Assembly (NCBI RefSeq): GCF_000025625.1
Contig: NC_013924.1
Span: forward strand, 62,001 to 126,000
From: Natrialba magadii ATCC 43099
GTDB lineage: Archaea > Halobacteriota > Halobacteria > Halobacteriales > Natrialbaceae
DNA length: 64,000 nt
Reading direction: 5' to 3'
Below are positions 1-64,000 of this stretch, piece by piece. Each line of letters opens with the position of its first letter. Positions within the stretch are counted from its first letter, which is position 1. Position numbers and translations under genes: made by a program. Below the pieces are notes generated by a model. It searched no databases and was not told where the DNA came from. It saw only the letters and a program-made list of their open reading frames with translations.

Positions 1-2
1 TC

Positions 3-65
3 GGCGGTAGCGGCGGTGCATCTGTGATTCATATTTTCGAGAAGGAAACGGAGGTGAGCGCCTGA
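3..65 (+). CDS. Thiolase family protein, C-terminal fragment (runs off window start)
   Basis: Only the last 20 codons are inside the window. The open frame reads GGSGGASVIHIFEKETEVSA and ends at the TGA at 63-65. A Gly-rich run followed by a hydrophobic strand is the usual end of acetyl-CoA acetyltransferases (thiolases). The stop overlaps the ATG of the next gene by one base (TGATG), so the two are translationally coupled. Archaeal thiolases commonly sit beside DUF35 and HMG-CoA-synthase-like genes, which fits the neighbour. Identity rests on a very short piece. Confidence 0.55.
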   Translation, partial: GGSGGASVIHIFEKETEVSA

Positions 66-1510
66 TGGTCGCTATTACTGCTGTCGGCGCGTACGCACCG
101 CGATTCCGTATTACGGCCGAAGAATTCGCAGACGCCTGGGGTCACTTCCAGGCCTCCGGTATCTCCGAGAAGGCCGTTCCCGCGGCCGACGAGGACGCCC
201 TGACGATGGGCTACGAGGCTGCAACGCGCGCACTCGAGTCAGCCGACCTTACTGGCGAGGCTATCGACTGGCTTGGCTTCGCATCCTCTCGCCCACCGCT
301 CGCAGAGGAGGACTTGACGGCCCGTCTGGGCGCGATGCTCGCCGTCAGCGAGGCGGCCACTCGTCACGTCTTCACCGGCAGCACGCGCGCCGGCACCCGC
401 GCGCTCTGGGCCGGCATAGACGCCGTCGCTGCTGACGAGACCACGACGGGGCTCGTCGTCGCCGCCGACGCACCGGTCGGTGAACCCGACAGCGAACTCG
501 ACCACGCCGCCGGCGCAGGCAGCGCTGCGTTCGTCCTCGAATCGAGCGGCCCCGCCGAGATCGTCGACCGCGCCGAGTACTCCCGCCCCTACCCCGGCAC
601 CCGCTTCCGGAACACCGGCGAGGAGGAGACTCAGGGCCTCGGCGTCACCCAGTACGACCGCCAGGCGTTCACCGAAACCATCGCTGGCGCTGTGGCTGCA
701 CTCGAGTCCAATTCCAACGACGACCTCGAGCCAGCGGCCGCCGCCATCCAGGCACCGAACGGGAAACTCCCCTACCGCGCCGCCGGCGCGGCCGGCGTGG
801 GCACCGACGAGATCCAGGCCGCTGCAACGGTTCACGACCTTGGCGACCTCGGTGCCGCGAGCGTCCCCGTCTCGCTCGCCAGCGCGCTCGCAGAGGGTCA
901 CGAGTCGATTCTGGGCGTCTCATTCGGTAGTGGAGCCGGTGCTGGCGCTTTCTTGCTTACCGTTGATGGCGAGGTTCCGACTGAAACGGCCCTCGAAGGC
1001 GGCGATTCGCTCTCATATGCTGAATACCTTCGTCAGCGGGGCGTCGTCACCTCGGACCCTCCAGCTGGTGGTGGGGCATACGTTAGCGTCCCGTCGTGGC
1101 GACGGTCGATCCCACAGCGATACCGACTTGAGGCGGGCCGTTGTCCCGAGTGTGGAGCAGTGACCTTCCCACCAGAGGGTGCCTGTGCCAGCTGTGGCTC
1201 GCTTGATGAGTATGACTTCACCGAGCTTTCTGGCGATGGGGTTGTCGAGGCTGTAACGACAATCTCACAGGGTGGTGCGCCCCCGGAGTTCGCGACCCAG
1301 CAGTCACAATCGGGTGACTATGCGGCCGCAATCGTTGCGTTTGACGTTGCAAACGGTGAGGAGACCGTCAGCGTTCCGGTAATGGGAACTGACGCTGCGC
1401 CTTCAGCGTTTGTCGTCGGAGACCGTGTCGAGACGACGATCCGTCGGATCTACACGCAAGAGGGTGTGACACGATACGGGTTCAAGATTCGACCACCACA
1501 CGACGACTAA
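65..1510 (+). CDS. Thiolase-fold (HMG-CoA synthase-like) protein fused to a DUF35 zinc-ribbon/OB-fold domain
   Basis: The 481-residue product has two parts. Residues about 1-310 resemble the HMG-CoA synthase/ketoacyl synthase III thiolase fold. Residues about 350-480 are a DUF35 acyl-CoA-binding module: a zinc ribbon with Cys pairs (RCPECG and CASCG) followed by an OB fold. In archaea these are usually separate proteins in a thiolase/DUF35/HMGS complex, so here two subunits are fused. The nucleophilic Cys expected near residue 107 (family pattern A-C-x-A-G-T) is Thr in the segment GSTRAGTRAL, so classical HMG-CoA synthase chemistry is doubtful. It overlaps the thiolase end by one base, and acyl-CoA genes follow. 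A role in acyl-CoA turnover is inferred. Confidence 0.8.
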   Translation: MVAITAVGAYAPRFRITAEEFADAWGHFQASGISEKAVPAADEDALTMGYEAATRALESADLTGEAIDWLGFASSRPPLAEEDLTARLGAMLAVSEAATRHVFTGSTRAGTRALWAGIDAVAADETTTGLVVAADAPVGEPDSELDHAAGAGSAAFVLESSGPAEIVDRAEYSRPYPGTRFRNTGEEETQGLGVTQYDRQAFTETIAGAVAALESNSNDDLEPAAAAIQAPNGKLPYRAAGAAGVGTDEIQAAATVHDLGDLGAASVPVSLASALAEGHESILGVSFGSGAGAGAFLLTVDGEVPTETALEGGDSLSYAEYLRQRGVVTSDPPAGGGAYVSVPSWRRSIPQRYRLEAGRCPECGAVTFPPEGACASCGSLDEYDFTELSGDGVVEAVTTISQGGAPPEFATQQSQSGDYAAAIVAFDVANGEETVSVPVMGTDAAPSAFVVGDRVETTIRRIYTQEGVTRYGFKIRPPHDD

Positions 1511-1604
1511 CGAAGCGCTACTCACAGCACTCTCCGCCGAGCGGTCGCCCCATCGTTGCGGCCGAATACGAACGTTTTTCACGATACTCTCGGTCCAGTC
1601 ATCT

Positions 1605-2492
1605 ATGCGAATTGCAGTGCTTGGAGCAGGGAGTATGGGACACGGAATTGCACAAGTATCGGCGATGGCTGGTCACGAAGTCGTGCTTCGTGATATCGAA
1701 CCAGACCGTGTTGAAGCAGGTATCGAGGGAATTCGGGAGAACTTACAGGGCGGTGTCGACCGTGGCAAAGTGTCGGAGGACACGATGGCAGACACGCTTG
1801 GTCGGATCGAAAGCGAGACCGATCTCGAATCGGCAGTGCACGACGCCGACCTGGTCATCGAAGCCGTGCCGGAGGATATAGATCTTAAGAAGCAGGTCTT
1901 CAGCGACGTGGAAGATGCAACTGCTACGGGGACGATCATCGCCTCGAACACGTCTTCACTGTCAGTGACGGAGATTGGAAGCGCACTTGACCAGCCGGAA
2001 TACGCTGTTGGCCTCCATTTCTTCAACCCGCCACACTTGATGGATCTGGTTGAAATTGTGATCGCAGAGCAGACGAGTGAACAGACTGAGAAGGCTGCTA
2101 TCGACTACGTCCAAAGCCTCGAAAAGGAAGATGTCGTCGTCCGAGATACTGCCGGGTTCGCCTCATCGAGACTTGGTGTTGTCACTGGACTCGAGGCGAT
2201 TCGGATGGTCGAGGAAGGCGTTGCCAACCCAGCAGATATTGACGAAGCGATGCGGATTGGATACGGCTATCCGATGGGACCGCTCGAATTGACAGATCTC
2301 GTCGGACTTGATGTCCGTCTCCACATCGCCGAATATCTCCGTTCAGAACTGGGTGAACGGTTTCGGCCACCACAGACCCTTCGCCGGAAGGTCAGGGCGG
2401 GTAACCTCGGAAAGAAAACGGGTGAGGGCTTCTACGTCTGGGAGGACGGTGACCGTGTTGGTATGAGCGGTGACTGGTCAAACGATACGTAA
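1605..2492 (+). CDS. 3-hydroxyacyl-CoA dehydrogenase
   Basis: This 295-residue protein has the normal length for single-domain 3-hydroxyacyl-CoA (3-hydroxybutyryl-CoA) dehydrogenases. The N-terminal Rossmann motif is VLGAGSMGHGIA. The family signature around the catalytic His is visible in VGLHFFNPPHLMDLVE, preceded by SNTSSLSVTEI. The C-terminal dimerisation domain contains GYGYPMGPLELTDLVGLD. It oxidises 3-hydroxyacyl-CoA to 3-ketoacyl-CoA with NAD in the cytoplasm. Lying between a thiolase-type gene and an acyl-CoA dehydrogenase, it belongs to a beta-oxidation-like set; substrate chain length cannot be read from the sequence. Confidence 0.93.
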   Translation: MRIAVLGAGSMGHGIAQVSAMAGHEVVLRDIEPDRVEAGIEGIRENLQGGVDRGKVSEDTMADTLGRIESETDLESAVHDADLVIEAVPEDIDLKKQVFSDVEDATATGTIIASNTSSLSVTEIGSALDQPEYAVGLHFFNPPHLMDLVEIVIAEQTSEQTEKAAIDYVQSLEKEDVVVRDTAGFASSRLGVVTGLEAIRMVEEGVANPADIDEAMRIGYGYPMGPLELTDLVGLDVRLHIAEYLRSELGERFRPPQTLRRKVRAGNLGKKTGEGFYVWEDGDRVGMSGDWSNDT

Positions 2493-2603
2493 GGAGTACA
2501 TCGCAGCAAGCAGTGACCGGCTGTTGACCCCCATGTGTTTCCCCATTGTCACTGGCTCGGTCCGACTCGAAACTCCTTTTACACCCGTCTGACGAGTGTA
2601 CAC

Positions 2604-3743
2604 ATGGCATTCAGTCTGTCGGATGAGCACGAAGCTATCCGTGATGCTGTCCGTGAGTTCGGTGAAAACGAGATTACGCCGGTTGCGGAGGAACATGACC
2701 GGGAGGGCAAATACCCTGAAGACCTCCGACGAAAAGCCGCCGAGTACGACTTCGTCGCGCCAAGTATTCCGATCGAGTACGGTGGTGCCGGCATGGACAA
2801 GCTTTCGAAGACGATCGTCACCGAAGAACTGTGGCGAGCTGATCCCGGAATCGGATCGGCGGTCGGCAGCGCAGGCTTCGGAACGAACATGATCGTCGAG
2901 TTCGGCGACGAGTGGATGAAAGAGGAGTGGCTCCCGAAAGTCGCAAGCGGCGACGTTGCGTCCTGTTCGATGATTTCCGAACCCGCTCACGGCTCGAACG
3001 TCGCGGGAATTGAGACAGTCGCCGAAAAAGACGGTGACGAATACATCCTGAACGGGAACAAGATGTGGATCACGAACGGAACGGTCGCCGATGTCGGCGT
3101 TGTCATGGCGAAAACGACCCCAGGAGAGCGCCACCGCGGCATCACCGCCTTCCTCCTGCCAATGGATACTGACGGTGTTCTGACCGAGAAAATCGACAAC
3201 AAGCTCGGTATCCGCGCTTCGGACCTCGCCGAAGTGGTTATCGATGACGCGCGCGTCCCCGAGGAAAACGTCATCGGTGAGGTAGACAACGGCTTCTACC
3301 AGCTGATGGAGTTCTTCGCTTCCGGCCGAACCAATGTCGCCGCACAGGCCATCGGTGCTGCACAGGGTGCACTCGATGCCGCAATCGACTACGCTGGCGA
3401 GCGCGAGCAATTCGGACAAAAAATCGGGGAGTTCCAGGCGATTGAACACAAGCTTGCCGAGATGGCAACTCGAGTGGAGGCTGCGCGATCGCTGACCTAC
3501 CGCGCTGCAACTGAAGTCGAGCAGAACAATCAGGACGTCGCCGCGCAGTTCTCGAGTATGGCGAAGCTGTTCGCCAGCGAGATTGCGGTGGAGGTCGCGG
3601 ACGAAGGCGTTCAGGTTCACGGTGGGTCGGGTTACGTCACGGACTACCCTGCAGAGCGCTACTATCGTGATGCCCGCATCACGAAAATCTACGAAGGGAC
3701 AAGCGAAATTCAGAAGAATATCATCGCTGATCGATTGCTGTGA
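2604..3743 (+). CDS. Acyl-CoA dehydrogenase
   Basis: I chose the ATG at 2604 (MAFSLSDEHEAIRDAV) because it gives 379 residues, the usual family length; an upstream in-frame ATG at 2535 adds residues unlike the family, and a TATA-like stretch (CCTTTTA) lies about 30 bp before 2604. Family features include the FAD-binding segment with MISEPAHGSN and MWITNG, and the C-terminal YEGTSEIQ, which carries the glutamate used as catalytic base in many members. It is an FAD enzyme making the alpha-beta double bond in acyl-CoA and passing electrons to ETF. With the preceding genes it completes a fatty- or branched-acyl-CoA oxidation cluster. Confidence 0.93.
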   Translation: MAFSLSDEHEAIRDAVREFGENEITPVAEEHDREGKYPEDLRRKAAEYDFVAPSIPIEYGGAGMDKLSKTIVTEELWRADPGIGSAVGSAGFGTNMIVEFGDEWMKEEWLPKVASGDVASCSMISEPAHGSNVAGIETVAEKDGDEYILNGNKMWITNGTVADVGVVMAKTTPGERHRGITAFLLPMDTDGVLTEKIDNKLGIRASDLAEVVIDDARVPEENVIGEVDNGFYQLMEFFASGRTNVAAQAIGAAQGALDAAIDYAGEREQFGQKIGEFQAIEHKLAEMATRVEAARSLTYRAATEVEQNNQDVAAQFSSMAKLFASEIAVEVADEGVQVHGGSGYVTDYPAERYYRDARITKIYEGTSEIQKNIIADRLL

Positions 3744-4031
3744 AGAGGGGGTTTCGACGAATCTCTAGGGATTGATTCACGTCACAGTCATTTTCACTTC
3801 GTAGGTTTCGCCCCTTGGTGTCGAACGCGCCTGAGATTGCCCCATCCAGATCAGTGAGTAATCGTGGGGACAGGTGCCAGATGCCTCGTTCATGTCTTCG
3901 AGTGATCTGCCCGAAGTTGCTGTATCGGTCTCTGGTCCTGTCCCTCGTTTCTCCCCTCACGTATCGAATCTGTAAGAGGATGTTCACGGACAATAGTAAT
4001 CTTTATTTATTGGTTACACCCAGCATGGGAT

Positions 4032-5057
4032 ATGGCATCAAGGCAAATTGATAGACGTAGCTTTCTGCAAGTAGCTGGTGGCGCTGGTATTGCTGGATTA
4101 GCGGGATGTCTCAGTGGTGATGTCGAGGCAGTCTCGATCGGTATCCCCGGTGACTCCTCTACCACCGGACAGTCTACGCAGGCTCTCCAATCGGTCGTTC
4201 AAAGCGAGTCGGAATCGATTCGTTTCGATGCTGAGGACTCGGGCGGAGACCCAGCAAGCATCAGACTCTACAATAACGGTGAAATTGACGGCTACTCGGC
4301 GAGCAACTTTATTTCGACGAACGCGCTCAACGACGTGGAACCGTTCCACGAGGATCCCGTCGATGGAATTGCGTATCAGGGCTTCCAAATTGGTGTGCTT
4401 GAACTTCACTGGCTTGCACTCGATGGATCGGGTATCGAGACGACTGACGACCTCCTCGACGACGATATAACCGTCTGGATGCTTCCGCCTGGCTGGGGTC
4501 TCCGTCAACTCAGTAATACGGTTCATGAATCGATCGGGATCCGAGATGAACTCGAGACGAACGAGATTGATGCCGACACGGGTGACATCGCTGGTCGAGT
4601 GGACGAAGGCGATGTTGACGCGTTGATCTCCTATGGTGCAAACGGTGTTAACCTCCCTGGCTGGGCGACGGAAGTCGACGCTCGAGAGGATCTCTATGCC
4701 GTTGAAGCGACTGAGGAATTCCGTGAGGGCGCTGCAGACGCTGAAGGTGTCGATACCGGGACGGTTGAGGCCTACGGCTACGATCAAGATCTCGACGCCG
4801 ACGAAGTATTCACGTGGCGCGAAACGTTCCAGTTCTTCTTCTCAGAAGACATGTCTGCTGATGTCGCTTACGAGGTCGCTGAAATCAGCCATGAGCATTG
4901 GGAAGATGCACGCGACGCCCAGGAAGCCTATCCTGACCACTCTGAGCTAGATACCATGACCAGCGCCTACATGGAGGATCAACCGATCCACCCGGGTGTT
5001 GCCGACTTCCTCGAGGATCAGGGAGCATGGGATGATTCCTGGACGCGCGGCGAGTAA
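4032..5057 (+). CDS. TAXI-family TRAP transporter solute-binding lipoprotein
   Basis: This 341-residue secreted binding protein has a Tat-like start (RR at residues 8-9, RRSFLQ) and a lipobox GLAGC with Cys26 as the predicted lipid anchor. The body resembles TAXI-type TRAP solute-binding proteins, and the gene directly precedes a fused TRAP permease (stop to downstream start only 16-40 bp), which is the normal arrangement. It would capture a small organic acid or amino-acid-like solute outside the cell. The ligand cannot be read from sequence. An AT-rich stretch (TTTATTTATT) lies about 25 bp before the ATG and is a likely TATA element. Confidence 0.85.
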   Translation: MASRQIDRRSFLQVAGGAGIAGLAGCLSGDVEAVSIGIPGDSSTTGQSTQALQSVVQSESESIRFDAEDSGGDPASIRLYNNGEIDGYSASNFISTNALNDVEPFHEDPVDGIAYQGFQIGVLELHWLALDGSGIETTDDLLDDDITVWMLPPGWGLRQLSNTVHESIGIRDELETNEIDADTGDIAGRVDEGDVDALISYGANGVNLPGWATEVDAREDLYAVEATEEFREGAADAEGVDTGTVEAYGYDQDLDADEVFTWRETFQFFFSEDMSADVAYEVAEISHEHWEDARDAQEAYPDHSELDTMTSAYMEDQPIHPGVADFLEDQGAWDDSWTRGE

Positions 5058-5073
5058 CTAGTCCCGACAGCAC

Positions 5074-7089
5074 TTGTTATCCAATATTGACTCAACTATG
5101 AAATTAAAACCATCTCAGTTAGCGCTGACACTCACTGCGATTGCCTTGTGGGCCTGGGTAATTGCGTATGCTCTCTGGTCCTGGCTTCCCCGTGCGCAGT
5201 ACACTATCACCTTTATTGGACTCGCTATATTCATCTATCTGTTAGACGAATACATTGGGCTCGGTGACAGTGACGGTGGTGGTGATACCGATGCCAGCGG
5301 CAACCGTCGGACACTCCATGGTCTCTTCTTGGCAGCGATTGGGGCTGTTACAGCCATTGCCACCGTGTACCTTTACGCGAATTACAATACTCTCGTCACC
5401 ACAAGGGTCGGCTATGCGCTTGACCACGAACTGCTGCTGGCAGCAGTCTTTGCTGCTGCAGTCATCTACCTGACCTATAGAGCGTTCGGTCTCGCATTTG
5501 TTGGAGTGATTCTGTTTGCGATTGGGTACGGGTACTTCGGGCCATACTTCCCAGGAGTACTTACCCACTCCGGGTTTTCAGAGACCCGGATTCTCAATAT
5601 CATGGTGCTCGAGATTGACGGATTCTACGGTGAACTCTCCGAGATCGTCGCTGCGTGGGTCGCGCCGTTCCTGCTGTACGCAGGACTGTTAAAGGCCTAC
5701 GGGGCGTTTGACCTGATCATCCGTGTTGCGTTCAGAAGTGCGACCGTCCTCCGATCTGGCGTCGCTCAGTCCGCTGTCATCGCGAGCCTCGTGATTGGTT
5801 CGATCAACGGGTCACAGACGGCTAATGCGGCGATGACTGGATCGTTCACAATTCCACTGATGAAAAACAGTGGAATGAAATCCGAAACAGCCGGCGGCAT
5901 TGAATCCGTTGCGTCAACAGGTGGCCAGATCATGCCCCCTGTCATGGGTGCAGCAGCGTTCGTGATGGCGTCGTTGCTCGGTATTACGTACATCGAGGTC
6001 GTTATTGCAGGCCTCATTCCGGCAGCGATTTTCTTCTTCTCAGTCGCCGCTGGTGTCCACTACACCTGGATCTCTCAGAGTGGAAATGCAGAACTCAACG
6101 TCTCTGACCACATTGATGAGGTAAAATCGAAGCAACAACTCGCAGTTGAAGGTGTCATGTATGCTGTTCCACTGATTATCCTGATCTATCTCCTTGGCGT
6201 CCTGCAGTGGACCGTGATGACATCGGCACTCTACACTGTTATCTCGATGATCGTACTTGGTGTTACCGTTCCTGTCATCCGAGCGACCCAACTTCAGGAC
6301 GAATCGCCAGTCGCGATGCTCCGGACGAAACTCTTCGAGACGGTTGACGGGTTCCGCGAGGGGGCAATCATCCTTGCACCAATCGTGATCATCATTGCCG
6401 CAGTCAACGGTATTGTTGACGTACTTGTCTCGACCGGTATTCCGGGGATTCTTTCGCTTATCCTCATCGACCTTTCGGGCGGCAGCATGTTCCTGGCAGT
6501 GCTCATCGCGATGGTCGTCTGTATCCTCCTCGGTCTGGGAATGCCGACAGTTGCTGCGTACTCGCTGGTTGCATTGCTCATCGCACCGGCGCTGGTCAGT
6601 GACTTCGCCGTACCGGATCTCGCAGCCCACTACTTCGTGCTGTATGCAGCGATCCTTTCGGGTATTACCCCACCGATCGCAATTGCAGTCGTGGTGGCTG
6701 CTGGCGTCGCTAAAGCTAACTTCTGGCGTACGTCACTCGAGGCGCTGAAACTGGCAGCACCGCTGTACGTTCTCCCGTTTGCCTTCATCTACAATCCTGA
6801 AATTGTCGTTGGCGGAATATCCGAGATGACGCTCGTCTCTGGTGGACTGGCACTGCTCGGCGCAATCAGTATCATCCACGGCTTGAACTACTACAGACCG
6901 ATCTTCGGTATGAGTGGTATGGTGAATATCGGTATCCGAGGTGTGTATGTCCTCCTCGGAGTCGTCATAATGGTCGTCCCATCGCTCTGGGTTCGACTTG
7001 GTGCACTCGGCGTGGCTGCCTTCCTCTACACGGTCCAGTGGCGCGGTTCATTTGAGGCAGGCAGTCCAGCCGTCGCCCAGGGCGACTAA
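5074..7089 (+). CDS. TRAP transporter fused permease (TAXI type)
   Basis: A 671-residue, very hydrophobic protein with about 16 or more membrane segments, the length of fused 4TM plus 12TM TRAP permeases. The conserved core contains GSINGSQTANAAMTGSFTIP and STGGQIMPPVMGAAAFVM, both hallmarks of TRAP large subunits, and GLGMPTVAAYSLVALL. The start at 5074 is followed by an in-frame ATG at 5098 (MKLKPSQLALTLTAI) that may be the true start. It forms a Na-dependent solute importer with the lipoprotein just upstream. No regulator is adjacent. Confidence 0.93.
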   Translation: MLSNIDSTMKLKPSQLALTLTAIALWAWVIAYALWSWLPRAQYTITFIGLAIFIYLLDEYIGLGDSDGGGDTDASGNRRTLHGLFLAAIGAVTAIATVYLYANYNTLVTTRVGYALDHELLLAAVFAAAVIYLTYRAFGLAFVGVILFAIGYGYFGPYFPGVLTHSGFSETRILNIMVLEIDGFYGELSEIVAAWVAPFLLYAGLLKAYGAFDLIIRVAFRSATVLRSGVAQSAVIASLVIGSINGSQTANAAMTGSFTIPLMKNSGMKSETAGGIESVASTGGQIMPPVMGAAAFVMASLLGITYIEVVIAGLIPAAIFFFSVAAGVHYTWISQSGNAELNVSDHIDEVKSKQQLAVEGVMYAVPLIILIYLLGVLQWTVMTSALYTVISMIVLGVTVPVIRATQLQDESPVAMLRTKLFETVDGFREGAIILAPIVIIIAAVNGIVDVLVSTGIPGILSLILIDLSGGSMFLAVLIAMVVCILLGLGMPTVAAYSLVALLIAPALVSDFAVPDLAAHYFVLYAAILSGITPPIAIAVVVAAGVAKANFWRTSLEALKLAAPLYVLPFAFIYNPEIVVGGISEMTLVSGGLALLGAISIIHGLNYYRPIFGMSGMVNIGIRGVYVLLGVVIMVVPSLWVRLGALGVAAFLYTVQWRGSFEAGSPAVAQGD

Positions 7090-7833
7090 CTGTCCCACCA
7101 CTATTTCGACTTCGTCCTCCGATCACGTTCTGAACGTTATCCTTCTGCATTCATCAAATACACCGAACGAGAATCATCACGAGCGATAGGAAGAGAACGG
7201 TTGTTCTCGACGCTCCTTTCGTATGTGTGGCTGTTGACTTGTATAGATAATGATGTTATAGTTGTGGGAAAGACGCTCAACTCTATCGCTCCCGCTGGCT
7301 CAATTCTCACCCACGAATTCTGGAAGTAGTCAACACGTTCGTGAGTGAGCGAGACCACTTTTCACTGGTAGTTCCGGTCGTCAACATCGGGTTAATCATT
7401 CAATCGCAGTCGCGATAGGAATGTCAAATAGCCACATCAATCGACGAAAAACGTCAGCTCGGAGTGATTGTGTTTCTCGGTCAATCTGTGAATGCATACA
7501 GCAACTCGATCGCTACCTTGTCGTCGACTGATGCGGTCTCAAGCATCGATCGTAAGCCATTCTTGATTGTGGAAATAATACTATACCGACTGTCCCTAAT
7601 ACTACTATCTTATTTTATTCATCTAGTTTTGAGCGGCTGTCCTACTTCCTGACTTCGCCGCTGTGGGTATCAACGAACACTGCCGCGTTGCCTCAATCAG
7701 ATGACGAGAGAAACTTTTGACTCCTCTAGGCCCTGGGGGACGTAGAATCCGGCCATCGAATTTCCGACGAGCTCACAGAAATGCAAGGAGAAAGCCCACG
7801 ACTTCAGTCGTGGGTAACTGACGACAGAGTCCC
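7090..7833. other. Long intergenic region, no convincing gene
   Basis: Between the TRAP permease and nikR there are 744 bp without a supportable gene. Only short unconvincing open frames are present, for example 73 codons on the minus strand at 7137-7358 and 62 codons on the plus strand at 7464-7652, neither with a recognisable domain. The only clear structure is an IS1341-type hairpin near 7795, listed separately. The region is richer in A+T than its neighbours and looks like decayed insertion material. Confidence 0.5.
7779..7818 (+). repeat. Solo IS1341/IS605-type terminal hairpin (left-end-like)
   Basis: The stretch AAGGAGAAAGCCCACGAC followed by TTCA and GTCGTGGG forms a perfect 8-bp stem with a 4-base loop at 7795-7814. 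The preceding AAGGAGAAAG is the same as at the outer end of the TnpB element at 57.7 kb (reverse strand), so this is a left-end remnant without its transposase. It lies about 20 bp beyond the nikR stop and could also act as a 3' structure for the nikR transcript. Confidence 0.65.
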
Positions 7834-8220
7834 TCAAGACCGAAGTAACAGGACTTTCACCTGCCCTACAGCGTCAAAATCACGGAGTCGATACACCAGT
7901 TTGCGAACTCGGGCCGCCTCACCACGACAAAAAATTGTTTCCAGACACCAGTCACCTTCATGGGTGTGACTTGTTGTCTTTATAATGTCTTGGAAGTCAT
8001 GTTGAACGTCGTGGAGCTCACGAATTACGCGTTCGTGTTGGTAATCGAATGCAAGTGCAGCAGTCACCTCGCCCGAGACAGTTTCGAGTTCGGTATGGGC
8101 CTCGATATACTCCTGCATTGCTTCGCGAACTGCTCGTGAACGAGAGTCAAATCCTTCTGCCTGCCACGTCTGATCGAATTCCGTGAGTAAGTCATCCGGA
8201 ATGTTGAAACTGGTACGCAT
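7834..8220 (-). CDS. nikR: NikR-type nickel-responsive ribbon-helix-helix regulator
   Basis: The 128-residue protein matches NikR in length and order: an N-terminal ribbon-helix-helix (MRTSFNIPDDLLTEFDQTW, SRSRAVREAMQEYI) and a C-terminal ACT-like metal domain. The high-affinity nickel ligands are recognisable as His74, His85, His87 and Cys92. The spacing H-x10-H-x-H matches the family, but Cys92 is one residue closer than in the E. coli protein. NikR binds Ni(II) and then represses nickel transport genes. It is divergent from a metal transporter, and a palindrome lies between them, supporting control of that gene. Confidence 0.88.
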   Translation of the reverse strand: MRTSFNIPDDLLTEFDQTWQAEGFDSRSRAVREAMQEYIEAHTELETVSGEVTAALAFDYQHERVIRELHDVQHDFQDIIKTTSHTHEGDWCLETIFCRGEAARVRKLVYRLRDFDAVGQVKVLLLRS

Positions 8221-8277
8221 CTGTCTACACTGGAACTAGTGGAGAGACCGGATGGGTGCTGTGGTTTTCCCGCTGAC

Positions 8278-8295
8278 TGGGTATTACGATACCCA
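8278..8295. promoter_or_regulatory. Perfect palindrome between nikR and the metal transporter (candidate NikR operator)
   Basis: TGGGTAT-N4-ATACCCA is a perfect 7-bp inverted repeat centred in the 123-bp divergent spacer, about 50 bp before the transporter ATG at 8344. Known NikR operators are dyads with GTAT/ATAC half-sites, although the E. coli one has a much longer spacer. The match of half-site core and location makes it the best operator candidate; binding is inferred. Confidence 0.6.
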
Positions 8296-8343
8296 CCAAT
8301 CTGTGCTAACAGCATTTTTCTGCCGTCTCTACCGAGATTCCGT

Positions 8344-9102
8344 ATGGATGTTGGTCTCGTTGTAGGCGTTATTGCAATAGGGTTTATCCATGGCGTGCTC
8401 CCCGATCACGGATGGCCGATTGCTGCGACCTACGGGTTGAATCGCTCGCGGACGTGGGTTTATGGGACAATAGCTGGACTCATTCTCGGGGTTGGACATC
8501 TGATTAGTAGCGTCGTACTGGTACTGGCGTACTTTTGGTTCAGTCGCTTTGCTGCATTCGCTGAGGGCCCATGGATGCGATATATTGCAGGTACTATGCT
8601 TATTCTACTGGGAATTCACGAATATCGGAATGGCGGACATGGGACGGCACATGGCCACACTCACAATGAGTCTCATCAACACCATAGCCACGCCCATACT
8701 CACACGCATGAACACGATGATAGTCATGCAGGAGAACCCTCCCAGCGTGGGATACTAACACGGATTCGGGAGCGACTGTTCAGCGGGGGGCATCGTCATT
8801 TGAGTGAAGAAGACGCTGAACGAGGACTGATGGCCCTTGGGACGACCGCGCTCCTCCTGGGATTTGCCCACGAAGAGCCGATTCAAATTCTGGCGATCTG
8901 TGCGGGCACAGCCTACTGTTTGGAGCTGATGCTTGTGTACTCGTTAGTCGTTATCATTGCAATCCTCATTCCAACGCTCCTCTTAATCGCGGGCTATGAA
9001 CGCCACCGCGAAACAGTTGAACGGTACACTCCGTACCTGCCGTTGCTGACAGCGACGGTACTGGTGGGTATGGGACTGGCATTCATTGGCGGGCTATTTT
9101 AG
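8344..9102 (+). CDS. Nickel/cobalt (UreH/RcnA/NicO-like) membrane transporter with His-rich loop
   Basis: I use the ATG at 8344 (MDVGLVVGVIAIGFIHG), 252 residues, rather than an upstream in-frame ATG at 8239 whose extra residues cover the putative operator. There are about six membrane segments. The first contains the family metal motif with His and Asp (GFIHGVLPDHGW) and a later one LLGFAHEEP. Between segments three and four lies a cytoplasmic loop of about 35 residues packed with His (HGHTHNES..HQHHSHAHTHTHEH), typical of nickel/cobalt transporters of the NicO/RcnA type. Direction (uptake or efflux) is not certain; regulation by the divergent NikR favours uptake. Confidence 0.82.
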   Translation: MDVGLVVGVIAIGFIHGVLPDHGWPIAATYGLNRSRTWVYGTIAGLILGVGHLISSVVLVLAYFWFSRFAAFAEGPWMRYIAGTMLILLGIHEYRNGGHGTAHGHTHNESHQHHSHAHTHTHEHDDSHAGEPSQRGILTRIRERLFSGGHRHLSEEDAERGLMALGTTALLLGFAHEEPIQILAICAGTAYCLELMLVYSLVVIIAILIPTLLLIAGYERHRETVERYTPYLPLLTATVLVGMGLAFIGGLF

Positions 9103-9223
9103 CAACCCCCTGTTCTGTCCAACTTGCAATCTCCAGTGATATTCTCTTCTATTCGTAACTGTGACTGAAGAGCGGAATTACAATAAAGTCTACATAGGTG
9201 TAATCTATTTGGCGTAGTCGATC

Positions 9224-10291
9224 ATGGTAGGAACCATGGTTATTGGTACCAAACTACAAGAGATGTATAGAGTCATGGTCACAGCTAGATACTACGAAGA
9301 ACGCCTTCAGGAGGAGTATCTGGAGGGAAAACAACCAGCCTTCGATATCTCTGCTGGGCCAATCCCTGGTGAGCTACACCTCGCAGCCGGTCACGAAGCA
9401 TCGGCCGCGGGAGTTTGTCAGCACTTGCGAGATGACGATACCGTTACGGCACCACACCGGCCTCATCATATCGCAATCGCCAAAGGTGTCGATCTAGATC
9501 GGATGACAGCGGAGATTTTTGGCCGCGAGACCGGACTGAGCAACGGAAAAGGCGGACACATGCACCTGTTTGATCCCGCTGTCAACTTCGCGTGTAGTGG
9601 TATCATTGCAGAGGGCTGTCCACCAGCCGTTGGGGCTGGACTCGCCGCGAAGAAGCGAAACGAAGACAGTGTTGCTGTCGCGTTTATCGGCGAAGGTGCC
9701 GTCAGTCAAGGCGCGTTCCTCGAGTCGCTGAATCTTGCCGCAGTCCAGAACTTGCCGGTCGTCTTCGTTATCGAGGACAACGATTGGGCGATCAGTATGC
9801 CCAAAGACCGCGTGACTGATGTCGAAGATGCATCTCAACGCGCAGGTGGCTTCGACCTGCCAGGGAAACGCGTGGATTCTGACGACGCAACGGCAGTGTA
9901 TGCTGCCGCCAAGGAGGCAGTTGGACGGGCCCGAGACGATAACGGACCGTCCCTACTCGAGTTACAGGTCCACCGTCGGATGGGGCATTTCATGGGCGAC
10001 CCTGAGAGCTACCGACCAGCGGAAGACTCGGAGGCCGCGAAAAACCGCGATTCAATCGAGCGGCTCGCCGCAGAGTTGCGTGCGGCAGGCGTTGAGGACG
10101 CTGAACTGGAAGAAATTCGTGATGAGGCTCACGAGCGCGTAGACAGCGCGATTGAATGGGCAAAAGAACAGCCACAACCCGATCCGGAAGACGCCTACGA
10201 GGATGTCTTTGCCGGGTCGAAATCTGGCGTAACGACGACCGAACCAGCGCACGAGCTTGCAGATACTACTCGAGCAGGAGGTGATGACTAA
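9224..10291 (+). CDS. 2-oxoacid dehydrogenase E1 component, alpha subunit
   Basis: A 355-residue thiamine-diphosphate E1 alpha subunit of pyruvate/acetoin/branched-chain dehydrogenase complexes. The cofactor motif is visible as FIGEGAVSQGAFLESLN followed by VVFVIEDNDWA (GDG replaced by GEG, as in many members). The active-site entrance has APHRPHH, and GKGGHMHLFD is a family signature. The start may instead be the ATG at 9236. Its stop overlaps the E1 beta start by one base. It decarboxylates a 2-oxoacid and, with E1 beta, transfers the acyl group to a lipoyl arm. Substrate is unassigned. Confidence 0.92.
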   Translation: MVGTMVIGTKLQEMYRVMVTARYYEERLQEEYLEGKQPAFDISAGPIPGELHLAAGHEASAAGVCQHLRDDDTVTAPHRPHHIAIAKGVDLDRMTAEIFGRETGLSNGKGGHMHLFDPAVNFACSGIIAEGCPPAVGAGLAAKKRNEDSVAVAFIGEGAVSQGAFLESLNLAAVQNLPVVFVIEDNDWAISMPKDRVTDVEDASQRAGGFDLPGKRVDSDDATAVYAAAKEAVGRARDDNGPSLLELQVHRRMGHFMGDPESYRPAEDSEAAKNRDSIERLAAELRAAGVEDAELEEIRDEAHERVDSAIEWAKEQPQPDPEDAYEDVFAGSKSGVTTTEPAHELADTTRAGGDD

Positions 10292-11319
10292 TGGCACAAC
10301 AAGAATCTACCCAGACTGTCGACCGCGAACTGACGATGAGCCGTGCGATGGTCGAAGCGATTGCTGACGAGATGCGAACGAACGAGGAGGTCTTCTACAT
10401 GGGTGAAGACGTCGCAGACTATGGCGGTATCTTCGACAGTACACAGGGGCTCCTCGATGAGTTTGGCCACGACCGAATCATGGATGTGCCGATTAGCGAG
10501 ACGGCCTATCTTGGCGCGGCTGTCGGAGCAGCACAGGCCGGGATGCGGCCGATAGCCGAGCTCATGTTCGTCGATTTCTTCGGCGTTGCGATGGACCAGA
10601 TCTACAATCAGATGGCGAAAAACACCTACATGAGTGGGGCAAACGTGACTGTCCCGATGGTGTTGACAGCCGCTGTTGGCGGGACGTACAACGACGCTGC
10701 CCAGCACTCCCAAACGCTGTATGGCACCTTCGCTCATCTTCCTGGGATGAAAGTCGTTGTTCCGTCGACAGCGTACGATGCAAAGGGGTTGATGCACAAC
10801 GCGATCCGCGATGATGATCCGGTCGTCTACATGTTCCACAAGCGGCTCATGGGAATCGGCTGGATGCCCGCACCTGATGGACCGAAAACGCCTGTCCCTG
10901 AAGAAGCGTACACGATCCCCTTCGGGAGTGCGGATGTCAAACGCGAGGGTGCGGATGTTACCGTCGTCACCCTTGGACTGCACGTTCACCGAGCGCTCGA
11001 GGCCGCTGAAACCCTCGCGGAGGACGACATTGACACCGAAGTTATCGACCTTCGAACGCTCGTTCCCGTAGATACCGACACAATTCTCGAGTCCGTCGAG
11101 AAAACCGGTCGGCTGGTCGTCGTCGACGAGGATTACCGCTCGTACGGTGTTACGAGCGAAATCATTGCCCGCGTCGCGGAGGCAGATCTAGCATCGCTTG
11201 AGGCGGTTGACCGTCTCGCGGTACCGGATGTCCCAATTCCATACGCGAGACCGCTGGAGAACGAGGTCATACCAGCTACGGACGACATTGAAGACACCGT
11301 CCGAGCCATCACCTCCTAA
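10291..11319 (+). CDS. 2-oxoacid dehydrogenase E1 component, beta subunit
   Basis: A 342-residue E1 beta subunit with the N-terminal pyrimidine-binding transketolase domain (FYMGEDVADYGGIFDSTQGL, family signature, and DVPISETAYLGAAVGAA) and the C-terminal transketolase domain (EVIDLRTLVPVDTDTI, VVVDEDYRSYGVTSE). It forms a heterotetramer with the preceding E1 alpha. Overlap by one base with that gene and a 2-bp gap to the lipoyl-domain gene indicate a single operon. The clear similarity is to acetoin/pyruvate dehydrogenase beta subunits. Confidence 0.94.
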   Translation: MAQQESTQTVDRELTMSRAMVEAIADEMRTNEEVFYMGEDVADYGGIFDSTQGLLDEFGHDRIMDVPISETAYLGAAVGAAQAGMRPIAELMFVDFFGVAMDQIYNQMAKNTYMSGANVTVPMVLTAAVGGTYNDAAQHSQTLYGTFAHLPGMKVVVPSTAYDAKGLMHNAIRDDDPVVYMFHKRLMGIGWMPAPDGPKTPVPEEAYTIPFGSADVKREGADVTVVTLGLHVHRALEAAETLAEDDIDTEVIDLRTLVPVDTDTILESVEKTGRLVVVDEDYRSYGVTSEIIARVAEADLASLEAVDRLAVPDVPIPYARPLENEVIPATDDIEDTVRAITS

Positions 11320-11321
11320 CC

Positions 11322-11582
11322 ATGGCTGGGAATGACCACCTCGAGATCAACACGGCCGATGTCTGGCCCGAGGACACAGACGAGAACGAAGGTGTCGTCA
11401 GTAACTGGTTCACGAGTGAGGGCAGTCAGGTCGAGGAGGGTGACACCCTCTGTGAAATCCAGGTTGAAAAGGTCAGCGTCGACGTGCCAGCACCTGCGGC
11501 GGGAACCGTCCACGAAATCGTCTGTGCTGAGGATGATGAATTCGAACGCGGTGATATCTTAGCGGTGCTGGAGGCTGCCTGA
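11322..11582 (+). CDS. Free-standing lipoyl-domain protein (E2 lipoyl arm)
   Basis: The 86-residue protein is a single biotinyl/lipoyl domain. The acceptor lysine is Lys50 in the turn QVEKVSVD, a lipoylation-type (EKV/DKV) rather than biotin-type (MKM) sequence. Normally this domain is the N-terminus of E2; here it is its own gene directly before the E2 catalytic core. It would carry the lipoyl cofactor between E1, E2 and E3. An ATG overlapping a CCATGG at 11322 gives the start, 2 bp after the E1 beta stop. Confidence 0.9.
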   Translation: MAGNDHLEINTADVWPEDTDENEGVVSNWFTSEGSQVEEGDTLCEIQVEKVSVDVPAPAAGTVHEIVCAEDDEFERGDILAVLEAA

Positions 11583-11613
11583 GCCCCTCCAGTTTCACTC
11601 GGAAACGTATACC

Positions 11614-12357
11614 ATGACATCCCCCACCGAAAACGGCGACGCTAGCCAGAACAGCGACACCTCATCGGGCGACGAACGCACCGTTCTCGAGGAGCGCAAA
11701 CTCACAGGGATGCGCCGAACGATCGCAAATCGCCTCCAGGAGAGTTCGCAAGAGGCCGCTCACGTGACGGCAAGTCGCGAGGTTGACGCCGAGGAACTCG
11801 TGAGAGCAGCCGAGGTGGCGAGCGACAAATACGACGTTGACGTCTCCGTGGTTGATATTGTCCTCTGTGCGCTCTCGGAAACGCTTGCGGACCACCCTGC
11901 GTTCAACGCAACACTCGAGGACGGCCTTCACCGCCTCTACGAGACACAGAACGTTGGTATCGCAGTCGATATCGACGCTGGATTGGTGACGCCAGTCCTC
12001 ACCGCACTCGAGTCGAAATCGCTCGATCAAGTTGCGATCGAACGTCGTGAGTTGACAGAATCTGTGCAGACAGGCTCCTATTCTATGTCTGATCTTCGTG
12101 GCGGGACGTTCACGATAACGAATCTTGGCGTTCTGGGTATCGACTCGTTCACGCCGATCATCAACCCGCCAGAAGTAGCGATCCTTGGTGTCAATCGCAT
12201 CCGAGACCGTGCACGCCCGGGCGACGAAGGTGTTGACTTTCGCAAACAGATTCAGTTTGATCTGAGCTTCGACCATCGAGTCGTCGATGGCGCCGATGCA
12301 GCTCGGTTCCTCGAGACGTTGGCTACTCATATTGAGAACGCTGAAGCACTGCTGTGA
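11614..12357 (+). CDS. 2-oxoacid dehydrogenase E2 acyltransferase catalytic domain (no lipoyl domain)
   Basis: The 247-residue product is only the catalytic acyltransferase core. The active-site motif SFDHRVVDGADAARF places the catalytic His at about residue 221, and GTFTITNLGVLG is the usual core motif. The first 25 residues are an acidic, Ser/Asn-rich tail with no lipoyl domain and no recognisable peripheral-subunit-binding domain; the lipoyl domain is the previous gene. No dihydrolipoamide dehydrogenase (E3) follows, so E3 must be shared from elsewhere. Haloarchaea carry several such clusters whose substrates are largely unproven. Confidence 0.9.
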   Translation: MTSPTENGDASQNSDTSSGDERTVLEERKLTGMRRTIANRLQESSQEAAHVTASREVDAEELVRAAEVASDKYDVDVSVVDIVLCALSETLADHPAFNATLEDGLHRLYETQNVGIAVDIDAGLVTPVLTALESKSLDQVAIERRELTESVQTGSYSMSDLRGGTFTITNLGVLGIDSFTPIINPPEVAILGVNRIRDRARPGDEGVDFRKQIQFDLSFDHRVVDGADAARFLETLATHIENAEALL

Positions 12358-12409
12358 GGTCGTGTGGGACACGAGGAGTCGCATACCGGCAGTTATTAAC
12401 CCAACGCTT

Positions 12410-12446
12410 GGGATCCCTCCGCCTTCAGGCGGAGGTGAATGTCAAC
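12410..12446 (+). repeat. Solo IS1341/IS605-type right-end hairpin
   Basis: CCTCCGCC-TTCA-GGCGGAGG (12416-12435) is a perfect 8-bp stem with a TTCA loop, followed by TGAATGTCAA. The TnpB element at 56 kb ends, on its own strand, with a hairpin having the same TTCA loop and then TAGATGTCAA. This copy therefore looks like the 3' end of a lost TnpB element. It lies 58 bp after the E2 stop and could also serve as a transcript-end structure. Confidence 0.6.
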
Positions 12447-12576
12447 TTCACCACCAACCTGCTTCCGAGGCTCGTCCACAAAACGATTCCAGAGAATTCT
12501 GTCAGCGGCCGTGAAACCTGCTCGAACAGCCTGTTAAGTCAGGCTTATCTGTTAAAAGCCGTCAGTATCTACTATT

Positions 12577-13920
12577 GTGTTCGAGAAGGTCCTGATCGCA
12601 AACCGTGAGGAGATCGCCGTTCGAATCATTCAATCGTGTACGGAACTGGGGATCGAAACGGTCGCAGTCTACAGCGATGCGGACGAGGATGCCAAACACG
12701 TTCGACTGGCTGATGAGGCATACCACATCGGTAGTTCGAAAGCCACGGAGAGTTATCTGAATCAAGAAGCGCTTCTAGAGGCTGCCCGCAAGGCAAACGT
12801 CGATGCAGTCCACCCAGGGTACGGGTTCCTTGCGGAAAATGAATCGTTCGCAGCCAACGTTGAGGAAAGCGAGTTTGTGTGGATTGGCCCGCCAAGTGAC
12901 GTCATGGCTGATTTCGGCGAGAAAACCAAAGCACGCGAAATTATGGCCGACGCAGCTGTCCCAATCGTTCCCGGGACGACTGAGCCGGTCACATCCGTCG
13001 AAGAAGTCGAAGCGTTCGCGGCAGAGCATGGCTATCCCGTTGCGATCAAGGCCGACGGCGGTGGCGGTGGTCGGGGTCTCAAGGTCGTTCAGGAACCCAA
13101 CGAAATCGAGTCGAAACTGCAAGAAGCGATTCGAGAGGGTGAAGCCTATTTCGATAATCCAAACGTCTACCTCGAGCGATTCCTCGAGAACCCACGCCAC
13201 ATCGAAGTGCAGATCATCGGCGACGAGCATGGCAACGTCCGGCATCTGGGCGAGCGTGATTGCAGCATTCAGCGGCGCCAGCAGAAACTCGTCGAGGAAT
13301 CGCCAGCACCAGGCCTGGATGCCGAGACCCGCGCTGCACTCTGTGACGCAGCCCGACGCGGCGCGGCTTCGGCCGACTACGTCAACGCCGGGACCGTCGA
13401 ATTCCTCTATGAGGATGGCGAGTTCTATTTCATCGAAGTCAATGCTCGGATTCAGGTCGAACACACGGTGACCGAGGAACTCACCGGCATCGATCTGGTT
13501 AAATGGCAGCTCCGGGTTGCTGCTGGTGAGGAACTACCGTTTTCACAGGACGACATCGAACCACGGGGTGCTGCGATGGAGTTCCGTCTTAACGCGGAAG
13601 ACCCCGACAACGACTTCACCCCGCTTCCAGGAACACTCTCGTCCTACGAACCACCGCGTGGCATCGGTGTTCGTGTCGATGACGGTGTTGACGAGGGAGA
13701 TTCGATTGCTCCGTTCTATGATTCGATGTTTGCCAAACTGATCGTGACTGGCGAGGACAGAGCAGAGGCAATCGCCCGCGGCAAACGTGCACTCGAGGAG
13801 ACGACGATCGAAGGGATTCCAACGACAATCCCCTTCCACCAGCAGTTACTCGAGGAGGAGGGCTTCATCGCGAACGAGCATACGACGAAGTACGTCGAAC
13901 AAGAACTCCTCGACGAGTAG
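12577..13920 (+). CDS. accC: Biotin carboxylase subunit
   Basis: A GTG start at 12577 gives 447 residues, the length of stand-alone biotin carboxylases. Order: N-terminal preATP-grasp domain, ATP-grasp domain with the Gly-rich lid [28 protein letters not shown], and catalytic [10 protein letters not shown], then the C-terminal domain from about residue 330. It uses ATP and bicarbonate to carboxylate biotin on BCCP. There is no fused BCCP; a separate one is at 20.1 kb next to pxpC and pxpB. The N-terminal [12 protein letters not shown] has Glu where nearly all relatives have Gly (ANRGEIA). The convergent pxpA gene follows. Confidence 0.93.
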
Positions 13921-13995
13921 CCAGCCAAATCGGGAACTCGAGATCGCGTTTACAGATCACTGGGGCAGTTTGTTGACGGCGGTGAACGAATCGCG

Positions 13996-14757
13996 TTATA
14001 CGATTTCGGACAACGGCGTGAGTTCGATCCCGTGCTCGTCGATGCGGTCGTGAATCTCTTCAAGGATCGCCACGGCGTTTGGATTATCGCCGTGAATACA
14101 GATGCTCTCGGCGGGCACTGAAATCTCCTCACCAGTGGCCGCTTCGACGACACCCTCTGTCGCGATCGAGACGAAGCGGTCGGCAACCAGTTCTGGATCA
14201 CGGTCCTCGAGTTCCTGCTCAACGATCAGCGAGCGGTCAGGCCGGTAGTCTAAGTCGACATATCCCTCAAACACCGCGCGGAGTCCTTCTATTTCCTGAG
14301 CGACCTCGTAGATGTTCATATCGGTCGCAAGATAGATGAGATCGTCGTCAACCTCGAGCATGCCCTCCATAACGGCCCGAGCGTGTTCCGGGCTTTCGGA
14401 TAACATCGAGTACATCGCGCCGTGGGGCTTTACGTGCTGAACAGTAGTGCCGTGTCGCTGTGCGAATGCAGAGAGTGCACCGAGCTGGTAGACGACATAA
14501 TCTCGCACCTCCTCGGGTGTCGCGTCGATTTTTCGGCGACCGAACCCAACCCGGTCTGGCAGGCCAGGATGAACACCGATTCCAACATCGTGTTCAGCCG
14601 CGTATTCAACAGTCTCGCGCATAACGTGGGGGTCGCCGGCGTGGTATCCGCCAGCGATATTTGCAGACGTAATGTACGGCATGACCGCATCGTCGTTCCC
14701 CATTGTCCAGTTTCCGAAACTTTCCCCCATGTCACAATTGATATCAATAGATGCCAT
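13996..14757 (-). CDS. pxpA: 5-oxoprolinase subunit PxpA (LamB/YcsF family)
   Basis: The 253-residue protein is typical LamB/YcsF length and carries the family motifs INCDMGESFG, SANIAGGYHAGDP, GVHPGLPDRVGFGRR and HVKPHGAMY. PxpA works with PxpB and PxpC to hydrolyse 5-oxoproline (pyroglutamate) to glutamate using ATP. Those two partners are encoded at 20.4-22.3 kb, also on the minus strand but separated by the sulfide/cytochrome bd block. A TATA-like ATCTATATCTG lies about 30 bp before the start, so it has its own promoter. The gene is convergent with the biotin carboxylase gene. Confidence 0.92.
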   Translation of the reverse strand: MASIDINCDMGESFGNWTMGNDDAVMPYITSANIAGGYHAGDPHVMRETVEYAAEHDVGIGVHPGLPDRVGFGRRKIDATPEEVRDYVVYQLGALSAFAQRHGTTVQHVKPHGAMYSMLSESPEHARAVMEGMLEVDDDLIYLATDMNIYEVAQEIEGLRAVFEGYVDLDYRPDRSLIVEQELEDRDPELVADRFVSIATEGVVEAATGEEISVPAESICIHGDNPNAVAILEEIHDRIDEHGIELTPLSEIV

Positions 14758-14941
14758 ATGGAAGCGTTTGCCACAAATGCAGATATAGATTACGGGGAAG
14801 GATGCCTAAACCGTCATTTTCGCACAGAACATGCGCCGGCGACACTCATTTACCCCGGCCACAGGGATAGATAGTTCGCGCTGTCGATCAAGTACTATGC
14901 CGGAGCCGATAATCCGTACGGTTTTCGATACCGGGGCGATA

Positions 14942-15190
14942 TCAGGACTGTGAATTTGAGCCTGCGACCTGTCCGACCGGTGAGACGAACCACGAGCCAA
15001 GCAGGACGAACAGTCCGACGATGGCCAGAATCACGCCGATCGGTGGATTAAGAAATAGTAGCGGGATGGCGAGGGCAAAAGCGAGTCCACCGTTTTTTCT
15101 CACCGCCCGTTTCGGTGCGTTTCCACACGCAGTGCAGGTTCCGGTCCCTTCCTCGAGAGGTTCGCTGCAGGCCGCACACGTTCTGGGCAT
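14942..15190 (-). CDS. Small zinc-ribbon membrane protein, function unknown
   Basis: The 82-residue product begins with a zinc ribbon made of two Cys pairs (CAACSEP and CTACGNA, residues about 5-22) and continues with one long or two closely spaced hydrophobic segments (residues about 35-70). Zinc-ribbon plus membrane-anchor proteins of this size are common in haloarchaea, with no assigned function. It stands alone, with neighbours in unrelated pathways. Confidence 0.7.
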   Translation of the reverse strand: MPRTCAACSEPLEEGTGTCTACGNAPKRAVRKNGGLAFALAIPLLFLNPPIGVILAIVGLFVLLGSWFVSPVGQVAGSNSQS

Positions 15191-15453
15191 GCCGTTTCAC
15201 TCGCTCTCTACGCTCTTAACCATTGGTGTGTGGTTTTTTGACTAGTTGATTCACTGCCTACTGTAAATATCACTCAATCCTGAATCACTCTCTTGATGTC
15301 AGTTTGGCAATCACTTTATCGCTATCCACCCCGTCGCGGATGACAATGGTGTGTCAATACAAACCAATCCCATGTCTCGAGTCGTACACTGTAGCCGATC
15401 AGACAGGCTCGGAACAGGCCTTCGGTGTCACTCTGCAAAGCGGGGTTGGATAA

Positions 15454-16617
15454 ATGACGACTCACTCGACGGACGTCGACGGCCGGCGCGTCGTGATCGT
15501 CGGTGGTGGGACCGGCGGCACGGTCGTCGCTAACAAGCTCGCGGACGCGTTACGCGGAGAACTTGAGGCCGGTGCGGTCGAGGTGGAACTCGTCACTGAC
15601 ACGCCCGATCATGTTTACAAGCCGATCTTCCTCTACGTCGCCTTCGACAGAAAATCGGTCGCCGACAGCCGCCGTCCGCACCGGGAAATTCTCGATCGAC
15701 GAGTCGACTGTCGACTCGACCACGTCACCGCGATCGACACCGACGAGAAGCGCTTGACTCTCGAGGACGGTGACTCGCTCGGGTACGACTACCTCGTGAT
15801 TGCGACGGGTGCGACCCTTGACCCGGAGGCTGTCGACGGACTCGCCGAGGGCGGCCATCACTTCTACACCGCCGACGCTGCCGAAACGCTTCGGGACGAA
15901 CTCGCGACGTTCACGTCCGGCCACCTGGTATTGAGCACGGTCGGTATCACTCACATGTGTCCGGCGGCACCGATCGAATTCGCGCTCATCGTCGACGACT
16001 GGCTCCGAGAACGCGGTCGTCGGGATGACATCGACTTCACCTACACCTACCCGGTCGACGGCGCACACACAATCGAGTCGATAGACGACTGGGTAACGCC
16101 GCTTTTGGCTGCGCGGGACATTGCCCTCGAGACCGACTTCGAGGTCGATTCCGTCGATCCGGACCGAGAACACATCACGGCAACCGACGGCCGGACGCTC
16201 GAGTACGACCTCCTCGTGACGATCCCGCCCCACGTCGGCGGGCCGATCGTCGAACGGGCGGAGCTGGGCGAAGAGTGGATCGAGGTCGACAACCACACGC
16301 TCGAGGCGACGCGTGCCGAGGACGTCTCCGCGCTGGGTGACGTTACCGACGTCCCGACGAGCAAAGCCGGCAGCGCCGCACACTACCAGGCCGGCGTCGT
16401 CGCGGACCGGATCGCGAGTGCGGTCCGGGGGCAGACGCCGACGACCACGTACGACGGCCGGACGCTCTGTTTCGTCGAGGCTGGCCTCGATGAGGCGACG
16501 TTCGTCTCCTTCGACTACGATCTGGATCCGGTCGTTCGACCGCCCTCCCAGTTCGTCCACTGGGCGAAACTCGCGTACAACGAATCGTACTGGCTGACCG
16601 CCAGAGGCTTGCTCTGA
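15454..16617 (+). CDS. Sulfide:quinone oxidoreductase-like FAD-dependent oxidoreductase
   Basis: A 387-residue two-dinucleotide-binding flavoprotein. The N-terminal FAD motif is VVIVGGGTGGTVVANKLAD; the second conserved block is LVIATGATLDPEAV; the C-terminal FAD-contact segment is DVSALGDVTDVPTSKAGSAAHYQAGVVA. HVYKPIFLYVAF and the lone Cys in THMCPAAPIEF match sulfide:quinone oxidoreductase-type proteins. It would oxidise sulfide (or another donor) and reduce quinone at the inner face of the membrane. It is followed after 2 bp by a DUF1641 gene and then by cytochrome bd oxidase, which could reoxidise the quinol. NADH dehydrogenase type 2 is the alternative. Confidence 0.8.
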   Translation: MTTHSTDVDGRRVVIVGGGTGGTVVANKLADALRGELEAGAVEVELVTDTPDHVYKPIFLYVAFDRKSVADSRRPHREILDRRVDCRLDHVTAIDTDEKRLTLEDGDSLGYDYLVIATGATLDPEAVDGLAEGGHHFYTADAAETLRDELATFTSGHLVLSTVGITHMCPAAPIEFALIVDDWLRERGRRDDIDFTYTYPVDGAHTIESIDDWVTPLLAARDIALETDFEVDSVDPDREHITATDGRTLEYDLLVTIPPHVGGPIVERAELGEEWIEVDNHTLEATRAEDVSALGDVTDVPTSKAGSAAHYQAGVVADRIASAVRGQTPTTTYDGRTLCFVEAGLDEATFVSFDYDLDPVVRPPSQFVHWAKLAYNESYWLTARGLL

Positions 16618-16619
16618 TC

Positions 16620-17288
16620 ATGACTAACGAAACAATCACCGACGAGGATGACCTCGATAGACTCCTCGTCGAAGCGATCGAAACGAACCCCGAAGCAGTC
16701 GCCGCGTTCGTCCACCGCAAAGGCCATCTCGAGGAGCTGTTCGACGCCCCAGCGTTCGAGACGGACCGTCTCGACGACCGGCTTCTCGAGGTGGCTGCCG
16801 GCACCGAGGCGGCGATGTCCACGACCGAGGACACAGACCGGTTGGCTGCGGTCCTCGAGGAACATTCCGACGACCTCGCCACCGGCCTCGAGCGAGTCGC
16901 CAGACTCGAGGCGACCGGTGACCTCGAGACGCTGGTCGGTCTGGCGAACACGATCGCGTTGCTCGCCGCCGCGGTCGACGACGACATCGTCATGTCGGTC
17001 GGCGGGACCGCTGGTTCGCTCGGGGAGGTCGCGGATACGACGGCTGATCCGGATACGGTCGCCGGTGTCCAGACGTTGCTCGAGGGGCTCAGTGAGGCGG
17101 CCGGGGAAAAGCCACCGGAACAAGTCGGCACTGTCGAATTGATGCGGACGCTTCGAAACCCCGACGTCCAGCGTGGACTCGGATTTCTCGTCGCCATGGT
17201 TCGGGCCGTCGGGGTCCAGCTGGAAGACGAGCGGGAGTCGATCGACCGAGCAGCGGAGGAAAGCGAGTCGCGTGGTGAGAGACAGTGA
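16620..17288 (+). CDS. DUF1641 family protein
   Basis: The 222-residue protein has the DUF1641 region in its C-terminal half (around LRNPDVQRGLGFLVAMVRAVG), preceded by a long acidic helical part. DUF1641 proteins are recurrent neighbours of quinone-linked flavoproteins and formate dehydrogenase-like enzymes, and are thought to be accessory or membrane-docking subunits; the biochemical role is not established. Its stop overlaps the cydA GTG start by four bases (GTGA), and it starts 2 bp after the flavoprotein stop, so all four genes form one operon. Confidence 0.82.
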   Translation: MTNETITDEDDLDRLLVEAIETNPEAVAAFVHRKGHLEELFDAPAFETDRLDDRLLEVAAGTEAAMSTTEDTDRLAAVLEEHSDDLATGLERVARLEATGDLETLVGLANTIALLAAAVDDDIVMSVGGTAGSLGEVADTTADPDTVAGVQTLLEGLSEAAGEKPPEQVGTVELMRTLRNPDVQRGLGFLVAMVRAVGVQLEDERESIDRAAEESESRGERQ

Positions 17289-18712
17289 TCGAACCGCTGT
17301 TGATCGACCCCGAACTGGGGAGTCGCATTCAGTTCGGCGGCACGCTTTCGGTCCACATTGTCTTCGCCGCCCTCTCGGTCGGGCTCGCCCCCTACATCGT
17401 CTACTTCACTTACAAGGAAATCTCGACGGGTCGTGAGAAGTACGAACGGTTGCGCTCGTTCTGGACGAAAATCTTCGCCATCGGGTTCGTGATGGGCACG
17501 GCGACGGGGATCCCAATGAGCTTCCAGTTCGGGACGAACTTTCCCGCGTTCTCGGAGTTCGCCGGTGAACTCATCGGCGGCCCCCTCGCCTTCGAGTCGA
17601 CGATGGCATTCTTCCTCGAGGCCGTCTTCCTCGGTGTCCTGTTGTTCGGCCGCGAACGAGTTAGCGACCGCGTCTACGTCCTCTCGTCGGTGCTCGTGAT
17701 GGTCGGTGCGTGGCTTTCGGCGCTGTGGATCCTCATCGTCAACTCCTGGATGCAGACGCCCCAGGGTTACGAACTGATCGAGGAAAACGGCGTGACAGGA
17801 CTCGTACTCACCGATCCCATTGCGGCGTACTTCACCCCACGGCTGTTCTGGATGTACGTCCACATGCAGAACGCGGCGGTGATCTCAGTGACGCTCTTCG
17901 TCGCCGGCGTCGCCGCCTACTTCGTCTGGACGAACCCCGACAGCGAGCCCTGGCGCGGGACGCTCAAGCTCTCTGTCGGCGTCCTCGCGATCACCTCGAT
18001 CTTCCAGGTGATCCACGGCGACATGTACACTCGCCACGTCGTCCAGACGCAGCCGATGAAGTTCGCCGCCATGGAGGCAATCTACGAGACCAAAGAGGGC
18101 GCCCCGTTGCACCTGCTCGCGTTCCCGCGCAGTCTCGAAGATATCACCAATCCGCGGGCCGAGGAACTGTTCACGGTCAGTATCCCGTATCTGGCGTCGT
18201 TTCTCGCCGAGACCGACCCGACTGGTATCGTCTACGGCCTCGAGGAGTTTGACGTACAGAACCCACCGGTCGCGTACGTCTTCTGGTCGTTCCGGACGAT
18301 GGTGTTTCTCGGCTTCTGGTTCATCTTCCTTGGTCTGTGGGGCGTCTACCGGATGCGAAAGGGCGTGCTCTTCGAGCGTGGACGCTACCTCAAAGCGCTC
18401 CTGGCCTCGATCCCACTCGGCTTCGTCGCGACCATCGTCGGCTGGTACGTCACCGAGATCGGCCGCCAGCCCTGGATCATCCAGGACGTCCAGCTTACGA
18501 GCGAGGGTGTCTCTCAGACGCTCACATCGACACAGATGACGATCTCGCTTTCCGCCTTTGCGATCGCCTACGCGATCCTCGTCGTTCTGTTCCTTCGGGT
18601 GATCAAATGGATCGTCGACGGCGAACTCGAGCGGGTTCTCGAGGACGACTTCGAACGGGTCGAGCAGGAACAGACCGACGAACGAGCGCCGAGTGGCTCC
18701 GGTGAGGTGTGA
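17285..18712 (+). CDS. cydA: Cytochrome bd quinol oxidase subunit I
   Basis: The GTG at 17285 gives 475 residues with about nine membrane segments. Haem ligand regions are recognisable: the N-terminal His in GGTLSVHIVFAALSVG, the second His in FWMYVHMQNAAVISVT, and the motif IGRQPWIIQDVQ after the quinol-binding loop. The protein has the short Q-loop form. It oxidises quinol and reduces oxygen to water with high affinity. It overlaps the DUF1641 gene, and cydB follows after 4 bp. Cytochrome bd is relatively sulfide-resistant in bacteria, which fits its coupling here to a sulfide:quinone oxidoreductase-like gene. Confidence 0.95.
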   Translation: MIEPLLIDPELGSRIQFGGTLSVHIVFAALSVGLAPYIVYFTYKEISTGREKYERLRSFWTKIFAIGFVMGTATGIPMSFQFGTNFPAFSEFAGELIGGPLAFESTMAFFLEAVFLGVLLFGRERVSDRVYVLSSVLVMVGAWLSALWILIVNSWMQTPQGYELIEENGVTGLVLTDPIAAYFTPRLFWMYVHMQNAAVISVTLFVAGVAAYFVWTNPDSEPWRGTLKLSVGVLAITSIFQVIHGDMYTRHVVQTQPMKFAAMEAIYETKEGAPLHLLAFPRSLEDITNPRAEELFTVSIPYLASFLAETDPTGIVYGLEEFDVQNPPVAYVFWSFRTMVFLGFWFIFLGLWGVYRMRKGVLFERGRYLKALLASIPLGFVATIVGWYVTEIGRQPWIIQDVQLTSEGVSQTLTSTQMTISLSAFAIAYAILVVLFLRVIKWIVDGELERVLEDDFERVEQEQTDERAPSGSGEV

Positions 18713-18716
18713 TTGC

Positions 18717-19784
18717 GTGACGACCAACTTCTCGATCACGACAGCGGTGACTCGAATCGATCCCATATTGTTCGGCCCCGTCGTTCCCGCTGACGAGTAC
18801 CTGTTCCCGGGGTTGCCCGAACTCTGGTTCGGTATCTTGCTGTTTACCCTCGGGATGTACGTGTTTCTCGATGGCTTCGACTTCGGAATCGGCATGCTGT
18901 ACTGGACCCGCGAAGACGAAGCCGAACGCGACCTGTTGCTCTCGATTTTCGGTCCGGTCTGGGACGCAAACGAGGTGTGGCTCGTCGCGTTCGGGACGGT
19001 GCTGTTCGCCGCCTTCCCGCCGGTGTACGCCTCGTTACTCAGCGATCACTACCTCCTCGTCTTCGCGATCGTGTTCGCACTGATTCTGCGGGGGATCACT
19101 CCCGAGCTTCGCGAACAACGAGACGACCCAGAGTGGGTGCGTGCCTGTGACCGAGGTTTCGTGGCTGGCAGTACGCTCTCGCCGCTTTTCATCGGCACCC
19201 TCGCCGGAAGCTGGGTGTTCGGGACCGGTACGCTCGCGCTCCCGAGTGTCCTGACCGGTGTGGCCATCGTGTTCCTCTCGGTGGTCAGCGGGGCGGCCTA
19301 CGTCGCGATGAAGACATCTGGCACGTTCCGTGAAGAGATGGTCAGATACGGACTGTACGCCGCCGGTGGCTATCTACTCAGCGTCGTCCTGTTGCTCGCA
19401 ACCGTTTTCGTCACCGACCCACTCAGCGTCCGCGGGACGCTTCTTTCGACTCCGGTTCTGGTGGTCGTCCTCGCGACGGTCGTCTTCCTCGGTCTCGGCG
19501 TCGTGGCAGCAACCCGAGACACACTCGAGGTTACGTGGTGGTTTTACGCCACCGGTGGCGTCGCGTTCACGCTGATTGCGCTCGTCGCGATCTTGCTGTA
19601 CCCGGAGCTGTATCCCGCTACTGGAACGACGGTCCGTGAATCGATCGTCTCGCCGTTGGCACTCAATATCCTCTCAGTCGTCGTGATTCCGGTCCTGTTT
19701 CTCGTGTTGGCGTACTTCCGGTACCTGTATACGGTGTTTTCCGGGCCGGTCGAACACGATGATGGGTACGGAACCTCTGACTGA
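18717..19784 (+). CDS. cydB: Cytochrome bd quinol oxidase subunit II
   Basis: I place the start at the GTG at 18717, just after the cydA stop (355 residues); a GTG at 18693 inside cydA is the upstream alternative. The family motif appears as FDFGIGMLYW and VWDANEVWLVAFGTVLFAAFPP. About eight membrane segments follow. It is the partner of CydA. The last gene of the four-gene block; after it comes a 290-bp gap and then the convergent BCCP gene, marking the block edge. Confidence 0.93.
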   Translation: MTTNFSITTAVTRIDPILFGPVVPADEYLFPGLPELWFGILLFTLGMYVFLDGFDFGIGMLYWTREDEAERDLLLSIFGPVWDANEVWLVAFGTVLFAAFPPVYASLLSDHYLLVFAIVFALILRGITPELREQRDDPEWVRACDRGFVAGSTLSPLFIGTLAGSWVFGTGTLALPSVLTGVAIVFLSVVSGAAYVAMKTSGTFREEMVRYGLYAAGGYLLSVVLLLATVFVTDPLSVRGTLLSTPVLVVVLATVVFLGLGVVAATRDTLEVTWWFYATGGVAFTLIALVAILLYPELYPATGTTVRESIVSPLALNILSVVVIPVLFLVLAYFRYLYTVFSGPVEHDDGYGTSD

Positions 19785-20075
19785 CCAATAGCGGTGGTCT
19801 GGTCAGTTCGCGGCGTTTTCATTTTGTGACACGCTCGTCGTCGAAACGCCAACCCGGATGCTTGAAGACAGCGCCTACGGCCTTTTTCTGGATGGAGAGG
19901 TCGGCCAATCGTACTATACAATCTGCGCAACACGAACGCCTGGAAAAATAGAACACGGGATCGAAGACCGTGATAAGGAACAAGGAGAGGCGTTCAGTTC
20001 GAGCAATCCATCGTAGATCAAAGATGAAAGGACATCATAGCGACTCCCTCCCAGAAAGGCGTTGTCCTCGTCTCG

Positions 20076-20312
20076 TTACTCGAGTTCGACGAGTGGCTGG
20101 TCTGCCTCTATTTCAGCCTCGTTCTCGACGAGGAACTCACTCACAGTGCCGGAACTCTCAGCAGTGATCTCGTTGAAGTTCTTCATCACCTCGACGAGGC
20201 CAATCGTGTCTCCAGGTTCAACTTCGTCTCCGGGTTCGACGAAGGGTGGATCGTCCGGATCGGGCTGTCGGTAGAAGACGCCGGGCATCGGTGAATTGAT
20301 GGTCTCTGTCAT
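20076..20312 (-). CDS. Biotin carboxyl carrier protein (short)
   Basis: A 78-residue single biotinyl domain. The biotinylated lysine is Lys44 in LVEVMKNFNEI, a variant of the usual EAMKM hairpin; the Met before Lys is the hallmark of biotin rather than lipoyl carriers. The Ala/Pro-rich linker typical of longer BCCPs is absent. It lies 75 bp after pxpC on the same strand. The biotin carboxylase that would load it is at 12.6-13.9 kb on the other strand. Confidence 0.88.
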   Translation of the reverse strand: MTETINSPMPGVFYRQPDPDDPPFVEPGDEVEPGDTIGLVEVMKNFNEITAESSGTVSEFLVENEAEIEADQPLVELE

Positions 20313-20387
20313 GGGTTATTTATTGAGTCTCGTTTGATTATGCTTTTCGATTCGACCAGTGTTCGGTGAGCGATACAGATACTCGAC

Positions 20388-21365
20388 TCAGATCTCACTT
20401 CTGATTTCGGAACGGATCTGTTCGAGTTGGTCTTCCTGTTCGTTGCGGGCGTCGAGTGCCGCTTCGACATCGACTTCCTCGAAGTAGACGGATTTGTGGG
20501 TCTGTCGCTGTGAGAGGCGGCCACGGTCAGTGCTGATAACTGTGCCGACAGTTGCGTACCCGCCACCTGTGACTGCGTCCTGCATGAGCACAATCGGGCT
20601 CTGTGGCACCTGAATCGACCCAACTGGATAGCCGAGGTCGACGACGTTCGACGGGTCAGTGCCGGCACCAAACGGCTGCTCACGCTCTTTGAACTCGAGG
20701 TCTGGCCCCTCGAGTCGATACCCGACTCGATCCGCTTCCGCAGAGACTTTCCACTCTGCGTTACAGAGTTGTTCCTTGCTCTCATCGGTCAAGCGGTAGC
20801 TGGTCAGCCCAAGTACAACACGGACAGTGTCTTCGTCCGCGTAGTTCGGGATATGTTCATCAGCAACCTGTGTACCGACGAAATCACTTGCCTCGTCAGG
20901 CTGGTCGCCAATCGAAAGCTTGTCCCCAGCTTCGAGTCCACGTCCCTCGTGGCCACCGATGCCGACCAACGTGTACGTCGATTGGCTGCCCATCACCTCG
21001 GGAACATCGATGCCGCCAGCGACGGCGAGATATGCACGCGCACCCTCGGTCGCAAATTCGAACTCGAGTTCGTCGCCGGACTCGACTGCGTGTGTCGTCC
21101 ACGTCTTGATTGGCTCACCGTTGATCGAGGGCGACATATCAGCACCGGTGACCGCGATGACAGCGTCCTCGTGGAACGTCGCTGTAATCCCCTGATAGGT
21201 CATCTCGATCGTTGAGCTGTCGGCTGCGTTGCCGACGAGGTAGTTTGCAACCGTGTGGGCGTACTGGTCCATCGCTCCTGATGGAGGCATGCCGATGTGG
21301 TACTGACCGAAACGGCCACGGTCCTGGACTGTGCTTGCGATTCCACCGTCAGAGAGTTCGATCAT
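20388..21365 (-). CDS. pxpC: 5-oxoprolinase subunit PxpC (KipA / AHS2, biotin-dependent carboxyltransferase family)
   Basis: The 325-residue protein has the AHS2/KipA signature at its N-terminus (TVQDRGRFGQYHIGMPPSGAMDQ) and LAVAGGIDVPEVMGSQSTY, and FGAGTDPSNVVDLGYPVGSIQVPQ. The same fold forms half of the carboxyltransferase domain of urea carboxylase. Its ATG overlaps the pxpB stop (ATGA). With PxpA and PxpB it makes ATP-dependent 5-oxoprolinase; the neighbouring BCCP suggests a biotin-dependent variant. Confidence 0.92.
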   Translation of the reverse strand: MIELSDGGIASTVQDRGRFGQYHIGMPPSGAMDQYAHTVANYLVGNAADSSTIEMTYQGITATFHEDAVIAVTGADMSPSINGEPIKTWTTHAVESGDELEFEFATEGARAYLAVAGGIDVPEVMGSQSTYTLVGIGGHEGRGLEAGDKLSIGDQPDEASDFVGTQVADEHIPNYADEDTVRVVLGLTSYRLTDESKEQLCNAEWKVSAEADRVGYRLEGPDLEFKEREQPFGAGTDPSNVVDLGYPVGSIQVPQSPIVLMQDAVTGGGYATVGTVISTDRGRLSQRQTHKSVYFEEVDVEAALDARNEQEDQLEQIRSEIRSEI

Positions 21366-22264
21366 TCAATCACCTCCACGAGCTGTTCGTTGTATTCGTG
21401 TGGGGATTCGAAGAACTCGTCCGTCGAGAACTCGACTGTTTCGTAGGTATACTCGTACGTTCCTGCCTCGACTTCCTCACGAATCGCATCGTACTCATCG
21501 CGATCAATCCGTCTGTAGTTCAAGATATCACCGGGGTTCGGGAGGACCATAGAGTCACCAAAGTCCGGGAGTGTCTGGTCCGTGTCAAGCACTTCGACTG
21601 GTGTTCGGCCGTACAGCTGATACCCGCCAGCTCCCTGGACAGGATAGACAACCGAGAACGCGCCGCCGAATCCGACCGCACGGCTTGGCGTGTCGGTTCG
21701 GGGCTCGACGTATTTTGGGACCTCTAACTGTTCGCTCCGGGGAACCATCTGGAAACACCACGGCAACCCAGGCACGAAACCGACCATCGTGACCATATGT
21801 GGGGCACCGACGAACGCATCGATAAAGTCCTCTGCAGAGTCAAATCCGTTGAGTTCTGCCGAGTATTCGAGATCTGTTGCGTCTGGGTCCTGGTGGCGTT
21901 CCCGGAACTCCATTACCGTCTCGTGGGTCCACGGATCCGCAAACAGGACGGGAATATCGATAATACGTGTCTCCCACTCGTAGTTCTCAATGTCAATCGA
22001 GGCTTCGATTTCTTTCAGTTCGGCAATTACCTCGTCTGGATGGATGACATCCGGATCGATACGAACCATATAGGAGGCGTTGGCCGGACAGTTCTCGACG
22101 ATTCCATCGATCTCCCGTTCGGCGACCTGTTGGGTGATCGCCATCGCCTTGAAATTGGCTGTGAAGCTCATCTCCTCCGCCAGTTCGACGAACACGTGGT
22201 CATCTGCCCCATATTCATACCGTGGGTCAGGCAGTTCGGCGGGTGTAATCCGTTCAGTTCCCAT
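21362..22264 (-). CDS. pxpB: 5-oxoprolinase subunit PxpB (KipI / AHS1)
   Basis: I use the ATG at 22264 (MGTERITPAELPDPRYEYG), 300 residues; longer in-frame starts at 22435 lie in the IS-end remnant and add unrelated sequence. AHS1/KipI features include the C-terminal MVTMVGFVPGLPWCFQMV, and the Pro/Gly-rich RAVGFGGAFSVVYPVQGAGGYQLYGRTPV. A TATA-like TGAATAAATATT (reverse strand) is centred about 36 bp before the ATG. First gene of the pxpB-pxpC-BCCP operon. Confidence 0.92.
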   Translation of the reverse strand: MGTERITPAELPDPRYEYGADDHVFVELAEEMSFTANFKAMAITQQVAEREIDGIVENCPANASYMVRIDPDVIHPDEVIAELKEIEASIDIENYEWETRIIDIPVLFADPWTHETVMEFRERHQDPDATDLEYSAELNGFDSAEDFIDAFVGAPHMVTMVGFVPGLPWCFQMVPRSEQLEVPKYVEPRTDTPSRAVGFGGAFSVVYPVQGAGGYQLYGRTPVEVLDTDQTLPDFGDSMVLPNPGDILNYRRIDRDEYDAIREEVEAGTYEYTYETVEFSTDEFFESPHEYNEQLVEVIE

Positions 22265-22294
22265 GTTGTGGGATGACGATTCAAGCTGTGTCCA

Positions 22295-22306
22295 TGAATA
22301 AATATT
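22295..22306 (-). promoter_or_regulatory. Probable TATA box of the pxpB-pxpC-BCCP operon
   Basis: On the minus strand the AT-only stretch AATATTTATTCA is centred about 36 bp before the pxpB ATG, which fits an archaeal TATA element giving a leader of under ten bases. It also argues for the 22264 start over longer ones. Confidence 0.5.
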
Positions 22307-22394
22307 GGACGATTCTTGAACAGGTTGTCTGATCTCGAACGACACCGAACGCTCCTCCAATATTGTTGAATTCATTCGGCCAGAGCGGGAGTTT

Positions 22395-22430
22395 ACGCTG
22401 AAAGCCCACGGCTTTAGCCGCGGGTTAGCT
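22395..22430. repeat. Solo IS1341/IS605-type terminal hairpin
   Basis: CTGAAAGCCCACGGC-TTTA-GCCGCGGG (stem 22405-22424, one A-C mismatch) resembles the left-end hairpin at 57.7 kb and at 7.8 kb (GAAAGCCCACG...). It lies between pxpB and a TnpB-type remnant (22.48-22.78 kb), and probably marks one edge of a decayed element. Confidence 0.55.
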
Positions 22431-22484
22431 AACACTGTTGTCTCGCCTGCTTCGTTTGGAGTTGTCTTTCAGAAGGAATGTTGT

Positions 22485-22775
22485 TCAGGTGACATCTCCT
22501 CGCCGTAAACGGAGAGGGATCGAAGATCCCTCAGGCAGTCGGGCGTAGCCCGACGACGGCGAGGCGTCCCGTCCCGCAGGTGGGATATTTGCCGGTCTAC
22601 GACACGACTTGCTCTCGCGACACATCTCGCTCTCGCGGTCGAACAAGTATGTCGATGGCTGTGCCACACAGGCGGCGGTCGAGCGGACACCAGAGTGTGA
22701 CAATCCACCGTTCTGTTGCAGTGCAGGAGTTCCCACGGTTTCACTTCCACTCTGGACGGCTGAGTTATCGTTCAC
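22485..22775 (-). pseudogene. Remnant of the 3' part of an IS1341-type TnpB element
   Basis: A minus-strand frame of about 96 codons (MNDNSAVQSGSETVGTP...) resembles, from memory, the variable C-terminal tails of haloarchaeal IS1341-type TnpB proteins; no RuvC or zinc-finger part is present. It is followed by a strongly folded stretch (22498-22564) and then AGATGTCAC, close to the AGATGTCAA that ends the intact TnpB element at 56.2 kb. The assignment rests mainly on the end sequence and structure, not on a recognised protein domain. Confidence 0.4.
22498..22564 (-). ncRNA. Three-way-junction RNA-like structure at a TnpB element end (possible reRNA scaffold)
   Basis: An outer 9-bp stem (CCTCGCCGT at 22498-22506 with ACGGCGAGG at 22556-22564) encloses two perfect hairpins: GGGATC-GAA-GATCCC (22516-22530) and GTCGGGC-GTA-GCCCGAC (22538-22554). 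This is a compact three-way junction. TnpB-associated guide RNAs (omegaRNA/reRNA; sotRNA in haloarchaea) are made from the 3' end of tnpB across the right end, so position and fold fit a relic scaffold. Transcription is not shown. Confidence 0.45.
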
Positions 22776-22846
22776 TTGACATCCTCCGTATAGAGCATTC
22801 GCACCGAAAACCCCAAGTCATTATCGAGATAATCATTAGGTAGCGT

Positions 22847-24238
22847 ATGACCTTCTACGACCGGGAGGACGAACTCGGTGCCCTGGAAACGGCGTATAAA
22901 TCGCCTGACCACGCCTTCTACGTCGTGTACGGACGCCGGCGTGTTGGCAAGACAGCGCTGCTCAAGGAATTCTGTGCTGACCGGCCGCATCTATACTATC
23001 TGGCCGCCCAGGAGGCCGAAAATCGCCAGCGTGAGAAGTTTGTCGAGCAGATCGCCGACAGCTTTGACGAACGTGTACCACGAATCGACGGCTGGGATGA
23101 CGCCTTCGAGTATCTCGGCGAGAAACTCGAAACCGAAGAAAGGGTCGTCGTTATCGACGAGTTTCCGTATTTAATCGAGGAAAACGAGTCGCTTCCGTCC
23201 TACATCCAGGCGTTCGTCGACGAGCAACTCCAGCACACCGACTCGATGCTCGTGTTGTGCGGCTCGAGTGTGAGTGTGATGGAGTCCGAGGTGCTCGGAC
23301 ACGAGAGTCCGCTGTACGGGCGTCGAACCGGACAGATCGATCTCCAGCCGTTTTCCTTCCAGCAAGCCCGCGAGGTCATCTCGTACGACATTGGCGACGC
23401 AATTCGTTCGTATTCAGTCACTGGTGGCACGCCACTGTATCTCACGCTCTTCGACTACGAGCAGTCACTAGCCGAAAACATCCAGACACACGTTCTCTCT
23501 CCGACCGCAGTCCTGTACAACGAACCAGAGTTCTTGCTCCGGACCGAACTGCGGAATCCAGCCCGGTACCTGAGCATCCTTGAGGCGGTCGCAATGGGTC
23601 ACACGACCCCGAACGAGATTTCGGGAGCCACTGGCATCGATTCGGGGCCGCTCTCGAAGTACCTCCAGACGCTTCGGCAACTCCGACTCCTCGAGCGAAC
23701 GGTTCCGGTCACGGCATCGAAACAGAAATCCAAGCGATCCCGGTATCGCGTCGCGGACGAGTTCCTCCGCTTCTGGTTCCGTTTCGTCGAACCGAATCGC
23801 TCCAGTATCGAGGAAGCACCGTCGCTCGTGTTCGATGGTACGATCGAACCTGACCTCCCCAGACACGTCGCAACGACGTTCGAAGATGTCTGTACGGAGG
23901 CCGTCTGGGAGCTAATCAGGCGCGGCGAGTTCGACCCGTACTCGGCTGTCGGCCGATGGTGGTATGGTGAAGACGAGGTCGACATTGTCGGCCTCGCACC
24001 CGACGATGACCGGCTTCTCCTCGCAGAGTGCAAGTGGACTAGCAATCCAGTTGGTCACGGCCTCGTCGACGATCTTCGAACGAAGGCTGAGAGCGTCCGC
24101 TGGGGACCCGACGATCGGACCGAACAGTTCGCTCTCTTCTCGAAAAGCGGCTTCGTCGATGAGCTGGCCGACGAACTCGACGGAACTTGGTCATTGTTCA
24201 ATCTCACTGACCTTGAGCAACTCTGTAATGGGCGGTAA
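22847..24238 (+). CDS. Archaeal ATPase-family protein with C-terminal DUF234 nuclease-like domain
   Basis: The 463-residue protein starts with FYDREDELGALETAY and a Walker A VYGRRRVGKTALLKEF, followed by Walker B VVVIDEFPYL and the sensor-like LVLCGSSVSVMES. A winged-helix segment (about 255-310) precedes a DUF234 domain whose EVDIVG...LLLAECKW looks like a PD-(D/E)xK core. Such STAND-like/MCM-relative ATPases are widespread in archaea, often multicopy, and of unknown function; a DNA- or defence-related role is suspected. It stands alone between an IS remnant and a long empty stretch, so it may have been acquired. Confidence 0.88.
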   Translation: MTFYDREDELGALETAYKSPDHAFYVVYGRRRVGKTALLKEFCADRPHLYYLAAQEAENRQREKFVEQIADSFDERVPRIDGWDDAFEYLGEKLETEERVVVIDEFPYLIEENESLPSYIQAFVDEQLQHTDSMLVLCGSSVSVMESEVLGHESPLYGRRTGQIDLQPFSFQQAREVISYDIGDAIRSYSVTGGTPLYLTLFDYEQSLAENIQTHVLSPTAVLYNEPEFLLRTELRNPARYLSILEAVAMGHTTPNEISGATGIDSGPLSKYLQTLRQLRLLERTVPVTASKQKSKRSRYRVADEFLRFWFRFVEPNRSSIEEAPSLVFDGTIEPDLPRHVATTFEDVCTEAVWELIRRGEFDPYSAVGRWWYGEDEVDIVGLAPDDDRLLLAECKWTSNPVGHGLVDDLRTKAESVRWGPDDRTEQFALFSKSGFVDELADELDGTWSLFNLTDLEQLCNGR

Positions 24239-25060
24239 CGAAACAGTCTGAAGGACCAGACGCGCTGATTGCCGACTCACGAACGAGTCGCTCACGTAGG
24301 TCGTTACTAATGATAAACTACCTGGGGTAAATGCGAAACCCTCAGAAAGGGTAACTACTATTCAAAGGTATAGTCCACGAATCACTTGAAGATGTTAGCT
24401 TGCCACGTCGGTGTGGGCGCTTGTGTTCGTTCACGAACTTTTCGATGAAACTGACGCACAACCGCCGAATCTGTCGCTAGCGAGGAGAACCGTTCAGCAT
24501 CCTCGACCAAGCGGAAGAGCATGGACGCCACAGTAGTCTGTATCGATCGGCCACGGCATCTGTCTCAATTGAACAAGATGCCGCATGCTTCCATCAAATC
24601 CCGATTATCCGTCGAACTGTCTGGTCAACATGACTTGGCGGATTTTTCGTGTGTGTGGCCACCGAGATCGGTACTCGATTTTTGATTTGCAGCAAGTTCG
24701 ACAGGATCAGCATCAGTATACCATGCGCTGGTGCCAAAGGCATATTTATATTGATTAGTATGTGGAGCATACCTTTTGGTCTCGACTGTCAAGACCTGCT
24801 AGACCGTGCTGACCTGGGTCTCGTTACGTTCCCGTCGTATTTGCCGACGTGGAGTACCTTCCAAAGAGTGCTAGCGCCAGTTACGAATCACCCTCAGTGA
24901 CCTGTTTTTCGAATCACTTGACGACTGATAATGGTGACCGGTACCGCTCTTGACTATTCTCATGTTACCCGACTGTAACGAACGCTGCGCAGACTACATC
25001 CGTTCGTCTGTCTCAGATCACAGGATCCCGTGACGCTTGAAACGAGAGGCTAGTCTGTGG
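24239..25060. other. Long intergenic region with decayed coding traces
   Basis: About 820 bp with no gene I can support. An open stretch at about 24483-24630 on the plus strand (containing FSILDQAEEHGRHSS) has coding-like composition but no start and no recognised family, and may be a relic of a transposase or other gene. A second open frame at 24649-24900 (83 codons) shows no domain. The dipeptide transporter operon ends just beyond. Confidence 0.4.
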
Positions 25061-26071
25061 TCACTCATACAAGTGACAGGCGCAGGTTCGCTTATCCTCT
25101 CGCTCACGCAGTTCGGGCTTTTCCTCTTCACAGACGGACCCGATGTACTCTGGACATCGCGGGTGGAACCGACAGCCAGTTGGCGGATCCTCTGGACTTG
25201 GTGGATTACCCTCCAGAACGATCTGGTCGTCCAGTTTCTCCTTCGAAGCGCGTGGGACCGACGAGAGCAGAGCCTGTGTGTACGGATGCTTCGGGTTGTC
25301 GAATAGTTCGTCTGTCGGTCCGACCTCGACGATCTTCCCGAGGTACATAACCGCAACGCGATCGCAAACGTGTTTTACGACGCTCATGTCGTGGTTGATC
25401 ACCAGATACGTCAGATTGTACTCGTCTTGGAGGTCGTCGAGCAAATTGAGAATCTTCGCCTGTACCGAGACGTCAAGTGCACTTGTCGGTTCGTCACAGA
25501 CGATAAAACGAGGATTAACGCTGAGCGCTCGAGCAATTGCAATTCGCTGTTGCTGTCCACCGCTGAACTCGTGCGGTGCTCGCTGGAGGTGGTCAACAGA
25601 CAGCCCAACGTCTTCGATCAGTTGCCGTGTCCTGGCTTCTCGCTCTTCTTCCGACAGGTCGGTGAGCCATTTCATCGGCTCTTCGATAACCTCGTGAACG
25701 CGCATGCGCGGATTGATGCTCGAAGCGGCATCCTGAAAGACGATCTGCATCTCCTGGCGAAGTTCACGAAGACGGTCTTTGGATGCTTCCGTGATGTCTT
25801 CACCGTCGAAAACGACCGAGCCATCGGTCGGTTCGGTCAACCGAAGCACCGATCGGCCAAACGTAGATTTCCCACAGCCAGACTCACCGACGAGACCCAG
25901 CGTCTCACCCTCCTTGATATCAAGGCTGGCGCCATCGACCGCTTTGACGTCACCGACGCGTCGATTGAGTACGCCACCGGTTACGGGGTAGTACTTTTTC
26001 AGCTCTTGAATCTCAACGAGTGTGTCGTGACGATTCGACTTGGTTTTTTGGAGGTTTTGTGCGTTAGACAT
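25061..26071 (-). CDS. dppF: Dipeptide/oligopeptide ABC transporter, ATP-binding protein (DppF/OppF type)
   Basis: The 336-residue ATPase has Walker A LVGESGCGKST, Q-loop IVFQDAASSINPRM, signature EFSGGQQQR, Walker B FIVCDEPTSALDV and switch His INHDMSVV. The C-terminus has the oligopeptide-type extension with a Cys-rich motif (CRFHPRC), found in peptide transport ATPases. It powers peptide uptake together with the DppD-like partner. The 2-bp gap to the upstream gene shows cotranscription; it is the last gene of a six-gene operon. Confidence 0.94.
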   Translation of the reverse strand: MSNAQNLQKTKSNRHDTLVEIQELKKYYPVTGGVLNRRVGDVKAVDGASLDIKEGETLGLVGESGCGKSTFGRSVLRLTEPTDGSVVFDGEDITEASKDRLRELRQEMQIVFQDAASSINPRMRVHEVIEEPMKWLTDLSEEEREARTRQLIEDVGLSVDHLQRAPHEFSGGQQQRIAIARALSVNPRFIVCDEPTSALDVSVQAKILNLLDDLQDEYNLTYLVINHDMSVVKHVCDRVAVMYLGKIVEVGPTDELFDNPKHPYTQALLSSVPRASKEKLDDQIVLEGNPPSPEDPPTGCRFHPRCPEYIGSVCEEEKPELREREDKRTCACHLYE

Positions 26072-26073
26072 GA

Positions 26074-27135
26074 TTACAGCTTAACGTCGTTTTCGGGTTG
26101 GCTTTCGAGTTTCTGTTGGAAGTCTTCGCTGTCGGTCTCCCACGGCGGACTTGTATCACTCCGCTCTGTGTAAAGATGGCAGCTGACCTTGTGGCTGGCT
26201 TCGTCTGTAACCCCACGTGGATCCGGGACGATCTGTTCGCAGGGTTCGCCGTGATGCTGTTCGCATCGCGACGCGAACGGACAGCCTGAAAGTGGTTCGT
26301 GGAAACTCGGAACCGTTCCCTCGATGACGGCGAGGCGTTCCTTTTCGGCGTCCATCTTCGGGACGCTCTCCCAGAGCTGGCGCGTGTAAGGGTGAAGCGG
26401 GTTGTCGAAGAACTCGTCGATGTCACAGGTTTCGGCGACGGTTCCGGCGTACATGACTGCGAGTCGATCGGCCAGTTCACTCACGACTGGCAGATCATGC
26501 GTGATGAAGATAATACTGGTATCGAACTCCGTTCGGAGGTCCCTGAACAACTGAAGGATCTGTGCCTGAATCGTCACGTCTAGTGCGGTTGTTGGCTCGT
26601 CTGCGATCAACAATTCCGGCTCGGTGATGAGCGCCATCGCGATCATCACGCGTTGGCGCATGCCACCCGAAAGTTCGTGTGGGTATTCGTCCAGCAACCG
26701 TTCTGCATCCGGTAGTCCACAGTCTTCGAGCGTTTCTCGAGCACGCTCTCGAGCCTCGGATTTCGAGCAGTCCGTATGGGTCAGGAGTGGTTCCATAACC
26801 TGCTTGCCGATGGTGAGTGCGGGGTTGAGCGACGTCATCGGGTCCTGATAGATCATGCTGATCCGATTCCCGCGAATCTCGTTGAGTTCGGATTCGGAAA
26901 GCGAGAGGAGATCCGTCCCGTCAAAGCGGATCTCGCCAGAGACGATTTCTGCCGGGGGCGACTGGAGCAGTCCCATCACCGACATCATCGTGACACTTTT
27001 CCCGCAACCCGATTCACCGATCACACCGAGTACTTCGTCGCGTTCGACGCTGAACGAAACGCCGTTTAACGCATGGACCATGCCCTGTTCGGTGTCGAAC
27101 CTGACGTGTAGATCGTCGATTTCTAGTAGTGCCAT
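26074..27135 (-). CDS. dppD: Dipeptide/oligopeptide ABC transporter, ATP-binding protein (DppD/OppD type)
   Basis: The 353-residue ATPase has Walker A VIGESGCGKSV, Q-loop SMIYQDPMTSLNPAL, signature HELSGGMRQR, Walker B LLIADEPTTALDV and the switch HD in FITHDLPVVSE. The C-terminal extension (CPFASRCEQH) has the Cys motif of oligopeptide-type ATPases. It pairs with the DppF-like protein to form a heterodimeric motor. It sits 2 bp from each neighbour in the operon. Confidence 0.94.
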   Translation of the reverse strand: MALLEIDDLHVRFDTEQGMVHALNGVSFSVERDEVLGVIGESGCGKSVTMMSVMGLLQSPPAEIVSGEIRFDGTDLLSLSESELNEIRGNRISMIYQDPMTSLNPALTIGKQVMEPLLTHTDCSKSEARERARETLEDCGLPDAERLLDEYPHELSGGMRQRVMIAMALITEPELLIADEPTTALDVTIQAQILQLFRDLRTEFDTSIIFITHDLPVVSELADRLAVMYAGTVAETCDIDEFFDNPLHPYTRQLWESVPKMDAEKERLAVIEGTVPSFHEPLSGCPFASRCEQHHGEPCEQIVPDPRGVTDEASHKVSCHLYTERSDTSPPWETDSEDFQQKLESQPENDVKL

Positions 27136-27137
27136 AG

Positions 27138-28040
27138 TTATCGTGCTTGTTTTGGATCGAGTGCGTCTCGGAGACCGTCACCAATCGCGTTGAACGCGAT
27201 GATCGTCGCCATGATCGCAAAGCCAGGGAAGGTTGAAATCCACCATGCGCTTTGTAGGTCACCGCGACCATCTGCGATCAGCGCCCCCCACTCGGGTGTC
27301 GGTGGGTGGACGCCCATTCCAAGGAACGAGAGCGCTGCAGACCACAGGATGACCGTCGGCATCGTCAGCGTCGCATAGACGATAATACTTGAGGAGACAT
27401 TTGGCAGGATGTGTTTGAGGATGATCCAACGGTCGGGTACGCCCGACGATCGCGCGGCTTCGATGTAATCCTCTTCAATGACGCTCTTGACGTCACCGCG
27501 GACGATCCGTGTAAAGCCGCGCCAGCCGACGAGACTGATCGCCACGATGAGCGGCAGCAGTCCGCCACCGAGCATGCCGGCGATTGCGAGTGCGAGAACG
27601 ATCCCTGGGATAGAGAGGCTGATGTCGACGATTCTCATGATAACAGTCTCGACGTACCCTTCGTAGTAGCCGGCGATGAGGCCGAGTCCGACGCCAATTA
27701 TCATCTGGATACCGATAATGACAATTCCAAGCAGGAGGGCATACCGTGTTCCGTAAAGCACTCTCGAGAAGACGTCACGCCCGTAGTTGTCGGTCCCAAA
27801 TGGATGGGCGAGCGATGGTGCCTGATTGAGTGCGTCGTAATTTTGGGCCATCGGATCATGTGGTGTGATCAGTGGCGCGATGATACCGATGATAACGAAG
27901 AGTGCAACGTAGATCGTCCCTCCCAGTGCGAGTTTGCTCTGGGCGAGTCGACGTAATATAATGTACTGATCATCCCACCGACCCGACCCAGCGGAGTCAC
28001 CAGAATTAATCGAAGTATCTACTTCTCCCGAATGTGCCAT
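27138..28040 (-). CDS. dppC: Dipeptide/oligopeptide ABC transporter permease (DppC type)
   Basis: A 300-residue permease with an N-terminal cytoplasmic leader, a first membrane segment (LGGTIYVALFVIIGIIAPLI), a periplasm-side DppC motif (HPFGTDNYGRDVFSRVLYGTR) and the EAA-type loop (EAARSSGVPDRWIILKHILPN) that contacts the ATPases. Five further membrane segments follow. It forms the channel with the DppB-like permease. It lies between the DUF1028 gene and the ATPases. Confidence 0.94.
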   Translation of the reverse strand: MAHSGEVDTSINSGDSAGSGRWDDQYIILRRLAQSKLALGGTIYVALFVIIGIIAPLITPHDPMAQNYDALNQAPSLAHPFGTDNYGRDVFSRVLYGTRYALLLGIVIIGIQMIIGVGLGLIAGYYEGYVETVIMRIVDISLSIPGIVLALAIAGMLGGGLLPLIVAISLVGWRGFTRIVRGDVKSVIEEDYIEAARSSGVPDRWIILKHILPNVSSSIIVYATLTMPTVILWSAALSFLGMGVHPPTPEWGALIADGRGDLQSAWWISTFPGFAIMATIIAFNAIGDGLRDALDPKQAR

Positions 28041-28153
28041 CGTGTATCACTTCTCATTCTAACTGCGTATATAATTTTCGCTAATCGATCCAGTTGTAGT
28101 TCGAACCACTCTTGTCTTGTTACTGGATGAGAGCAACGAATTCGCTGGAATAC

Positions 28154-28840
28154 CTAGTACTTGATTTCATAGGTGTTCAATGAGTCCGGTGGATTTTCTC
28201 CCCACGCCTCGTTATCTGAGTCCTCGTTGGCACGGTCTGTCTCAACTGCAGCTTCGTACGCACGATGAAGGCCGTCGATTGGATTCCCAGGGTCGTCCAC
28301 TCGAAGGTTGCGAGACAGCTTTGGTTCGGGGCCGTAGGTAAGCAGTGCTGCACTTAGATTGTCTCCTCGCTTATCACCTCCCTCGCTCTCGCCGGCTTCG
28401 AGGGCGGCCAGTAATCGTTCCTCAAGGCGGCCGTCGGTCTGTTCGAAAGTTTTCCCCATCGCCTCGATCACATCCTCCCCTACGAGGAGATTCCCAGCGA
28501 CGGTGTGATTTGGGCCGGTCGAATGGCCTGCCCACTCCTTCGACTTTTCACCTGTGTATACGAACGAGTTTCCGTCCATGTCTATTCCGTGGAGTTGCGT
28601 CCCAGCTGCACCGTCACGTTCAGACAGGACTGTCTCGCAGGCAGTGGGGAACGAAATATCGTTTTCGACCATGTTCGTGATCGGACCGCCGTAGGAGTAG
28701 CCGGAGTCCCACGACTGAGATGAAACCGCAACCCCGTCACCGACGTACGGGCAGACGGCCCCGACGGCCGGAAATACAGAGGCAATTGCGACACCGATCG
28801 TTCGACTGTCCGGATCGCGTCCGACGATTGAAAACGTCAT
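28154..28840 (-). CDS. DUF1028 family protein (Ntn-hydrolase-like) inside the peptide-transport operon
   Basis: The 228-residue product from the ATG at 28840 (MTFSIVGRDPDSRTIGVAIAS) starts exactly as DUF1028 proteins usually do; an in-frame ATG at 28864 adds eight residues. Conserved blocks include FPAVGAVCPYVGDGVAVSSQ and the Gly-rich NHTVAGNLLVGEDVIEAMG. DUF1028 members have an Ntn-hydrolase-type fold, and the residue after the initiator Met is Thr, so an N-terminal Thr nucleophile is conceivable but unproven. Placement between dppB and dppC suggests an amide- or peptide-cleaving step tied to the imported substrate. Confidence 0.83.
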   Translation of the reverse strand: MTFSIVGRDPDSRTIGVAIASVFPAVGAVCPYVGDGVAVSSQSWDSGYSYGGPITNMVENDISFPTACETVLSERDGAAGTQLHGIDMDGNSFVYTGEKSKEWAGHSTGPNHTVAGNLLVGEDVIEAMGKTFEQTDGRLEERLLAALEAGESEGGDKRGDNLSAALLTYGPEPKLSRNLRVDDPGNPIDGLHRAYEAAVETDRANEDSDNEAWGENPPDSLNTYEIKY

Positions 28841-28916
28841 ATGGGTAGCTAGATTCACGTCCACTTAGTTGTTCTCGGGACGGAAAATGAGTCGAAACCA
28901 CCGAAAGAGACGCGGA

Positions 28917-29858
28917 TTAGCTGTAGTCGATCCGCGGATCGAGATACGTGTAGGCGATGTCGACACCGAAGTTAGCCACCATCACGATGACTGAGTAGAC
29001 CAGGATCGTCCCCTGAACGACCGGATAGTCACGCTGGAGGACTGCATCTACCAGTAATCGGCCCATTCCCGGCCACGAGAACACGACCTCAATAATGACT
29101 GTTCCCGAGAAGATCAGCGGGACCTGGAGTCCGATTAATGTCACGACCGGAATGAGGGCGTTTTTCATCCCGTGCGTGTAGATGACCGCTTTCGAGCCAA
29201 TTCCCTTCCCGCGGGCCGTGCGGATGTAGTCCTCGTTGAGGATTTCGAGCATTGACGAGCGCATCAGCCTCGTCAGAAGGCCCGCTCTCCGTGTCCCCGT
29301 CGCAATCGCTGGTAAGAGGATGAACGACCACCACGTGAAGGTGAATATTACCCCTTCGCGCCCGGACACTGGGAAGAACTGCCAGCGGACCGCGAATAGG
29401 TATATTAGGATCAAGCCGAGCCAGAACGACGGCATCGAGAGCCAGAAAATCGCGAAGAACATCGACGTGTTGTCGACCCACGAGTACTGGCGAACGGCGC
29501 TGATCACGCCGAGCGGAATGGCGATAATGACCGTGAGTGCCATCGCGACGAGTGCAAGTTCTAGCGTCGGCCCTAACCGTTCGATGATCAGCGTCGTCAC
29601 TGCTCGTCCGGACTGGATCGACGTCCCTAGATCTCCCTGCAGTACGCCGGCCATCCAGTCGAAGTATCTGATGTGTGCTGGCTGATCCAGCCCCATTTCT
29701 TGCTCGAGTTGAGCAACTGCTTCCGGACTGGCACCGTCGCCGAGTGCAAGCCGAGCGGGATTACCCGGTGCGGCGTAGACGATCGATGAAATTACGATGG
29801 TGACCCCCAACATCACGGGGATCATTTGCAGTGCTCGTCGAACAGTGTACGCTAGCAT
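28917..29858 (-). CDS. dppB: Dipeptide/oligopeptide ABC transporter permease (DppB type)
   Basis: The 313-residue permease begins with the DppB N-terminal signature (AYTVRRALQMIPVMLGVTIV) and includes GLDQPAHIRYFDWMAGVLQGDLG, another family motif. The EAA-type loop is YIRTARGKGIGSKAVIYTHGMKNALIP. Six membrane segments are apparent. It lies 2 bp after the solute-binding protein gene, the standard dppA-dppB order, and 76 bp before the DUF1028 gene. Confidence 0.94.
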   Translation of the reverse strand: MLAYTVRRALQMIPVMLGVTIVISSIVYAAPGNPARLALGDGASPEAVAQLEQEMGLDQPAHIRYFDWMAGVLQGDLGTSIQSGRAVTTLIIERLGPTLELALVAMALTVIIAIPLGVISAVRQYSWVDNTSMFFAIFWLSMPSFWLGLILIYLFAVRWQFFPVSGREGVIFTFTWWSFILLPAIATGTRRAGLLTRLMRSSMLEILNEDYIRTARGKGIGSKAVIYTHGMKNALIPVVTLIGLQVPLIFSGTVIIEVVFSWPGMGRLLVDAVLQRDYPVVQGTILVYSVIVMVANFGVDIAYTYLDPRIDYS

Positions 29859-29860
29859 TG

Positions 29861-31507
29861 TTAGCTCCGATCAACATCCACCGCATGGAGGTTGTACTGA
29901 TCAGGAGATGGCCACCATGGGTGATCGGTCCAGGCATCCACGCTGATCTCGTTTTTGGCCGCGTAGAACTTGACGAAGCCTACAAGTGGCACGACGGGGA
30001 CCTCCTCGAGGATGTGCTCCTGTGCCTCGTGAAGCAACGCCTCTCGCTCGGCATCGTCGGGTTCGACCTCCGCCTGATCGATGATCTCGTCATACTCGTC
30101 GCTCTGGTACAGCGAGTAATTGCTCCCACCGTCGGGCGCATAGTTTTGGCTGTGAAGGGTCGATGCAAGCGTGTTGTTGGCAATGTATCCTCCACTCAGT
30201 GCCATCGTCACCAGATTGTGCTCGCCGCCCTCCACTCTGTCGTACAGTGTCCCCGACTCGAGAATCTCTAGATTGGCTTCGAAGCCGACCTGGCTGAGCA
30301 TATCCTGTGTGACTTCTCCGATACTCGAGTAGGGCTCCATCTCGAAGGCGAAGAACGAAACCGAGAGATCGTCGCCGTTTCTTGTCCGGACTTCTCCTTC
30401 TTCGTCGTTCTCCCATCCTGCGTCGTCGAGAAGTTCACGGGCAGTGTCGAGGTCTTGCTCGTACCCTGTCTCTCGTGCGGTTGCTTCGTCCAGTCCACCG
30501 ACAGCCATTGGGGGACACAGACTGTAGATTGGATAGCCTTCGCCGTGGAATGCAGCGTTGACTATTGCCTCTTGATCGACAGCGTATGCCATCGCCTGTC
30601 TCACTTCTACCTCGTCGGTTGGCTCCGCTTCGACGTTGATTGACAGGAAGGTCGGGTGCGCGTCGTCGACACGCTCGAGTTGCGTGTTATCGTGCGCCTC
30701 TACATCTTCGGCATCGCTCGCTGCGATCATCATGCTTCCGTCGACGTTGCCGACAGTAACCTCGTTGAGCAGCGTCGTTGGTTCCGGGACGATTCTGACG
30801 TGGTACTCCTCGAAGTTGATCGGGCCATCGTTGCTGAGGAAATCCGGCCCTCGGTCGTAGTCTTCGTTGCGTGAATAGACGATTTCATCGTCACGCACCC
30901 ACTCTTCGAACACGAGCGGTCCTGTCCCGACAACTTCTTCCTGTCCGTAGTCGTCTCCTGCTGCTTCAACTGCCTCCCGTGAGGCGAATCCCATCTGGAC
31001 GTTTGCCAGGTATTGTGGGAACAGCGGATGTGGCTCCTCGAAATGGAACGTCAACTCGTAGTCTCCGGTTGCATCGATCTCTTCGAGCGTCCCGAACTGC
31101 CAGGCGTCCGGCGAGTTCTCTTCGGCCCGCTCGAGGTTCCACTTGGCGACGTCTGCATTGAACTCAGTTCCGTCGTGAAACTCGACGCCCTCCTCGAGTT
31201 GGATTACGTACTCGGTCTCGTCGTCGTTCGTTTCGTACTCCGTTGCCAGCCACGGCTGCGGTTCGAGATCCGGATCGATCGTAAACAATCGCTCGTGGAC
31301 CGGCGTCAGACACATACTCTCCGGCACGCGGTTTGTTTCGTGTAGGTCGAGCGTTCCCGGATCGGAGTCGAGTGCGTCGACGAAAATTTCGTCGTTCCCA
31401 TCGCCATCGGCCTGGTCCGCACAGCCTGCGAGCGCGAGTACACCCCCTGCACTGAGCGCGCTAATTAGCTCTCTTCGGTTAAACTGCATATTGCCATCGG
31501 GTTCCAT
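29861..31507 (-). CDS. dppA: Peptide ABC transporter solute-binding lipoprotein (DppA/OppA, SBP family 5)
   Basis: The 548-residue protein has a Tat-like signal (Arg11-Arg12 in FNRRELIS) and a lipobox ALAGC with Cys29 as anchor. The SBP family 5 core includes LDSDPGTLDLHETNRV at the N-terminus, EFNADVAKWNLERA and the C-terminal HEAQEHILEEVPVVPLV. A TATA-like TTTATAT (31531-31537, reverse strand) sits 27 bp before the ATG at 31507, which supports this first ATG and a leaderless transcript over the ATG at 31489. It captures peptides outside the cell for DppBCDF and is the first gene of the operon. Confidence 0.94.
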   Translation of the reverse strand: MEPDGNMQFNRRELISALSAGGVLALAGCADQADGDGNDEIFVDALDSDPGTLDLHETNRVPESMCLTPVHERLFTIDPDLEPQPWLATEYETNDDETEYVIQLEEGVEFHDGTEFNADVAKWNLERAEENSPDAWQFGTLEEIDATGDYELTFHFEEPHPLFPQYLANVQMGFASREAVEAAGDDYGQEEVVGTGPLVFEEWVRDDEIVYSRNEDYDRGPDFLSNDGPINFEEYHVRIVPEPTTLLNEVTVGNVDGSMMIAASDAEDVEAHDNTQLERVDDAHPTFLSINVEAEPTDEVEVRQAMAYAVDQEAIVNAAFHGEGYPIYSLCPPMAVGGLDEATARETGYEQDLDTARELLDDAGWENDEEGEVRTRNGDDLSVSFFAFEMEPYSSIGEVTQDMLSQVGFEANLEILESGTLYDRVEGGEHNLVTMALSGGYIANNTLASTLHSQNYAPDGGSNYSLYQSDEYDEIIDQAEVEPDDAEREALLHEAQEHILEEVPVVPLVGFVKFYAAKNEISVDAWTDHPWWPSPDQYNLHAVDVDRS

Positions 31508-31528
31508 GGTACGGTATGTCTTGCTCTA

Positions 31529-31540
31529 TTATATAAACAT
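31529..31540 (-). promoter_or_regulatory. TATA box of the dpp operon
   Basis: On the minus strand ATGTTTATATAA is centred 27 bp before the dppA ATG, the spacing for a leaderless haloarchaeal promoter. It drives the whole six-gene operon; the plus-strand M24 gene begins about 105 bp further on. Confidence 0.6.
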
Positions 31541-31641
31541 TTCGATGACTGTCCCAAGTTGATTGCTATTTTTCTGAGAACAGCACGTCTTTGTACCCTA
31601 CCCAAACAGTCAAGTGCCATCTAATCAGTTGCTGGTAACGT

Positions 31642-32844
31642 ATGGCACAGCCGTACCTTCCAGTAGACGAATATGACGCCCGTCTTGAACGGGCACGTAA
31701 CGCAATCGCCGAAACCGACGTCGATGCTCTGTGTCTGTTTTCCGCGACCAGCATCGAGTGGCTTACCGGATTCTGGCACCTCCAGACCGAGCGCCCAGTC
31801 TGTCTCACAGTGACCGACGAGACGGTTGCAGTCACGGTCCCGCGACTCGAACTCGAGCGAGCGGAGGTCGTCGACCACGTCGACGAGGTGTACAACTACT
31901 ACGATTATCCTGGCGGAAGCGGTGAGTATCCGGTGCACAGTTCCCAGACGCCGGAAGCCACCATCAACGACATGCTCGACGATCTCGGTGTCGAGTCGGC
32001 CTGTGCAGATATGGACGGCGCACCAGGATTCTGGGGCTACTCCGGCCCGTCGCTGTCGGAGCTCGCTGGGGTCGACGTCGAAACTGTCGAGTGGATTACC
32101 GAATGGCGGAAAACCAAATCCGACGCCGAGATCGACCTCGTCATGGAATCGGGCAAGTGGGGGAACCTTGCCCACCGGTATCTGGCGGAGTACGCCGAAC
32201 CAGGCAAACACGAGCTCTGGGTCGCCAAACGGGCGAGCCTCGATGCGTCCATGGCGATGTTCGATACGCTCGGCGACGAATACCAGTCCCACCTCCGGGG
32301 CGGATTTCCGGCGTCGTGTAGCTTCCTCTCTGGACCGAACACTGCGCTCCCACACGGTCTCACCGAAAACCGCCGCCTCGAGGAGGGCGACGTGCTCGTG
32401 ACTGGCGCGTCTTCGAACGTCGGCGGATACAAAAGCGAACTCGAACGGACGATGTTCGTGGGCGAGCCGACCGACGAGCAGGAACACTACTTCGAGCTGA
32501 TGCTCGAGGCGCAGACCATCGCGATCGACGAGAGCGGACCCGGTGTTCCGTGTGCTGATGTCGACCAGGCCGTTCACGACTACTTCGACGAACAGGGTGT
32601 CCTCGAGTACACCCAACACCACACCGGACACAACATCGGAATGGAAGGCCACGAACGGGAGTTCATCGACCGCGGAAGCAAAGAAATCATGGAGCCCGGT
32701 CATATCTACAGTATCGAGCCGGGAATCTATATTCCAGACGACGCCGGCTACCGCCACTCGGACACCATCGTCATTACTGAGGACGGGATCGAGATGGTCA
32801 CGTACTATCCGCGAGATCTGGAAAGCAACATCATCACCTGGTAA
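31642..32844 (+). CDS. M24-fold (creatinase/prolidase-like) hydrolase with altered metal ligands
   Basis: The 400-residue protein has the creatinase N-terminal domain (about 1-150) and the pita-bread catalytic domain. The metal-site Asp pair usual in M24 peptidases appears changed: where relatives have DxG and sDxtRT, this protein reads LVTGASSNVGGYKSELERT, so the first Asp is absent and the second is Glu. His (HHTGHNIG) and the two Glu positions (SIEPGIY, VITEDGIE) remain. Creatinase and other non-peptidase members show such changes, so it may hydrolyse a C-N bond other than a peptide. It is divergent from dppA and convergent with a canonical M24 gene. Confidence 0.85.
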   Translation: MAQPYLPVDEYDARLERARNAIAETDVDALCLFSATSIEWLTGFWHLQTERPVCLTVTDETVAVTVPRLELERAEVVDHVDEVYNYYDYPGGSGEYPVHSSQTPEATINDMLDDLGVESACADMDGAPGFWGYSGPSLSELAGVDVETVEWITEWRKTKSDAEIDLVMESGKWGNLAHRYLAEYAEPGKHELWVAKRASLDASMAMFDTLGDEYQSHLRGGFPASCSFLSGPNTALPHGLTENRRLEEGDVLVTGASSNVGGYKSELERTMFVGEPTDEQEHYFELMLEAQTIAIDESGPGVPCADVDQAVHDYFDEQGVLEYTQHHTGHNIGMEGHEREFIDRGSKEIMEPGHIYSIEPGIYIPDDAGYRHSDTIVITEDGIEMVTYYPRDLESNIITW

Positions 32845-32874
32845 TCGGTTCAGCAGTCCGAGCGCATCTGTCTC

Positions 32875-34044
32875 CTATATCGTCCGTTCCTCCGGAACGA
32901 TCTCTTTTGGATATTGCACGTAGTTCTCGTACCCGTCTTCTGTGATCTCGACGATGTCCTCGAGTCTGACGCCGCCGCGTGAGGGGTCGTACACGCCTGG
33001 TTCGATGGTGACGACGTGTCCGGTCTGGAGTTGCTCGTTCGCCGAGAGGAACGGCCGCTCGTGGAGACTCGATCCGATGCCGTGTCCGGCACCGTGGTAC
33101 ATGCCAACGTCCACATCGCCGGTTTCGAAGCCGTACGCAGCGAGTTCCTCGGCAACCCGATCTTGAACGTGGCTGGCAGGTTGGCCGGCACCATCCTCGA
33201 AGACGTCGAACGCGCCATCGAGGGCGTCGGAGACCGCACCGTAGGCCCTTTGTTCCCACTCGCCGACCTCGCCGACGACGAACGTCCGACTCAGGTCGCC
33301 GTAATAGCCGTGCGGCCCTTCAGGGCCGAGGTCGAGCAGGACGGTTTCGCCGGATTCGATGTGATCGATTCCGTTGTAGTGGAGATCAGCGCATGACTCT
33401 CCGGCCCCGATAACGGTGTTCCCTGCTCCGTCGAGGCCGTTTCGTGCGAGGGCCGCGTTCACTTCCCGCCGGAGAATTTCCGTGGTCAACGGCTCCCCTT
33501 GCCAGTGTAATCCGCCACCATCGACGGTCGCAGAGGCAAGAACGGTTTCCGCCCTGGCCATTCCCCGTTGCGTCGCGAACTCGACTGCTTGCAGCAACTT
33601 TCGTTCTTCGTTCGTTTTGACGCGACGAATGTCGTCGATTGCGTCGGTTAGGACGACATTGTACCCATCCTCGCGAAACGACTGGACCGTTCGATGCTTC
33701 GCCGTCGCTGGAAGCAAGAGTGTGTCTCCCATCTCGTTCCGCTCGAGGACCGTTCGGGCGCGCTCTGTCGCGGGCGGCCGCTCGCTTGCACGTGTCATGT
33801 CGACCTCGTCTCCCGGAAACTCCCGCTCGGCCTGTTGGCCGAATCGGTCGGGGGGACACAGCGTCGCTGTCCCGTTCACGTAGACGAACGCATAGTCTCG
33901 ATCCGGCCCGTTGAACCGCGTCAGATACGTGAGCACCTCGTCGAAGCAATCCCCGACGTGGACGTAGGCATCGGCATCGTGGTGCTCCAGAAGCGGCTCG
34001 ATTCGCTTGTACTTAGTCGAGATGCGACGTGGATAGTCAACCAT
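32875..34044 (-). CDS. M24 family metallopeptidase (Xaa-Pro dipeptidase/aminopeptidase)
   Basis: I choose the ATG at 34044 (MVDYPRRISTKYKRIEPLL), giving 389 residues as for archaeal relatives; upstream ATGs up to 34164 add an unusual Ser-rich lead. All five metal ligands are in place: Asp in LLDLGPEGPHGYYGDLSRT (both Asp), His in YHGAGHGIG, Glu in TIEPGVYDP and Glu in RLEDIVEITEDG. It should release amino acids from Xaa-Pro peptides with Mn or Co. The nearby peptide importer and proline dehydrogenase make proline-containing peptides the likely substrate. Confidence 0.9.
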   Translation of the reverse strand: MVDYPRRISTKYKRIEPLLEHHDADAYVHVGDCFDEVLTYLTRFNGPDRDYAFVYVNGTATLCPPDRFGQQAEREFPGDEVDMTRASERPPATERARTVLERNEMGDTLLLPATAKHRTVQSFREDGYNVVLTDAIDDIRRVKTNEERKLLQAVEFATQRGMARAETVLASATVDGGGLHWQGEPLTTEILRREVNAALARNGLDGAGNTVIGAGESCADLHYNGIDHIESGETVLLDLGPEGPHGYYGDLSRTFVVGEVGEWEQRAYGAVSDALDGAFDVFEDGAGQPASHVQDRVAEELAAYGFETGDVDVGMYHGAGHGIGSSLHERPFLSANEQLQTGHVVTIEPGVYDPSRGGVRLEDIVEITEDGYENYVQYPKEIVPEERTI

Positions 34045-34185
34045 AGAGTCACTGTCGCAGTTCAATCTAAGAATGTTCCGGTGTGTCATGCCACGCCCGC
34101 TAGTCGAGGACGGGCTGATAGACCGTCGATGAACGGATGGCTGTGACATCATAACATAAAACACTCCCCCACGACAAAGACGGGT

Positions 34186-34908
34186 ATGAGCATGCAGCAG
34201 TCAGTCTCGTGTCTACGGCTGACTCTCGACCTTTGGCATCCCGGCTGTTGGGCGATCGATGCAACCGGACGCGCTGACGGCGGAATCCTCGCTCATACGG
34301 TGTACACGTCACCGCACGGACGAGGGTCCCACTCGAGTACGGCTAACGGGCTGTTCACCGCGTTCGGCGACACATCACAACAGATACAGGACGTCCTCGA
34401 TGCGGTTCGAGACTCGAGCCAGACGGTGCAGGTCCACGAGCTCCAAGAGCAGTTCGGGCACGAACGAGATGTGCCGGCAAACATCGCACGGGAATTCTTT
34501 CTCGAGTACGATCCCGGCGAGATGGTCTGTCCGGTCTTGCTGGAAAACGGGTTCGTCCACCGCACCCCTATCAGAATTCAAGATGGGATCGAAGAATGGA
34601 ACCTCTGCTTTATCGGGGATCGGTCGAGGGTCACAGACGCGCTCGACGATGTTCGTAAGCAGGCTGACGCGGAGGTGACCGTCACGTCTATCACGACGGC
34701 TGAGGCGGCCGATCATACGTCGCGCAGCCAGCGACTCGACACGCTCACACCGGCCCAGCGGAAGGTGTTCGAACACGCTCGTAACGCCGGTTACTACGAG
34801 TGGCCGCGAAAGACGACGACACGAGAACTGGCCGACGATCTCGATATCGCCAAATCGACGCTCCTCGAACACCTTCGAGTCGCCGAATCCAAGCTTCTCG
34901 ATCCCTGA
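34186..34908 (+). CDS. HTH_10 (bacterio-opsin activator-like) transcription regulator
   Basis: The 240-residue protein ends in the haloarchaeal HTH_10 domain (LTPAQRKVFEHARNAGYYEW and TTRELADDLDIAKSTLLEHL, about residues 184-235). The preceding part is a sensor-like domain of the kind found in Bat-type regulators (HLWxP-like LDLWHPGCWAI near the start). It lies between the M24 peptidase (divergent) and proline dehydrogenase and is the natural candidate regulator for peptide/proline genes, though targets are unproven. Confidence 0.87.
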   Translation: MSMQQSVSCLRLTLDLWHPGCWAIDATGRADGGILAHTVYTSPHGRGSHSSTANGLFTAFGDTSQQIQDVLDAVRDSSQTVQVHELQEQFGHERDVPANIAREFFLEYDPGEMVCPVLLENGFVHRTPIRIQDGIEEWNLCFIGDRSRVTDALDDVRKQADAEVTVTSITTAEAADHTSRSQRLDTLTPAQRKVFEHARNAGYYEWPRKTTTRELADDLDIAKSTLLEHLRVAESKLLDP

Positions 34909-34996
34909 ACCGTCCACTTCCGGGATTCGAGGATCCGTACGGAATTGCTGCACCGTCGCCGACGGTACCGTGGCCTATCCGTGGCTGCGGTTACAG

Positions 34997-35053
34997 CGAC
35001 CGATAGCAGTTCTAGTGACTGATAGCAGCCCCGCTGACTGACAGCAGTTCTAC
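34997..35053. repeat. Three tandem 19-bp repeats
   Basis: Units CGACCGATAGCAGTTCTAG, TGACTGATAGCAGCCCCGC and TGACTGACAGCAGTTCTAC follow each other without gaps (shared core TGACTGATAGCAGTTCTA). They lie after the HTH_10 regulator gene and touch the 84-bp palindromic element. They may be multiple binding sites or a duplicated insertion scar. Confidence 0.7.
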
Positions 35054-35134
35054 AGTAACAACTGCAATTATTTAGACACTGATCGCACAGCTGTGATGCG
35101 ATCAGGTGTGCATTGGCTTGCAGTGGCTACTATA
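35051..35134. repeat. 84-bp palindromic element (MITE-like), copy 1
   Basis: Two arms of about 37 bp face each other: left TACAGTAACAACTGCAATTA..., right (reverse-complemented) TATAGTAGCCACTGCAAGCC..., both ending near TGATCGC at the centre. The same element occurs at 51728-51811 with identical length. It carries no ORF. It resembles paired terminal inverted repeats of an IS without the transposase. Confidence 0.8.
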
Positions 35135-35190
35135 GTGACTGAAGCAGTTCGCCGTAGACGGCGACCGTCGCACGACCGTCACTCCCTCCA

Positions 35191-36030
35191 CTACCGCCCG
35201 ATAACCGCTCGAGCCGCAAAGAGGAGATTCTCCTTTCGCTCTCGAACTCGTCGGTAAAAGTACGACAGCCACTTCGAACCGTACGGAACGTACTGATAGA
35301 CCTCGATATCGTCCGACGCCAGTTCGTACTGCCGATCGGTTCTGACGCCCATCAGCATCTGAATTTCGTACGGCGTTCCGTACTCCCGGTGGTATTCTCT
35401 GGCGGCGTCGATAACCATCGGGTCGTGGCTCCCGATCGCGACGCCATCGTCGAACGCCTCGAACATGTATTCGATAAGCTCGAGGTACACTTCGTCGACT
35501 TTCTCTTTGCTCGTGTAGGCGACATCGCTGGGTTCGTCATATGCGCCCTTCACGATCCGAACCTTCCCCGGCGCATCGGCAAGCCGCTCGAGGTCTTCTC
35601 GCGTGCGTCTGAGATTTGCCTGGAGACAGAGGCCCATTCCGCCGCCATGGTCGCGAACAAGGGATTCGTATGCGTCGAGCGTCGCGTCCGTCGTCGTGTG
35701 ATCTTCCATATCGACCCAGACGAAGACGCCTTTCTTATCGCCTCGTTCGGCGATTTCGGCGAGATTGTTCTCAAAGACAGTCTCACCGACATCGAGACCG
35801 ATCTGTGAGGGTTTGACTGAAATGCAGGCCGCAGCTCCCGACGCTGCAATGTTGTCGACAAGTTCAAGATACGTGTCGGTATCCTCTGTGGCAGGCTTTG
35901 GATCGTGGTAGTGCTCTCCGAGGAGATTGAGGATCGCACTTACGTCCCGCTTGTTCAGCGTCTGGGCATGATCGAGCGCTTCGGACGGTGTTTCGCCCGC
36001 AACAAACCTGTTGGCGACAGGGGGAATCAT
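35191..36030 (-). CDS. putA: Proline dehydrogenase
   Basis: The 279-residue single-domain FAD enzyme has the proline dehydrogenase barrel motifs VKGAYDEP, AIGSHDPMVIDAA, EIQMLMGVRTD and the C-terminal YVPYGSKWLSYFYRRVRERKEN, which binds proline and flavin. It oxidises proline to pyrroline-5-carboxylate and feeds electrons to quinone. A TATA-like TATATTATAA (reverse strand, 36057-36066) is about 31 bp before the ATG. The divergent aldehyde dehydrogenase just beyond would complete the route to glutamate. Confidence 0.95.
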   Translation of the reverse strand: MIPPVANRFVAGETPSEALDHAQTLNKRDVSAILNLLGEHYHDPKPATEDTDTYLELVDNIAASGAAACISVKPSQIGLDVGETVFENNLAEIAERGDKKGVFVWVDMEDHTTTDATLDAYESLVRDHGGGMGLCLQANLRRTREDLERLADAPGKVRIVKGAYDEPSDVAYTSKEKVDEVYLELIEYMFEAFDDGVAIGSHDPMVIDAAREYHREYGTPYEIQMLMGVRTDRQYELASDDIEVYQYVPYGSKWLSYFYRRVRERKENLLFAARAVIGR

Positions 36031-36056
36031 TTATCGATAGTGGTGTGATCCAAGCG

Positions 36057-36066
36057 TTATAATATA
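36057..36066 (-). promoter_or_regulatory. TATA box of proline dehydrogenase gene
   Basis: TATATTATAA on the minus strand is about 31 bp before the ATG at 36030, consistent with a leaderless or very short-leader transcript. The 136-bp divergent spacer to the aldehyde dehydrogenase gene probably holds control sites for both. Confidence 0.6.
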
Positions 36067-36166
36067 GCACCCGACCAATTCATACGGGGATTATTGGGTG
36101 GGAAGAAAGGAGACTATCGACCATGATCGGTCGGGGTTACATAGGGATAAACACGAAGTACTACCC

Positions 36167-37702
36167 ATGTCTCTGGAAACCGAGATGGAGTCGTACCAAC
36201 ACTATATCAACGGCGAATGGACCGACGGCGATGGAACGGAGACGTTCGCGAGTGAAAACCCGGCAACTGGTGACCAACTCGCGACGTTCCAGCGCGGCAC
36301 CGAGGACGATGTCGACGCTGCGTTGGCTGCAGCGAACGACGCGTTCGAGGAGTGGCGAGAACTCTCCCACATCGACCGCGCGGAGTACCTCTGGGACATC
36401 TACCACGAACTGCGCGAGCGCCACGACGAGTTGGGTGAGATCATCTCCAAGGAGTGTGGCAAGGAGATCTCCGAAGGGAAAGCAGACGTCGCTGAGGCCT
36501 GGCACATGGTCGAGTGGGCGGCAGGCAACGCGCGCCACCCACACGGGGACGTGGTACCGAGCGAAGTCGGCTCGAAAGATGCGTACATGCGCCGGAAACC
36601 TCGTGGCGTTATCGGCTGCATCACGCCGTGGAACTTCCCGGTTGCAATTCCGTTCTGGCACATGGCCATTGCCCTCGTCGAGGGCAACACGGTCGTCTGG
36701 AAGCCAGCCGAACAAACGCCATGGTGTGGCCAGATCATCGCCGAGATGTTCGAGGACGCCGGCATTCCGGACGGTGTCTTCAACATGGTTCAGGGCTTCG
36801 GCGACGCCGGCGCGGCCATCACGGACGACGAGCGCGTCAACACCGTCCTGTTCACCGGATCCGCCGAGGTTGGCCAGGAAATCGCCAGCAAAGTCGGCGG
36901 CGAGCCCGGCAAACTCGCGGCCTGCGAAATGGGCGGCAAGAACGGCATCATCGTCACCGAGGAAGCCGACCTCGACATCGCCGTTCACTCGGCGATCATG
37001 TCGAGCTTCAAGACGACCGGCCAGCGCTGTGTCTCGAGCGAGCGCCTGATCGTCCACACCGACGTCTACGACGAGTTCAAGGAGCGTTACGTCGACATTG
37101 CCAAGGATGTCGCCGTCGGAGACCCACTGCAGGAAAACACCTTCATGGGGCCGGCCATCGAGCCAGAGCACGTCGAGAAGATCAAGAAGCACAACGAGTT
37201 GGCAGAACAGGAAGGCGCAGACGTGCTCGTCGACCGCTTCGAACTCGAGGACGACGAGATTCCTGAGGGCCACGAGGACGGCAACTGGGTCGGTCCGTTC
37301 GTCTACGAAATCGAGTACGATACCGACCTGCGCTGTCTGAAAGAGGAGTGCTTCGGCCCACACGTCGCACTACTCGAGTACGACGGCGACATCGAGGACG
37401 CAGTCGAAATCCACAACGACACGCCATACGGTCTCGCTGGCGCCATTATCTCCGAGGACTACCGCCAGATCAACTACTTCCGCGACCGCGCGGAGATCGG
37501 GCTTGCGTACGCGAATCTACCGTGTATCGGCGCAGAGGTCCAGCTTCCGTTCGGCGGCGTGAAGAAGTCCGGAAACGGCTACCCGTCCGCGCGTGAGGCC
37601 ATCGAGGCCGTTACCGAGCGGACTGCGTGGACGATGAACAACTCCAAGGACATCGAGATGGCACAGGGCCTCTCGGCTGACATCGTCACTCGAGACGACT
37701 AA
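36167..37702 (+). CDS. Aldehyde dehydrogenase, probable 1-pyrroline-5-carboxylate dehydrogenase
   Basis: The ATG at 36167 (MSLETEMESYQHYINGEWTD) gives 511 residues, the normal ALDH length; an ATG at 36098 lies upstream. NAD-binding and catalytic blocks are clear: CITPWNFPVAIPFWHMA, FTGSAEVGQEIA, the Glu in ACEMGGKNGIIV, and catalytic Cys near residue 288 in TTGQRCVSSERL. The C-terminal motif is LPFGGVKKSGNGYPS. Being divergent from proline dehydrogenase, it most likely oxidises glutamate semialdehyde/P5C to glutamate. From sequence alone another aldehyde is possible. Confidence 0.88.
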   Translation: MSLETEMESYQHYINGEWTDGDGTETFASENPATGDQLATFQRGTEDDVDAALAAANDAFEEWRELSHIDRAEYLWDIYHELRERHDELGEIISKECGKEISEGKADVAEAWHMVEWAAGNARHPHGDVVPSEVGSKDAYMRRKPRGVIGCITPWNFPVAIPFWHMAIALVEGNTVVWKPAEQTPWCGQIIAEMFEDAGIPDGVFNMVQGFGDAGAAITDDERVNTVLFTGSAEVGQEIASKVGGEPGKLAACEMGGKNGIIVTEEADLDIAVHSAIMSSFKTTGQRCVSSERLIVHTDVYDEFKERYVDIAKDVAVGDPLQENTFMGPAIEPEHVEKIKKHNELAEQEGADVLVDRFELEDDEIPEGHEDGNWVGPFVYEIEYDTDLRCLKEECFGPHVALLEYDGDIEDAVEIHNDTPYGLAGAIISEDYRQINYFRDRAEIGLAYANLPCIGAEVQLPFGGVKKSGNGYPSAREAIEAVTERTAWTMNNSKDIEMAQGLSADIVTRDD

Positions 37703-37931
37703 CCGGTAGCACCGAGGTGTGCAGTCGTATTTTTCGAGTAACCTGTTGCTAGTATCACGGATCGGTGTTTCTGGGTTGAGTTCCCAACGAAGACTTCTCT
37801 TGGGTGTCTGGAATCACAAGTCGTTGCCGGAGAGGATTGTGTGATCAGTTGCTATGACAGACGGTGCCGTCAAACACTATTCAGTTCGGCTATCCGAAAC
37901 TCTTATCAATATTTGGGTGTTGTCGAATATC

Positions 37932-38699
37932 ATGGGACTCGGTGAAGGAAAACTGAGCACGACGGCCACCTCACTGGCGATTCTCGATCGCATAACGGAT
38001 GAAAACGGGGCGACGTTGCGAGAGTTAGTCGATGAAACCGGCCTCGCAAAGAGTACTGTTCACAAACACCTCTCTACGCTATGCGAAAACGGCTACCTAG
38101 TCAAATTCGGTGAAACCTACAAACTCAGTCTCCACACACTCTCTCAGGGCCGGCAAGCGATCAAAATGCGGCCTCACTTTTCGACCGTCGAACAGCGCGT
38201 TCGAGAACTCGCAAACCAGACGAATACGGAGGTTGACTTCACCGTCGAGGAGAACGGGCGGTTGATTATCGTCTTTGAATCGGTCGGCAGTTCGAACGGG
38301 GTTAACTTCCGGTCGGGAGCGGAGTTTCATATGCATAATGCAGCAGCCGGGAAGGCGATCCTGGCCGAGTACCCCGACGAACGCGTCGACGAGATATTAG
38401 ATACGTGGGGGATGCCGAAGAAAACACCAAATACGACTCACTGCCGAGAGAAATTAGAATCTGAGTTAGTGGAGATTAAGGAAAACGGGTATGCAATAAG
38501 TGATGGGGAACCAGTTGAGGGATACCGGTCCGTGAGTTCGCCTATCATGAACGAAGATGGCACTGTCCTGGGTGCGATAAGTGCCGGCGGTCCAACCTAC
38601 AGAGTCGAGTATTCGCGACTTAGCGGGGAGCTAGCCGAGAAAGTCGCTGCAACTGCTCAATCGCTCTCTAACGACATTGCGAAGACCACTATCGAATGA
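37932..38699 (+). CDS. IclR family transcription regulator
   Basis: From the ATG at 37932 (MGLGEGKLSTTATSLAILD) there are 255 residues: an N-terminal winged helix (LAILDRITDENGATLRELVD, LAKSTVHKHLSTL) and a C-terminal IclR effector domain (HMHNAAAGKAILAEYP). A TATA-like TATCAATATTT is centred 24 bp before this ATG, favouring it over the ATG at 37854. IclR proteins sense a small metabolite. Position directly after the aldehyde dehydrogenase suggests control of proline/P5C or peptide use. Confidence 0.9.
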   Translation: MGLGEGKLSTTATSLAILDRITDENGATLRELVDETGLAKSTVHKHLSTLCENGYLVKFGETYKLSLHTLSQGRQAIKMRPHFSTVEQRVRELANQTNTEVDFTVEENGRLIIVFESVGSSNGVNFRSGAEFHMHNAAAGKAILAEYPDERVDEILDTWGMPKKTPNTTHCREKLESELVEIKENGYAISDGEPVEGYRSVSSPIMNEDGTVLGAISAGGPTYRVEYSRLSGELAEKVAATAQSLSNDIAKTTIE

Positions 38700-39723
38700 G
38701 TTTCGCTATCGTAAATTATTCCTATGAAAAACGATGATGAACTGTCTGCGCCGTGCTACTGCTGAAAGAAATCGATTGTTCCGATTACAATAAAGCGGGT
38801 CTTCTGCAAACGAAATATCTGGGCGGTAGTTAGTTTACAACTGTACTATTGTAATCCAATATGGGTCGAGAACGTTTGCTGCACTGCTGATGACCGGTGT
38901 TTCTCACCGAGAGTAGGCGTTGTCGGGAATTGCGGTTCGGCGGTACAGACAGAAATTAGCCGGTACAACGGCCATTAGTGGCACTGGTTATTCAAGATGG
39001 GTTACTGGTTGAAATCCGTGCACTCTGCCGTTCACTGACGTCCGGTCTGTCACTTGCTCGCGCACTTGATGTCACATGTCGGTGAGCAGTTGGCAAAACC
39101 ATCATGACCTTGAGATCAAATGGCAAACATCAGAACCTGAATACTTACTTTGAACTATTCACGACTCACCTGCCGACGCTCGGCGCTCGTTGGCAGTCTC
39201 TCGGCGAACTCATCGATCGCCGGTATTCAATCCGAGACGCTGCCAGTTTCTCTGCAGTCGGGATGGAATCATATCAAAACCAGGACTAGTGCCGTTGAAA
39301 CCGATGTCTTCGAGCATTCCGTTCCGAGATACCGTCACAAGAGTGGCGGAGCATGGTTCCCGGCAATTGCCTCGATTGAAGCGGCTCCCGACCAAGAGTA
39401 CGGACACTCTGGGGGCGAAATCGTGTCTCCATTGAGGTCGAAACGGGAGAGATGGAAGAGATGTCGTTTAACAAACGGGGGACAAGAGAGACAACGAGTG
39501 CCACCATAGATCACGTCCAAACACTCCTTGAAGAGAAGGGTGTCGTGAAGGCGGCGGTAGACGGAGCCGAAACGAGGGAAATCGCGATCAACCATCAACG
39601 TTGAACCGGGTGCGGTCACGGACGAGTCCTCGAACACATGGAAGCCATTGACTCGGCGGAATTCGAGAGCCAGGCCGCTGTCGTCCCTGTCGTACGCCAT
39701 GCAACAATGTATTCGAACGATGC
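38700..39723. other. About 1 kb without an intact gene
   Basis: No intact gene is supportable. A coding-like plus-strand stretch at about 39428-39600 (frame with IEVETGEMEEMSFNK and a helical tail EKGVVKAAVDGAE) has no start and ends in a stop; an upstream frame carries apparent related sequence one base out of phase, so it is probably a decayed gene of unknown family. The rest shows only short random frames. Confidence 0.4.
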
Positions 39724-40489
39724 TCATCCAGATACATTGTAACACAGGAGTTCCTCGAACCAGTCTTCCGGTGAGTTGAGTTTAGCATAAGATAGTTTAG
39801 ATATGCCTGGAGATGATGTTTCAAGACACCTCTGAACTTCGCCAGCCACTGGCGAAGGAAGCTGTGCGGTTCTCGCAGGTGTTTGTGTAGGCGTCGCCGA
39901 TGACGTAGGTCTCGGAGTGGATGACGGTCAGATAGCCGTTGACCCTCTTCTTCTCTTCGATGTTCTCATGGATCGAATATCCATCCGTACAGGGAATGAC
40001 ACTGCCGTCACCGTACTCTGCGATGTCTTCGTCAGCGTCCTTGCGCGGACTCGAATCCTCGCCCTCACGTCCTTTCTCACCAGCAGTCACGTAGATATCG
40101 TCGGCTTCATACCTCGGAAAGTTCGAGCTCGTCGATGCCACCACTCGCTTCTTGGACTTCGTGGAGGAAGTCAAGAACGGCCTCGTAATCACGGTCAAGA
40201 TCATGAGCAATCTGAGCGGTCGGCTCAGATCGCATCTCCTTGATCGTGTAGACCATCTCTTCAAGTTCGAATCGCTGCCGGCCAAAAATCGTGTCCGTGA
40301 GGTCGTTGAAGTACGTCTCGCAGTCTTTGCACCAGTACTGCTGAGCGTCTTTCCTGTGGTTCCCCGCTTGACGACCTCGTTGCTTCCGCGGTGGGGACAC
40401 GTCACGGTCTCTCCGAAGCGGGCGAGACGGAGACGTTCAAAACACCGTTCACGTGATGGGAGGAAGACTTGAGCAGATTCTTCATCCAT
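39724..40489 (-). pseudogene. IS1595-family transposase, broken (frameshifts and internal deletion)
   Basis: Reading the minus strand across several frames reconstructs an IS1595-type (ISH4-like) transposase: zinc-ribbon start (ETVTCPHRGSNEVVKRG in one frame, QYWCKDCETYFNDLTDTIF in the next), helical EAVLDFLHEVQEAS, then DDIYVTAGEKGREGEDS, CTDGYSIHENIEEK, VIHSETYVIGDAYTNTCENR and in another frame KHHLQAYLNYL and NSPEDWFEELLCYNVSG before the stop near 39724. At least three frame changes and a missing stretch between the YVTAGEKG and ADEDIAEYG parts show it is dead. Confidence 0.75.
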
Positions 40490-40779
40490 CGTTGACTGGT
40501 CATTTATTTGCCAGCAAAATCGATGTTACGACGTCGGGGTAAGCGCCGCGCTAAAGCGCGATGATTTGGGCCTGTTCAGCCTCTAATCGAACTGAGCAGC
40601 AAGAACCGCCACAGAGCGACTAGCAAAAGGGCTAGCACTTCCAAGGCGGGGGTCTTTAGATCTGTGACAAGACATCATACTATGGTAGGAGGCCCATGTC
40701 TCCGGCGAGCGGTGGTGGCGTCACTCGGTGCGGGGGCGTTGGCGACGGCAGGCGTGCAGGCACAAGCGGATGACCGAGT

Positions 40780-41191
40780 GTGACTACTATGGGTGCACAG
40801 GGCGTCCACTCAGTGTCGACGTATCGCAGGCACTTCGGGTCGTGGAGTGCAGCACTCGAGGAAGCGGGATTCGATCCCGACGATTACGACTCCATCACCT
40901 CGGACCAGTTGCGGTACAGGATCACAGACGAGGAGTTGATTTTCGATCTGCGGTGTGGCGCGGTCTTCCACGGTCATTCCCTCGTCAGACGAGTACGAGC
41001 GCTACGGCCACCATACGGTGTCGACGCTGCGGCAGTTTGGCTCGGGGGCTGAGTCACTCTCGGCAACTGCCCTCCCAGAGACAGGCACGGAAATCGATCT
41101 CCCACTCGGCGAGATCGAGGTGCTCGAGGCACTCGTGGAAGCCGAACTGGGCGAGAGGCGAGAAGTACGCAGACGACGAACTCACAGCAAT
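40780..41191 (+). pseudogene. Homing-endonuclease-associated-repeat protein, frameshifted
   Basis: From a GTG at 40780, one frame gives a first repeat (STYRRHFGSWSAALEEAGFD) and ITDEELIFDLR, then loses the pattern after about 40970. A second frame resumes with the next repeat (SSDEYERYGHHTVSTLRQF) up to about 41080, where a residue or two are also missing from the RFGSW core. These units match the haloarchaeal homing endonuclease-associated repeat, a DNA-binding module. At least one frameshift separates the two halves, so the gene is broken or is a decayed fragment. Just upstream a 33-codon frame at 40681 looks like a Tat-type signal remnant. Confidence 0.6.
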
Positions 41192-41455
41192 ATGAGCAAC
41201 TCAGATTCGAACACAGGCACGGACGCGAGCGCAATACTGGTACTGATCCCGATCGCGATTATCTTGGTGGCTGCGGCGGCGGTCCCGGCGTGGATTGTCT
41301 GGTCGACGGCACCACCAGTCGGTGGGGAGTTCTACCCCTACATCCGACTGGCGACGACGATGATCACGGCGATTGTCGGCGCATTCATCGGCGCGTTCAT
41401 CCTGCAATCCGCAGTGACGATCGCACGCGACCTGACGGGCGGTGGACGTGAGTGA
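41192..41455 (+). CDS. Small two-helix membrane protein, function unknown
   Basis: From the ATG at 41192 (MSNSDSNTGTDAS) there are 87 residues with two membrane segments (about 15-37 and 50-75). The same frame runs upstream without stop into the broken repeat gene, so a fused product is possible, but the polar Ser/Asn start and two clean hydrophobic segments favour an independent start. No family recognised. Confidence 0.5.
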   Translation: MSNSDSNTGTDASAILVLIPIAIILVAAAAVPAWIVWSTAPPVGGEFYPYIRLATTMITAIVGAFIGAFILQSAVTIARDLTGGGRE

Positions 41456-41779
41456 AGGGGACACTGTGCGGACGAGGCGACCGCTCTCACTCGTAGCTGT
41501 CGCTGGTCGTTCTTTGATGACGGGGGCGCAGCGCCCCCAGTTACGGCTACAAGGCGCATTCCTAGCTCTGCCACCATAAGAGATCTAGTTGAGGAACCAA
41601 ACCCAGGTTAGGCAACTTAGCTGACTAAGGTACCTAAGTCGGCTAAGGCAACTAAGATAGCTAGACCACTGTTGATCTGGAATAGAGTCGGAGCTATCGA
41701 CAGCAGATATCAGCCCGGCAGAGCCGGTACTTGCCGATTAGAATGTGGGGAAAATATCTATGCGTGACGGAACAGCTGG
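41456..41779. other. Intergenic region with 9-bp tandem repeats
   Basis: This 324-bp gap has no gene. It contains a run of 9-bp units at 41607-41669 (listed separately) and a short GC-rich dyad near 41520-41540 (GGGGGCGCAGCGCCCCC). The convergent M20 gene ends at 41780. Confidence 0.5.
41607..41669. repeat. Seven tandem 9-bp units with CTAAG core
   Basis: Consecutive 9-mers: GTTAGGCAA, CTTAGCTGA, CTAAGGTAC, CTAAGTCGG, CTAAGGCAA, CTAAGATAG, CTAGACCAC. The first five positions follow C-T-A-A-G in the four central units with decayed flanking ones; the last four bases vary. Such phased short motifs are typical of multi-site protein binding (iterons or operators). Confidence 0.75.
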
Positions 41780-43204
41780 TCAGTTCCCCATTGTAGTCAC
41801 GTCAAACGGTGGTTCAGCATCTGCGGGCAGCGGCGTCTCGTACGCGTCCGTACCGATCTCCGTCTCGAACTCGTCGTGTGCCGCCTCAAGCGTCGATTCG
41901 TCGGCCAGCAGATCGTAGGTCGTTCCGGCAAGCACCTTCGCGGCAAAGGCAACACCCTCTTTGCCAAAGTCTCCGTTTGCCGCGACGACCTGCCAAGAGT
42001 GACCGGGTGCGCCGACCGGCCACGTCGCCGCACGGAACTGTCCCGTCGGGACGATCCAGCTCACGTCCCCGACCTCCGTCGAACCGTGCGACTGTCGGTC
42101 CTCGTCGTAGGCCTGGACCGGGTCCGAATACAACGCCTCGTCGCGGATCTCCGCGTAGAGCTCATCCGGTACGTTCGCGAGGTTGGACTCGATCCGGTCT
42201 TCGGGGATCGTTTCCCGGAGGTCGCGGGCGAACTCGTGATCGTCTTCGGTGTAGTCGATGGGGCCGACTTCCTGCATATTCTCCCAGATGACATCCGAGA
42301 CGACGTTGTTAGCACGGTAATCGTAGCAGCCGGTCAGGAATCGTTCTGTGACGTCCGTTTGAGTCATCATCGCGGCCGCCTCGGCGATGTCGCGCAGCCA
42401 GTCGGTGTTTCGTTCGACCTCCTCGCGGTCGGGAGCGCGGACGAAGTACCAGACGGTCGCCTCCGCTGGGACGACGTTTGGCGCCTGGCCACCGTCAGTA
42501 ATGGCATAGTGTAGCCGCGCGTCATCGGAGATGTGTTCGCGCATGTACTCGACGCCGGTGTTCAGCAGTTCGACGCCGTCGAGTGCGCTTCGTCCGGAAT
42601 CGGGCGAGCCGCCGGCATGCGCAGAGACGCCTTCGAACGTGAACATAAGCGAGTTGAGTGCGTTCGTCGAGCCCAGCCTGGGCGTGTTCAGATCGCCTGG
42701 GTGCCAGGTGATCGCCGCGTCGACGTCGTCGAAGGCTCCTGCACGAGCCATGTAGGTCTTCCCAACGAGGGTCTCTTCGGCGGGACAGCCGTAGAAGACA
42801 ACCCTTCCCTCGAGTTCACCGGCGTCGATTGCGTCTGCGACGGCGATGGCGGCGCCGACGCCGGCCGTCCCGAAGAGGTTGTGCCCGCAGCCGTGCCCAG
42901 GCCCGTCCGGTTCGACGGGCTCGCGATTGGCACTTACGTCCTGTGAGAGTCCTGGAAGCGCGTCGTACTCGCCGAGGATACCGATCGCCGGCTCCCCGTC
43001 GCCGTAGGAGGCGATGAACGCCGTCGGCATTCCGCCGATGCCGGTCTCGATTTCGAACCCCTCCTCATCGAGCGCGGATATCAGAATCTTCGCAGACTCC
43101 TCCTCGTGAAGCCCGAGTTCGGGATTCTCCCAGAGATCCTGTGCGATACGCTTCAATTGCGGTTCGTACTCGTCGATTCGACCGAACAGCGTTGACTTGT
43201 CCAT
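41780..43204 (-). CDS. M20 family amidohydrolase (AbgB-like)
   Basis: The 474-residue protein has the length and order of AbgB-type M20D amidohydrolases: N-terminal LWENPELGLHEEES, GILGEYDALPGL, metal/activation motif GPGHGCGHNLFGTAGVG, FYGCPAEETLVGKTYM, and dimerisation domain FEGVSAHAGGSPDSGRSALD; the C-terminal metal His is in SHGSTEVGDVSWIVPT. Such enzymes split N-acyl or p-aminobenzoyl amino acids. A TATA-like TTTAATATACC (reverse strand, about 43222-43232) is 25 bp before the ATG. It fits an amino-acid salvage island. Confidence 0.9.
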   Translation of the reverse strand: MDKSTLFGRIDEYEPQLKRIAQDLWENPELGLHEEESAKILISALDEEGFEIETGIGGMPTAFIASYGDGEPAIGILGEYDALPGLSQDVSANREPVEPDGPGHGCGHNLFGTAGVGAAIAVADAIDAGELEGRVVFYGCPAEETLVGKTYMARAGAFDDVDAAITWHPGDLNTPRLGSTNALNSLMFTFEGVSAHAGGSPDSGRSALDGVELLNTGVEYMREHISDDARLHYAITDGGQAPNVVPAEATVWYFVRAPDREEVERNTDWLRDIAEAAAMMTQTDVTERFLTGCYDYRANNVVSDVIWENMQEVGPIDYTEDDHEFARDLRETIPEDRIESNLANVPDELYAEIRDEALYSDPVQAYDEDRQSHGSTEVGDVSWIVPTGQFRAATWPVGAPGHSWQVVAANGDFGKEGVAFAAKVLAGTTYDLLADESTLEAAHDEFETEIGTDAYETPLPADAEPPFDVTTMGN

Positions 43205-43423
43205 GACATGTCCCTGACGAGTGGTATATTAAAGCTACGTCCTCCGGAACCTGTTCACAGCGACCAACTCAATAGGTGCCGTGGCAACTACTCGCGGGAT
43301 ACCGCTCGTGGGACATTGTGTCCGAATCCAAACCCCGTGTCTATTTCGTCTCGAAATTGAATCCAGTATTCTTTGGGGATATACTTAAGCCGACAACCGT
43401 GGAGCACCCAGTACGAAGGCACA

Positions 43424-43687
43424 ATGAACGACATCATCGATCCACGACCGCCACTCCCAGAGTGGATTCTCGACGCCTACGATGTCATTCTTTCCCAGGG
43501 AGTCGAACCTGGGTATCACGGGGACGCGCAGTCGGTTTCTCGAGAGCAGGCCCACGATATTCTTCTCAGCACCGATGAACTCGCACTCGAAGCGGTAGAT
43601 GTGGACCATGCACTTACCCGGCTACTCGAGAGGGGGTACTTCTACGAAGTTGATGACGAACTCCGTGTGACAACACCAGAAAATTGA
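43424..43687 (+). CDS. Conserved-looking small haloarchaeal protein, function unknown
   Basis: The ATG at 43424 (MNDIIDPRPPLPEWILDAYD) gives 87 acidic residues ending in a likely winged-helix-like tail (VDHALTRLLERGYFYEVDDELRVT). A TATA-like GATATACTTAA is centred about 40 bp upstream. A small DNA-binding protein is possible from the tail shape only. No family named. Confidence 0.6.
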   Translation: MNDIIDPRPPLPEWILDAYDVILSQGVEPGYHGDAQSVSREQAHDILLSTDELALEAVDVDHALTRLLERGYFYEVDDELRVTTPEN

Positions 43688-43942
43688 ACTGGTGTCCAGG
43701 AACACAACTGTCCACTACAGTTGTGCACTCGTCGCTGATCAACCTGCCAGCTACGGCAGGGATTCTCATCGCTGTAGAAGGCGCAAGACGCGTATTTGTC
43801 CCGTGTGCCATGTGCCGTGTGCCGTATTCCCTCCAGAACTAGCCCGTACCGACCAGCCAATTAGCGGGCTTGGCCCCCGAGCTACCCGAATTCTATAATC
43901 GCACCAGAATACTTTTTCACGTGATTACACAATATTGTGGAT

Positions 43943-44347
43943 ATGTGTGCGAAGCATACAACAGGGACGGGATCGCTCTTTGAGTGGCCAGCAAACCCGA
44001 TCGGGTACGTTGCCATCATTATGGCACTCATAACAGGAGTGCTCCACTTGATAGCATCAACAAACGCGATTGAAATGAGTGAGATATTAGCTCTCCTCTT
44101 TATTTTGAACGGGCTCGGCTTCATTGGCGGAGCGATCCTCTACGTCACGCGATATTGGCAACCGTGGTTGTTCCTCGTTGCCGCCATCTACTCGATCGTA
44201 ACGATTCTGGCGCTCTTCCCTGTACAAGGGTGGGGCGTGGAGGCGTTCTATATGCAGGGGAGTATCAATCCGATCGCAGTGATTACTAAGGCCGCCGAAG
44301 CCATTCTCGCAGTCTGTGCCCTCTATCTCTACGCCGGGACGCGGTAA
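43943..44347 (+). CDS. Four-helix haloarchaeal membrane protein (DUF7475-like)
   Basis: The ATG at 43943 (MCAKHTTGTGSLFEWPANP) gives 134 residues with four membrane segments. A TATA-like ACTTTTT lies about 28 bp before it, arguing against the GTG at 43937. The length and pattern match an uncharacterised family widespread in haloarchaea; no catalytic residues are visible. Confidence 0.65.
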   Translation: MCAKHTTGTGSLFEWPANPIGYVAIIMALITGVLHLIASTNAIEMSEILALLFILNGLGFIGGAILYVTRYWQPWLFLVAAIYSIVTILALFPVQGWGVEAFYMQGSINPIAVITKAAEAILAVCALYLYAGTR

Positions 44348-44440
44348 ACGACCACGGGGCAGGTGACCCGTGGAACTCTCGCTGTTTTCTTTAGAGAGGT
44401 ATATTGCTGGACCAGTACGGTACTACTGATGCGTTTCAGA

Positions 44441-44818
44441 CTACGGATTGCGGTCTGGTCGTTCAATGACCTTGGCCACAGTGATGATAGCGTCTACCTC
44501 AGGGGGTGTGCCGGTTACTTCTACTACGCCCTCTTCAGAGTCATACTCAACGTACGTTGCTTCAGCTGCTTTCGGCAAATCACTATGGTAGAGGCTCATT
44601 TCAACGTCTTTGAACATTTCGTCCGGAATTGAGAGTTGTCCGCCACTCGTTTCCCACTCAGAAACTTGTTCAGCGAGTTCATCTATTGGAACTGGACCGT
44701 CCTCTTGCTCAAGATAATACAACGCGTACCGTCGCCGCTCTTTGCTTAGAAGATCAAATACCAGATCTAACGATTCTATTCTAATCACTATTTCACCATG
44801 TGTAATAAAACTCACCAT
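44441..44818 (-). CDS. DUF7344-like winged-helix protein
   Basis: The 125-residue product contains LDLVFDLLSKERRRYALYYLEQEDGPVPIDELAEQV, read in two parts as the start of a haloarchaeal HTH family; the pattern is a predicted ArsR-like winged helix. The exact start is uncertain: the ATG at 44818 and a GTG at 44788 are both in frame. It is divergent from the sensor kinase that follows and may regulate it. Confidence 0.7.
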   Translation of the reverse strand: MVSFITHGEIVIRIESLDLVFDLLSKERRRYALYYLEQEDGPVPIDELAEQVSEWETSGGQLSIPDEMFKDVEMSLYHSDLPKAAEATYVEYDSEEGVVEVTGTPPEVDAIITVAKVIERPDRNP

Positions 44819-44907
44819 GGGTTGGACACACTCAACGCGTACGCGGTTTGTCCGACCTAAAACGGATGAGATGTAACATTACCCAATATCTGGATCTGGG
44901 AGAAGCC

Positions 44908-44916
44908 CTTATACGC
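44908..44916 (+). promoter_or_regulatory. TATA box of the sensor kinase gene
   Basis: CTTATACGC is centred 27 bp before the ATG at 44939, the spacing of a leaderless haloarchaeal promoter. It supports the chosen kinase start. Confidence 0.55.
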
Positions 44917-44938
44917 ATCGCCATATTTTCTGTGTTAA

Positions 44939-46858
44939 ATGCCATCATCACCGGGCTCAGATGCGGAGTCACAAGTCCATACACGCATCCGTCAACAGGA
45001 GGCCGTTGCCGAACTGGGACAGCAGGCGCTCGAGACTGATGATCTGGACCACTTGATGGAGGAGGCAGTCACTGTTGTCGCTGAGACCCTCGATGTCGAG
45101 TATGCAAAGGTTCTCCAGTTGCTTCCCGGTGGTGACGACGTCTTTCTCCGTCAAGGCGTCGGCTGGCGCAATGACCTCGTCGGGAATGCGACAGTTCCTG
45201 CTGATCTCGACTCACAGGCAGGGTACACACTCCTCTCCGAAGAGCCGATTATTGTCGATGACCTCTCCATTGATGAGCGGTTCTCTGGCCCGGCGTTGCT
45301 CACCAGCCACAACGTTGTCAGCGGGATCAGCGTCATCATTGGGTCAGTTGAAGACCCATGGGGCGTTTTTGGAACCCATACGACCGAGAAGCGATCGTTT
45401 ACCGAACACGACGCAAACTTCGTCAAAAGCGTCGCCAACGTGCTCGCCTCGGCTATCGCGAACAGGAAAACACGAAACGAACTCGAGGAGATGCACAGTC
45501 GCATCTCGGATGCGTTTTACTCACTCAACGAAAATGGGGATTTCACGTACCTCAACGACCGTGCGAAAGAGTTAATCGATTTTACAGACGAGGGCCTCGT
45601 TGGTAACCACGTCTGGGACACGTTCGAGTGGGCAGCCGACTCGAAACTCAGAACGGAGTACGAACGAGCGATGGAAACACAGGAACCGACCTCGTTCGAG
45701 TTTTACTATCCTGAGCCACTCGATACATGGTTCGAAGTCAACGCGTATCCATCTGAAACAGGTCTCTCAGTCTACTTCCGCGACATTACGGATCGAAAGG
45801 TGCGCGAAGCGGAGTTTCGGATGGTCGCGGAGAACATCGGAGAAATCATCTGGATAACCGATCCAGAAACGATGGCATATCAGTACATTAGCCCCTCATT
45901 CGACGATATCTGGGGTGTTAGTCGACAGCGGCTGTACCATGACCCAAGTTCATATCTCCAATGGGTCCACCCAGAAGATCGCGAACGCGTCCGCACGAAC
46001 TTCAATAACCTTCCGGATGAGCCGCTTGATGAGACGTTCCGAGTCGTGAGACCTGACGACGAAATTCGGTGGCTCCGCGTCCGAGGGAAACGCGTCGAGA
46101 ACGACGAGGGAATCACTCGAGTGATTGGTATTGGTCAAGACCTCACCGAACGCAAAGCGTACGAGCACAAACTCGAAGAGTCAAACGAACGACTCGAGCA
46201 GTTTGCCTACGCCGCCAGCCACGATCTACAGGAACCGTTGCGGATGGTCTCGAGTTATCTCCAGCTCATTGAGAGTCGGTACGCAAACGAACTCGGCGAC
46301 GACGGTGAAGAGTTCCTCGAGTTCGCCATCGACGGAGCCGACCGGATGCGAGAAATGATCGACGCGCTCCTCGAATATTCGCGAGTGGATACACAGGGTG
46401 ATCCGTTAGAACCGGTCGATTTGGATCGGCTCCTCGAGGACGTCCAAACGGATCTTCAGATACAACTCGAGGAGAGTAATGCAATAGTCACCACTGACGA
46501 CCTACCGTGGATCAAAGGTGATGACAGTCAGCTACGGCAAGTCTTCCAAAATCTGCTGAGTAATGCGATTATGTACAGCGGTGATGGGCCGCCTGAGATT
46601 CACGTTGAGGCCACTTACCAGGGGCGGATGTGGGAGGTCTCAGTCCACGATGAAGGGATTGGAATCGATCCTGAGCAGCAAGATCGCGTCTTCGAGGTGT
46701 TTCACCGTCTCCACGGTCAGGAAGAGTACTCCGGAACTGGGATTGGACTGGCACTCTGTCGGCGCATCATCGAACGTCACGGGGGTGAGATCTGGGTTGA
46801 GTCCGAGCCGGGTGAGGGTTCAACATTCTCGTTTACACTTCCAGCTGCCGATCCCTGA
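44939..46858 (+). CDS. Sensor histidine kinase (GAF-PAS-PAS-HisKA-HATPase)
   Basis: The 639-residue soluble kinase has a GAF domain (about 15-180), a short PAS (about 185-285), a second PAS with PAC tail (about 290-405, YISPSFDDIWGVSRQRL and RVIGIGQDLTERK), a HisKA helix pair with the phospho-acceptor His near residue 428 (AYAASHDLQEPLR), and an HATPase domain with N box (FQNLLSNAIMYS), G1 (VHDEGIGID) and G2 (SGTGIGLALC). No membrane segment is present, so it senses a cytoplasmic signal, perhaps redox or light, through GAF/PAS. No response regulator is adjacent, as is common in haloarchaea. Confidence 0.93.
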   Translation: MPSSPGSDAESQVHTRIRQQEAVAELGQQALETDDLDHLMEEAVTVVAETLDVEYAKVLQLLPGGDDVFLRQGVGWRNDLVGNATVPADLDSQAGYTLLSEEPIIVDDLSIDERFSGPALLTSHNVVSGISVIIGSVEDPWGVFGTHTTEKRSFTEHDANFVKSVANVLASAIANRKTRNELEEMHSRISDAFYSLNENGDFTYLNDRAKELIDFTDEGLVGNHVWDTFEWAADSKLRTEYERAMETQEPTSFEFYYPEPLDTWFEVNAYPSETGLSVYFRDITDRKVREAEFRMVAENIGEIIWITDPETMAYQYISPSFDDIWGVSRQRLYHDPSSYLQWVHPEDRERVRTNFNNLPDEPLDETFRVVRPDDEIRWLRVRGKRVENDEGITRVIGIGQDLTERKAYEHKLEESNERLEQFAYAASHDLQEPLRMVSSYLQLIESRYANELGDDGEEFLEFAIDGADRMREMIDALLEYSRVDTQGDPLEPVDLDRLLEDVQTDLQIQLEESNAIVTTDDLPWIKGDDSQLRQVFQNLLSNAIMYSGDGPPEIHVEATYQGRMWEVSVHDEGIGIDPEQQDRVFEVFHRLHGQEEYSGTGIGLALCRRIIERHGGEIWVESEPGEGSTFSFTLPAADP

Positions 46859-47002
46859 CTGCCCGCTATTGGCGGTTACCATCCCCTTACGAATCATTTG
46901 GTTAGTCTCTGTGCGTATTGTTCGATTGCGAATCTGGATAGCACAAGGCCATAGCCATTGCTTATCATACAACTTTAATAAACTCTCCAATTGGTTATTG
47001 GT

Positions 47003-47146
47003 ATGGCAAAACTCTGCAACGAGTGTGAAGCGCATCTCAAGAAGGCCTTGGTGGCAAACGATACTTCTGAGAAAGATTTTCATATCCGGCAGGTGCTGCA
47101 AATGTGCAGTGTTGACGATCTCCCAGAAGAATCACCAACACAGTAG
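47003..47146 (+). CDS. 47-residue CxxC protein
   Basis: ATG at 47003 to TAG at 47146 encodes 47 residues: MAKLCNECEAHLKK... with a CNEC pair and a later Cys (QMCSVDD). A TATA-like CTTTAATAAA is centred 25 bp before the ATG, matching a leaderless transcript. Such micro-proteins with one Cys pair are frequent in haloarchaea and often bind zinc. Function unknown. Confidence 0.65.
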   Translation: MAKLCNECEAHLKKALVANDTSEKDFHIRQVLQMCSVDDLPEESPTQ

Positions 47147-47495
47147 CCTGCGTTCACCACAGAACGTTTAAATTATCTGATTTCTGCCAAGGTGTGAGAT
47201 GGGAGATTCCACCCCAATTTCCGGCGATAGAGTGTTTGGTTTCATAAGTATCAAAAACAATCTTTTCACCGCGCTCTCTGAGTATAGTCAACCCTCTGTC
47301 AACATGGACTTGCAGTGACAACAGGAGACAGCCTATGACTGTAGTCGTGTGGAAGACGTCACGGATCGCAGTATCGTACCAGAGACGGACAAGAATGGGG
47401 TCATATCTTGTGACAGGATTCGATTGCCCGAATACGAGCAAGTTAATTCCCATACGCACGCGTTAATAATATATTGCTCTGTAGAGCTACAGGGC
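47147..47495. other. 349-bp gap; one doubtful minus-strand frame
   Basis: Before the lipoprotein gene there is no well-supported gene. A minus-strand frame of about 101 codons at 47154-47459 (containing VHVDRGLTILRERGEK) has some coding character but no recognisable domain and overlaps the lipoprotein promoter. It may be a remnant. Confidence 0.35.
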
Positions 47496-48803
47496 ATGTC
47501 TCGCCCGTCCCCATCCTCTGACGATTCAACTTCTCGTGACTCAAAATCAGCTGTATCAGACGCTGCTGACTCTCTGTACGAAGACCTTGCTACGACGCGG
47601 CGGTGGTATCTCGCACTAACAGGTGTTGGATTCTCTGTAACCACTGCTGGCTGCACATCGACCGGTTCCGACAGACCAACAATGGAGTCCGAACCCCCGG
47701 AGCCGACTGATGAAACGTTCGATACCCGAGAGACGATTGGGGGTGAGATAGAGAGCGACGAAGACAATGACGAGACTGACGAAGATGACACAGAGAGCGA
47801 CGAAGACAATGACGAGACTGACGAAGATGACACAGAGAGCGACGAAGACAATGACGAGACTGACGAAGATGACACAGAGAGCGACGAAGACAATGACGAG
47901 ACTGACGAAGATGACACAGAGAGCGACGAAGACGACGCAGAGACCGACGACGAGCCGGAAACCGTCGACGACCTCCCGCTGTTCGACGCACACACGCACG
48001 TTATACCGACAGAAGCGCGGGGTCGCGACCCTCTCTTCGCCGAACAACTCGTCGAGTGGATGGATGCCAACAGCGTCGACCGAGCGGTCGTCCTCGCGTT
48101 CGATGCTCCCGAAGCGTATCCGGTTCAAGCGCCGAGCGAATGGGTGCTCGACGAGGTCGCTTCGTATCCCGACCGGCTCGTTCCCTTCTGCACGGTCGAT
48201 CCGCGAGCCGTCGACGGAGCAGACGCTGCCGCCGACCGCCTCGAGCACTACATCGACCGCGGCGCTCGTGGGTTCGGCGAGCTCAAAATGGAGATGGATA
48301 TCGACGACGACCGCCTCGAACCGCTGTATGAGCTCTGTGCGACGTACGAGTTGCCGGTCCTCTTTCACACCGATCAACAGATGATGCGGGACGAGGTCGG
48401 CCTCCCGCGACTCGAGAACATACTGGCGTCGTACCCCGAGGTTGATTTCGTTGCACACGCCCACGGGTGGTGGTCGCACATGGCCGCTGACGTCGAACCG
48501 CAGGATCGCGGGCGGATCCCGGAGGGACCGATTGAAGCTCCTGGCCGTGTCTGGGACTTGCTCGCGGCGTACGACAACATCTACGGCGACATCTCCACCC
48601 TCGGAGGATGGAACGCGCTCACCCGCGACGAAGCGTACGGACAGGCGTTCCTCGAGTCACACCACGATCAACTCGTCTTCGGGACCGACTATCTCTTTCC
48701 CGGCCACCAGATTCCACACTTTGCTATGTTTGAACAGTTCGATCTCGAACTCGATGCGTGGGCGAATATTCGGCATCGTAACATCAAGGGCCTGCTTCGG
48801 TGA
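47496..48803 (+). CDS. Lipoprotein amidohydrolase (amidohydrolase_2 family) with repeated acidic linker
   Basis: The ATG at 47496 (TATA-like TTAATAATATA 28 bp upstream) gives 435 residues. A twin-Arg pair (Arg35-Arg36) precedes a hydrophobic stretch and a lipobox-like TAGC with Cys53. Residues about 85-145 are four exact repeats of a 14-residue acidic unit (ESDEDNDETDEDDT), after which the amidohydrolase_2 TIM barrel starts (FDAHTHVIP). Metal residues are visible: HTH, later His in LFHTDQQ and AHAHGWW, Asp in VFGTDYLFPGH. It would be a surface-anchored hydrolase or decarboxylase with an acidic spacer. Substrate unknown. Confidence 0.83.
   Translation: MSRPSPSSDDSTSRDSKSAVSDAADSLYEDLATTRRWYLALTGVGFSVTTAGCTSTGSDRPTMESEPPEPTDETFDTRETIGGEIESDEDNDETDEDDTESDEDNDETDEDDTESDEDNDETDEDDTESDEDNDETDEDDTESDEDDAETDDEPETVDDLPLFDAHTHVIPTEARGRDPLFAEQLVEWMDANSVDRAVVLAFDAPEAYPVQAPSEWVLDEVASYPDRLVPFCTVDPRAVDGADAAADRLEHYIDRGARGFGELKMEMDIDDDRLEPLYELCATYELPVLFHTDQQMMRDEVGLPRLENILASYPEVDFVAHAHGWWSHMAADVEPQDRGRIPEGPIEAPGRVWDLLAAYDNIYGDISTLGGWNALTRDEAYGQAFLESHHDQLVFGTDYLFPGHQIPHFAMFEQFDLELDAWANIRHRNIKGLLR
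47751..47918 (+). repeat. Four tandem 42-bp repeats in the lipoprotein linker
   Basis: The unit GAGAGCGACGAAGACAATGA... (42 bp) is repeated four times identically, followed by a partial diverged unit. Identity at silent positions shows recent duplication by slippage or recombination. It encodes the acidic spacer between anchor and enzyme. Confidence 0.95.
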
Positions 48804-48837
48804 ACTGGCTTCGCGGGTGAAGGCACGCGCTAGCTGA

Positions 48838-48897
48838 TCTCCCCCTCGGTGTCCTCGCCCCAAACGGAGAGGGTTCGAAGATCCCTCAGGCAGTCGA
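48838..48897 (-). repeat. Decayed IS1341-type element end (copy of the 22.5 kb structure)
   Basis: TCCTCGCC, AAACGGAGAGGG, TCGAAGATCCCTCAGGCAGTCG are shared with 22498-22540, in the same order and strand. Here the outer stem and the second hairpin are lost. It lies 35 bp after the lipoprotein stop. Confidence 0.65.
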
Positions 48898-48978
48898 GCA
48901 ACGTCGTTCGAAAGCGTTTGCCCTTTCGTGCTGCCGATCGCTACTGTTTCGCTGATCAACTCGTGCAGGCGTAGGATT

Positions 48979-49587
48979 TCAAGCCACAGTCAGTCCAGCG
49001 ACAATAACGTATCCACCAACAATCACCAGCACGGTGGGAACGAGCCATCGGTCAAGTCGATCAGAGATCCCATCGATAGCGACGCGATACACGAGTAGGA
49101 GCGCAGTGAGAAATACGATTCCAGCGGCGATCAAATATACGATGACGATGAGTTGCAACTCTCCTGGTCCAAGGTCGGCAAAAAACGGAACGAACACTGC
49201 GATGTTTTCACCGCTAAGTCCGATTCCCGCAACGGTAACCACACCAATACGCCCGACTGAGTTCGGCACAGCCGGTAGTTCTTCAATGGTTGTTTCTGGA
49301 GGACGACTGATGAGACCCCACAGACCGATGGTGAGGGGAACGACTCCCAGCAGAAAGGTCCACTCGTACAGGAGTTCAGCCGCGACAATCGCCCCGACAA
49401 CCGCAGCACTGAGACCGATACAAAAACTCACATAGTGTCCAACAAGCACTTCCCAGAGCTGATAATCGTTATCCGCACAAAACGCACTGATGACGAGTAA
49501 CGTATCAATATGGGTTACAATGAACAACCACAGGGCCACAAACAAGACTGTCTCCACAGAACACAATGCTAGTCGCACTGAAACCAT
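48979..49587 (-). CDS. CadD-like cadmium resistance transporter, paralogue 1
   Basis: From the ATG at 49587 (MVSVRLALCSVETVLFVAL) there are 202 residues with about six membrane segments. The family motifs are THIDTLLVISAFCADNDY, GHYVSFCIGLSAAVVG and IGLSGENIAVFVPFFA, with conserved Asp/His/Asn in the membrane. It resembles CadD/LysE-superfamily exporters of divalent cations. A paralogue with over half its residues identical is at 55.5 kb. The upstream in-frame ATG at 49659 overlaps the broken SHOCT gene. Confidence 0.8.
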   Translation of the reverse strand: MVSVRLALCSVETVLFVALWLFIVTHIDTLLVISAFCADNDYQLWEVLVGHYVSFCIGLSAAVVGAIVAAELLYEWTFLLGVVPLTIGLWGLISRPPETTIEELPAVPNSVGRIGVVTVAGIGLSGENIAVFVPFFADLGPGELQLIVIVYLIAAGIVFLTALLLVYRVAIDGISDRLDRWLVPTVLVIVGGYVIVAGLTVA

Positions 49588-49655
49588 ATATTGGTTTCCT
49601 CTCCATCCTACCGTTGTGTCTGCTGTACTGAAAAGCCGTGACCAACGCAGAACGT

Positions 49656-50092
49656 TCACTCGAGTTCGAACTCGTCAGACGCATCCGTGCGGGACCGACG
49701 ATCAGTCCGTTCGTCGCTGCGTTCATGGTGCCGTTGTGCATCTTCAAAGTCTTCGTCGCAAGGAGTCGATCAAGTCGCCGTTCAAATTCGTCATCAGTGA
49801 GTTCGCCCCGTGCATACCGCGAACGCAATTCTTCCAGCGCAGTTTCTTCCGCACTCACTTCACCAGTTGCCGACTCGTTTGCAGTCTCTTGATTTTGGTA
49901 GTACTCGAGAAGTCCCAGTGCAAGCGGCAACACTCCAGCGAAGCCAACGACAAACGTGATCTAAAAGAACTCGAACCCAAGCGCTAACAGCCCAAATCCG
50001 ACTGTGAACGTTACAATCGAGATGATGCCGACAATCACCGTCGATAGTGGGTCGCCTCCGGGCCCGTGGCTTTTTGAGTCGCTTGTCCCCAT
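49656..50092 (-). pseudogene. SHOCT-domain membrane protein gene, interrupted by a stop and a frameshift
   Basis: From the ATG at 50092 the frame reads MGTSDSKSHGPGG, a membrane segment ending LLALGFEFF, then an in-frame TAG at 49961-49963, and continues in the same frame with ITFVVGFAGVLPLALG and a SHOCT domain (ELRSRYARGELTDDEFERRL). After DRLLAT the natural tail (EDFEDAQRHHERSDE, ending at 49656) is one base out of frame. Trp is likely the residue replaced by the stop. Two independent lesions make this a pseudogene. Confidence 0.8.
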
Positions 50093-50302
50093 CTATGCAC
50101 CTCATATCATCTGTCGCGTCACTTCATATTTGTCATAGGTTGGGAGATACCTCGTGATGATCAGATACCGCAACGATGTGGTGGAACGCATCGCCACGCG
50201 AATGGCGACCCGGACGAGTCGATGGTAACTGAATCTTAGCTATTTGAGACTTCCAAATAAGGAAGGGCGGTGCTTTTCGGTGACAAGGTAGGAGTACACA
50301 CT

Positions 50303-50728
50303 ATGAATTTGCCTGAGATAGATTCGGCTGTGTTCTTTGGGTTAATTACAATGGTCACCTGGGGAATCTGGGTGGTCCTGGGCAACGCTGCCTCGGAGTC
50401 TATTGACCCGAGGACGGCCGCCGCGATCTCCTATCTTGTTGCGGCTCCTCTTGCACTCGGCTACATTCTCGTTTCAGACGCGTCGCTTGTTATTACGGCG
50501 AGAGGCGGACTGCTCGCTGGCGTGGCCGGATTGTTCACCGGAATCGGTCTGATTTCGATGTACATCGGTCTTTCGGGAGGGTCAACAACCGTCGTCTCGA
50601 CTCTTAGCGCGATGTATTTCGTCGTCGCGGCGCTCATCGGTGTGGTCATCCTTGGAGACGAAGTTACGATAACGAGAGTGGCTGGAATAGCGTTCGCCAT
50701 TCTTGGTGTCATCCTGGTTTCCCAGTGA
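50303..50728 (+). CDS. EamA-domain DMT-superfamily small transporter
   Basis: The ATG at 50303 (MNLPEIDSAVFFGLITMVTW) gives 141 residues with about five hydrophobic segments, a single EamA unit. Two-unit EamA transporters are about 300 residues, so this one must dimerise, as in small DMT exporters. The C-terminal LSAMYFVVAALIGVVILGDEVTITRVAGI is the family signature. A GGAG lies about 12 bp upstream. Substrate unknown. Confidence 0.85.
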   Translation: MNLPEIDSAVFFGLITMVTWGIWVVLGNAASESIDPRTAAAISYLVAAPLALGYILVSDASLVITARGGLLAGVAGLFTGIGLISMYIGLSGGSTTVVSTLSAMYFVVAALIGVVILGDEVTITRVAGIAFAILGVILVSQ

Positions 50729-51064
50729 ATTACCTCGGTGTCAGGCCCCGAGGTATTCCCCTGTGTCGCTGACACATTCACCTTCCAATCCACCTGTCTC
50801 CGTCTACACTCGTCGCCGGGCTGGATTTGCGCTTGCCTCTCGCACGCTTCGCCCACCTATCACCATCTAGTAACTGGTAGAAATCGCGTCCGAGATATAG
50901 TAACAACTGGCCCTGTTGAGGCCCTATTATTCAGCTATGTTCTCGTCTGAAACAGTCGGTCAATGAGAACTGCTTATTGGCCGCTGGTATTCCTACCAAT
51001 TAGCGCATCTGTTCGAAGAGTCTGAGGAATACACAGCGCGAATGAACCAATCAAATAGATGGGC
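50729..51064. other. Intergenic region with dispersed repeat copy
   Basis: This 336-bp gap contains CTCTCGCACGCTTCGCC (50838-50854) and TAGTAACTGGTAGAAA, both matching 63450-63490, plus an ATTCAGC fragment near 50930. No gene is apparent. Confidence 0.5.
50838..50890. repeat. Dispersed intergenic repeat B, copy 1
   Basis: CTCTCGCACGCTTCGCC followed about 20 bp later by TAGTAACTGGTAGAAA. The same two blocks in the same order are at 63450-63490. A related GTAGCTGGTAGAAAGCGCGT block is at 62221, next to a repeat-A copy. Confidence 0.6.
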
Positions 51065-51622
51065 TCAGTTTTCGGGTAAGTCGTCCAGTAGGCCGTATTT
51101 AACCCGGTAACATACAGCCCCCACCGAAGATCCGACGCCGAGGCTGTGTGACGTTTCTCGATCATCCAAACTGAGAAGCAACTGGCCAACCCACATTCCC
51201 AGTATTAACGCCCACCGTCGAACACGTGACCGGCGAATACCCCCGATATCCCGGTCGTACAGCATTCGATAGACAACGGCACTCGCAATGCCGACAAAAA
51301 ACCAACCCGTCCGTACGGTTGGGATATCGACCTCTTCAATCACTTCGGCTGCGAACGTCGTTTGAAGTTCTGCGGCATCAATTTCCTGTTCGTCAATGGC
51401 ACAACTCTCTGGCACTCTGATTTCGTCTAACGATCCGTCATGACGTAATTGTTCAATCCGAGCAGACTCTCTTCGGAACAGAAGTATTAGACCCACAACT
51501 GCGAGGTTTCCAAAGAAGTCGAAGATTGCATGGGTCCGGCGTGAGACCATGACTGTGATCAACACACCCATTCTAATAACGTTATTGAGGGCCGTTCCGT
51601 CCCTGCTGAATGCGGTGCGCAT
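51065..51622 (-). CDS. Hypothetical membrane protein
   Basis: From an ATG at 51622 (MRTAFSRDGTALNNVIRMG) there are 185 residues with four hydrophobic segments (around VLITVMVS, FFGNLAVVGLILLF, WFFVGIASAVVYRML, WALILGMWVGQLLL) and a polar middle (RIEQLRHDGSLDEIRVPESC). An in-frame ATG at 51739 lies inside the palindromic element, so I do not use it. No family recognised. Possibly a decayed gene. Confidence 0.45.
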   Translation of the reverse strand: MRTAFSRDGTALNNVIRMGVLITVMVSRRTHAIFDFFGNLAVVGLILLFRRESARIEQLRHDGSLDEIRVPESCAIDEQEIDAAELQTTFAAEVIEEVDIPTVRTGWFFVGIASAVVYRMLYDRDIGGIRRSRVRRWALILGMWVGQLLLSLDDRETSHSLGVGSSVGAVCYRVKYGLLDDLPEN

Positions 51623-51727
51623 GTCGGTCACGCTGATATTGATATGGTTAGCGAACGGACTCACCGTCTCGACTGCATCGAACGTACACAGCCTCAGCGG
51701 ATGGTCGTGCTGTATATCCCCTCTGAT

Positions 51728-51811
51728 TATAGTAGACACTGCAAGTCACTGCACACCTGATCGCCAGCCTGCTCGGCGATCAGTGTGTAACTAGTTGCAG
51801 GTGTTACTATA
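51728..51811. repeat. 84-bp palindromic element (MITE-like), copy 2
   Basis: Left arm TATAGTAGACACTGCAAGTC..., right arm (reverse-complemented) TATAGTAACACCTGCAACTA..., both ending in TGATCGCC around a short centre. It matches 35051-35134 in length and arm sequence. No ORF inside. Confidence 0.85.
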
Positions 51812-51888
51812 GGTTCACTAACGAGTTGATTGTGAATCGACCGATCCGGTCATCCTGAAGTTGGGGGTTTGACACTTATTGGGAGCAC

Positions 51889-52686
51889 TTAGATGACGTC
51901 ACTTGATCTGAATCGAAGATACCCGATTGCAACCGGAACGATGAACCACAGAGCGAATACGATGACACTCACCCACTCTTGTAGCAATAGTGGTTCTCCC
52001 GTCGACAACTCTCTTGTCCAGAGTACATCCATAATAATTCCTATTGCTTCGTGTGGCGCAAGGTTCTCGATGAACCCAATCCAGGCAGGGGACGTCTCAG
52101 ACACCTCACCGTGGATTGCCCAGTAGAGAACGTCACCAATCACGTACAGCGCGAAATACACAGTCAAAAAGAGGCCAGTCAACACTGCGAGAACTCGACG
52201 GGAGGTCGCAAGGGCTGCCGAAACCGACACGCCGATCACTGTATATAGAATTCCGTTTGTAAGGTTGCCGACCAGAAATTGCCCATACTCGGAGAGAGCG
52301 AAGGACCCATAGATGACGTACAGAAACGGAATCACCAACATGTACCCAATGAACACCGGAACGAACAGCGCCAGGGTACGCCCCACAGTTTTACCGAGCA
52401 ACAGTTCTGCTCGACTCACCGGAAGGCTGAGGAGAACGTGAATACTTCCTGATTCGCGCTCGCCGACAATTGCGGGATAACTGAGCAAAACTGCGACGAT
52501 TGGAATGAGTAAGCTCATCGTTCCGAACGCCGCACCGACGCCCTCCTCGAACGTTGGGTCGCCGAAGATCTGCTGCATCGAACTCAGAGTGAACGTGACA
52601 AGGAGAAATCCGACTGCCAACAAGACGAACGTGTTCGACCGGATTGAATCGGCAACGTCCTTGCGGGCAATTTCGTGCCACGTCAT
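51889..52686 (-). CDS. ABC-2 type transporter permease
   Basis: The ATG at 52686 (MTWHEIARKDVADSIRSN) gives 265 residues with six membrane segments and the ABC-2 motif GERESGSIHVLLSLPVSRAELLLGK. The start overlaps the stop of the ATPase gene by four bases (ATGA), so both are coexpressed. The layout resembles NosY/haloarchaeal copper-type or multidrug ABC-2 exporters, with substrate unknown. Confidence 0.9.
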   Translation of the reverse strand: MTWHEIARKDVADSIRSNTFVLLAVGFLLVTFTLSSMQQIFGDPTFEEGVGAAFGTMSLLIPIVAVLLSYPAIVGERESGSIHVLLSLPVSRAELLLGKTVGRTLALFVPVFIGYMLVIPFLYVIYGSFALSEYGQFLVGNLTNGILYTVIGVSVSAALATSRRVLAVLTGLFLTVYFALYVIGDVLYWAIHGEVSETSPAWIGFIENLAPHEAIGIIMDVLWTRELSTGEPLLLQEWVSVIVFALWFIVPVAIGYLRFRSSDVI

Positions 52687-53612
52687 GCTTTGACCTCTTC
52701 GGTAGTGTACGCTGCAAATAGGTCTTCCAGTGACGTCTCGTTGGTATTGACCGACAGGATTCGACCTTCCACTTGACAAAGTTGACTGAGCACCTCGTTT
52801 GTGGCGTCGATATCTTCGAGAACCAGTTCGAGCTTTCGGTCATCCGTGTTCACGGCGGTGACTGCATCGAGATGTTGTACACGGTGGACAGCACGGGCGG
52901 CTGCATCGTCAAACTCGATCTGTACTGTGTTCGTCTCTTCAGTTCTGGATCGAAGTCCGGAAATCGTGTCTTCAGCCACGAGTCTCCCACTGTCGAGAAT
53001 CCCGACCCGGTCACAGATCCGTTCCACTTGGCCAAGGATGTGACTGGAAAAGAAGACTGTCACACCCTTTTTAGTCTCGGTCTGAATGAGTTCGCGCATT
53101 TGTCGTGCACCGTTTGGGTCCAGTCCACTCGTGGGCTCGTCTAAGACGAGAAGTTCGGGGTCTCCGACGAGTGCCATCGCAAGTTTGAGTCGCTGTCTCA
53201 TTCCGGTGGAGAACCCGCGAACCCGCTGATCGAGTGTGGTTTCCAGCCCGACACGCTCACAGAGGGATTCTGGATCGTCGTCGGCGTTTTTGATCCGAGC
53301 CACGAATTCGATGTGCTCTCGTGCTGTGAGATTGTCGTAGAGCTGGCCGTGGCTTGGAAGGACGCCAATTCGATTCCGCGGAGATGGCGACCCAGGATCG
53401 ACTTCCTCACCGAATAACCGAATTCTGCCGCTGGTAGGTCGGACGAGCGACAACAGCATGTGGATCGTCGTGGTCTTTCCGGCCCCATTCGGTCCGAGAA
53501 AGCCGTATACCTCGCCTTTTCGGATGGAGAGGTTGAGATCCCGTACTGCGGCGAGATCACCGAATTCCTTGGTGAGTTGCTCCGTTTCGAGTATGGGTTC
53601 ACTTGCTACCAT
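52683..53612 (-). CDS. ABC-2 type transporter ATP-binding protein
   Basis: A 309-residue ATPase: Walker A LGPNGAGKTT, signature GFSTGMRQR, Walker B LLVLDEPTSGLDP, switch His FFSSHILG, then a C-terminal extension of about 90 residues. It energises the overlapping permease. A membrane-protein gene with a Cys pair and a divergent ArsR-like regulator follow on the upstream side. Confidence 0.93.
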   Translation of the reverse strand: MVASEPILETEQLTKEFGDLAAVRDLNLSIRKGEVYGFLGPNGAGKTTTIHMLLSLVRPTSGRIRLFGEEVDPGSPSPRNRIGVLPSHGQLYDNLTAREHIEFVARIKNADDDPESLCERVGLETTLDQRVRGFSTGMRQRLKLAMALVGDPELLVLDEPTSGLDPNGARQMRELIQTETKKGVTVFFSSHILGQVERICDRVGILDSGRLVAEDTISGLRSRTEETNTVQIEFDDAAARAVHRVQHLDAVTAVNTDDRKLELVLEDIDATNEVLSQLCQVEGRILSVNTNETSLEDLFAAYTTEEVKA

Positions 53613-53716
53613 CTCAGTCGTCAGTTACCTCTCGTGTGAAAAAACCATCATCTACGGTCAAAATCGATTTTGACCGTTCTACCCCATTCCGGGTATGACT
53701 GTGACAGTTCCGTTCA

Positions 53717-54571
53717 CTACGGGAGCGTCGAGCGGACATAGATTTGTGTGCCGACGGCGAACCAAATAGCGTATCCGACGCCGTAGAAGAGCATCTGGAT
53801 GAATCCGGTGAGCGGGTCCCACAGGAGCCAGCTCCCTCCCAATGCAGAGAGCGTCTGTTTGCCAATCTGTGGGAGAAACACGGTGAGTGAAAATCCAACG
53901 ATGACTATCAGCACGCGAAACCAGTGCAGACTCGTCACAGACCAACTCAATCTGAGCGCCGTCAGCGGGTTGTAGCCTCCCACAACACAAATCTCAGGGG
54001 CAAGCCAGAACTTGAAAATGGCGAGCGCCGATGCAGATCCAAATATGAGTGTCGCCGACGCACCATCGTAGATGGACTCGCTTGAAAGACTCGTCCCGGC
54101 CAGTTCATCGACCCACGTGAGAGTCGAGAGAAGACCCCAACTAAGAATCGACGCGAGACCGATAGCGACTGCCCCAACAATCAGAACAGCGATGAGTGTT
54201 ACGACGACGGCGGGTAACCGTCGTTGACTCGTCACGAATAGTTCACGGGCCGACCGTACTGACCCCTGTAAGGCAGCGGTCGTCACGCCCACGACGTACA
54301 CACGGAGGACAGTCGTGCTTAGTGCAACGTAGAAGGCCACTGCTGTTCCGACCGGCCACGTCTGGGGCATCGTTTCAAGCGCTGGCCACAACAACCAACT
54401 GAGAACCGTAACTGCAAAGACCAATACGAGAACTGATGGATGTCGCCACGGCAACGATATCGCCCACAGAATATCGCCAGCGATGGAGCGACGAAACACC
54501 TGTAGATCGGTGGATCGACACCGAAGACAGGTACACCCTTCGACGTCGTCGGGTTGTTTGATCGGCTCCAT
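53717..54571 (-). CDS. Multi-spanning membrane protein with N-terminal Cys pair, function unknown
   Basis: The 284-residue protein starts with a short cytoplasmic segment containing CTCLRCRS (possible metal-binding pair) followed by about six membrane segments. The closely spaced ABC-2 genes on the same strand and the divergent ArsR-like regulator suggest a shared stress or export role. No family assigned with confidence. Confidence 0.7.
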   Translation of the reverse strand: MEPIKQPDDVEGCTCLRCRSTDLQVFRRSIAGDILWAISLPWRHPSVLVLVFAVTVLSWLLWPALETMPQTWPVGTAVAFYVALSTTVLRVYVVGVTTAALQGSVRSARELFVTSQRRLPAVVVTLIAVLIVGAVAIGLASILSWGLLSTLTWVDELAGTSLSSESIYDGASATLIFGSASALAIFKFWLAPEICVVGGYNPLTALRLSWSVTSLHWFRVLIVIVGFSLTVFLPQIGKQTLSALGGSWLLWDPLTGFIQMLFYGVGYAIWFAVGTQIYVRSTLP

Positions 54572-54654
54572 AGTCAGTGTACGTTCAAACGATCAAAATT
54601 AGTTTTTATCGAAATCAACCTATTTGGGGAGCCCGGTCGAATATCGGTCACACG

Positions 54655-55110
54655 ATGGGAAAGCTACTTCCGACGTCGTCCGACGCCACCATCAACAGAG
54701 AGGAACAGCCTCAACTGCTCTGTATCGATGACGATCTAACGTCCGAAGTTTTTAAAGCGCTTTCTTCAGATACGAGTCAGGACATTTTCGCTCTCCTCAA
54801 CGAGGAGCCAATGGCTGCACAAGATATATCCGACGAACTCGATCTATCGTTACAGCGAGTTTCCTACCACCTCGACAATCTCCAGGAGTCGGGATTAATT
54901 ACGGTACTCGATACGTGCTACTCCGAGAAGGGTATGGAGATGGACGTGTACGGTCCACCCGAGACGCCACTCCTTCTATATCTGGGCCCCTCTGACGATA
55001 GACCAGGGATGATCGCATCATTCAAACAATTTGTACACGCACTCGGTCCGATTGCTGCTCCAGTTGCTATCGGCCAGGCTCTGGTACGACTTGTGTCGGG
55101 TGACGAGTGA
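54655..55110 (+). CDS. ArsR-like winged-helix transcription regulator
   Basis: The ATG at 54655 (MGKLLPTSSDATINREEQP) gives 151 residues with an ArsR-type winged helix (VFKALSSDTSQDIFALLNEEP, DISDELDLSLQRVSYHLDNLQESGLI). No Cys metal site typical of ArsR is present. It is divergent from the membrane-protein gene and is the probable local regulator of the ABC-2 block. Confidence 0.88.
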   Translation: MGKLLPTSSDATINREEQPQLLCIDDDLTSEVFKALSSDTSQDIFALLNEEPMAAQDISDELDLSLQRVSYHLDNLQESGLITVLDTCYSEKGMEMDVYGPPETPLLLYLGPSDDRPGMIASFKQFVHALGPIAAPVAIGQALVRLVSGDE

Positions 55111-55513
55111 GTTATTCAAGGAGCGGAACTACGCAGCCAATACGACAGCTGTGGTTCCTGTCCACCTCAATGTTTTCAGCACTCATTATGTCCAACTCTC
55201 GGACTCGGTACCTTCACCTCCGAATTTCGGCCGTCTTTTCTGACAGAATTTCCATATCTCGCTATACCACTGCAAGATACAAGGCGCGAACGTGGAACGG
55301 ACTGAGGAGCGATCAACGCGGAAGATCGAACGGTCAATACAGGTCAAGCAGGTAACGGACCAGCAATCGATTCCTACGATAGCTATCAAGAGATGCCTGC
55401 TGAATATAGAGCATTAGTGCAGCACGACGACTTGGTTTTCAGATTGTAGTTGTGACCCTATAGTCGGTAGAAACCGAGAACAGAAGCCGATCGGTTCGGT
55501 AAAGACGTGGAGT
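55111..55513. other. Intergenic region with a repeat copy
   Basis: About 400 bp without a supportable gene. It contains a repeat-A core (55398-55426) and CTGCAAGATACAAGGCGCG (about 55268), the latter nearly repeated at 59094. Confidence 0.5.
55396..55428 (-). repeat. Dispersed repeat A, copy 1
   Basis: On the minus strand GTGCTGCACTAATGCTCTATATTCAGCAG. It matches the consensus GTGCnACATTCGCGC..TGTATTCAGCAG shared by six sites at 55-63 kb. Confidence 0.7.
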
Positions 55514-56110
55514 TCAGGCGATAACCCATCCGGACACTACGACGAGCCCGCCGACGAGTACCAACACGGAGGGGACGAGCCACCGATCCAGCCAGTCAGG
55601 AATGCCGTCGGTAGTGAGGCGAGATACGGTTGCGAGCGCGGCGAGAAACACGACCCCGGCACCGATCAGGTAAACAGTGATGATAAGTATCAGTTCGGCT
55701 GGCGAGAGGGTAGCGAAAAATGGGATGAAGAGAGCGATGTTTTCGCCGCTGAGACCCAGTCCTGCGGCGGTCACGACACCGATACGTCCGAGAGAGTTTG
55801 GCACGAAGGGCACCTCTTCGACCGTCGTTTCTGGGCGCTGGCGGAGTAGTCCCCATAGTCCCAAGCTGAGGGGAACGAAACCAAGCATGAACGTCCACTC
55901 CTGGAGTAGCTCGGCAGCAAGAATCGTCCCGATGACCGCCGCGCCCAATCCGCCACAAAAGCCGACGTAATGCCCAACAAGCACTTCCCAAAGGCGGTAA
56001 TCGTTGTCCGCACAAAAGGCGCCGATGACGAGTAGCGTGTCAATATGGGTTAGGACGAACAACCACACGCCCACAAGCAGAACAGCTTCCACAGATCCTA
56101 TATATGTCAT
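55514..56110 (-). CDS. CadD-like cadmium resistance transporter, paralogue 2
   Basis: The 198-residue paralogue of the 49-kb gene: THIDTLLVIGAFCADNDY, GHYVGFCGGLGAAVIG, LGLSGENIALFIPFFA. Six membrane segments. The starting ATG at 56110 is directly preceded by the region of the TnpB element's right end (56.2 kb). Confidence 0.82.
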   Translation of the reverse strand: MTYIGSVEAVLLVGVWLFVLTHIDTLLVIGAFCADNDYRLWEVLVGHYVGFCGGLGAAVIGTILAAELLQEWTFMLGFVPLSLGLWGLLRQRPETTVEEVPFVPNSLGRIGVVTAAGLGLSGENIALFIPFFATLSPAELILIITVYLIGAGVVFLAALATVSRLTTDGIPDWLDRWLVPSVLVLVGGLVVVSGWVIA

Positions 56111-56201
56111 GTCCGATTTCTATAATTGTTTCTCTACGAAAGCCCTGATCGTTGGAGGATGTCGTGACCGGCACTCATTTTCTGACTCGTACCGTATTGG
56201 C

Positions 56202-57716
56202 TTGACATCTACCCACGACTGAAGTCGTGGGATTCCTTTCGTGGGAGTCTCAGTCGTCCTGAGATTCCCCGACAGCGACATTCCCACCCACGGTGGTACT
56301 CTGGTCTGTGTACGCCTCGTTAGCCGTTGTCTCCACTAGGGAGGGCGGGTTGTGATGTTCCCGCCAGTTGTGATTGTTCCACTTGAGATACACGGGCCGT
56401 GCCATCGACCCGACTTCGGTGTTCTGCCGTCTCAGGAACGATTCCGATGCGACGAGGTCAGCGTGCCCCTCGAATCCGCACGGACACGCCAGCGAATCCT
56501 CGTGACGAATAGTCCCTTTGTGCTCGCCACATTCGGGACACATCTGAGTTGTCCACGCTTCAGATACCTCGTTGACCGTGATACCGTACTCCTCACACAC
56601 GTCTTCGAGGCGGTTGATAAACCGGCGGTACGCCCAGAAGTTGTGCGTCTTTTCGTTCACACACGGCGACCAGTGCGTCGAAAGCACGCCCTTGATGTCC
56701 CCGACGTACAGCGTCGAAACGCCCTCGTCGTACAGACGTTCCGTGAGCTCGCGGACGAGGGTGTCTTGGGCGTGGTTCCGCCGGTTTGTGCGCTTGCGAT
56801 ACAAGCGGTCGATGCGCTTGCTCGACTCACGCTGGTTTTCGAGGAGTGACTGGTAGTGTGCGATACGTTCCGTGGTTTTCCGGAACTGCTCGAACAGGTT
56901 ACGTCCTTCGAACAGGAATTGAAAGCCGGTCGTTGTTGTGCAGGCGACGAGGTTGTTCACGCCCACGTCCAAGGCGGCTTCGTGGGAAGCCAGTGGTGAG
57001 TCCAGTCGAGAATCAGGCACGGTGACTGGTTGGAAAGCCCTGAACGTATCTGCGGTTTCGTCGTACACAATTTCAAGCCGGTTCTGCTCGCCGCTCCATT
57101 TCGGCTCACCAGCAACTTCAACGCGGAGGCGTTGGTTCCGATTCAACCCAAGTTCGTCTTTGAGTTCGGAGCCGATCGGGACTTCAAGTCGGGAACGTTC
57201 GCCGTACTCTATGGTGTACTGGTCGTTGCGAACGTACGTGCGGAGTACCCGCCCATCGTCTTTGCTGCCCCAGTATCCGGGTGGAGACGGCTTCTCGTTG
57301 AGTTTCCCGGCGTGGTACTTTTCGTTGAGCGAGAGGAATGACCGCCACGCTTCGGAGTTTTTGCGGATGATCTGCTGGGCGACGGAACTGCTGAGGACAC
57401 CCTTGTACTTACCTTCGAGACTACCGGTGTCGGCGTCCCAGATGCTTTCATCGTCTTCGAGGAAGTTTTGGCGGCGAGTGTAGTTTGTCTCGTTCCAGAG
57501 ACTCGCAGAAGCGTCCAACCAACGAACGAACACCTCGCGCTCTTTCGCAGAGCGAGGGCGAACGTTGAACCGGTTGGCTCGCTTCATATCACCGTCTACG
57601 AAGTGTTTGTTTGTAAAGATATGCGTTAGCGTGGGAGACTCAGGCCCGCCATTGAGTGTTGTTGATGACGTGGGATGTCGGATTCATCCCACGACTAAAC
57701 TCGTGGGCTTTCTCCT
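56202..57716 (-). mobile_element. IS1341-type (IS200/IS605 family) TnpB element with hairpin ends
   Basis: A minus-strand tnpB is framed by hairpins. At its 3' side CCCACGAC-TTCA-GTCGTGGG (56212-56231, minus strand) is followed by TAGATGTCAA, the probable right end. At its 5' side AAGGAGAAAGCCCACGA-GTTTAG-TCGTGGG (57688-57716) is the left end. No tnpA is present, so it is TnpB-only. Related solo ends are at 7.8, 12.4, 22.4-22.5 and 48.85 kb. Confidence 0.8.
56250..57587 (-). CDS. tnpB: RNA-guided endonuclease TnpB (IS1341 type)
   Basis: The 445-residue TnpB has an N-terminal helical region ([14 protein letters not shown]), a RuvC first Asp in [16 protein letters not shown], a second acidic position in [17 protein letters not shown] (Asp where many relatives have Glu), the zinc finger CPECGEHKG...[12 protein letters not shown], and the last RuvC Asp in [11 protein letters not shown]. 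TnpB proteins are guide-RNA-directed DNA nucleases. It ends 40 bp before the right-end hairpin. The gene is intact and probably functional. Confidence 0.92.
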
Positions 57717-57791
57717 TGATTTTCTGTAAGTCGGGAGAATCGCTCAGCACGGGGAAAGATTGGCGGTACGGGGAAGGATTGGGGGATAAGC

Positions 57792-58715
57792 TCAACTGAA
57801 AGCGTCCTCAAGGGACGGGACTACCTGCTTTTTCCGGGACATGACGCCTGGCAAGAACGCTTTCTGATCGGTAAACGTCGTGTCGAGGGCGTCCGCGACA
57901 GTGTCTGTGTAATCACCGGCAACGAGGACAGTCGAGTCCTCGTCAAGGAGGTCAGTGACAAGTAATAGGAGGGTGGTGAACTCCCGCTCATCAACGATAT
58001 CGTCCATCGCGGCGAGAACAACGGCTTGCTGCTCCAGCACTGCTTCCGGGGTGACAGTTTCGACTTGACCGATCCCGACGTGATGCGATCCAAATTCGAA
58101 CTCCTTGAAATCGCCAAGAACCATCTCACGCGGGCTTTTATTACCGAGTTTGCTTTTTTGTTGGAGGAGATCTTTTCCGTACGTCTCGATTTCCACACCG
58201 GCTGTCTCCGCTAGGCGCTCGGCCACAACTCGATCCGTGTCGGTGGTCGTAGGCGATCGGAGGACGACAGTGTCACTCAAGAGACCACTTAGCAACAGCC
58301 CAGCGGTCTCACTGTCGATCGGTTCGTCTGCCTCGTCGTACAGGTGCGTGAGAATGGTCGCGGTTGAGCCAACTGGTTCGTTCCGGAAGAAGATGGGGTT
58401 GCTGGTTGTCACGTCACCGATACGATGGTGATCCACGATTTCGACGATCTCTGCCTCCCGAGCGCCAGGCACGGTCTGGCTGTACTCGTTGTGATCAACG
58501 AGAATGAGCCGTTCCGTCGCGGCATCCTCCAGAAGGGGCGGGGTCTGCACACTCCAGAAATTTAAAACAAACTGGGTTTCAGGGTTCACCTCACCAGCTC
58601 GTGCCGGGACAGCATCCACTTCCTGCGATTGTTTCAACCACGCATACGCGAGTGCAGAGCAGACCGCATCCGTATCTGGCTGTTGGTGGCCGATAACGTA
58701 GAGCGGCTGTGACAT
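57792..58715 (-). CDS. ppaC: Manganese-dependent inorganic pyrophosphatase (DHH family)
   Basis: The 307-residue enzyme has GHQQPDTDAVCSALAYAW, EIVDHHRIGDV and GSTATILTHL, the DHH motifs of family II pyrophosphatase, and a C-terminal DHHA2 domain with a substrate-binding SRKKQ near the end (about residues 292-296). It hydrolyses PPi with Mn in the cytoplasm. Length is the family norm. Confidence 0.93.
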   Translation of the reverse strand: MSQPLYVIGHQQPDTDAVCSALAYAWLKQSQEVDAVPARAGEVNPETQFVLNFWSVQTPPLLEDAATERLILVDHNEYSQTVPGAREAEIVEIVDHHRIGDVTTSNPIFFRNEPVGSTATILTHLYDEADEPIDSETAGLLLSGLLSDTVVLRSPTTTDTDRVVAERLAETAGVEIETYGKDLLQQKSKLGNKSPREMVLGDFKEFEFGSHHVGIGQVETVTPEAVLEQQAVVLAAMDDIVDEREFTTLLLLVTDLLDEDSTVLVAGDYTDTVADALDTTFTDQKAFLPGVMSRKKQVVPSLEDAFS

Positions 58716-59339
58716 ACCGCGAAATGCACGCTATGCATCTATAATTCTACCTCTGTCTCTTCCCGACAGAACGTCATCGGTCAGTAGGTAGACGTGCTGA
58801 CTATTTTACTAATATTTGAAATGACCTGTGACCGAGTGCTGCAGACATCCTCTGTACTGAACGAGAACCACCTTCGCAGATTGAGTCAGAGCTCGTGCTA
58901 CATTCGTGCTGTGAGTTCAGCAGAACTTCATCGAACTACCGAATTACTGCCAAGAGTGAACTGCTGAATATAGAGCGTGAGTGCAGCACAGCGGGTTCGT
59001 TTGGTTCAGTTGATCTGTGGTGAATCAGCCGGTCAATGGACGTGCGGATATTGCACGCTATCTCTATCAACTTTTAATAAGATTGGTCCCATCCGTGCAA
59101 GATACAATGCGCATATATTAGCCATTTTGTAATATCAGTTTAATATAGATAGATCGATCGGCCAAGCGACCTACAATTGGATGCACTGCACTCGAATGTC
59201 AATACACGTTTCTATAAATATAGACCTAAAAAATTGAAACATTATATGTTGCAAAAATGTTAGTATGGTTTCACGTGATTGTCAAGGAGTTAATCGCTAC
59301 CAGCGTCTGTATGAGCGCTTTTCGTCGCTTATGCCATCT
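58716..59339. other. AT-rich intergenic region with two inverted repeat-A copies
   Basis: No gene in 624 bp. Two repeat-A copies face each other at 58907-58926 and 58961-58990. AT-rich sequence at 59080-59270 (for example ATATATTAGCC, ATAAATATAG) holds no open frame of note. Confidence 0.5.
58905..58990. repeat. Dispersed repeat A, inverted pair
   Basis: GTGCTACATTCGTGCTGTGAG/TTCAGCAG at the left and CTGCTGAATATAGAGCGTGAG/TGCAGCAC at the right are inverted copies separated by about 35 bp. Confidence 0.75.
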
Positions 59340-60158
59340 TCATGCTGTCTGTCGCTCGATCCTGGATAGATGCTCGGTTCCATAGACGGCTATCACCCCG
59401 ATGGTGATTACACAGACGACGAGCGCAATCACCCAGTACGTGAACGGATCTATGTCGTCACGTAGAAGCAAAATACTCCCTATCCATGCGTTGAACGACC
59501 CATGCAGGAGGACGACGAGTAAGAGACTCCCTCGCGTACTATTGTACAACCACGTGAAAAGCACTGCGAGGGCAATAGTCTGAATGGCATATGGGAGAGC
59601 TGGGAGGTCCGTTTGAACCGCCCCGGGAAGGATCATCAAGGGGGCATGCCAGATCAACCAGACCACGCCGATAACGAGACTCGCAGTCAGTGCATCCAAC
59701 GACGACTGTAACCGTGGGAGTGCAAAGCCCCGCCACCCGATTTCCTCCAGCCCTGCAAACATGGAATTCACGATGACCATCCCGACGAACAGGAGGGCGA
59801 GATCGGGGGTCGGAAGCGGCGTGGTCACCCCCAGAATCAGCCAGTCAAGCAGAATCGCACTGATGACGAAGACGCCCGGAAGCAATACCGCGACGCCATA
59901 CCAACGCGAGCCGACTCGCCACCGGAGGAGTCGGCGCAATAACTGACGGGTGCTTTGGCCCCCCTCGGTGAACTGTGTAACAACCACAGCCGCAATTGGT
60001 GGGCCGAGGCCGCCGATAGCAAAGAGAACGAACGCCGGGTCGAACGTTAACTCTTCTCCGGGCGCCATGCCGAGTACGACGAGTATTCCCCAGGGAGTCC
60101 AGGAGATGAGAAACGTTAGCAGAACAAACGCGAGAAGTGATCGCCGAGTGGCGGTCAT
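59340..60158 (-). CDS. CPBP family intramembrane glutamic endopeptidase (CAAX protease-like)
   Basis: The ATG at 60158 (MTATRRSLLAFVLLTFLIS) gives 272 residues; a longer in-frame ATG at 60332 adds a Pro/Arg-rich lead that lacks the family look. Eight or so membrane segments hold the CPBP motif EEIGWRGFALP (EExxxR), a WHAP His, and a second His in LHGSFNAW. These proteases cut membrane or prenylated substrates or act in immunity. No partner gene is adjacent. Confidence 0.9.
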   Translation of the reverse strand: MTATRRSLLAFVLLTFLISWTPWGILVVLGMAPGEELTFDPAFVLFAIGGLGPPIAAVVVTQFTEGGQSTRQLLRRLLRWRVGSRWYGVAVLLPGVFVISAILLDWLILGVTTPLPTPDLALLFVGMVIVNSMFAGLEEIGWRGFALPRLQSSLDALTASLVIGVVWLIWHAPLMILPGAVQTDLPALPYAIQTIALAVLFTWLYNSTRGSLLLVVLLHGSFNAWIGSILLLRDDIDPFTYWVIALVVCVITIGVIAVYGTEHLSRIERQTA

Positions 60159-60432
60159 TGTTCCACCTCGTGTTGGGGCGTCCCGATATGACCGCCAATT
60201 GCGCTCAAGCAAACGTACCGGAACAGCATTATCGGCAAGAGCATCGTGGCAAGGAACGTTCGATGCCTCCGGACGTCTCCCAGGTGGCTTATCACGCTTA
60301 TGAGAGGCACGGATATCCGCAGTGTCATACAAAAGGTAGGGTGTTAATCCACATGTATATGGGTGTGTTCTTACATTTGTGTAAATCCTCTACACTGAAC
60401 GACCACTACCTTTCGTAGATAAATCAGATTAC

Positions 60433-60463
60433 GTGCGACATTCGCGCGTTCTATTCAGCAGAG
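60433..60463 (+). repeat. Dispersed repeat A, copy at 60.4 kb
   Basis: GTGCGACATTCGCGCGTTCTATTCAGCAGAG; very close to the consensus. A perfect hairpin built from its TTCAGCAGG end follows 35 bp later. Confidence 0.7.
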
Positions 60464-60497
60464 ACTGAATGTCCTCCTCAGATTCTGTCAAAAACTA

Positions 60498-60528
60498 CCT
60501 GCTGAATCCACCCTCTGGATTCAGCAGG
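60498..60528. repeat. Perfect 13-bp hairpin
   Basis: CCTGCTGAATCCA-CCCTC-TGGATTCAGCAGG is a perfect 13-bp stem with a 5-base loop. Its arms end in the CAGCAGG of repeat A. Confidence 0.85.
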
Positions 60529-60714
60529 GACCTCCCTATGCTGCAGCAGATTCAACCGGGCGACTGTCGTCCATAAATGCGGATTATGAGTGGGTCGGAA
60601 GATACTGCGAGGATCGGGCTGCGAATCCTATTCGTTGTGCAGTTCCATCGACCGCCTATGGCACTCATTCGCAAAGGGCTATGTCACTACGGGGAGTACG
60701 GAGTTTGAGCGATC

Positions 60715-61587
60715 ATGAGCGACATCTCGGTGATCGGCTGCGGGGCGATGGGGAGCGCTCTCATCGAAACGCTGGCCAAACGGAACACCCGCGTGAGTAT
60801 CTGGAATCGAACCCGTGAACGAGCGTTGGCACTTGCCGGGCCGCACGTAACTGTGGTCGATTCGGTCGAAGAGGCGATAGACCGTAGTCCTCTGACGATC
60901 GTATGTGTCGCCGGATACGACGTAACGAAATCGCTGATAGAGGAGGCTTCGGTGAGCCTCGACGGAAAAACGATCGGGAGCACCTCGTTCGTGACGCACG
61001 ATCAGGGACGCCAACTTGACGAACTCATCCGATCGGACGGCGGACGATACCTAGATGTGGAGATCCTGGGTTATCCGAGCGATATCGGCATGGAATCTAC
61101 ACCCCTGTACCTGTCCGGTGACCGGGCCGCGTTCAAGGAGGCTCGACCGCTGCTGACCGACCTCGGGACCGTGAAATACGTTAGTTCTACTCCTGGGGAT
61201 GCCTATATCAGTGGACTCGCCGTGTTACTCCCATACTTACCGATGGCTGTCAGCATCTTCCAGGGAGCGAAGGTTTGCGAGCGCAACGATATCCCGCTGG
61301 AGTGGTACACCCAGGAAATTCGGACAGTGTATCCACAGCACATCGACCGACTCTGTGAGACGGTAGAGATCGACCCCGATCCGGCTGATCCGGGGAACAT
61401 CGAAGCCTCAGTGCGTACCTGGGGAGACGGTGCCAAAGAGTACGCTGACTACCTCGAATCGGCGGATCTCGATGCGGGAATCTATCAGGCGTTACACCGC
61501 CTGTTTATAGCAGGGATCGAAGCGGGGCGTGGGGACCATGATTGGTCATGTATCGGTGACATCGCTGCGGACCATCCCACCACTTGA
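60715..61587 (+). CDS. NAD(P)-dependent reductase, beta-hydroxyacid dehydrogenase/imine reductase type
   Basis: The 290-residue protein has an N-terminal Rossmann motif (VIGCGAMGSALIETL, WNRTRERA) and the family block DVEILGYPSDIG, with LYLSGDRAAFKEARPLL. The C-terminal helical domain dimerises. The Asp in this segment where hydroxyacid dehydrogenases have Lys suggests the imine-reductase branch. Substrate unknown. It is transcribed alone. Confidence 0.82.
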   Translation: MSDISVIGCGAMGSALIETLAKRNTRVSIWNRTRERALALAGPHVTVVDSVEEAIDRSPLTIVCVAGYDVTKSLIEEASVSLDGKTIGSTSFVTHDQGRQLDELIRSDGGRYLDVEILGYPSDIGMESTPLYLSGDRAAFKEARPLLTDLGTVKYVSSTPGDAYISGLAVLLPYLPMAVSIFQGAKVCERNDIPLEWYTQEIRTVYPQHIDRLCETVEIDPDPADPGNIEASVRTWGDGAKEYADYLESADLDAGIYQALHRLFIAGIEAGRGDHDWSCIGDIAADHPTT

Positions 61588-61660
61588 CGGAACAAGTTGC
61601 GTCTGCTGAGCCGTTGGTCGCCTGTACTGATCGATTTGCCGTCCCTTCTAGCCGAGACGC

Positions 61661-61692
61661 CATGCAACATACGCGCTCTGTATTCAGCAGGT
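61661..61692 (+). repeat. Dispersed repeat A, copy at 61.7 kb
   Basis: ATGCAACATACGCGCTCTGTATTCAGCAGGTA after the reductase gene. Confidence 0.7.
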
Positions 61693-61857
61693 ACTGAACG
61701 AACTACTCGGTCTCTGTCATAAGCGGCGTGATCGACTCAGAGTATACAACGACTTCGTTTGTCACACGTTGAAATCGATGATCCATTCGCTCACTACACG
61801 TGCGACCGGAGAATTGATACGGTATTAGTAGCAAGAATTCACCCCATACCACTGTCG

Positions 61858-62067
61858 TTAGATGCCAAATCTGGAAGTAGCAATCGAAAAAAGGGCGACA
61901 CCGAAACCGGCGATCATACACAGGATGCCGAGCAGCTGGATTGTATCCCTTGCATTGTCGGATAATCCACTCTCATCGAACATCATACTATAGTGGAACA
62001 GTGCTGCTGGCCATCGGAAGCAGACGAATCCGACAAAAAGTAGTAAGAGACCGGCACCGACGTTCAT
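61858..62067 (-). CDS. Small two-helix membrane protein
   Basis: The 69-residue product has two membrane segments (GLLLLFVGFVCFRWPAAL and LGILCMIAGFGVALFS) with a polar middle (FDESGLSDNARDTIQ). The pattern recurs as small membrane proteins in haloarchaea. No function recognised. Confidence 0.55.
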   Translation of the reverse strand: MNVGAGLLLLFVGFVCFRWPAALFHYSMMFDESGLSDNARDTIQLLGILCMIAGFGVALFSIATSRFGI

Positions 62068-62172
62068 AAAGACAAATAGTTTTCTGAAGGTATGAATTTT
62101 TGTGATTGCCTTTTGTCAACTGATTCATCTGTCCTGGCCGATCACTAATGCTCGCAAACCGTCCCTCAGTCC

Positions 62173-62240
62173 GTGCCACATTCGCGCTGTGAGTTCAGCA
62201 CGTCTTGCTCAATCTGTTCTGTAGCTGGTAGAAAGCGCGT
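62173..62240 (+). repeat. Dispersed repeat A copy with adjoining repeat-B core
   Basis: GTGCCACATTCGCGCTGTGAG/TTCAGCACG at 62173-62202, then GTAGCTGGTAGAAAGCGCGT at 62221-62240, linking the two repeat families. Confidence 0.65.
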
Positions 62241-62350
62241 GCAACATCCAGAGGATACATACAGCGCTCCCTACTCAATACCGGAACCAATTGCCGTTGT
62301 ATAACCAGTTTCAGGAGATTGAATGGTGGTTCACTGACCATTGTTTGATA

Positions 62351-62734
62351 TTACAGTAGTGAAGACGGAGGGAATATCCCGATCTGAGCCCGGACACCAT
62401 ACTCTATTACAGCAAGTACTGCTAATCCACTAATCAATAGTATCTGGATAATCGGCGAGAAATAAATAACAATTGAGGGTTCCACGCTATATCCATATAT
62501 AACTTCGTTCACTACACCGAATTGTATATACAAACTAAACAGGAGTGGAAGTATAATACTGTACCGCAGGAATACATAAACTGGAGATGCGGCGACGATA
62601 AAAATTAAAGCTGATAAAACAATGATGCGTAGTCCGGTACTGCCTGAGACCGCATACAATCCATAGACAGCAGTAGCTACGTGAACCAATCCAAAAATAA
62701 CAGATAGTGCAAGTATTGTTCCTTCTTTATCCAT
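62351..62734 (-). CDS. Hypothetical four-helix membrane protein
   Basis: 127 residues with about four membrane segments, starting MDKEGTILALSVIFGLV and ending IFPPSSLL. The gene is visibly AT-richer than most of the window, suggesting foreign origin. No domain recognised. Confidence 0.6.
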   Translation of the reverse strand: MDKEGTILALSVIFGLVHVATAVYGLYAVSGSTGLRIIVLSALIFIVAASPVYVFLRYSIILPLLFSLYIQFGVVNEVIYGYSVEPSIVIYFSPIIQILLISGLAVLAVIEYGVRAQIGIFPPSSLL

Positions 62735-62836
62735 AACGATGTAACATCAACGGATGTTGAATGGTTCTCGGCAGATATATACTTTCGTTATCATTTTACT
62801 GTCCGATTTCATCTCGTCAAAATGGACTGGACTCTA

Positions 62837-62868
62837 CTGCCACATTCGCGCCCTGTATTCAGCACGGT
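62837..62868 (+). repeat. Dispersed repeat A, copy at 62.8 kb
   Basis: CTGCCACATTCGCGCCCTGTATTCAGCACGG, just before the TrmO gene end. Confidence 0.7.
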
Positions 62869-62896
62869 TGCTAAAACCTGTCACTGATTGAGGATT

Positions 62897-63397
62897 TCAA
62901 CAAGGCCTGATAAACCGTTCGTCGGCTTGCTTTGATTGAATCGTTGACTTTGAGGCGGTGAGCCACCCAGTGTCCGCGTCAGATGGAACGTCGAAATCGG
63001 GAACAAAGGGCTTAATGTCTAGCAAGGGTGTCTGGTCGACGACATCGATACTGTTGACGGTCACTGTTGCATCTGTGACGGACTCAATCTCGACAACAGA
63101 GAGGCCGATTGGATTCGGACGCTGTGGGGCTCGCGTCGCAAAGAGTCCCCGCGGTTCGTCATCGAGGAACGGTTCGACCTTCATCGGAGCTGTGTCATCA
63201 GACGCATGAAAGTGATACAGCAAGATGCAATGTGTAAATCCGTCAAGGTCTTGTAGTCCATCCGCGTACGCTTCCTCGAGTTCGACGAGTCCCTCTACAG
63301 CGGCGTCTCCGACAGGTTGAATCGGCATTCCATCTGGCGATTCGAAAGGCGTTCGAATCACTCCGATCGGCTCGTAGACGAATGGATCTTCGGACAT
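62897..63397 (-). CDS. trmO: tRNA (N6-threonylcarbamoyladenosine-37)-N6-methyltransferase TrmO
   Basis: From the ATG at 63397 (MSEDPFVYEPIGVIRTPFE) there are 166 residues, the length of archaeal TrmO (TsaA/YaeB). Family motifs include ILLYHFHASDD, LFATRAPQRPNPIGLSVVE and VVDQTPLLDIKPFVPDFD. TrmO methylates t6A37 of tRNA with SAM. Upstream in-frame ATGs to 63757 run through repeat B and are rejected. Confidence 0.92.
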   Translation of the reverse strand: MSEDPFVYEPIGVIRTPFESPDGMPIQPVGDAAVEGLVELEEAYADGLQDLDGFTHCILLYHFHASDDTAPMKVEPFLDDEPRGLFATRAPQRPNPIGLSVVEIESVTDATVTVNSIDVVDQTPLLDIKPFVPDFDVPSDADTGWLTASKSTIQSKQADERFIRPC

Positions 63398-63449
63398 ACC
63401 AATAGGTGGAGCTTCGAGCGAGAAATCAGTTCGTGATCGACACGGAAGT

Positions 63450-63500
63450 CTCTCGCACGCTTCGCCAATCGTATCCAGTAACTGGCGGAAAGCACTTGCG
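63450..63500. repeat. Dispersed intergenic repeat B, copy 2
   Basis: CTCTCGCACGCTTCGCC then CCAGTAACTGGCGGAAA, matching 50838-50890. Confidence 0.6.
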
Positions 63501-63534
63501 AGAAACAGAGCATCCTCGTTCGACCGGACCAGTC

Positions 63535-64000
63535 TCACACCGCCGGAAAGAACCGACCGTGGAAGCCGAACGGAACGGCGTGTGGCAGAGGTGCACGCGC
63601 TCTCTCGACTACCGTTTCCGCATCGAATACGAGCAGCATCGATCGCTCCTGTTTGGTGTCCAGCGCCGTCGCGATCACGACGCCGTCGTCCTCGGCCGTC
63701 CCGCCCGGTCGTCGAACCATCCGCGGCTCTTCGACGTAGACGCCGCGCTCCCACCACTCCGTCGCGGTTCCCCGTTCGACATCGAGTTTGACCAGTCCGT
63801 TTGCACCCTTCCTGTCGGTCGCCTGTGCATACGCGTACCGGTACTGTCGGCCCCGAACCGGTTTGGGAACTGTCGGGAGCTCCATCCCGCCGTCGTATCG
63901 TTCTGAGCGTCGGACGCGTCCCTCGCCGGGATGGAGCCGGAATCTCACAAACCGACCGTCCGGCGCCGCGGCAAAGCCGTCCTCCGAGAGGGCATCGAAG
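63535..64000 (-). CDS. Carotenoid oxygenase family protein, C-terminal part (5' end outside window)
   Basis: The minus-strand frame is open to the window edge and gives about 155 residues. The C-terminus PHAVPFGFHGRFFPAV contains the last iron-ligand His in the FGFHG motif of the RPE65/carotenoid cleavage oxygenase family; ERSMLLVFDAETVVERARAPL is the matching strand before it, and WWERGVYVEEPRMVRRPG is another family block. It cleaves a carotenoid double bond with a non-haem iron. The missing N-terminus prevents naming the substrate. Confidence 0.85.
   Translation of the reverse strand, partial: FDALSEDGFAAAPDGRFVRFRLHPGEGRVRRSERYDGGMELPTVPKPVRGRQYRYAYAQATDRKGANGLVKLDVERGTATEWWERGVYVEEPRMVRRPGGTAEDDGVVIATALDTKQERSMLLVFDAETVVERARAPLPHAVPFGFHGRFFPAV

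What the first reader, a model, noticed from the sequence alone, without database searches (positions are those of the whole stretch)
56202..57716. Complete TnpB-only element with matching solo ends elsewhere in the window
Seen: intact tnpB with hairpins sharing TTCA loop and GATGTCAA end; solo ends at 7.8 and 12.4 kb. Known: TnpB right-end transcripts act as guide RNAs and the guide lies just outside the end. Inference: guide here begins with GCCAATACGG (minus strand, below 56202), and orphan ends elsewhere could supply alternative guides in trans.
Basis: partly seen in the sequence, partly recalled or inferred. Interest (0 to 1): 0.55.

Follow-up and report, generated by a model that had tools for sequence, protein, structure and literature searches.

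The report
Haloarchaeal TnpB element, relocated catalytic glutamate
This is an ordinary small mobile element of salt-loving archaea carrying one gene for an RNA-guided DNA-cutting enzyme; its ends and guide can be read from the sequence, its active-site glutamate sits where the related eukaryotic Fanzor enzymes keep theirs, and the stray copies of its ends nearby do not look like extra guides.

Summary
Real and largely ordinary. 56202-57725 (minus strand) is a complete tnpB-only (IS1341-type) IS200/IS605 element in a Natrialbaceae-family genome. Sister copies fix its borders: TTAC (57729-57726), then 1524 bp ending in TCAA at 56202. A relative (G091) keeps TTAC followed by a perfect guide match; four junction-spanning alignments of three sister elements show the same empty-site geometry, two more lack TTAC. 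The 3' end is a structured RNA with compensatory changes. The canonical RuvC-II glutamate is absent (Gly296), but an alternative one (E343, E-x6-CxxC) is present; in 99 haloarchaeal TnpBs the two exclude each other (92 versus 7), though one partial copy outside that set has both. This is the published 'Ealt' arrangement of Fanzors and some TnpBs, so RuvC is probably active. The solo ends are real but lack the RNA scaffold: 7.8 kb is a left-end type, 12.4 kb a right-end type, best read as transposase-free remnants. Guides in trans from them are unlikely. Minor new point: most of the clade has a CxC second zinc knuckle and escapes the published Ealt search pattern.

The parts
56202..57725 (-). 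complete tnpB-only IS200/IS605 (IS1341-type) element, 1524 bp
56250..57587 (-). tnpB, 445 aa; D207, G296 in place of canonical Glu, E343 alternative Glu, D377; zinc ribbon C350 C353 C368 C370
   Evidence: dN/dS 0.15-0.21 against seven close relatives
57726..57729 (-). TTAC, inferred transposon-adjacent motif / left cleavage site
   Evidence: TTAC at the same place in 18 of 19 close copies with a left end found
57688..57707 (-). left-end hairpin CCCACGAGTTTAGTCGTGGG
56202..56287 (-). predicted 3' domain of the omega RNA (stems plus right-end hairpin)
   Evidence: pair counts in 28 sequences; fold z -2.96 for 56202-56361; covariance-model hit of 84.5 bits is by construction, as it is a training sequence
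56212..56231 (-). right-end hairpin CCCACGACTTCAGTCGTGGG
56182..56201 (-). predicted guide, first 20 nt: GCCAATACGGTACGAGTCAG
   Evidence: lies directly after TCAA; the same bases are preceded by TTAC in G091
7773..7814 (+). orphan left-end type: TCAC, 10 nt, GGAGAAAG, hairpin; no omega RNA scaffold
   Evidence: sequence
12410..12445 (+). orphan right-end type hairpin ending ATGTCAA; no scaffold upstream
   Evidence: sequence, model hit 31.3 bits mostly from the last ~40 nt

Best explanation
A tnpB-only IS200/IS605 element. Shown by comparison: borders TTAC|...|TCAA, a structured 3' RNA end, a protein under purifying selection, and a RuvC domain whose second acidic residue stands at E343 instead of the usual place (G296). 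Inferred: the 3' end of the tnpB transcript is processed into an omega RNA whose guide is the flanking DNA (GCCAATACGG...); TnpB with that RNA cuts TTAC-GCCAATACGG... in DNA that lacks the element, which favours keeping or restoring the element by recombination. Movement would need a Y1 TnpA in trans; the genome has one tnpA, next to a TnpB of another type. The 7.8 and 12.4 kb ends are remnants (PATE-like), not extra guides.
For: Family; fold close to Cas12f, ISDra2 TnpB and mimivirus Fanzor2 (model pLDDT 73.5; Z 20.4, 17.8, 16.9). Borders: TTAC in 18 of 19 and TCAA in 18 of 18 close copies where the end was found, of 20 rows; junctions TTAC|guide with nothing in between in four alignments from three elements (L098 against G112 and G111, L094 against G113, L093 against G113). 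RuvC swap: 92 rows with E343 and no E296, 7 rows with E296 and P or A at 343, none with both or neither among 99 (four wrong-frame rows dropped); E343 in 79 of 79 loci of a separate scan whose search peptides did not include it. Selection. RNA: 222 of 224 hairpin cells are standard pairs, with two-sided changes at pairs 3 to 8. Orphan ends without scaffold.
Against: No expression or cleavage data. The G091 site is not a clean empty site: homology to the window ends at the junction, the other flank is unrelated, and homology between G091 and G122 ends at the same place, so that break may have another cause. Two of six junction-spanning alignments lack TTAC (L096 against G112, L048 against G111). 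One partial copy (L237) has both glutamates. The distance between E343 and the two aspartates was not measured (no coordinates were available).
Confidence: 0.82

Rival explanations
1. The TnpB is nuclease-dead and has been kept as an RNA-guided DNA-binding regulator (TldR-like; the definition is recalled, the name seen in the listing).
For: Canonical RuvC-II Glu is Gly296 in this protein and in 78 of 79 scanned relatives.
Against: All three acidic residues of the alternative arrangement are kept: D207 in 78 of 79, E343 in 79 of 79, D377 in 78 of 79 with one not readable; the elements still have intact transposon ends and lie at varied places.
Confidence: 0.1
2. Orphan ends at 7.8 and 12.4 kb are transcribed and supply extra guides in trans to this TnpB.
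For: 12.4 kb keeps the right-end hairpin and ATGTCAA (31.3 bits).
Against: No conserved stems upstream of the hairpin in either; 7.8 kb is a left-end type and carries no TCAA end.
Confidence: 0.05
3. 7.8 kb (left-end type) and 12.4 kb (right-end type, same strand) are the two ends of one 4.66-kb composite element carrying a nikR-like gene, a transporter and a 2-oxoacid dehydrogenase operon.
For: Right order and orientation; the two gene blocks match separate places in relatives such as G022 and G027.
Against: The two hairpins differ (CCCACGAC against CCTCCGCC stems); no match joining the two outer flanks was listed, but the joined flanks were not searched as such.
Confidence: 0.05

Closest known systems
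ISDra2 TnpB (IS200/IS605), PDB 8h1j, 8exa, 8bf8
   Same: fold over nearly the whole protein; right-end RNA with the guide outside the end (recalled for ISDra2)
   Different: TAM is TTAC here (ISDra2 TTGAT, recalled); no tnpA in the element; RuvC-II Glu relocated
Ealt TnpBs with D-phi-G, the clade described beside Fanzors (PMC10711439, passages read)
   Same: Glu six residues before the zinc ribbon, no Glu at the canonical place
   Different: second zinc knuckle is CxC in 82 of 99 rows, so only 7 of 99 match the published pattern
Haloarchaeal IS1341-type elements and their omega RNAs / sotRNAs (PMC12558985 sections, PMC3119063 passages read)
   Same: tnpB-only elements, near-terminal palindromes, 3' overlapping RNAs
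   Different: nothing essential; borders, TAM and guide are worked out here for this copy
PATEs and 52-bp terminal-only elements of Haloquadratum (PMC3119063, passages read)
   Same: short transposase-free pieces with IS605-type palindromes, some from repeat-mediated core deletion
   Different: the 7.8 and 12.4 kb pieces each keep only one type of end, while C1:2647962 and C3:169342 look like fused ends

Membership tests
TnpB / IS200-IS605 accessory nuclease | OrfB_IS605 and zinc-ribbon TNB domains | tested here: met
   (92.5 and 57.4 bits, above cut-offs)
TnpB / IS200-IS605 accessory nuclease | canonical D-E-D RuvC triad (typical, but not shared by Ealt TnpBs) | tested here: not met
   G296 in place of Glu
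TnpB / IS200-IS605 accessory nuclease | RNA-guided cleavage next to a TAM | not testable with these tools
   needs expression; TTAC inferred by comparison only
Ealt TnpB (D-phi-G clade) | E-x6-CxxC and no canonical Glu | tested here: met
Ealt TnpB (D-phi-G clade) | full published search pattern, with a second CxxC | tested here: not met
   window protein has CxC (C368, C370)
Fanzor / pro-Fanzor | DPG at RuvC-I | tested here: not met
   DVG at 207-209; definition from PMC10711439
TldR (nuclease-dead TnpB; definition recalled) | loss of the RuvC catalytic residues | tested here: inconclusive
   canonical Glu lost, alternative Glu and both Asp kept; activity not testable
IS200/IS605 ends | subterminal hairpins, no target duplication, insertion 3' of a short motif | tested here: met
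   no bases between TTAC and guide in four junction alignments of sister elements
PATE (solo ends) | palindrome-bearing, transposase-free, mobile or relic | tested here: inconclusive
   sequence type fits; mobility and empty sites of the two window ends not shown

The most novel reading that the evidence does not exclude
A large haloarchaeal clade of IS200/IS605 TnpBs works with a Fanzor-type relocated glutamate and a shortened CxC zinc ribbon, cutting at TTAC; and in genomes with many remnants some deleted copies that still keep RNA-scaffold sequence (such as C1:2280395 or the piece at C3:157405) feed additional guides to resident TnpBs in trans.
Probability: 0.15. Interest if true: 0.6.

Novelty: new member of a known kind. 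Interest (0 to 1): 0.33.

Why it matters
It gives a ready test case: a haloarchaeal TnpB with an inferred TAM, a defined guide, a relative carrying a perfect target, and a relocated catalytic Glu in an IS200/IS605 setting. That would show whether the relocated active site cuts like the usual one. It also shows that stray ends near a TnpB element should not be taken as guides unless the RNA scaffold is present.

Tried and rejected
Rfam search of 55900-57900 gave only a sub-threshold match (E 0.32). Single-sequence folding failed (pLDDT 35.7); the 31-row alignment gave 73.5. E312 as the replacement glutamate was rejected: it is missing in 5 of 31 clade rows, and its near-invariance is biased because the scan used NEKTHNFW as a search peptide. 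A guide target in viral contigs: 0 exact matches to an 18-base pattern. A TTAC-preceded target elsewhere in the own genome: none; only the element's own flank. Whether Ealt arose once is open: the tree of 25 rows needs one change, but the branch has support 76/55 only; the L017-L019 type is about 25% identical and also Ealt. The composite 4.66-kb reading was looked at and not followed further. The ends of the one tnpA-bearing element were looked at and not resolved. Altae-Tran et al. 2023 (rearranged TnpB active sites) is recalled only; it is not held. I make no claim that haloarchaeal Ealt TnpBs are absent from print.

Full report
Observation. The window carries an intact tnpB of 445 aa at 56250-57587, minus strand, matching Pfam OrfB_IS605 and Cas12f1-like_TNB and NCBIfam guided_TnpB above its cut-off. 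Hairpins lie on both sides. A hairpin pattern taken from the ends occurs 11 times in the window where shuffles give 1.06 on average, and 15 times in the genome against 0 for the reversed pattern. The genome is 4.44 Mb in 4 contigs; the window lies on a 255-kb contig.

Borders. In 20 close copies examined, a left end was found in 19, with TTAC exactly 10 nt before GGAGAA in 18 and TGAC in one; a right end was found in 18, always TCAA. A wider set of 33 rows, with some genomes present twice, gave TTAC in 20 of 23 left ends found and TCAA in 30 of 30 right ends found. The element is thus 56202-57725, 1524 bp. Thirteen sister elements measured the same way are 1516 to 1528 bp.

Empty sites. I joined the flanks of eight sister elements and searched eight genomes of one genus. 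Seven pairs were examined: four keep TTAC directly followed by the guide side (L098 against G112 and G111, L094 against G113, L093 against G113), two span the junction but do not have TTAC (L096 against G112, L048 against G111), and one (L095 against G117) did not span the junction. For two elements (L094, L095) the joined flanks also read as one continuous protein frame, one of them resembling CutA (read by eye; the name is recalled).

Guide. In 125 genomes of the family, TTAC plus 18 guide bases with up to 3 mismatches is found in 2: the own element flank (TCAA in place of TTAC) and G091 with no mismatch. G091 is 96% identical to the window over 864 nt up to exactly 56201, and the first 39 guide-side bases match perfectly (counted by eye). 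Caution: beyond the junction G091 and the window are unrelated, and the homology between G091 and G122 also stops there, so the G091 site is a matching target but not proof of the insertion event.

Protein. The canonical RuvC-II glutamate is glycine 296. A glutamate at 343 stands six residues before the first zinc-ribbon CxxC. In 99 haloarchaeal TnpBs (103 minus four wrong-frame picks), 92 have E343 and lack E296, 7 have E296 and Pro or Ala at 343, none has both or neither. In 79 loci of a separate scan E343 is present in 79 and G296 in 78; one partial copy, L237, has both glutamates. This equals the Ealt arrangement described for Fanzors and for a D-phi-G clade of TnpBs (PMC10711439, passages read). 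In the predicted model (pLDDT 73.5) residue 296 lies at the end of one strand and 343 directly follows the next; distances were not measured. Only 7 of 99 rows match the published Ealt pattern as I rebuilt it, because 82 have CxC in the second knuckle. The gene is under purifying selection: dN/dS 0.15-0.21 against seven close relatives, 0.35 against the in-genome paralogue L016.

RNA. The last 86 nt of the element and the same part of 27 relatives form a conserved hairpin: 222 of 224 cells are standard pairs, with two-sided changes at pairs 3 to 8. An upstream stem (CTCTCG with CGAGAG, CTCACG with CGTGAG in L055, CTCCGT with ACGGAG in the sister group) was read by eye; the window has one mismatch in it. 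Known haloarchaeal omega RNAs have such right-end hairpins (PMC12558985, section read).

Orphan ends. A covariance model from 28 right ends finds 32 places in the genome at E up to 10. Of the 20 given as loci, 10 adjoin a tnpB gene, one (C1:2280395) adjoins a 67-aa tnpB tail, one has only a weak 28-aa match and 8 have none. In the window the 12.4 kb end scores 31.3 bits, aligned well only over its last ~40 nt, and 7.8 kb scores 17.8. Neither folds with the upstream stems. They fit transposase-free remnants as described for Haloquadratum (PMC3119063, passages read). At C3:157405-157669 there is a 265-bp piece with both ends, and C1:2647962 and C3:169342 look like left and right ends fused on one hairpin.

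Movement. One Y1 tnpA was found in the genome, next to a tnpB of another, canonical type. At least 15 tnpB genes are present: 12 and three more.

Verdict. An ordinary member of a known kind with a good, testable set of features; the trans-guide proposal is not supported for the two window ends.

Noticed in passing
L147 (G113), guide side of the L093 empty site: An insertion of roughly 80 nt with inverted ends (TACGGTTT...AAACCGTA) sits 16 nt after TTAC in the target, about where TnpB is expected to cut (recalled). One case only.
   Followed up: partly
L012, 45-aa ORF starting at 1838, and sister elements: A 45-aa ORF divergent from tnpB lies near the left end in 9 of 77 more distant (under 74% identity) elements and in 0 of 33 close ones.
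   Followed up: partly
L105 (G000:C1:2280395-2280468): tnpB reduced to its last 67 aa, 88% identical to the intact L017 type, with a complete right end and TCAA: a candidate stand-alone guide RNA.
   Followed up: partly
window 7834-12357: A nikR-like gene, a transporter and a 2-oxoacid dehydrogenase operon lie between a left-end type and a right-end type hairpin on the same strand.
   Followed up: partly
L044 left flank (query 19-103): An 85-bp sequence with inverted ends recurs dozens of times in G110, G113 and G115: probably a miniature mobile repeat.
   Followed up: no
window 48994-49604 and 55462-56110: Two stretches that match the same neighbour-genome gene; the second is weakly CadD-like, below the curated cut-off.
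   Followed up: no
L012 (right end of the in-genome paralogue L016): The right-end hairpin of the paralogue carries an insert of about 47 nt with its own hairpins.
   Followed up: no
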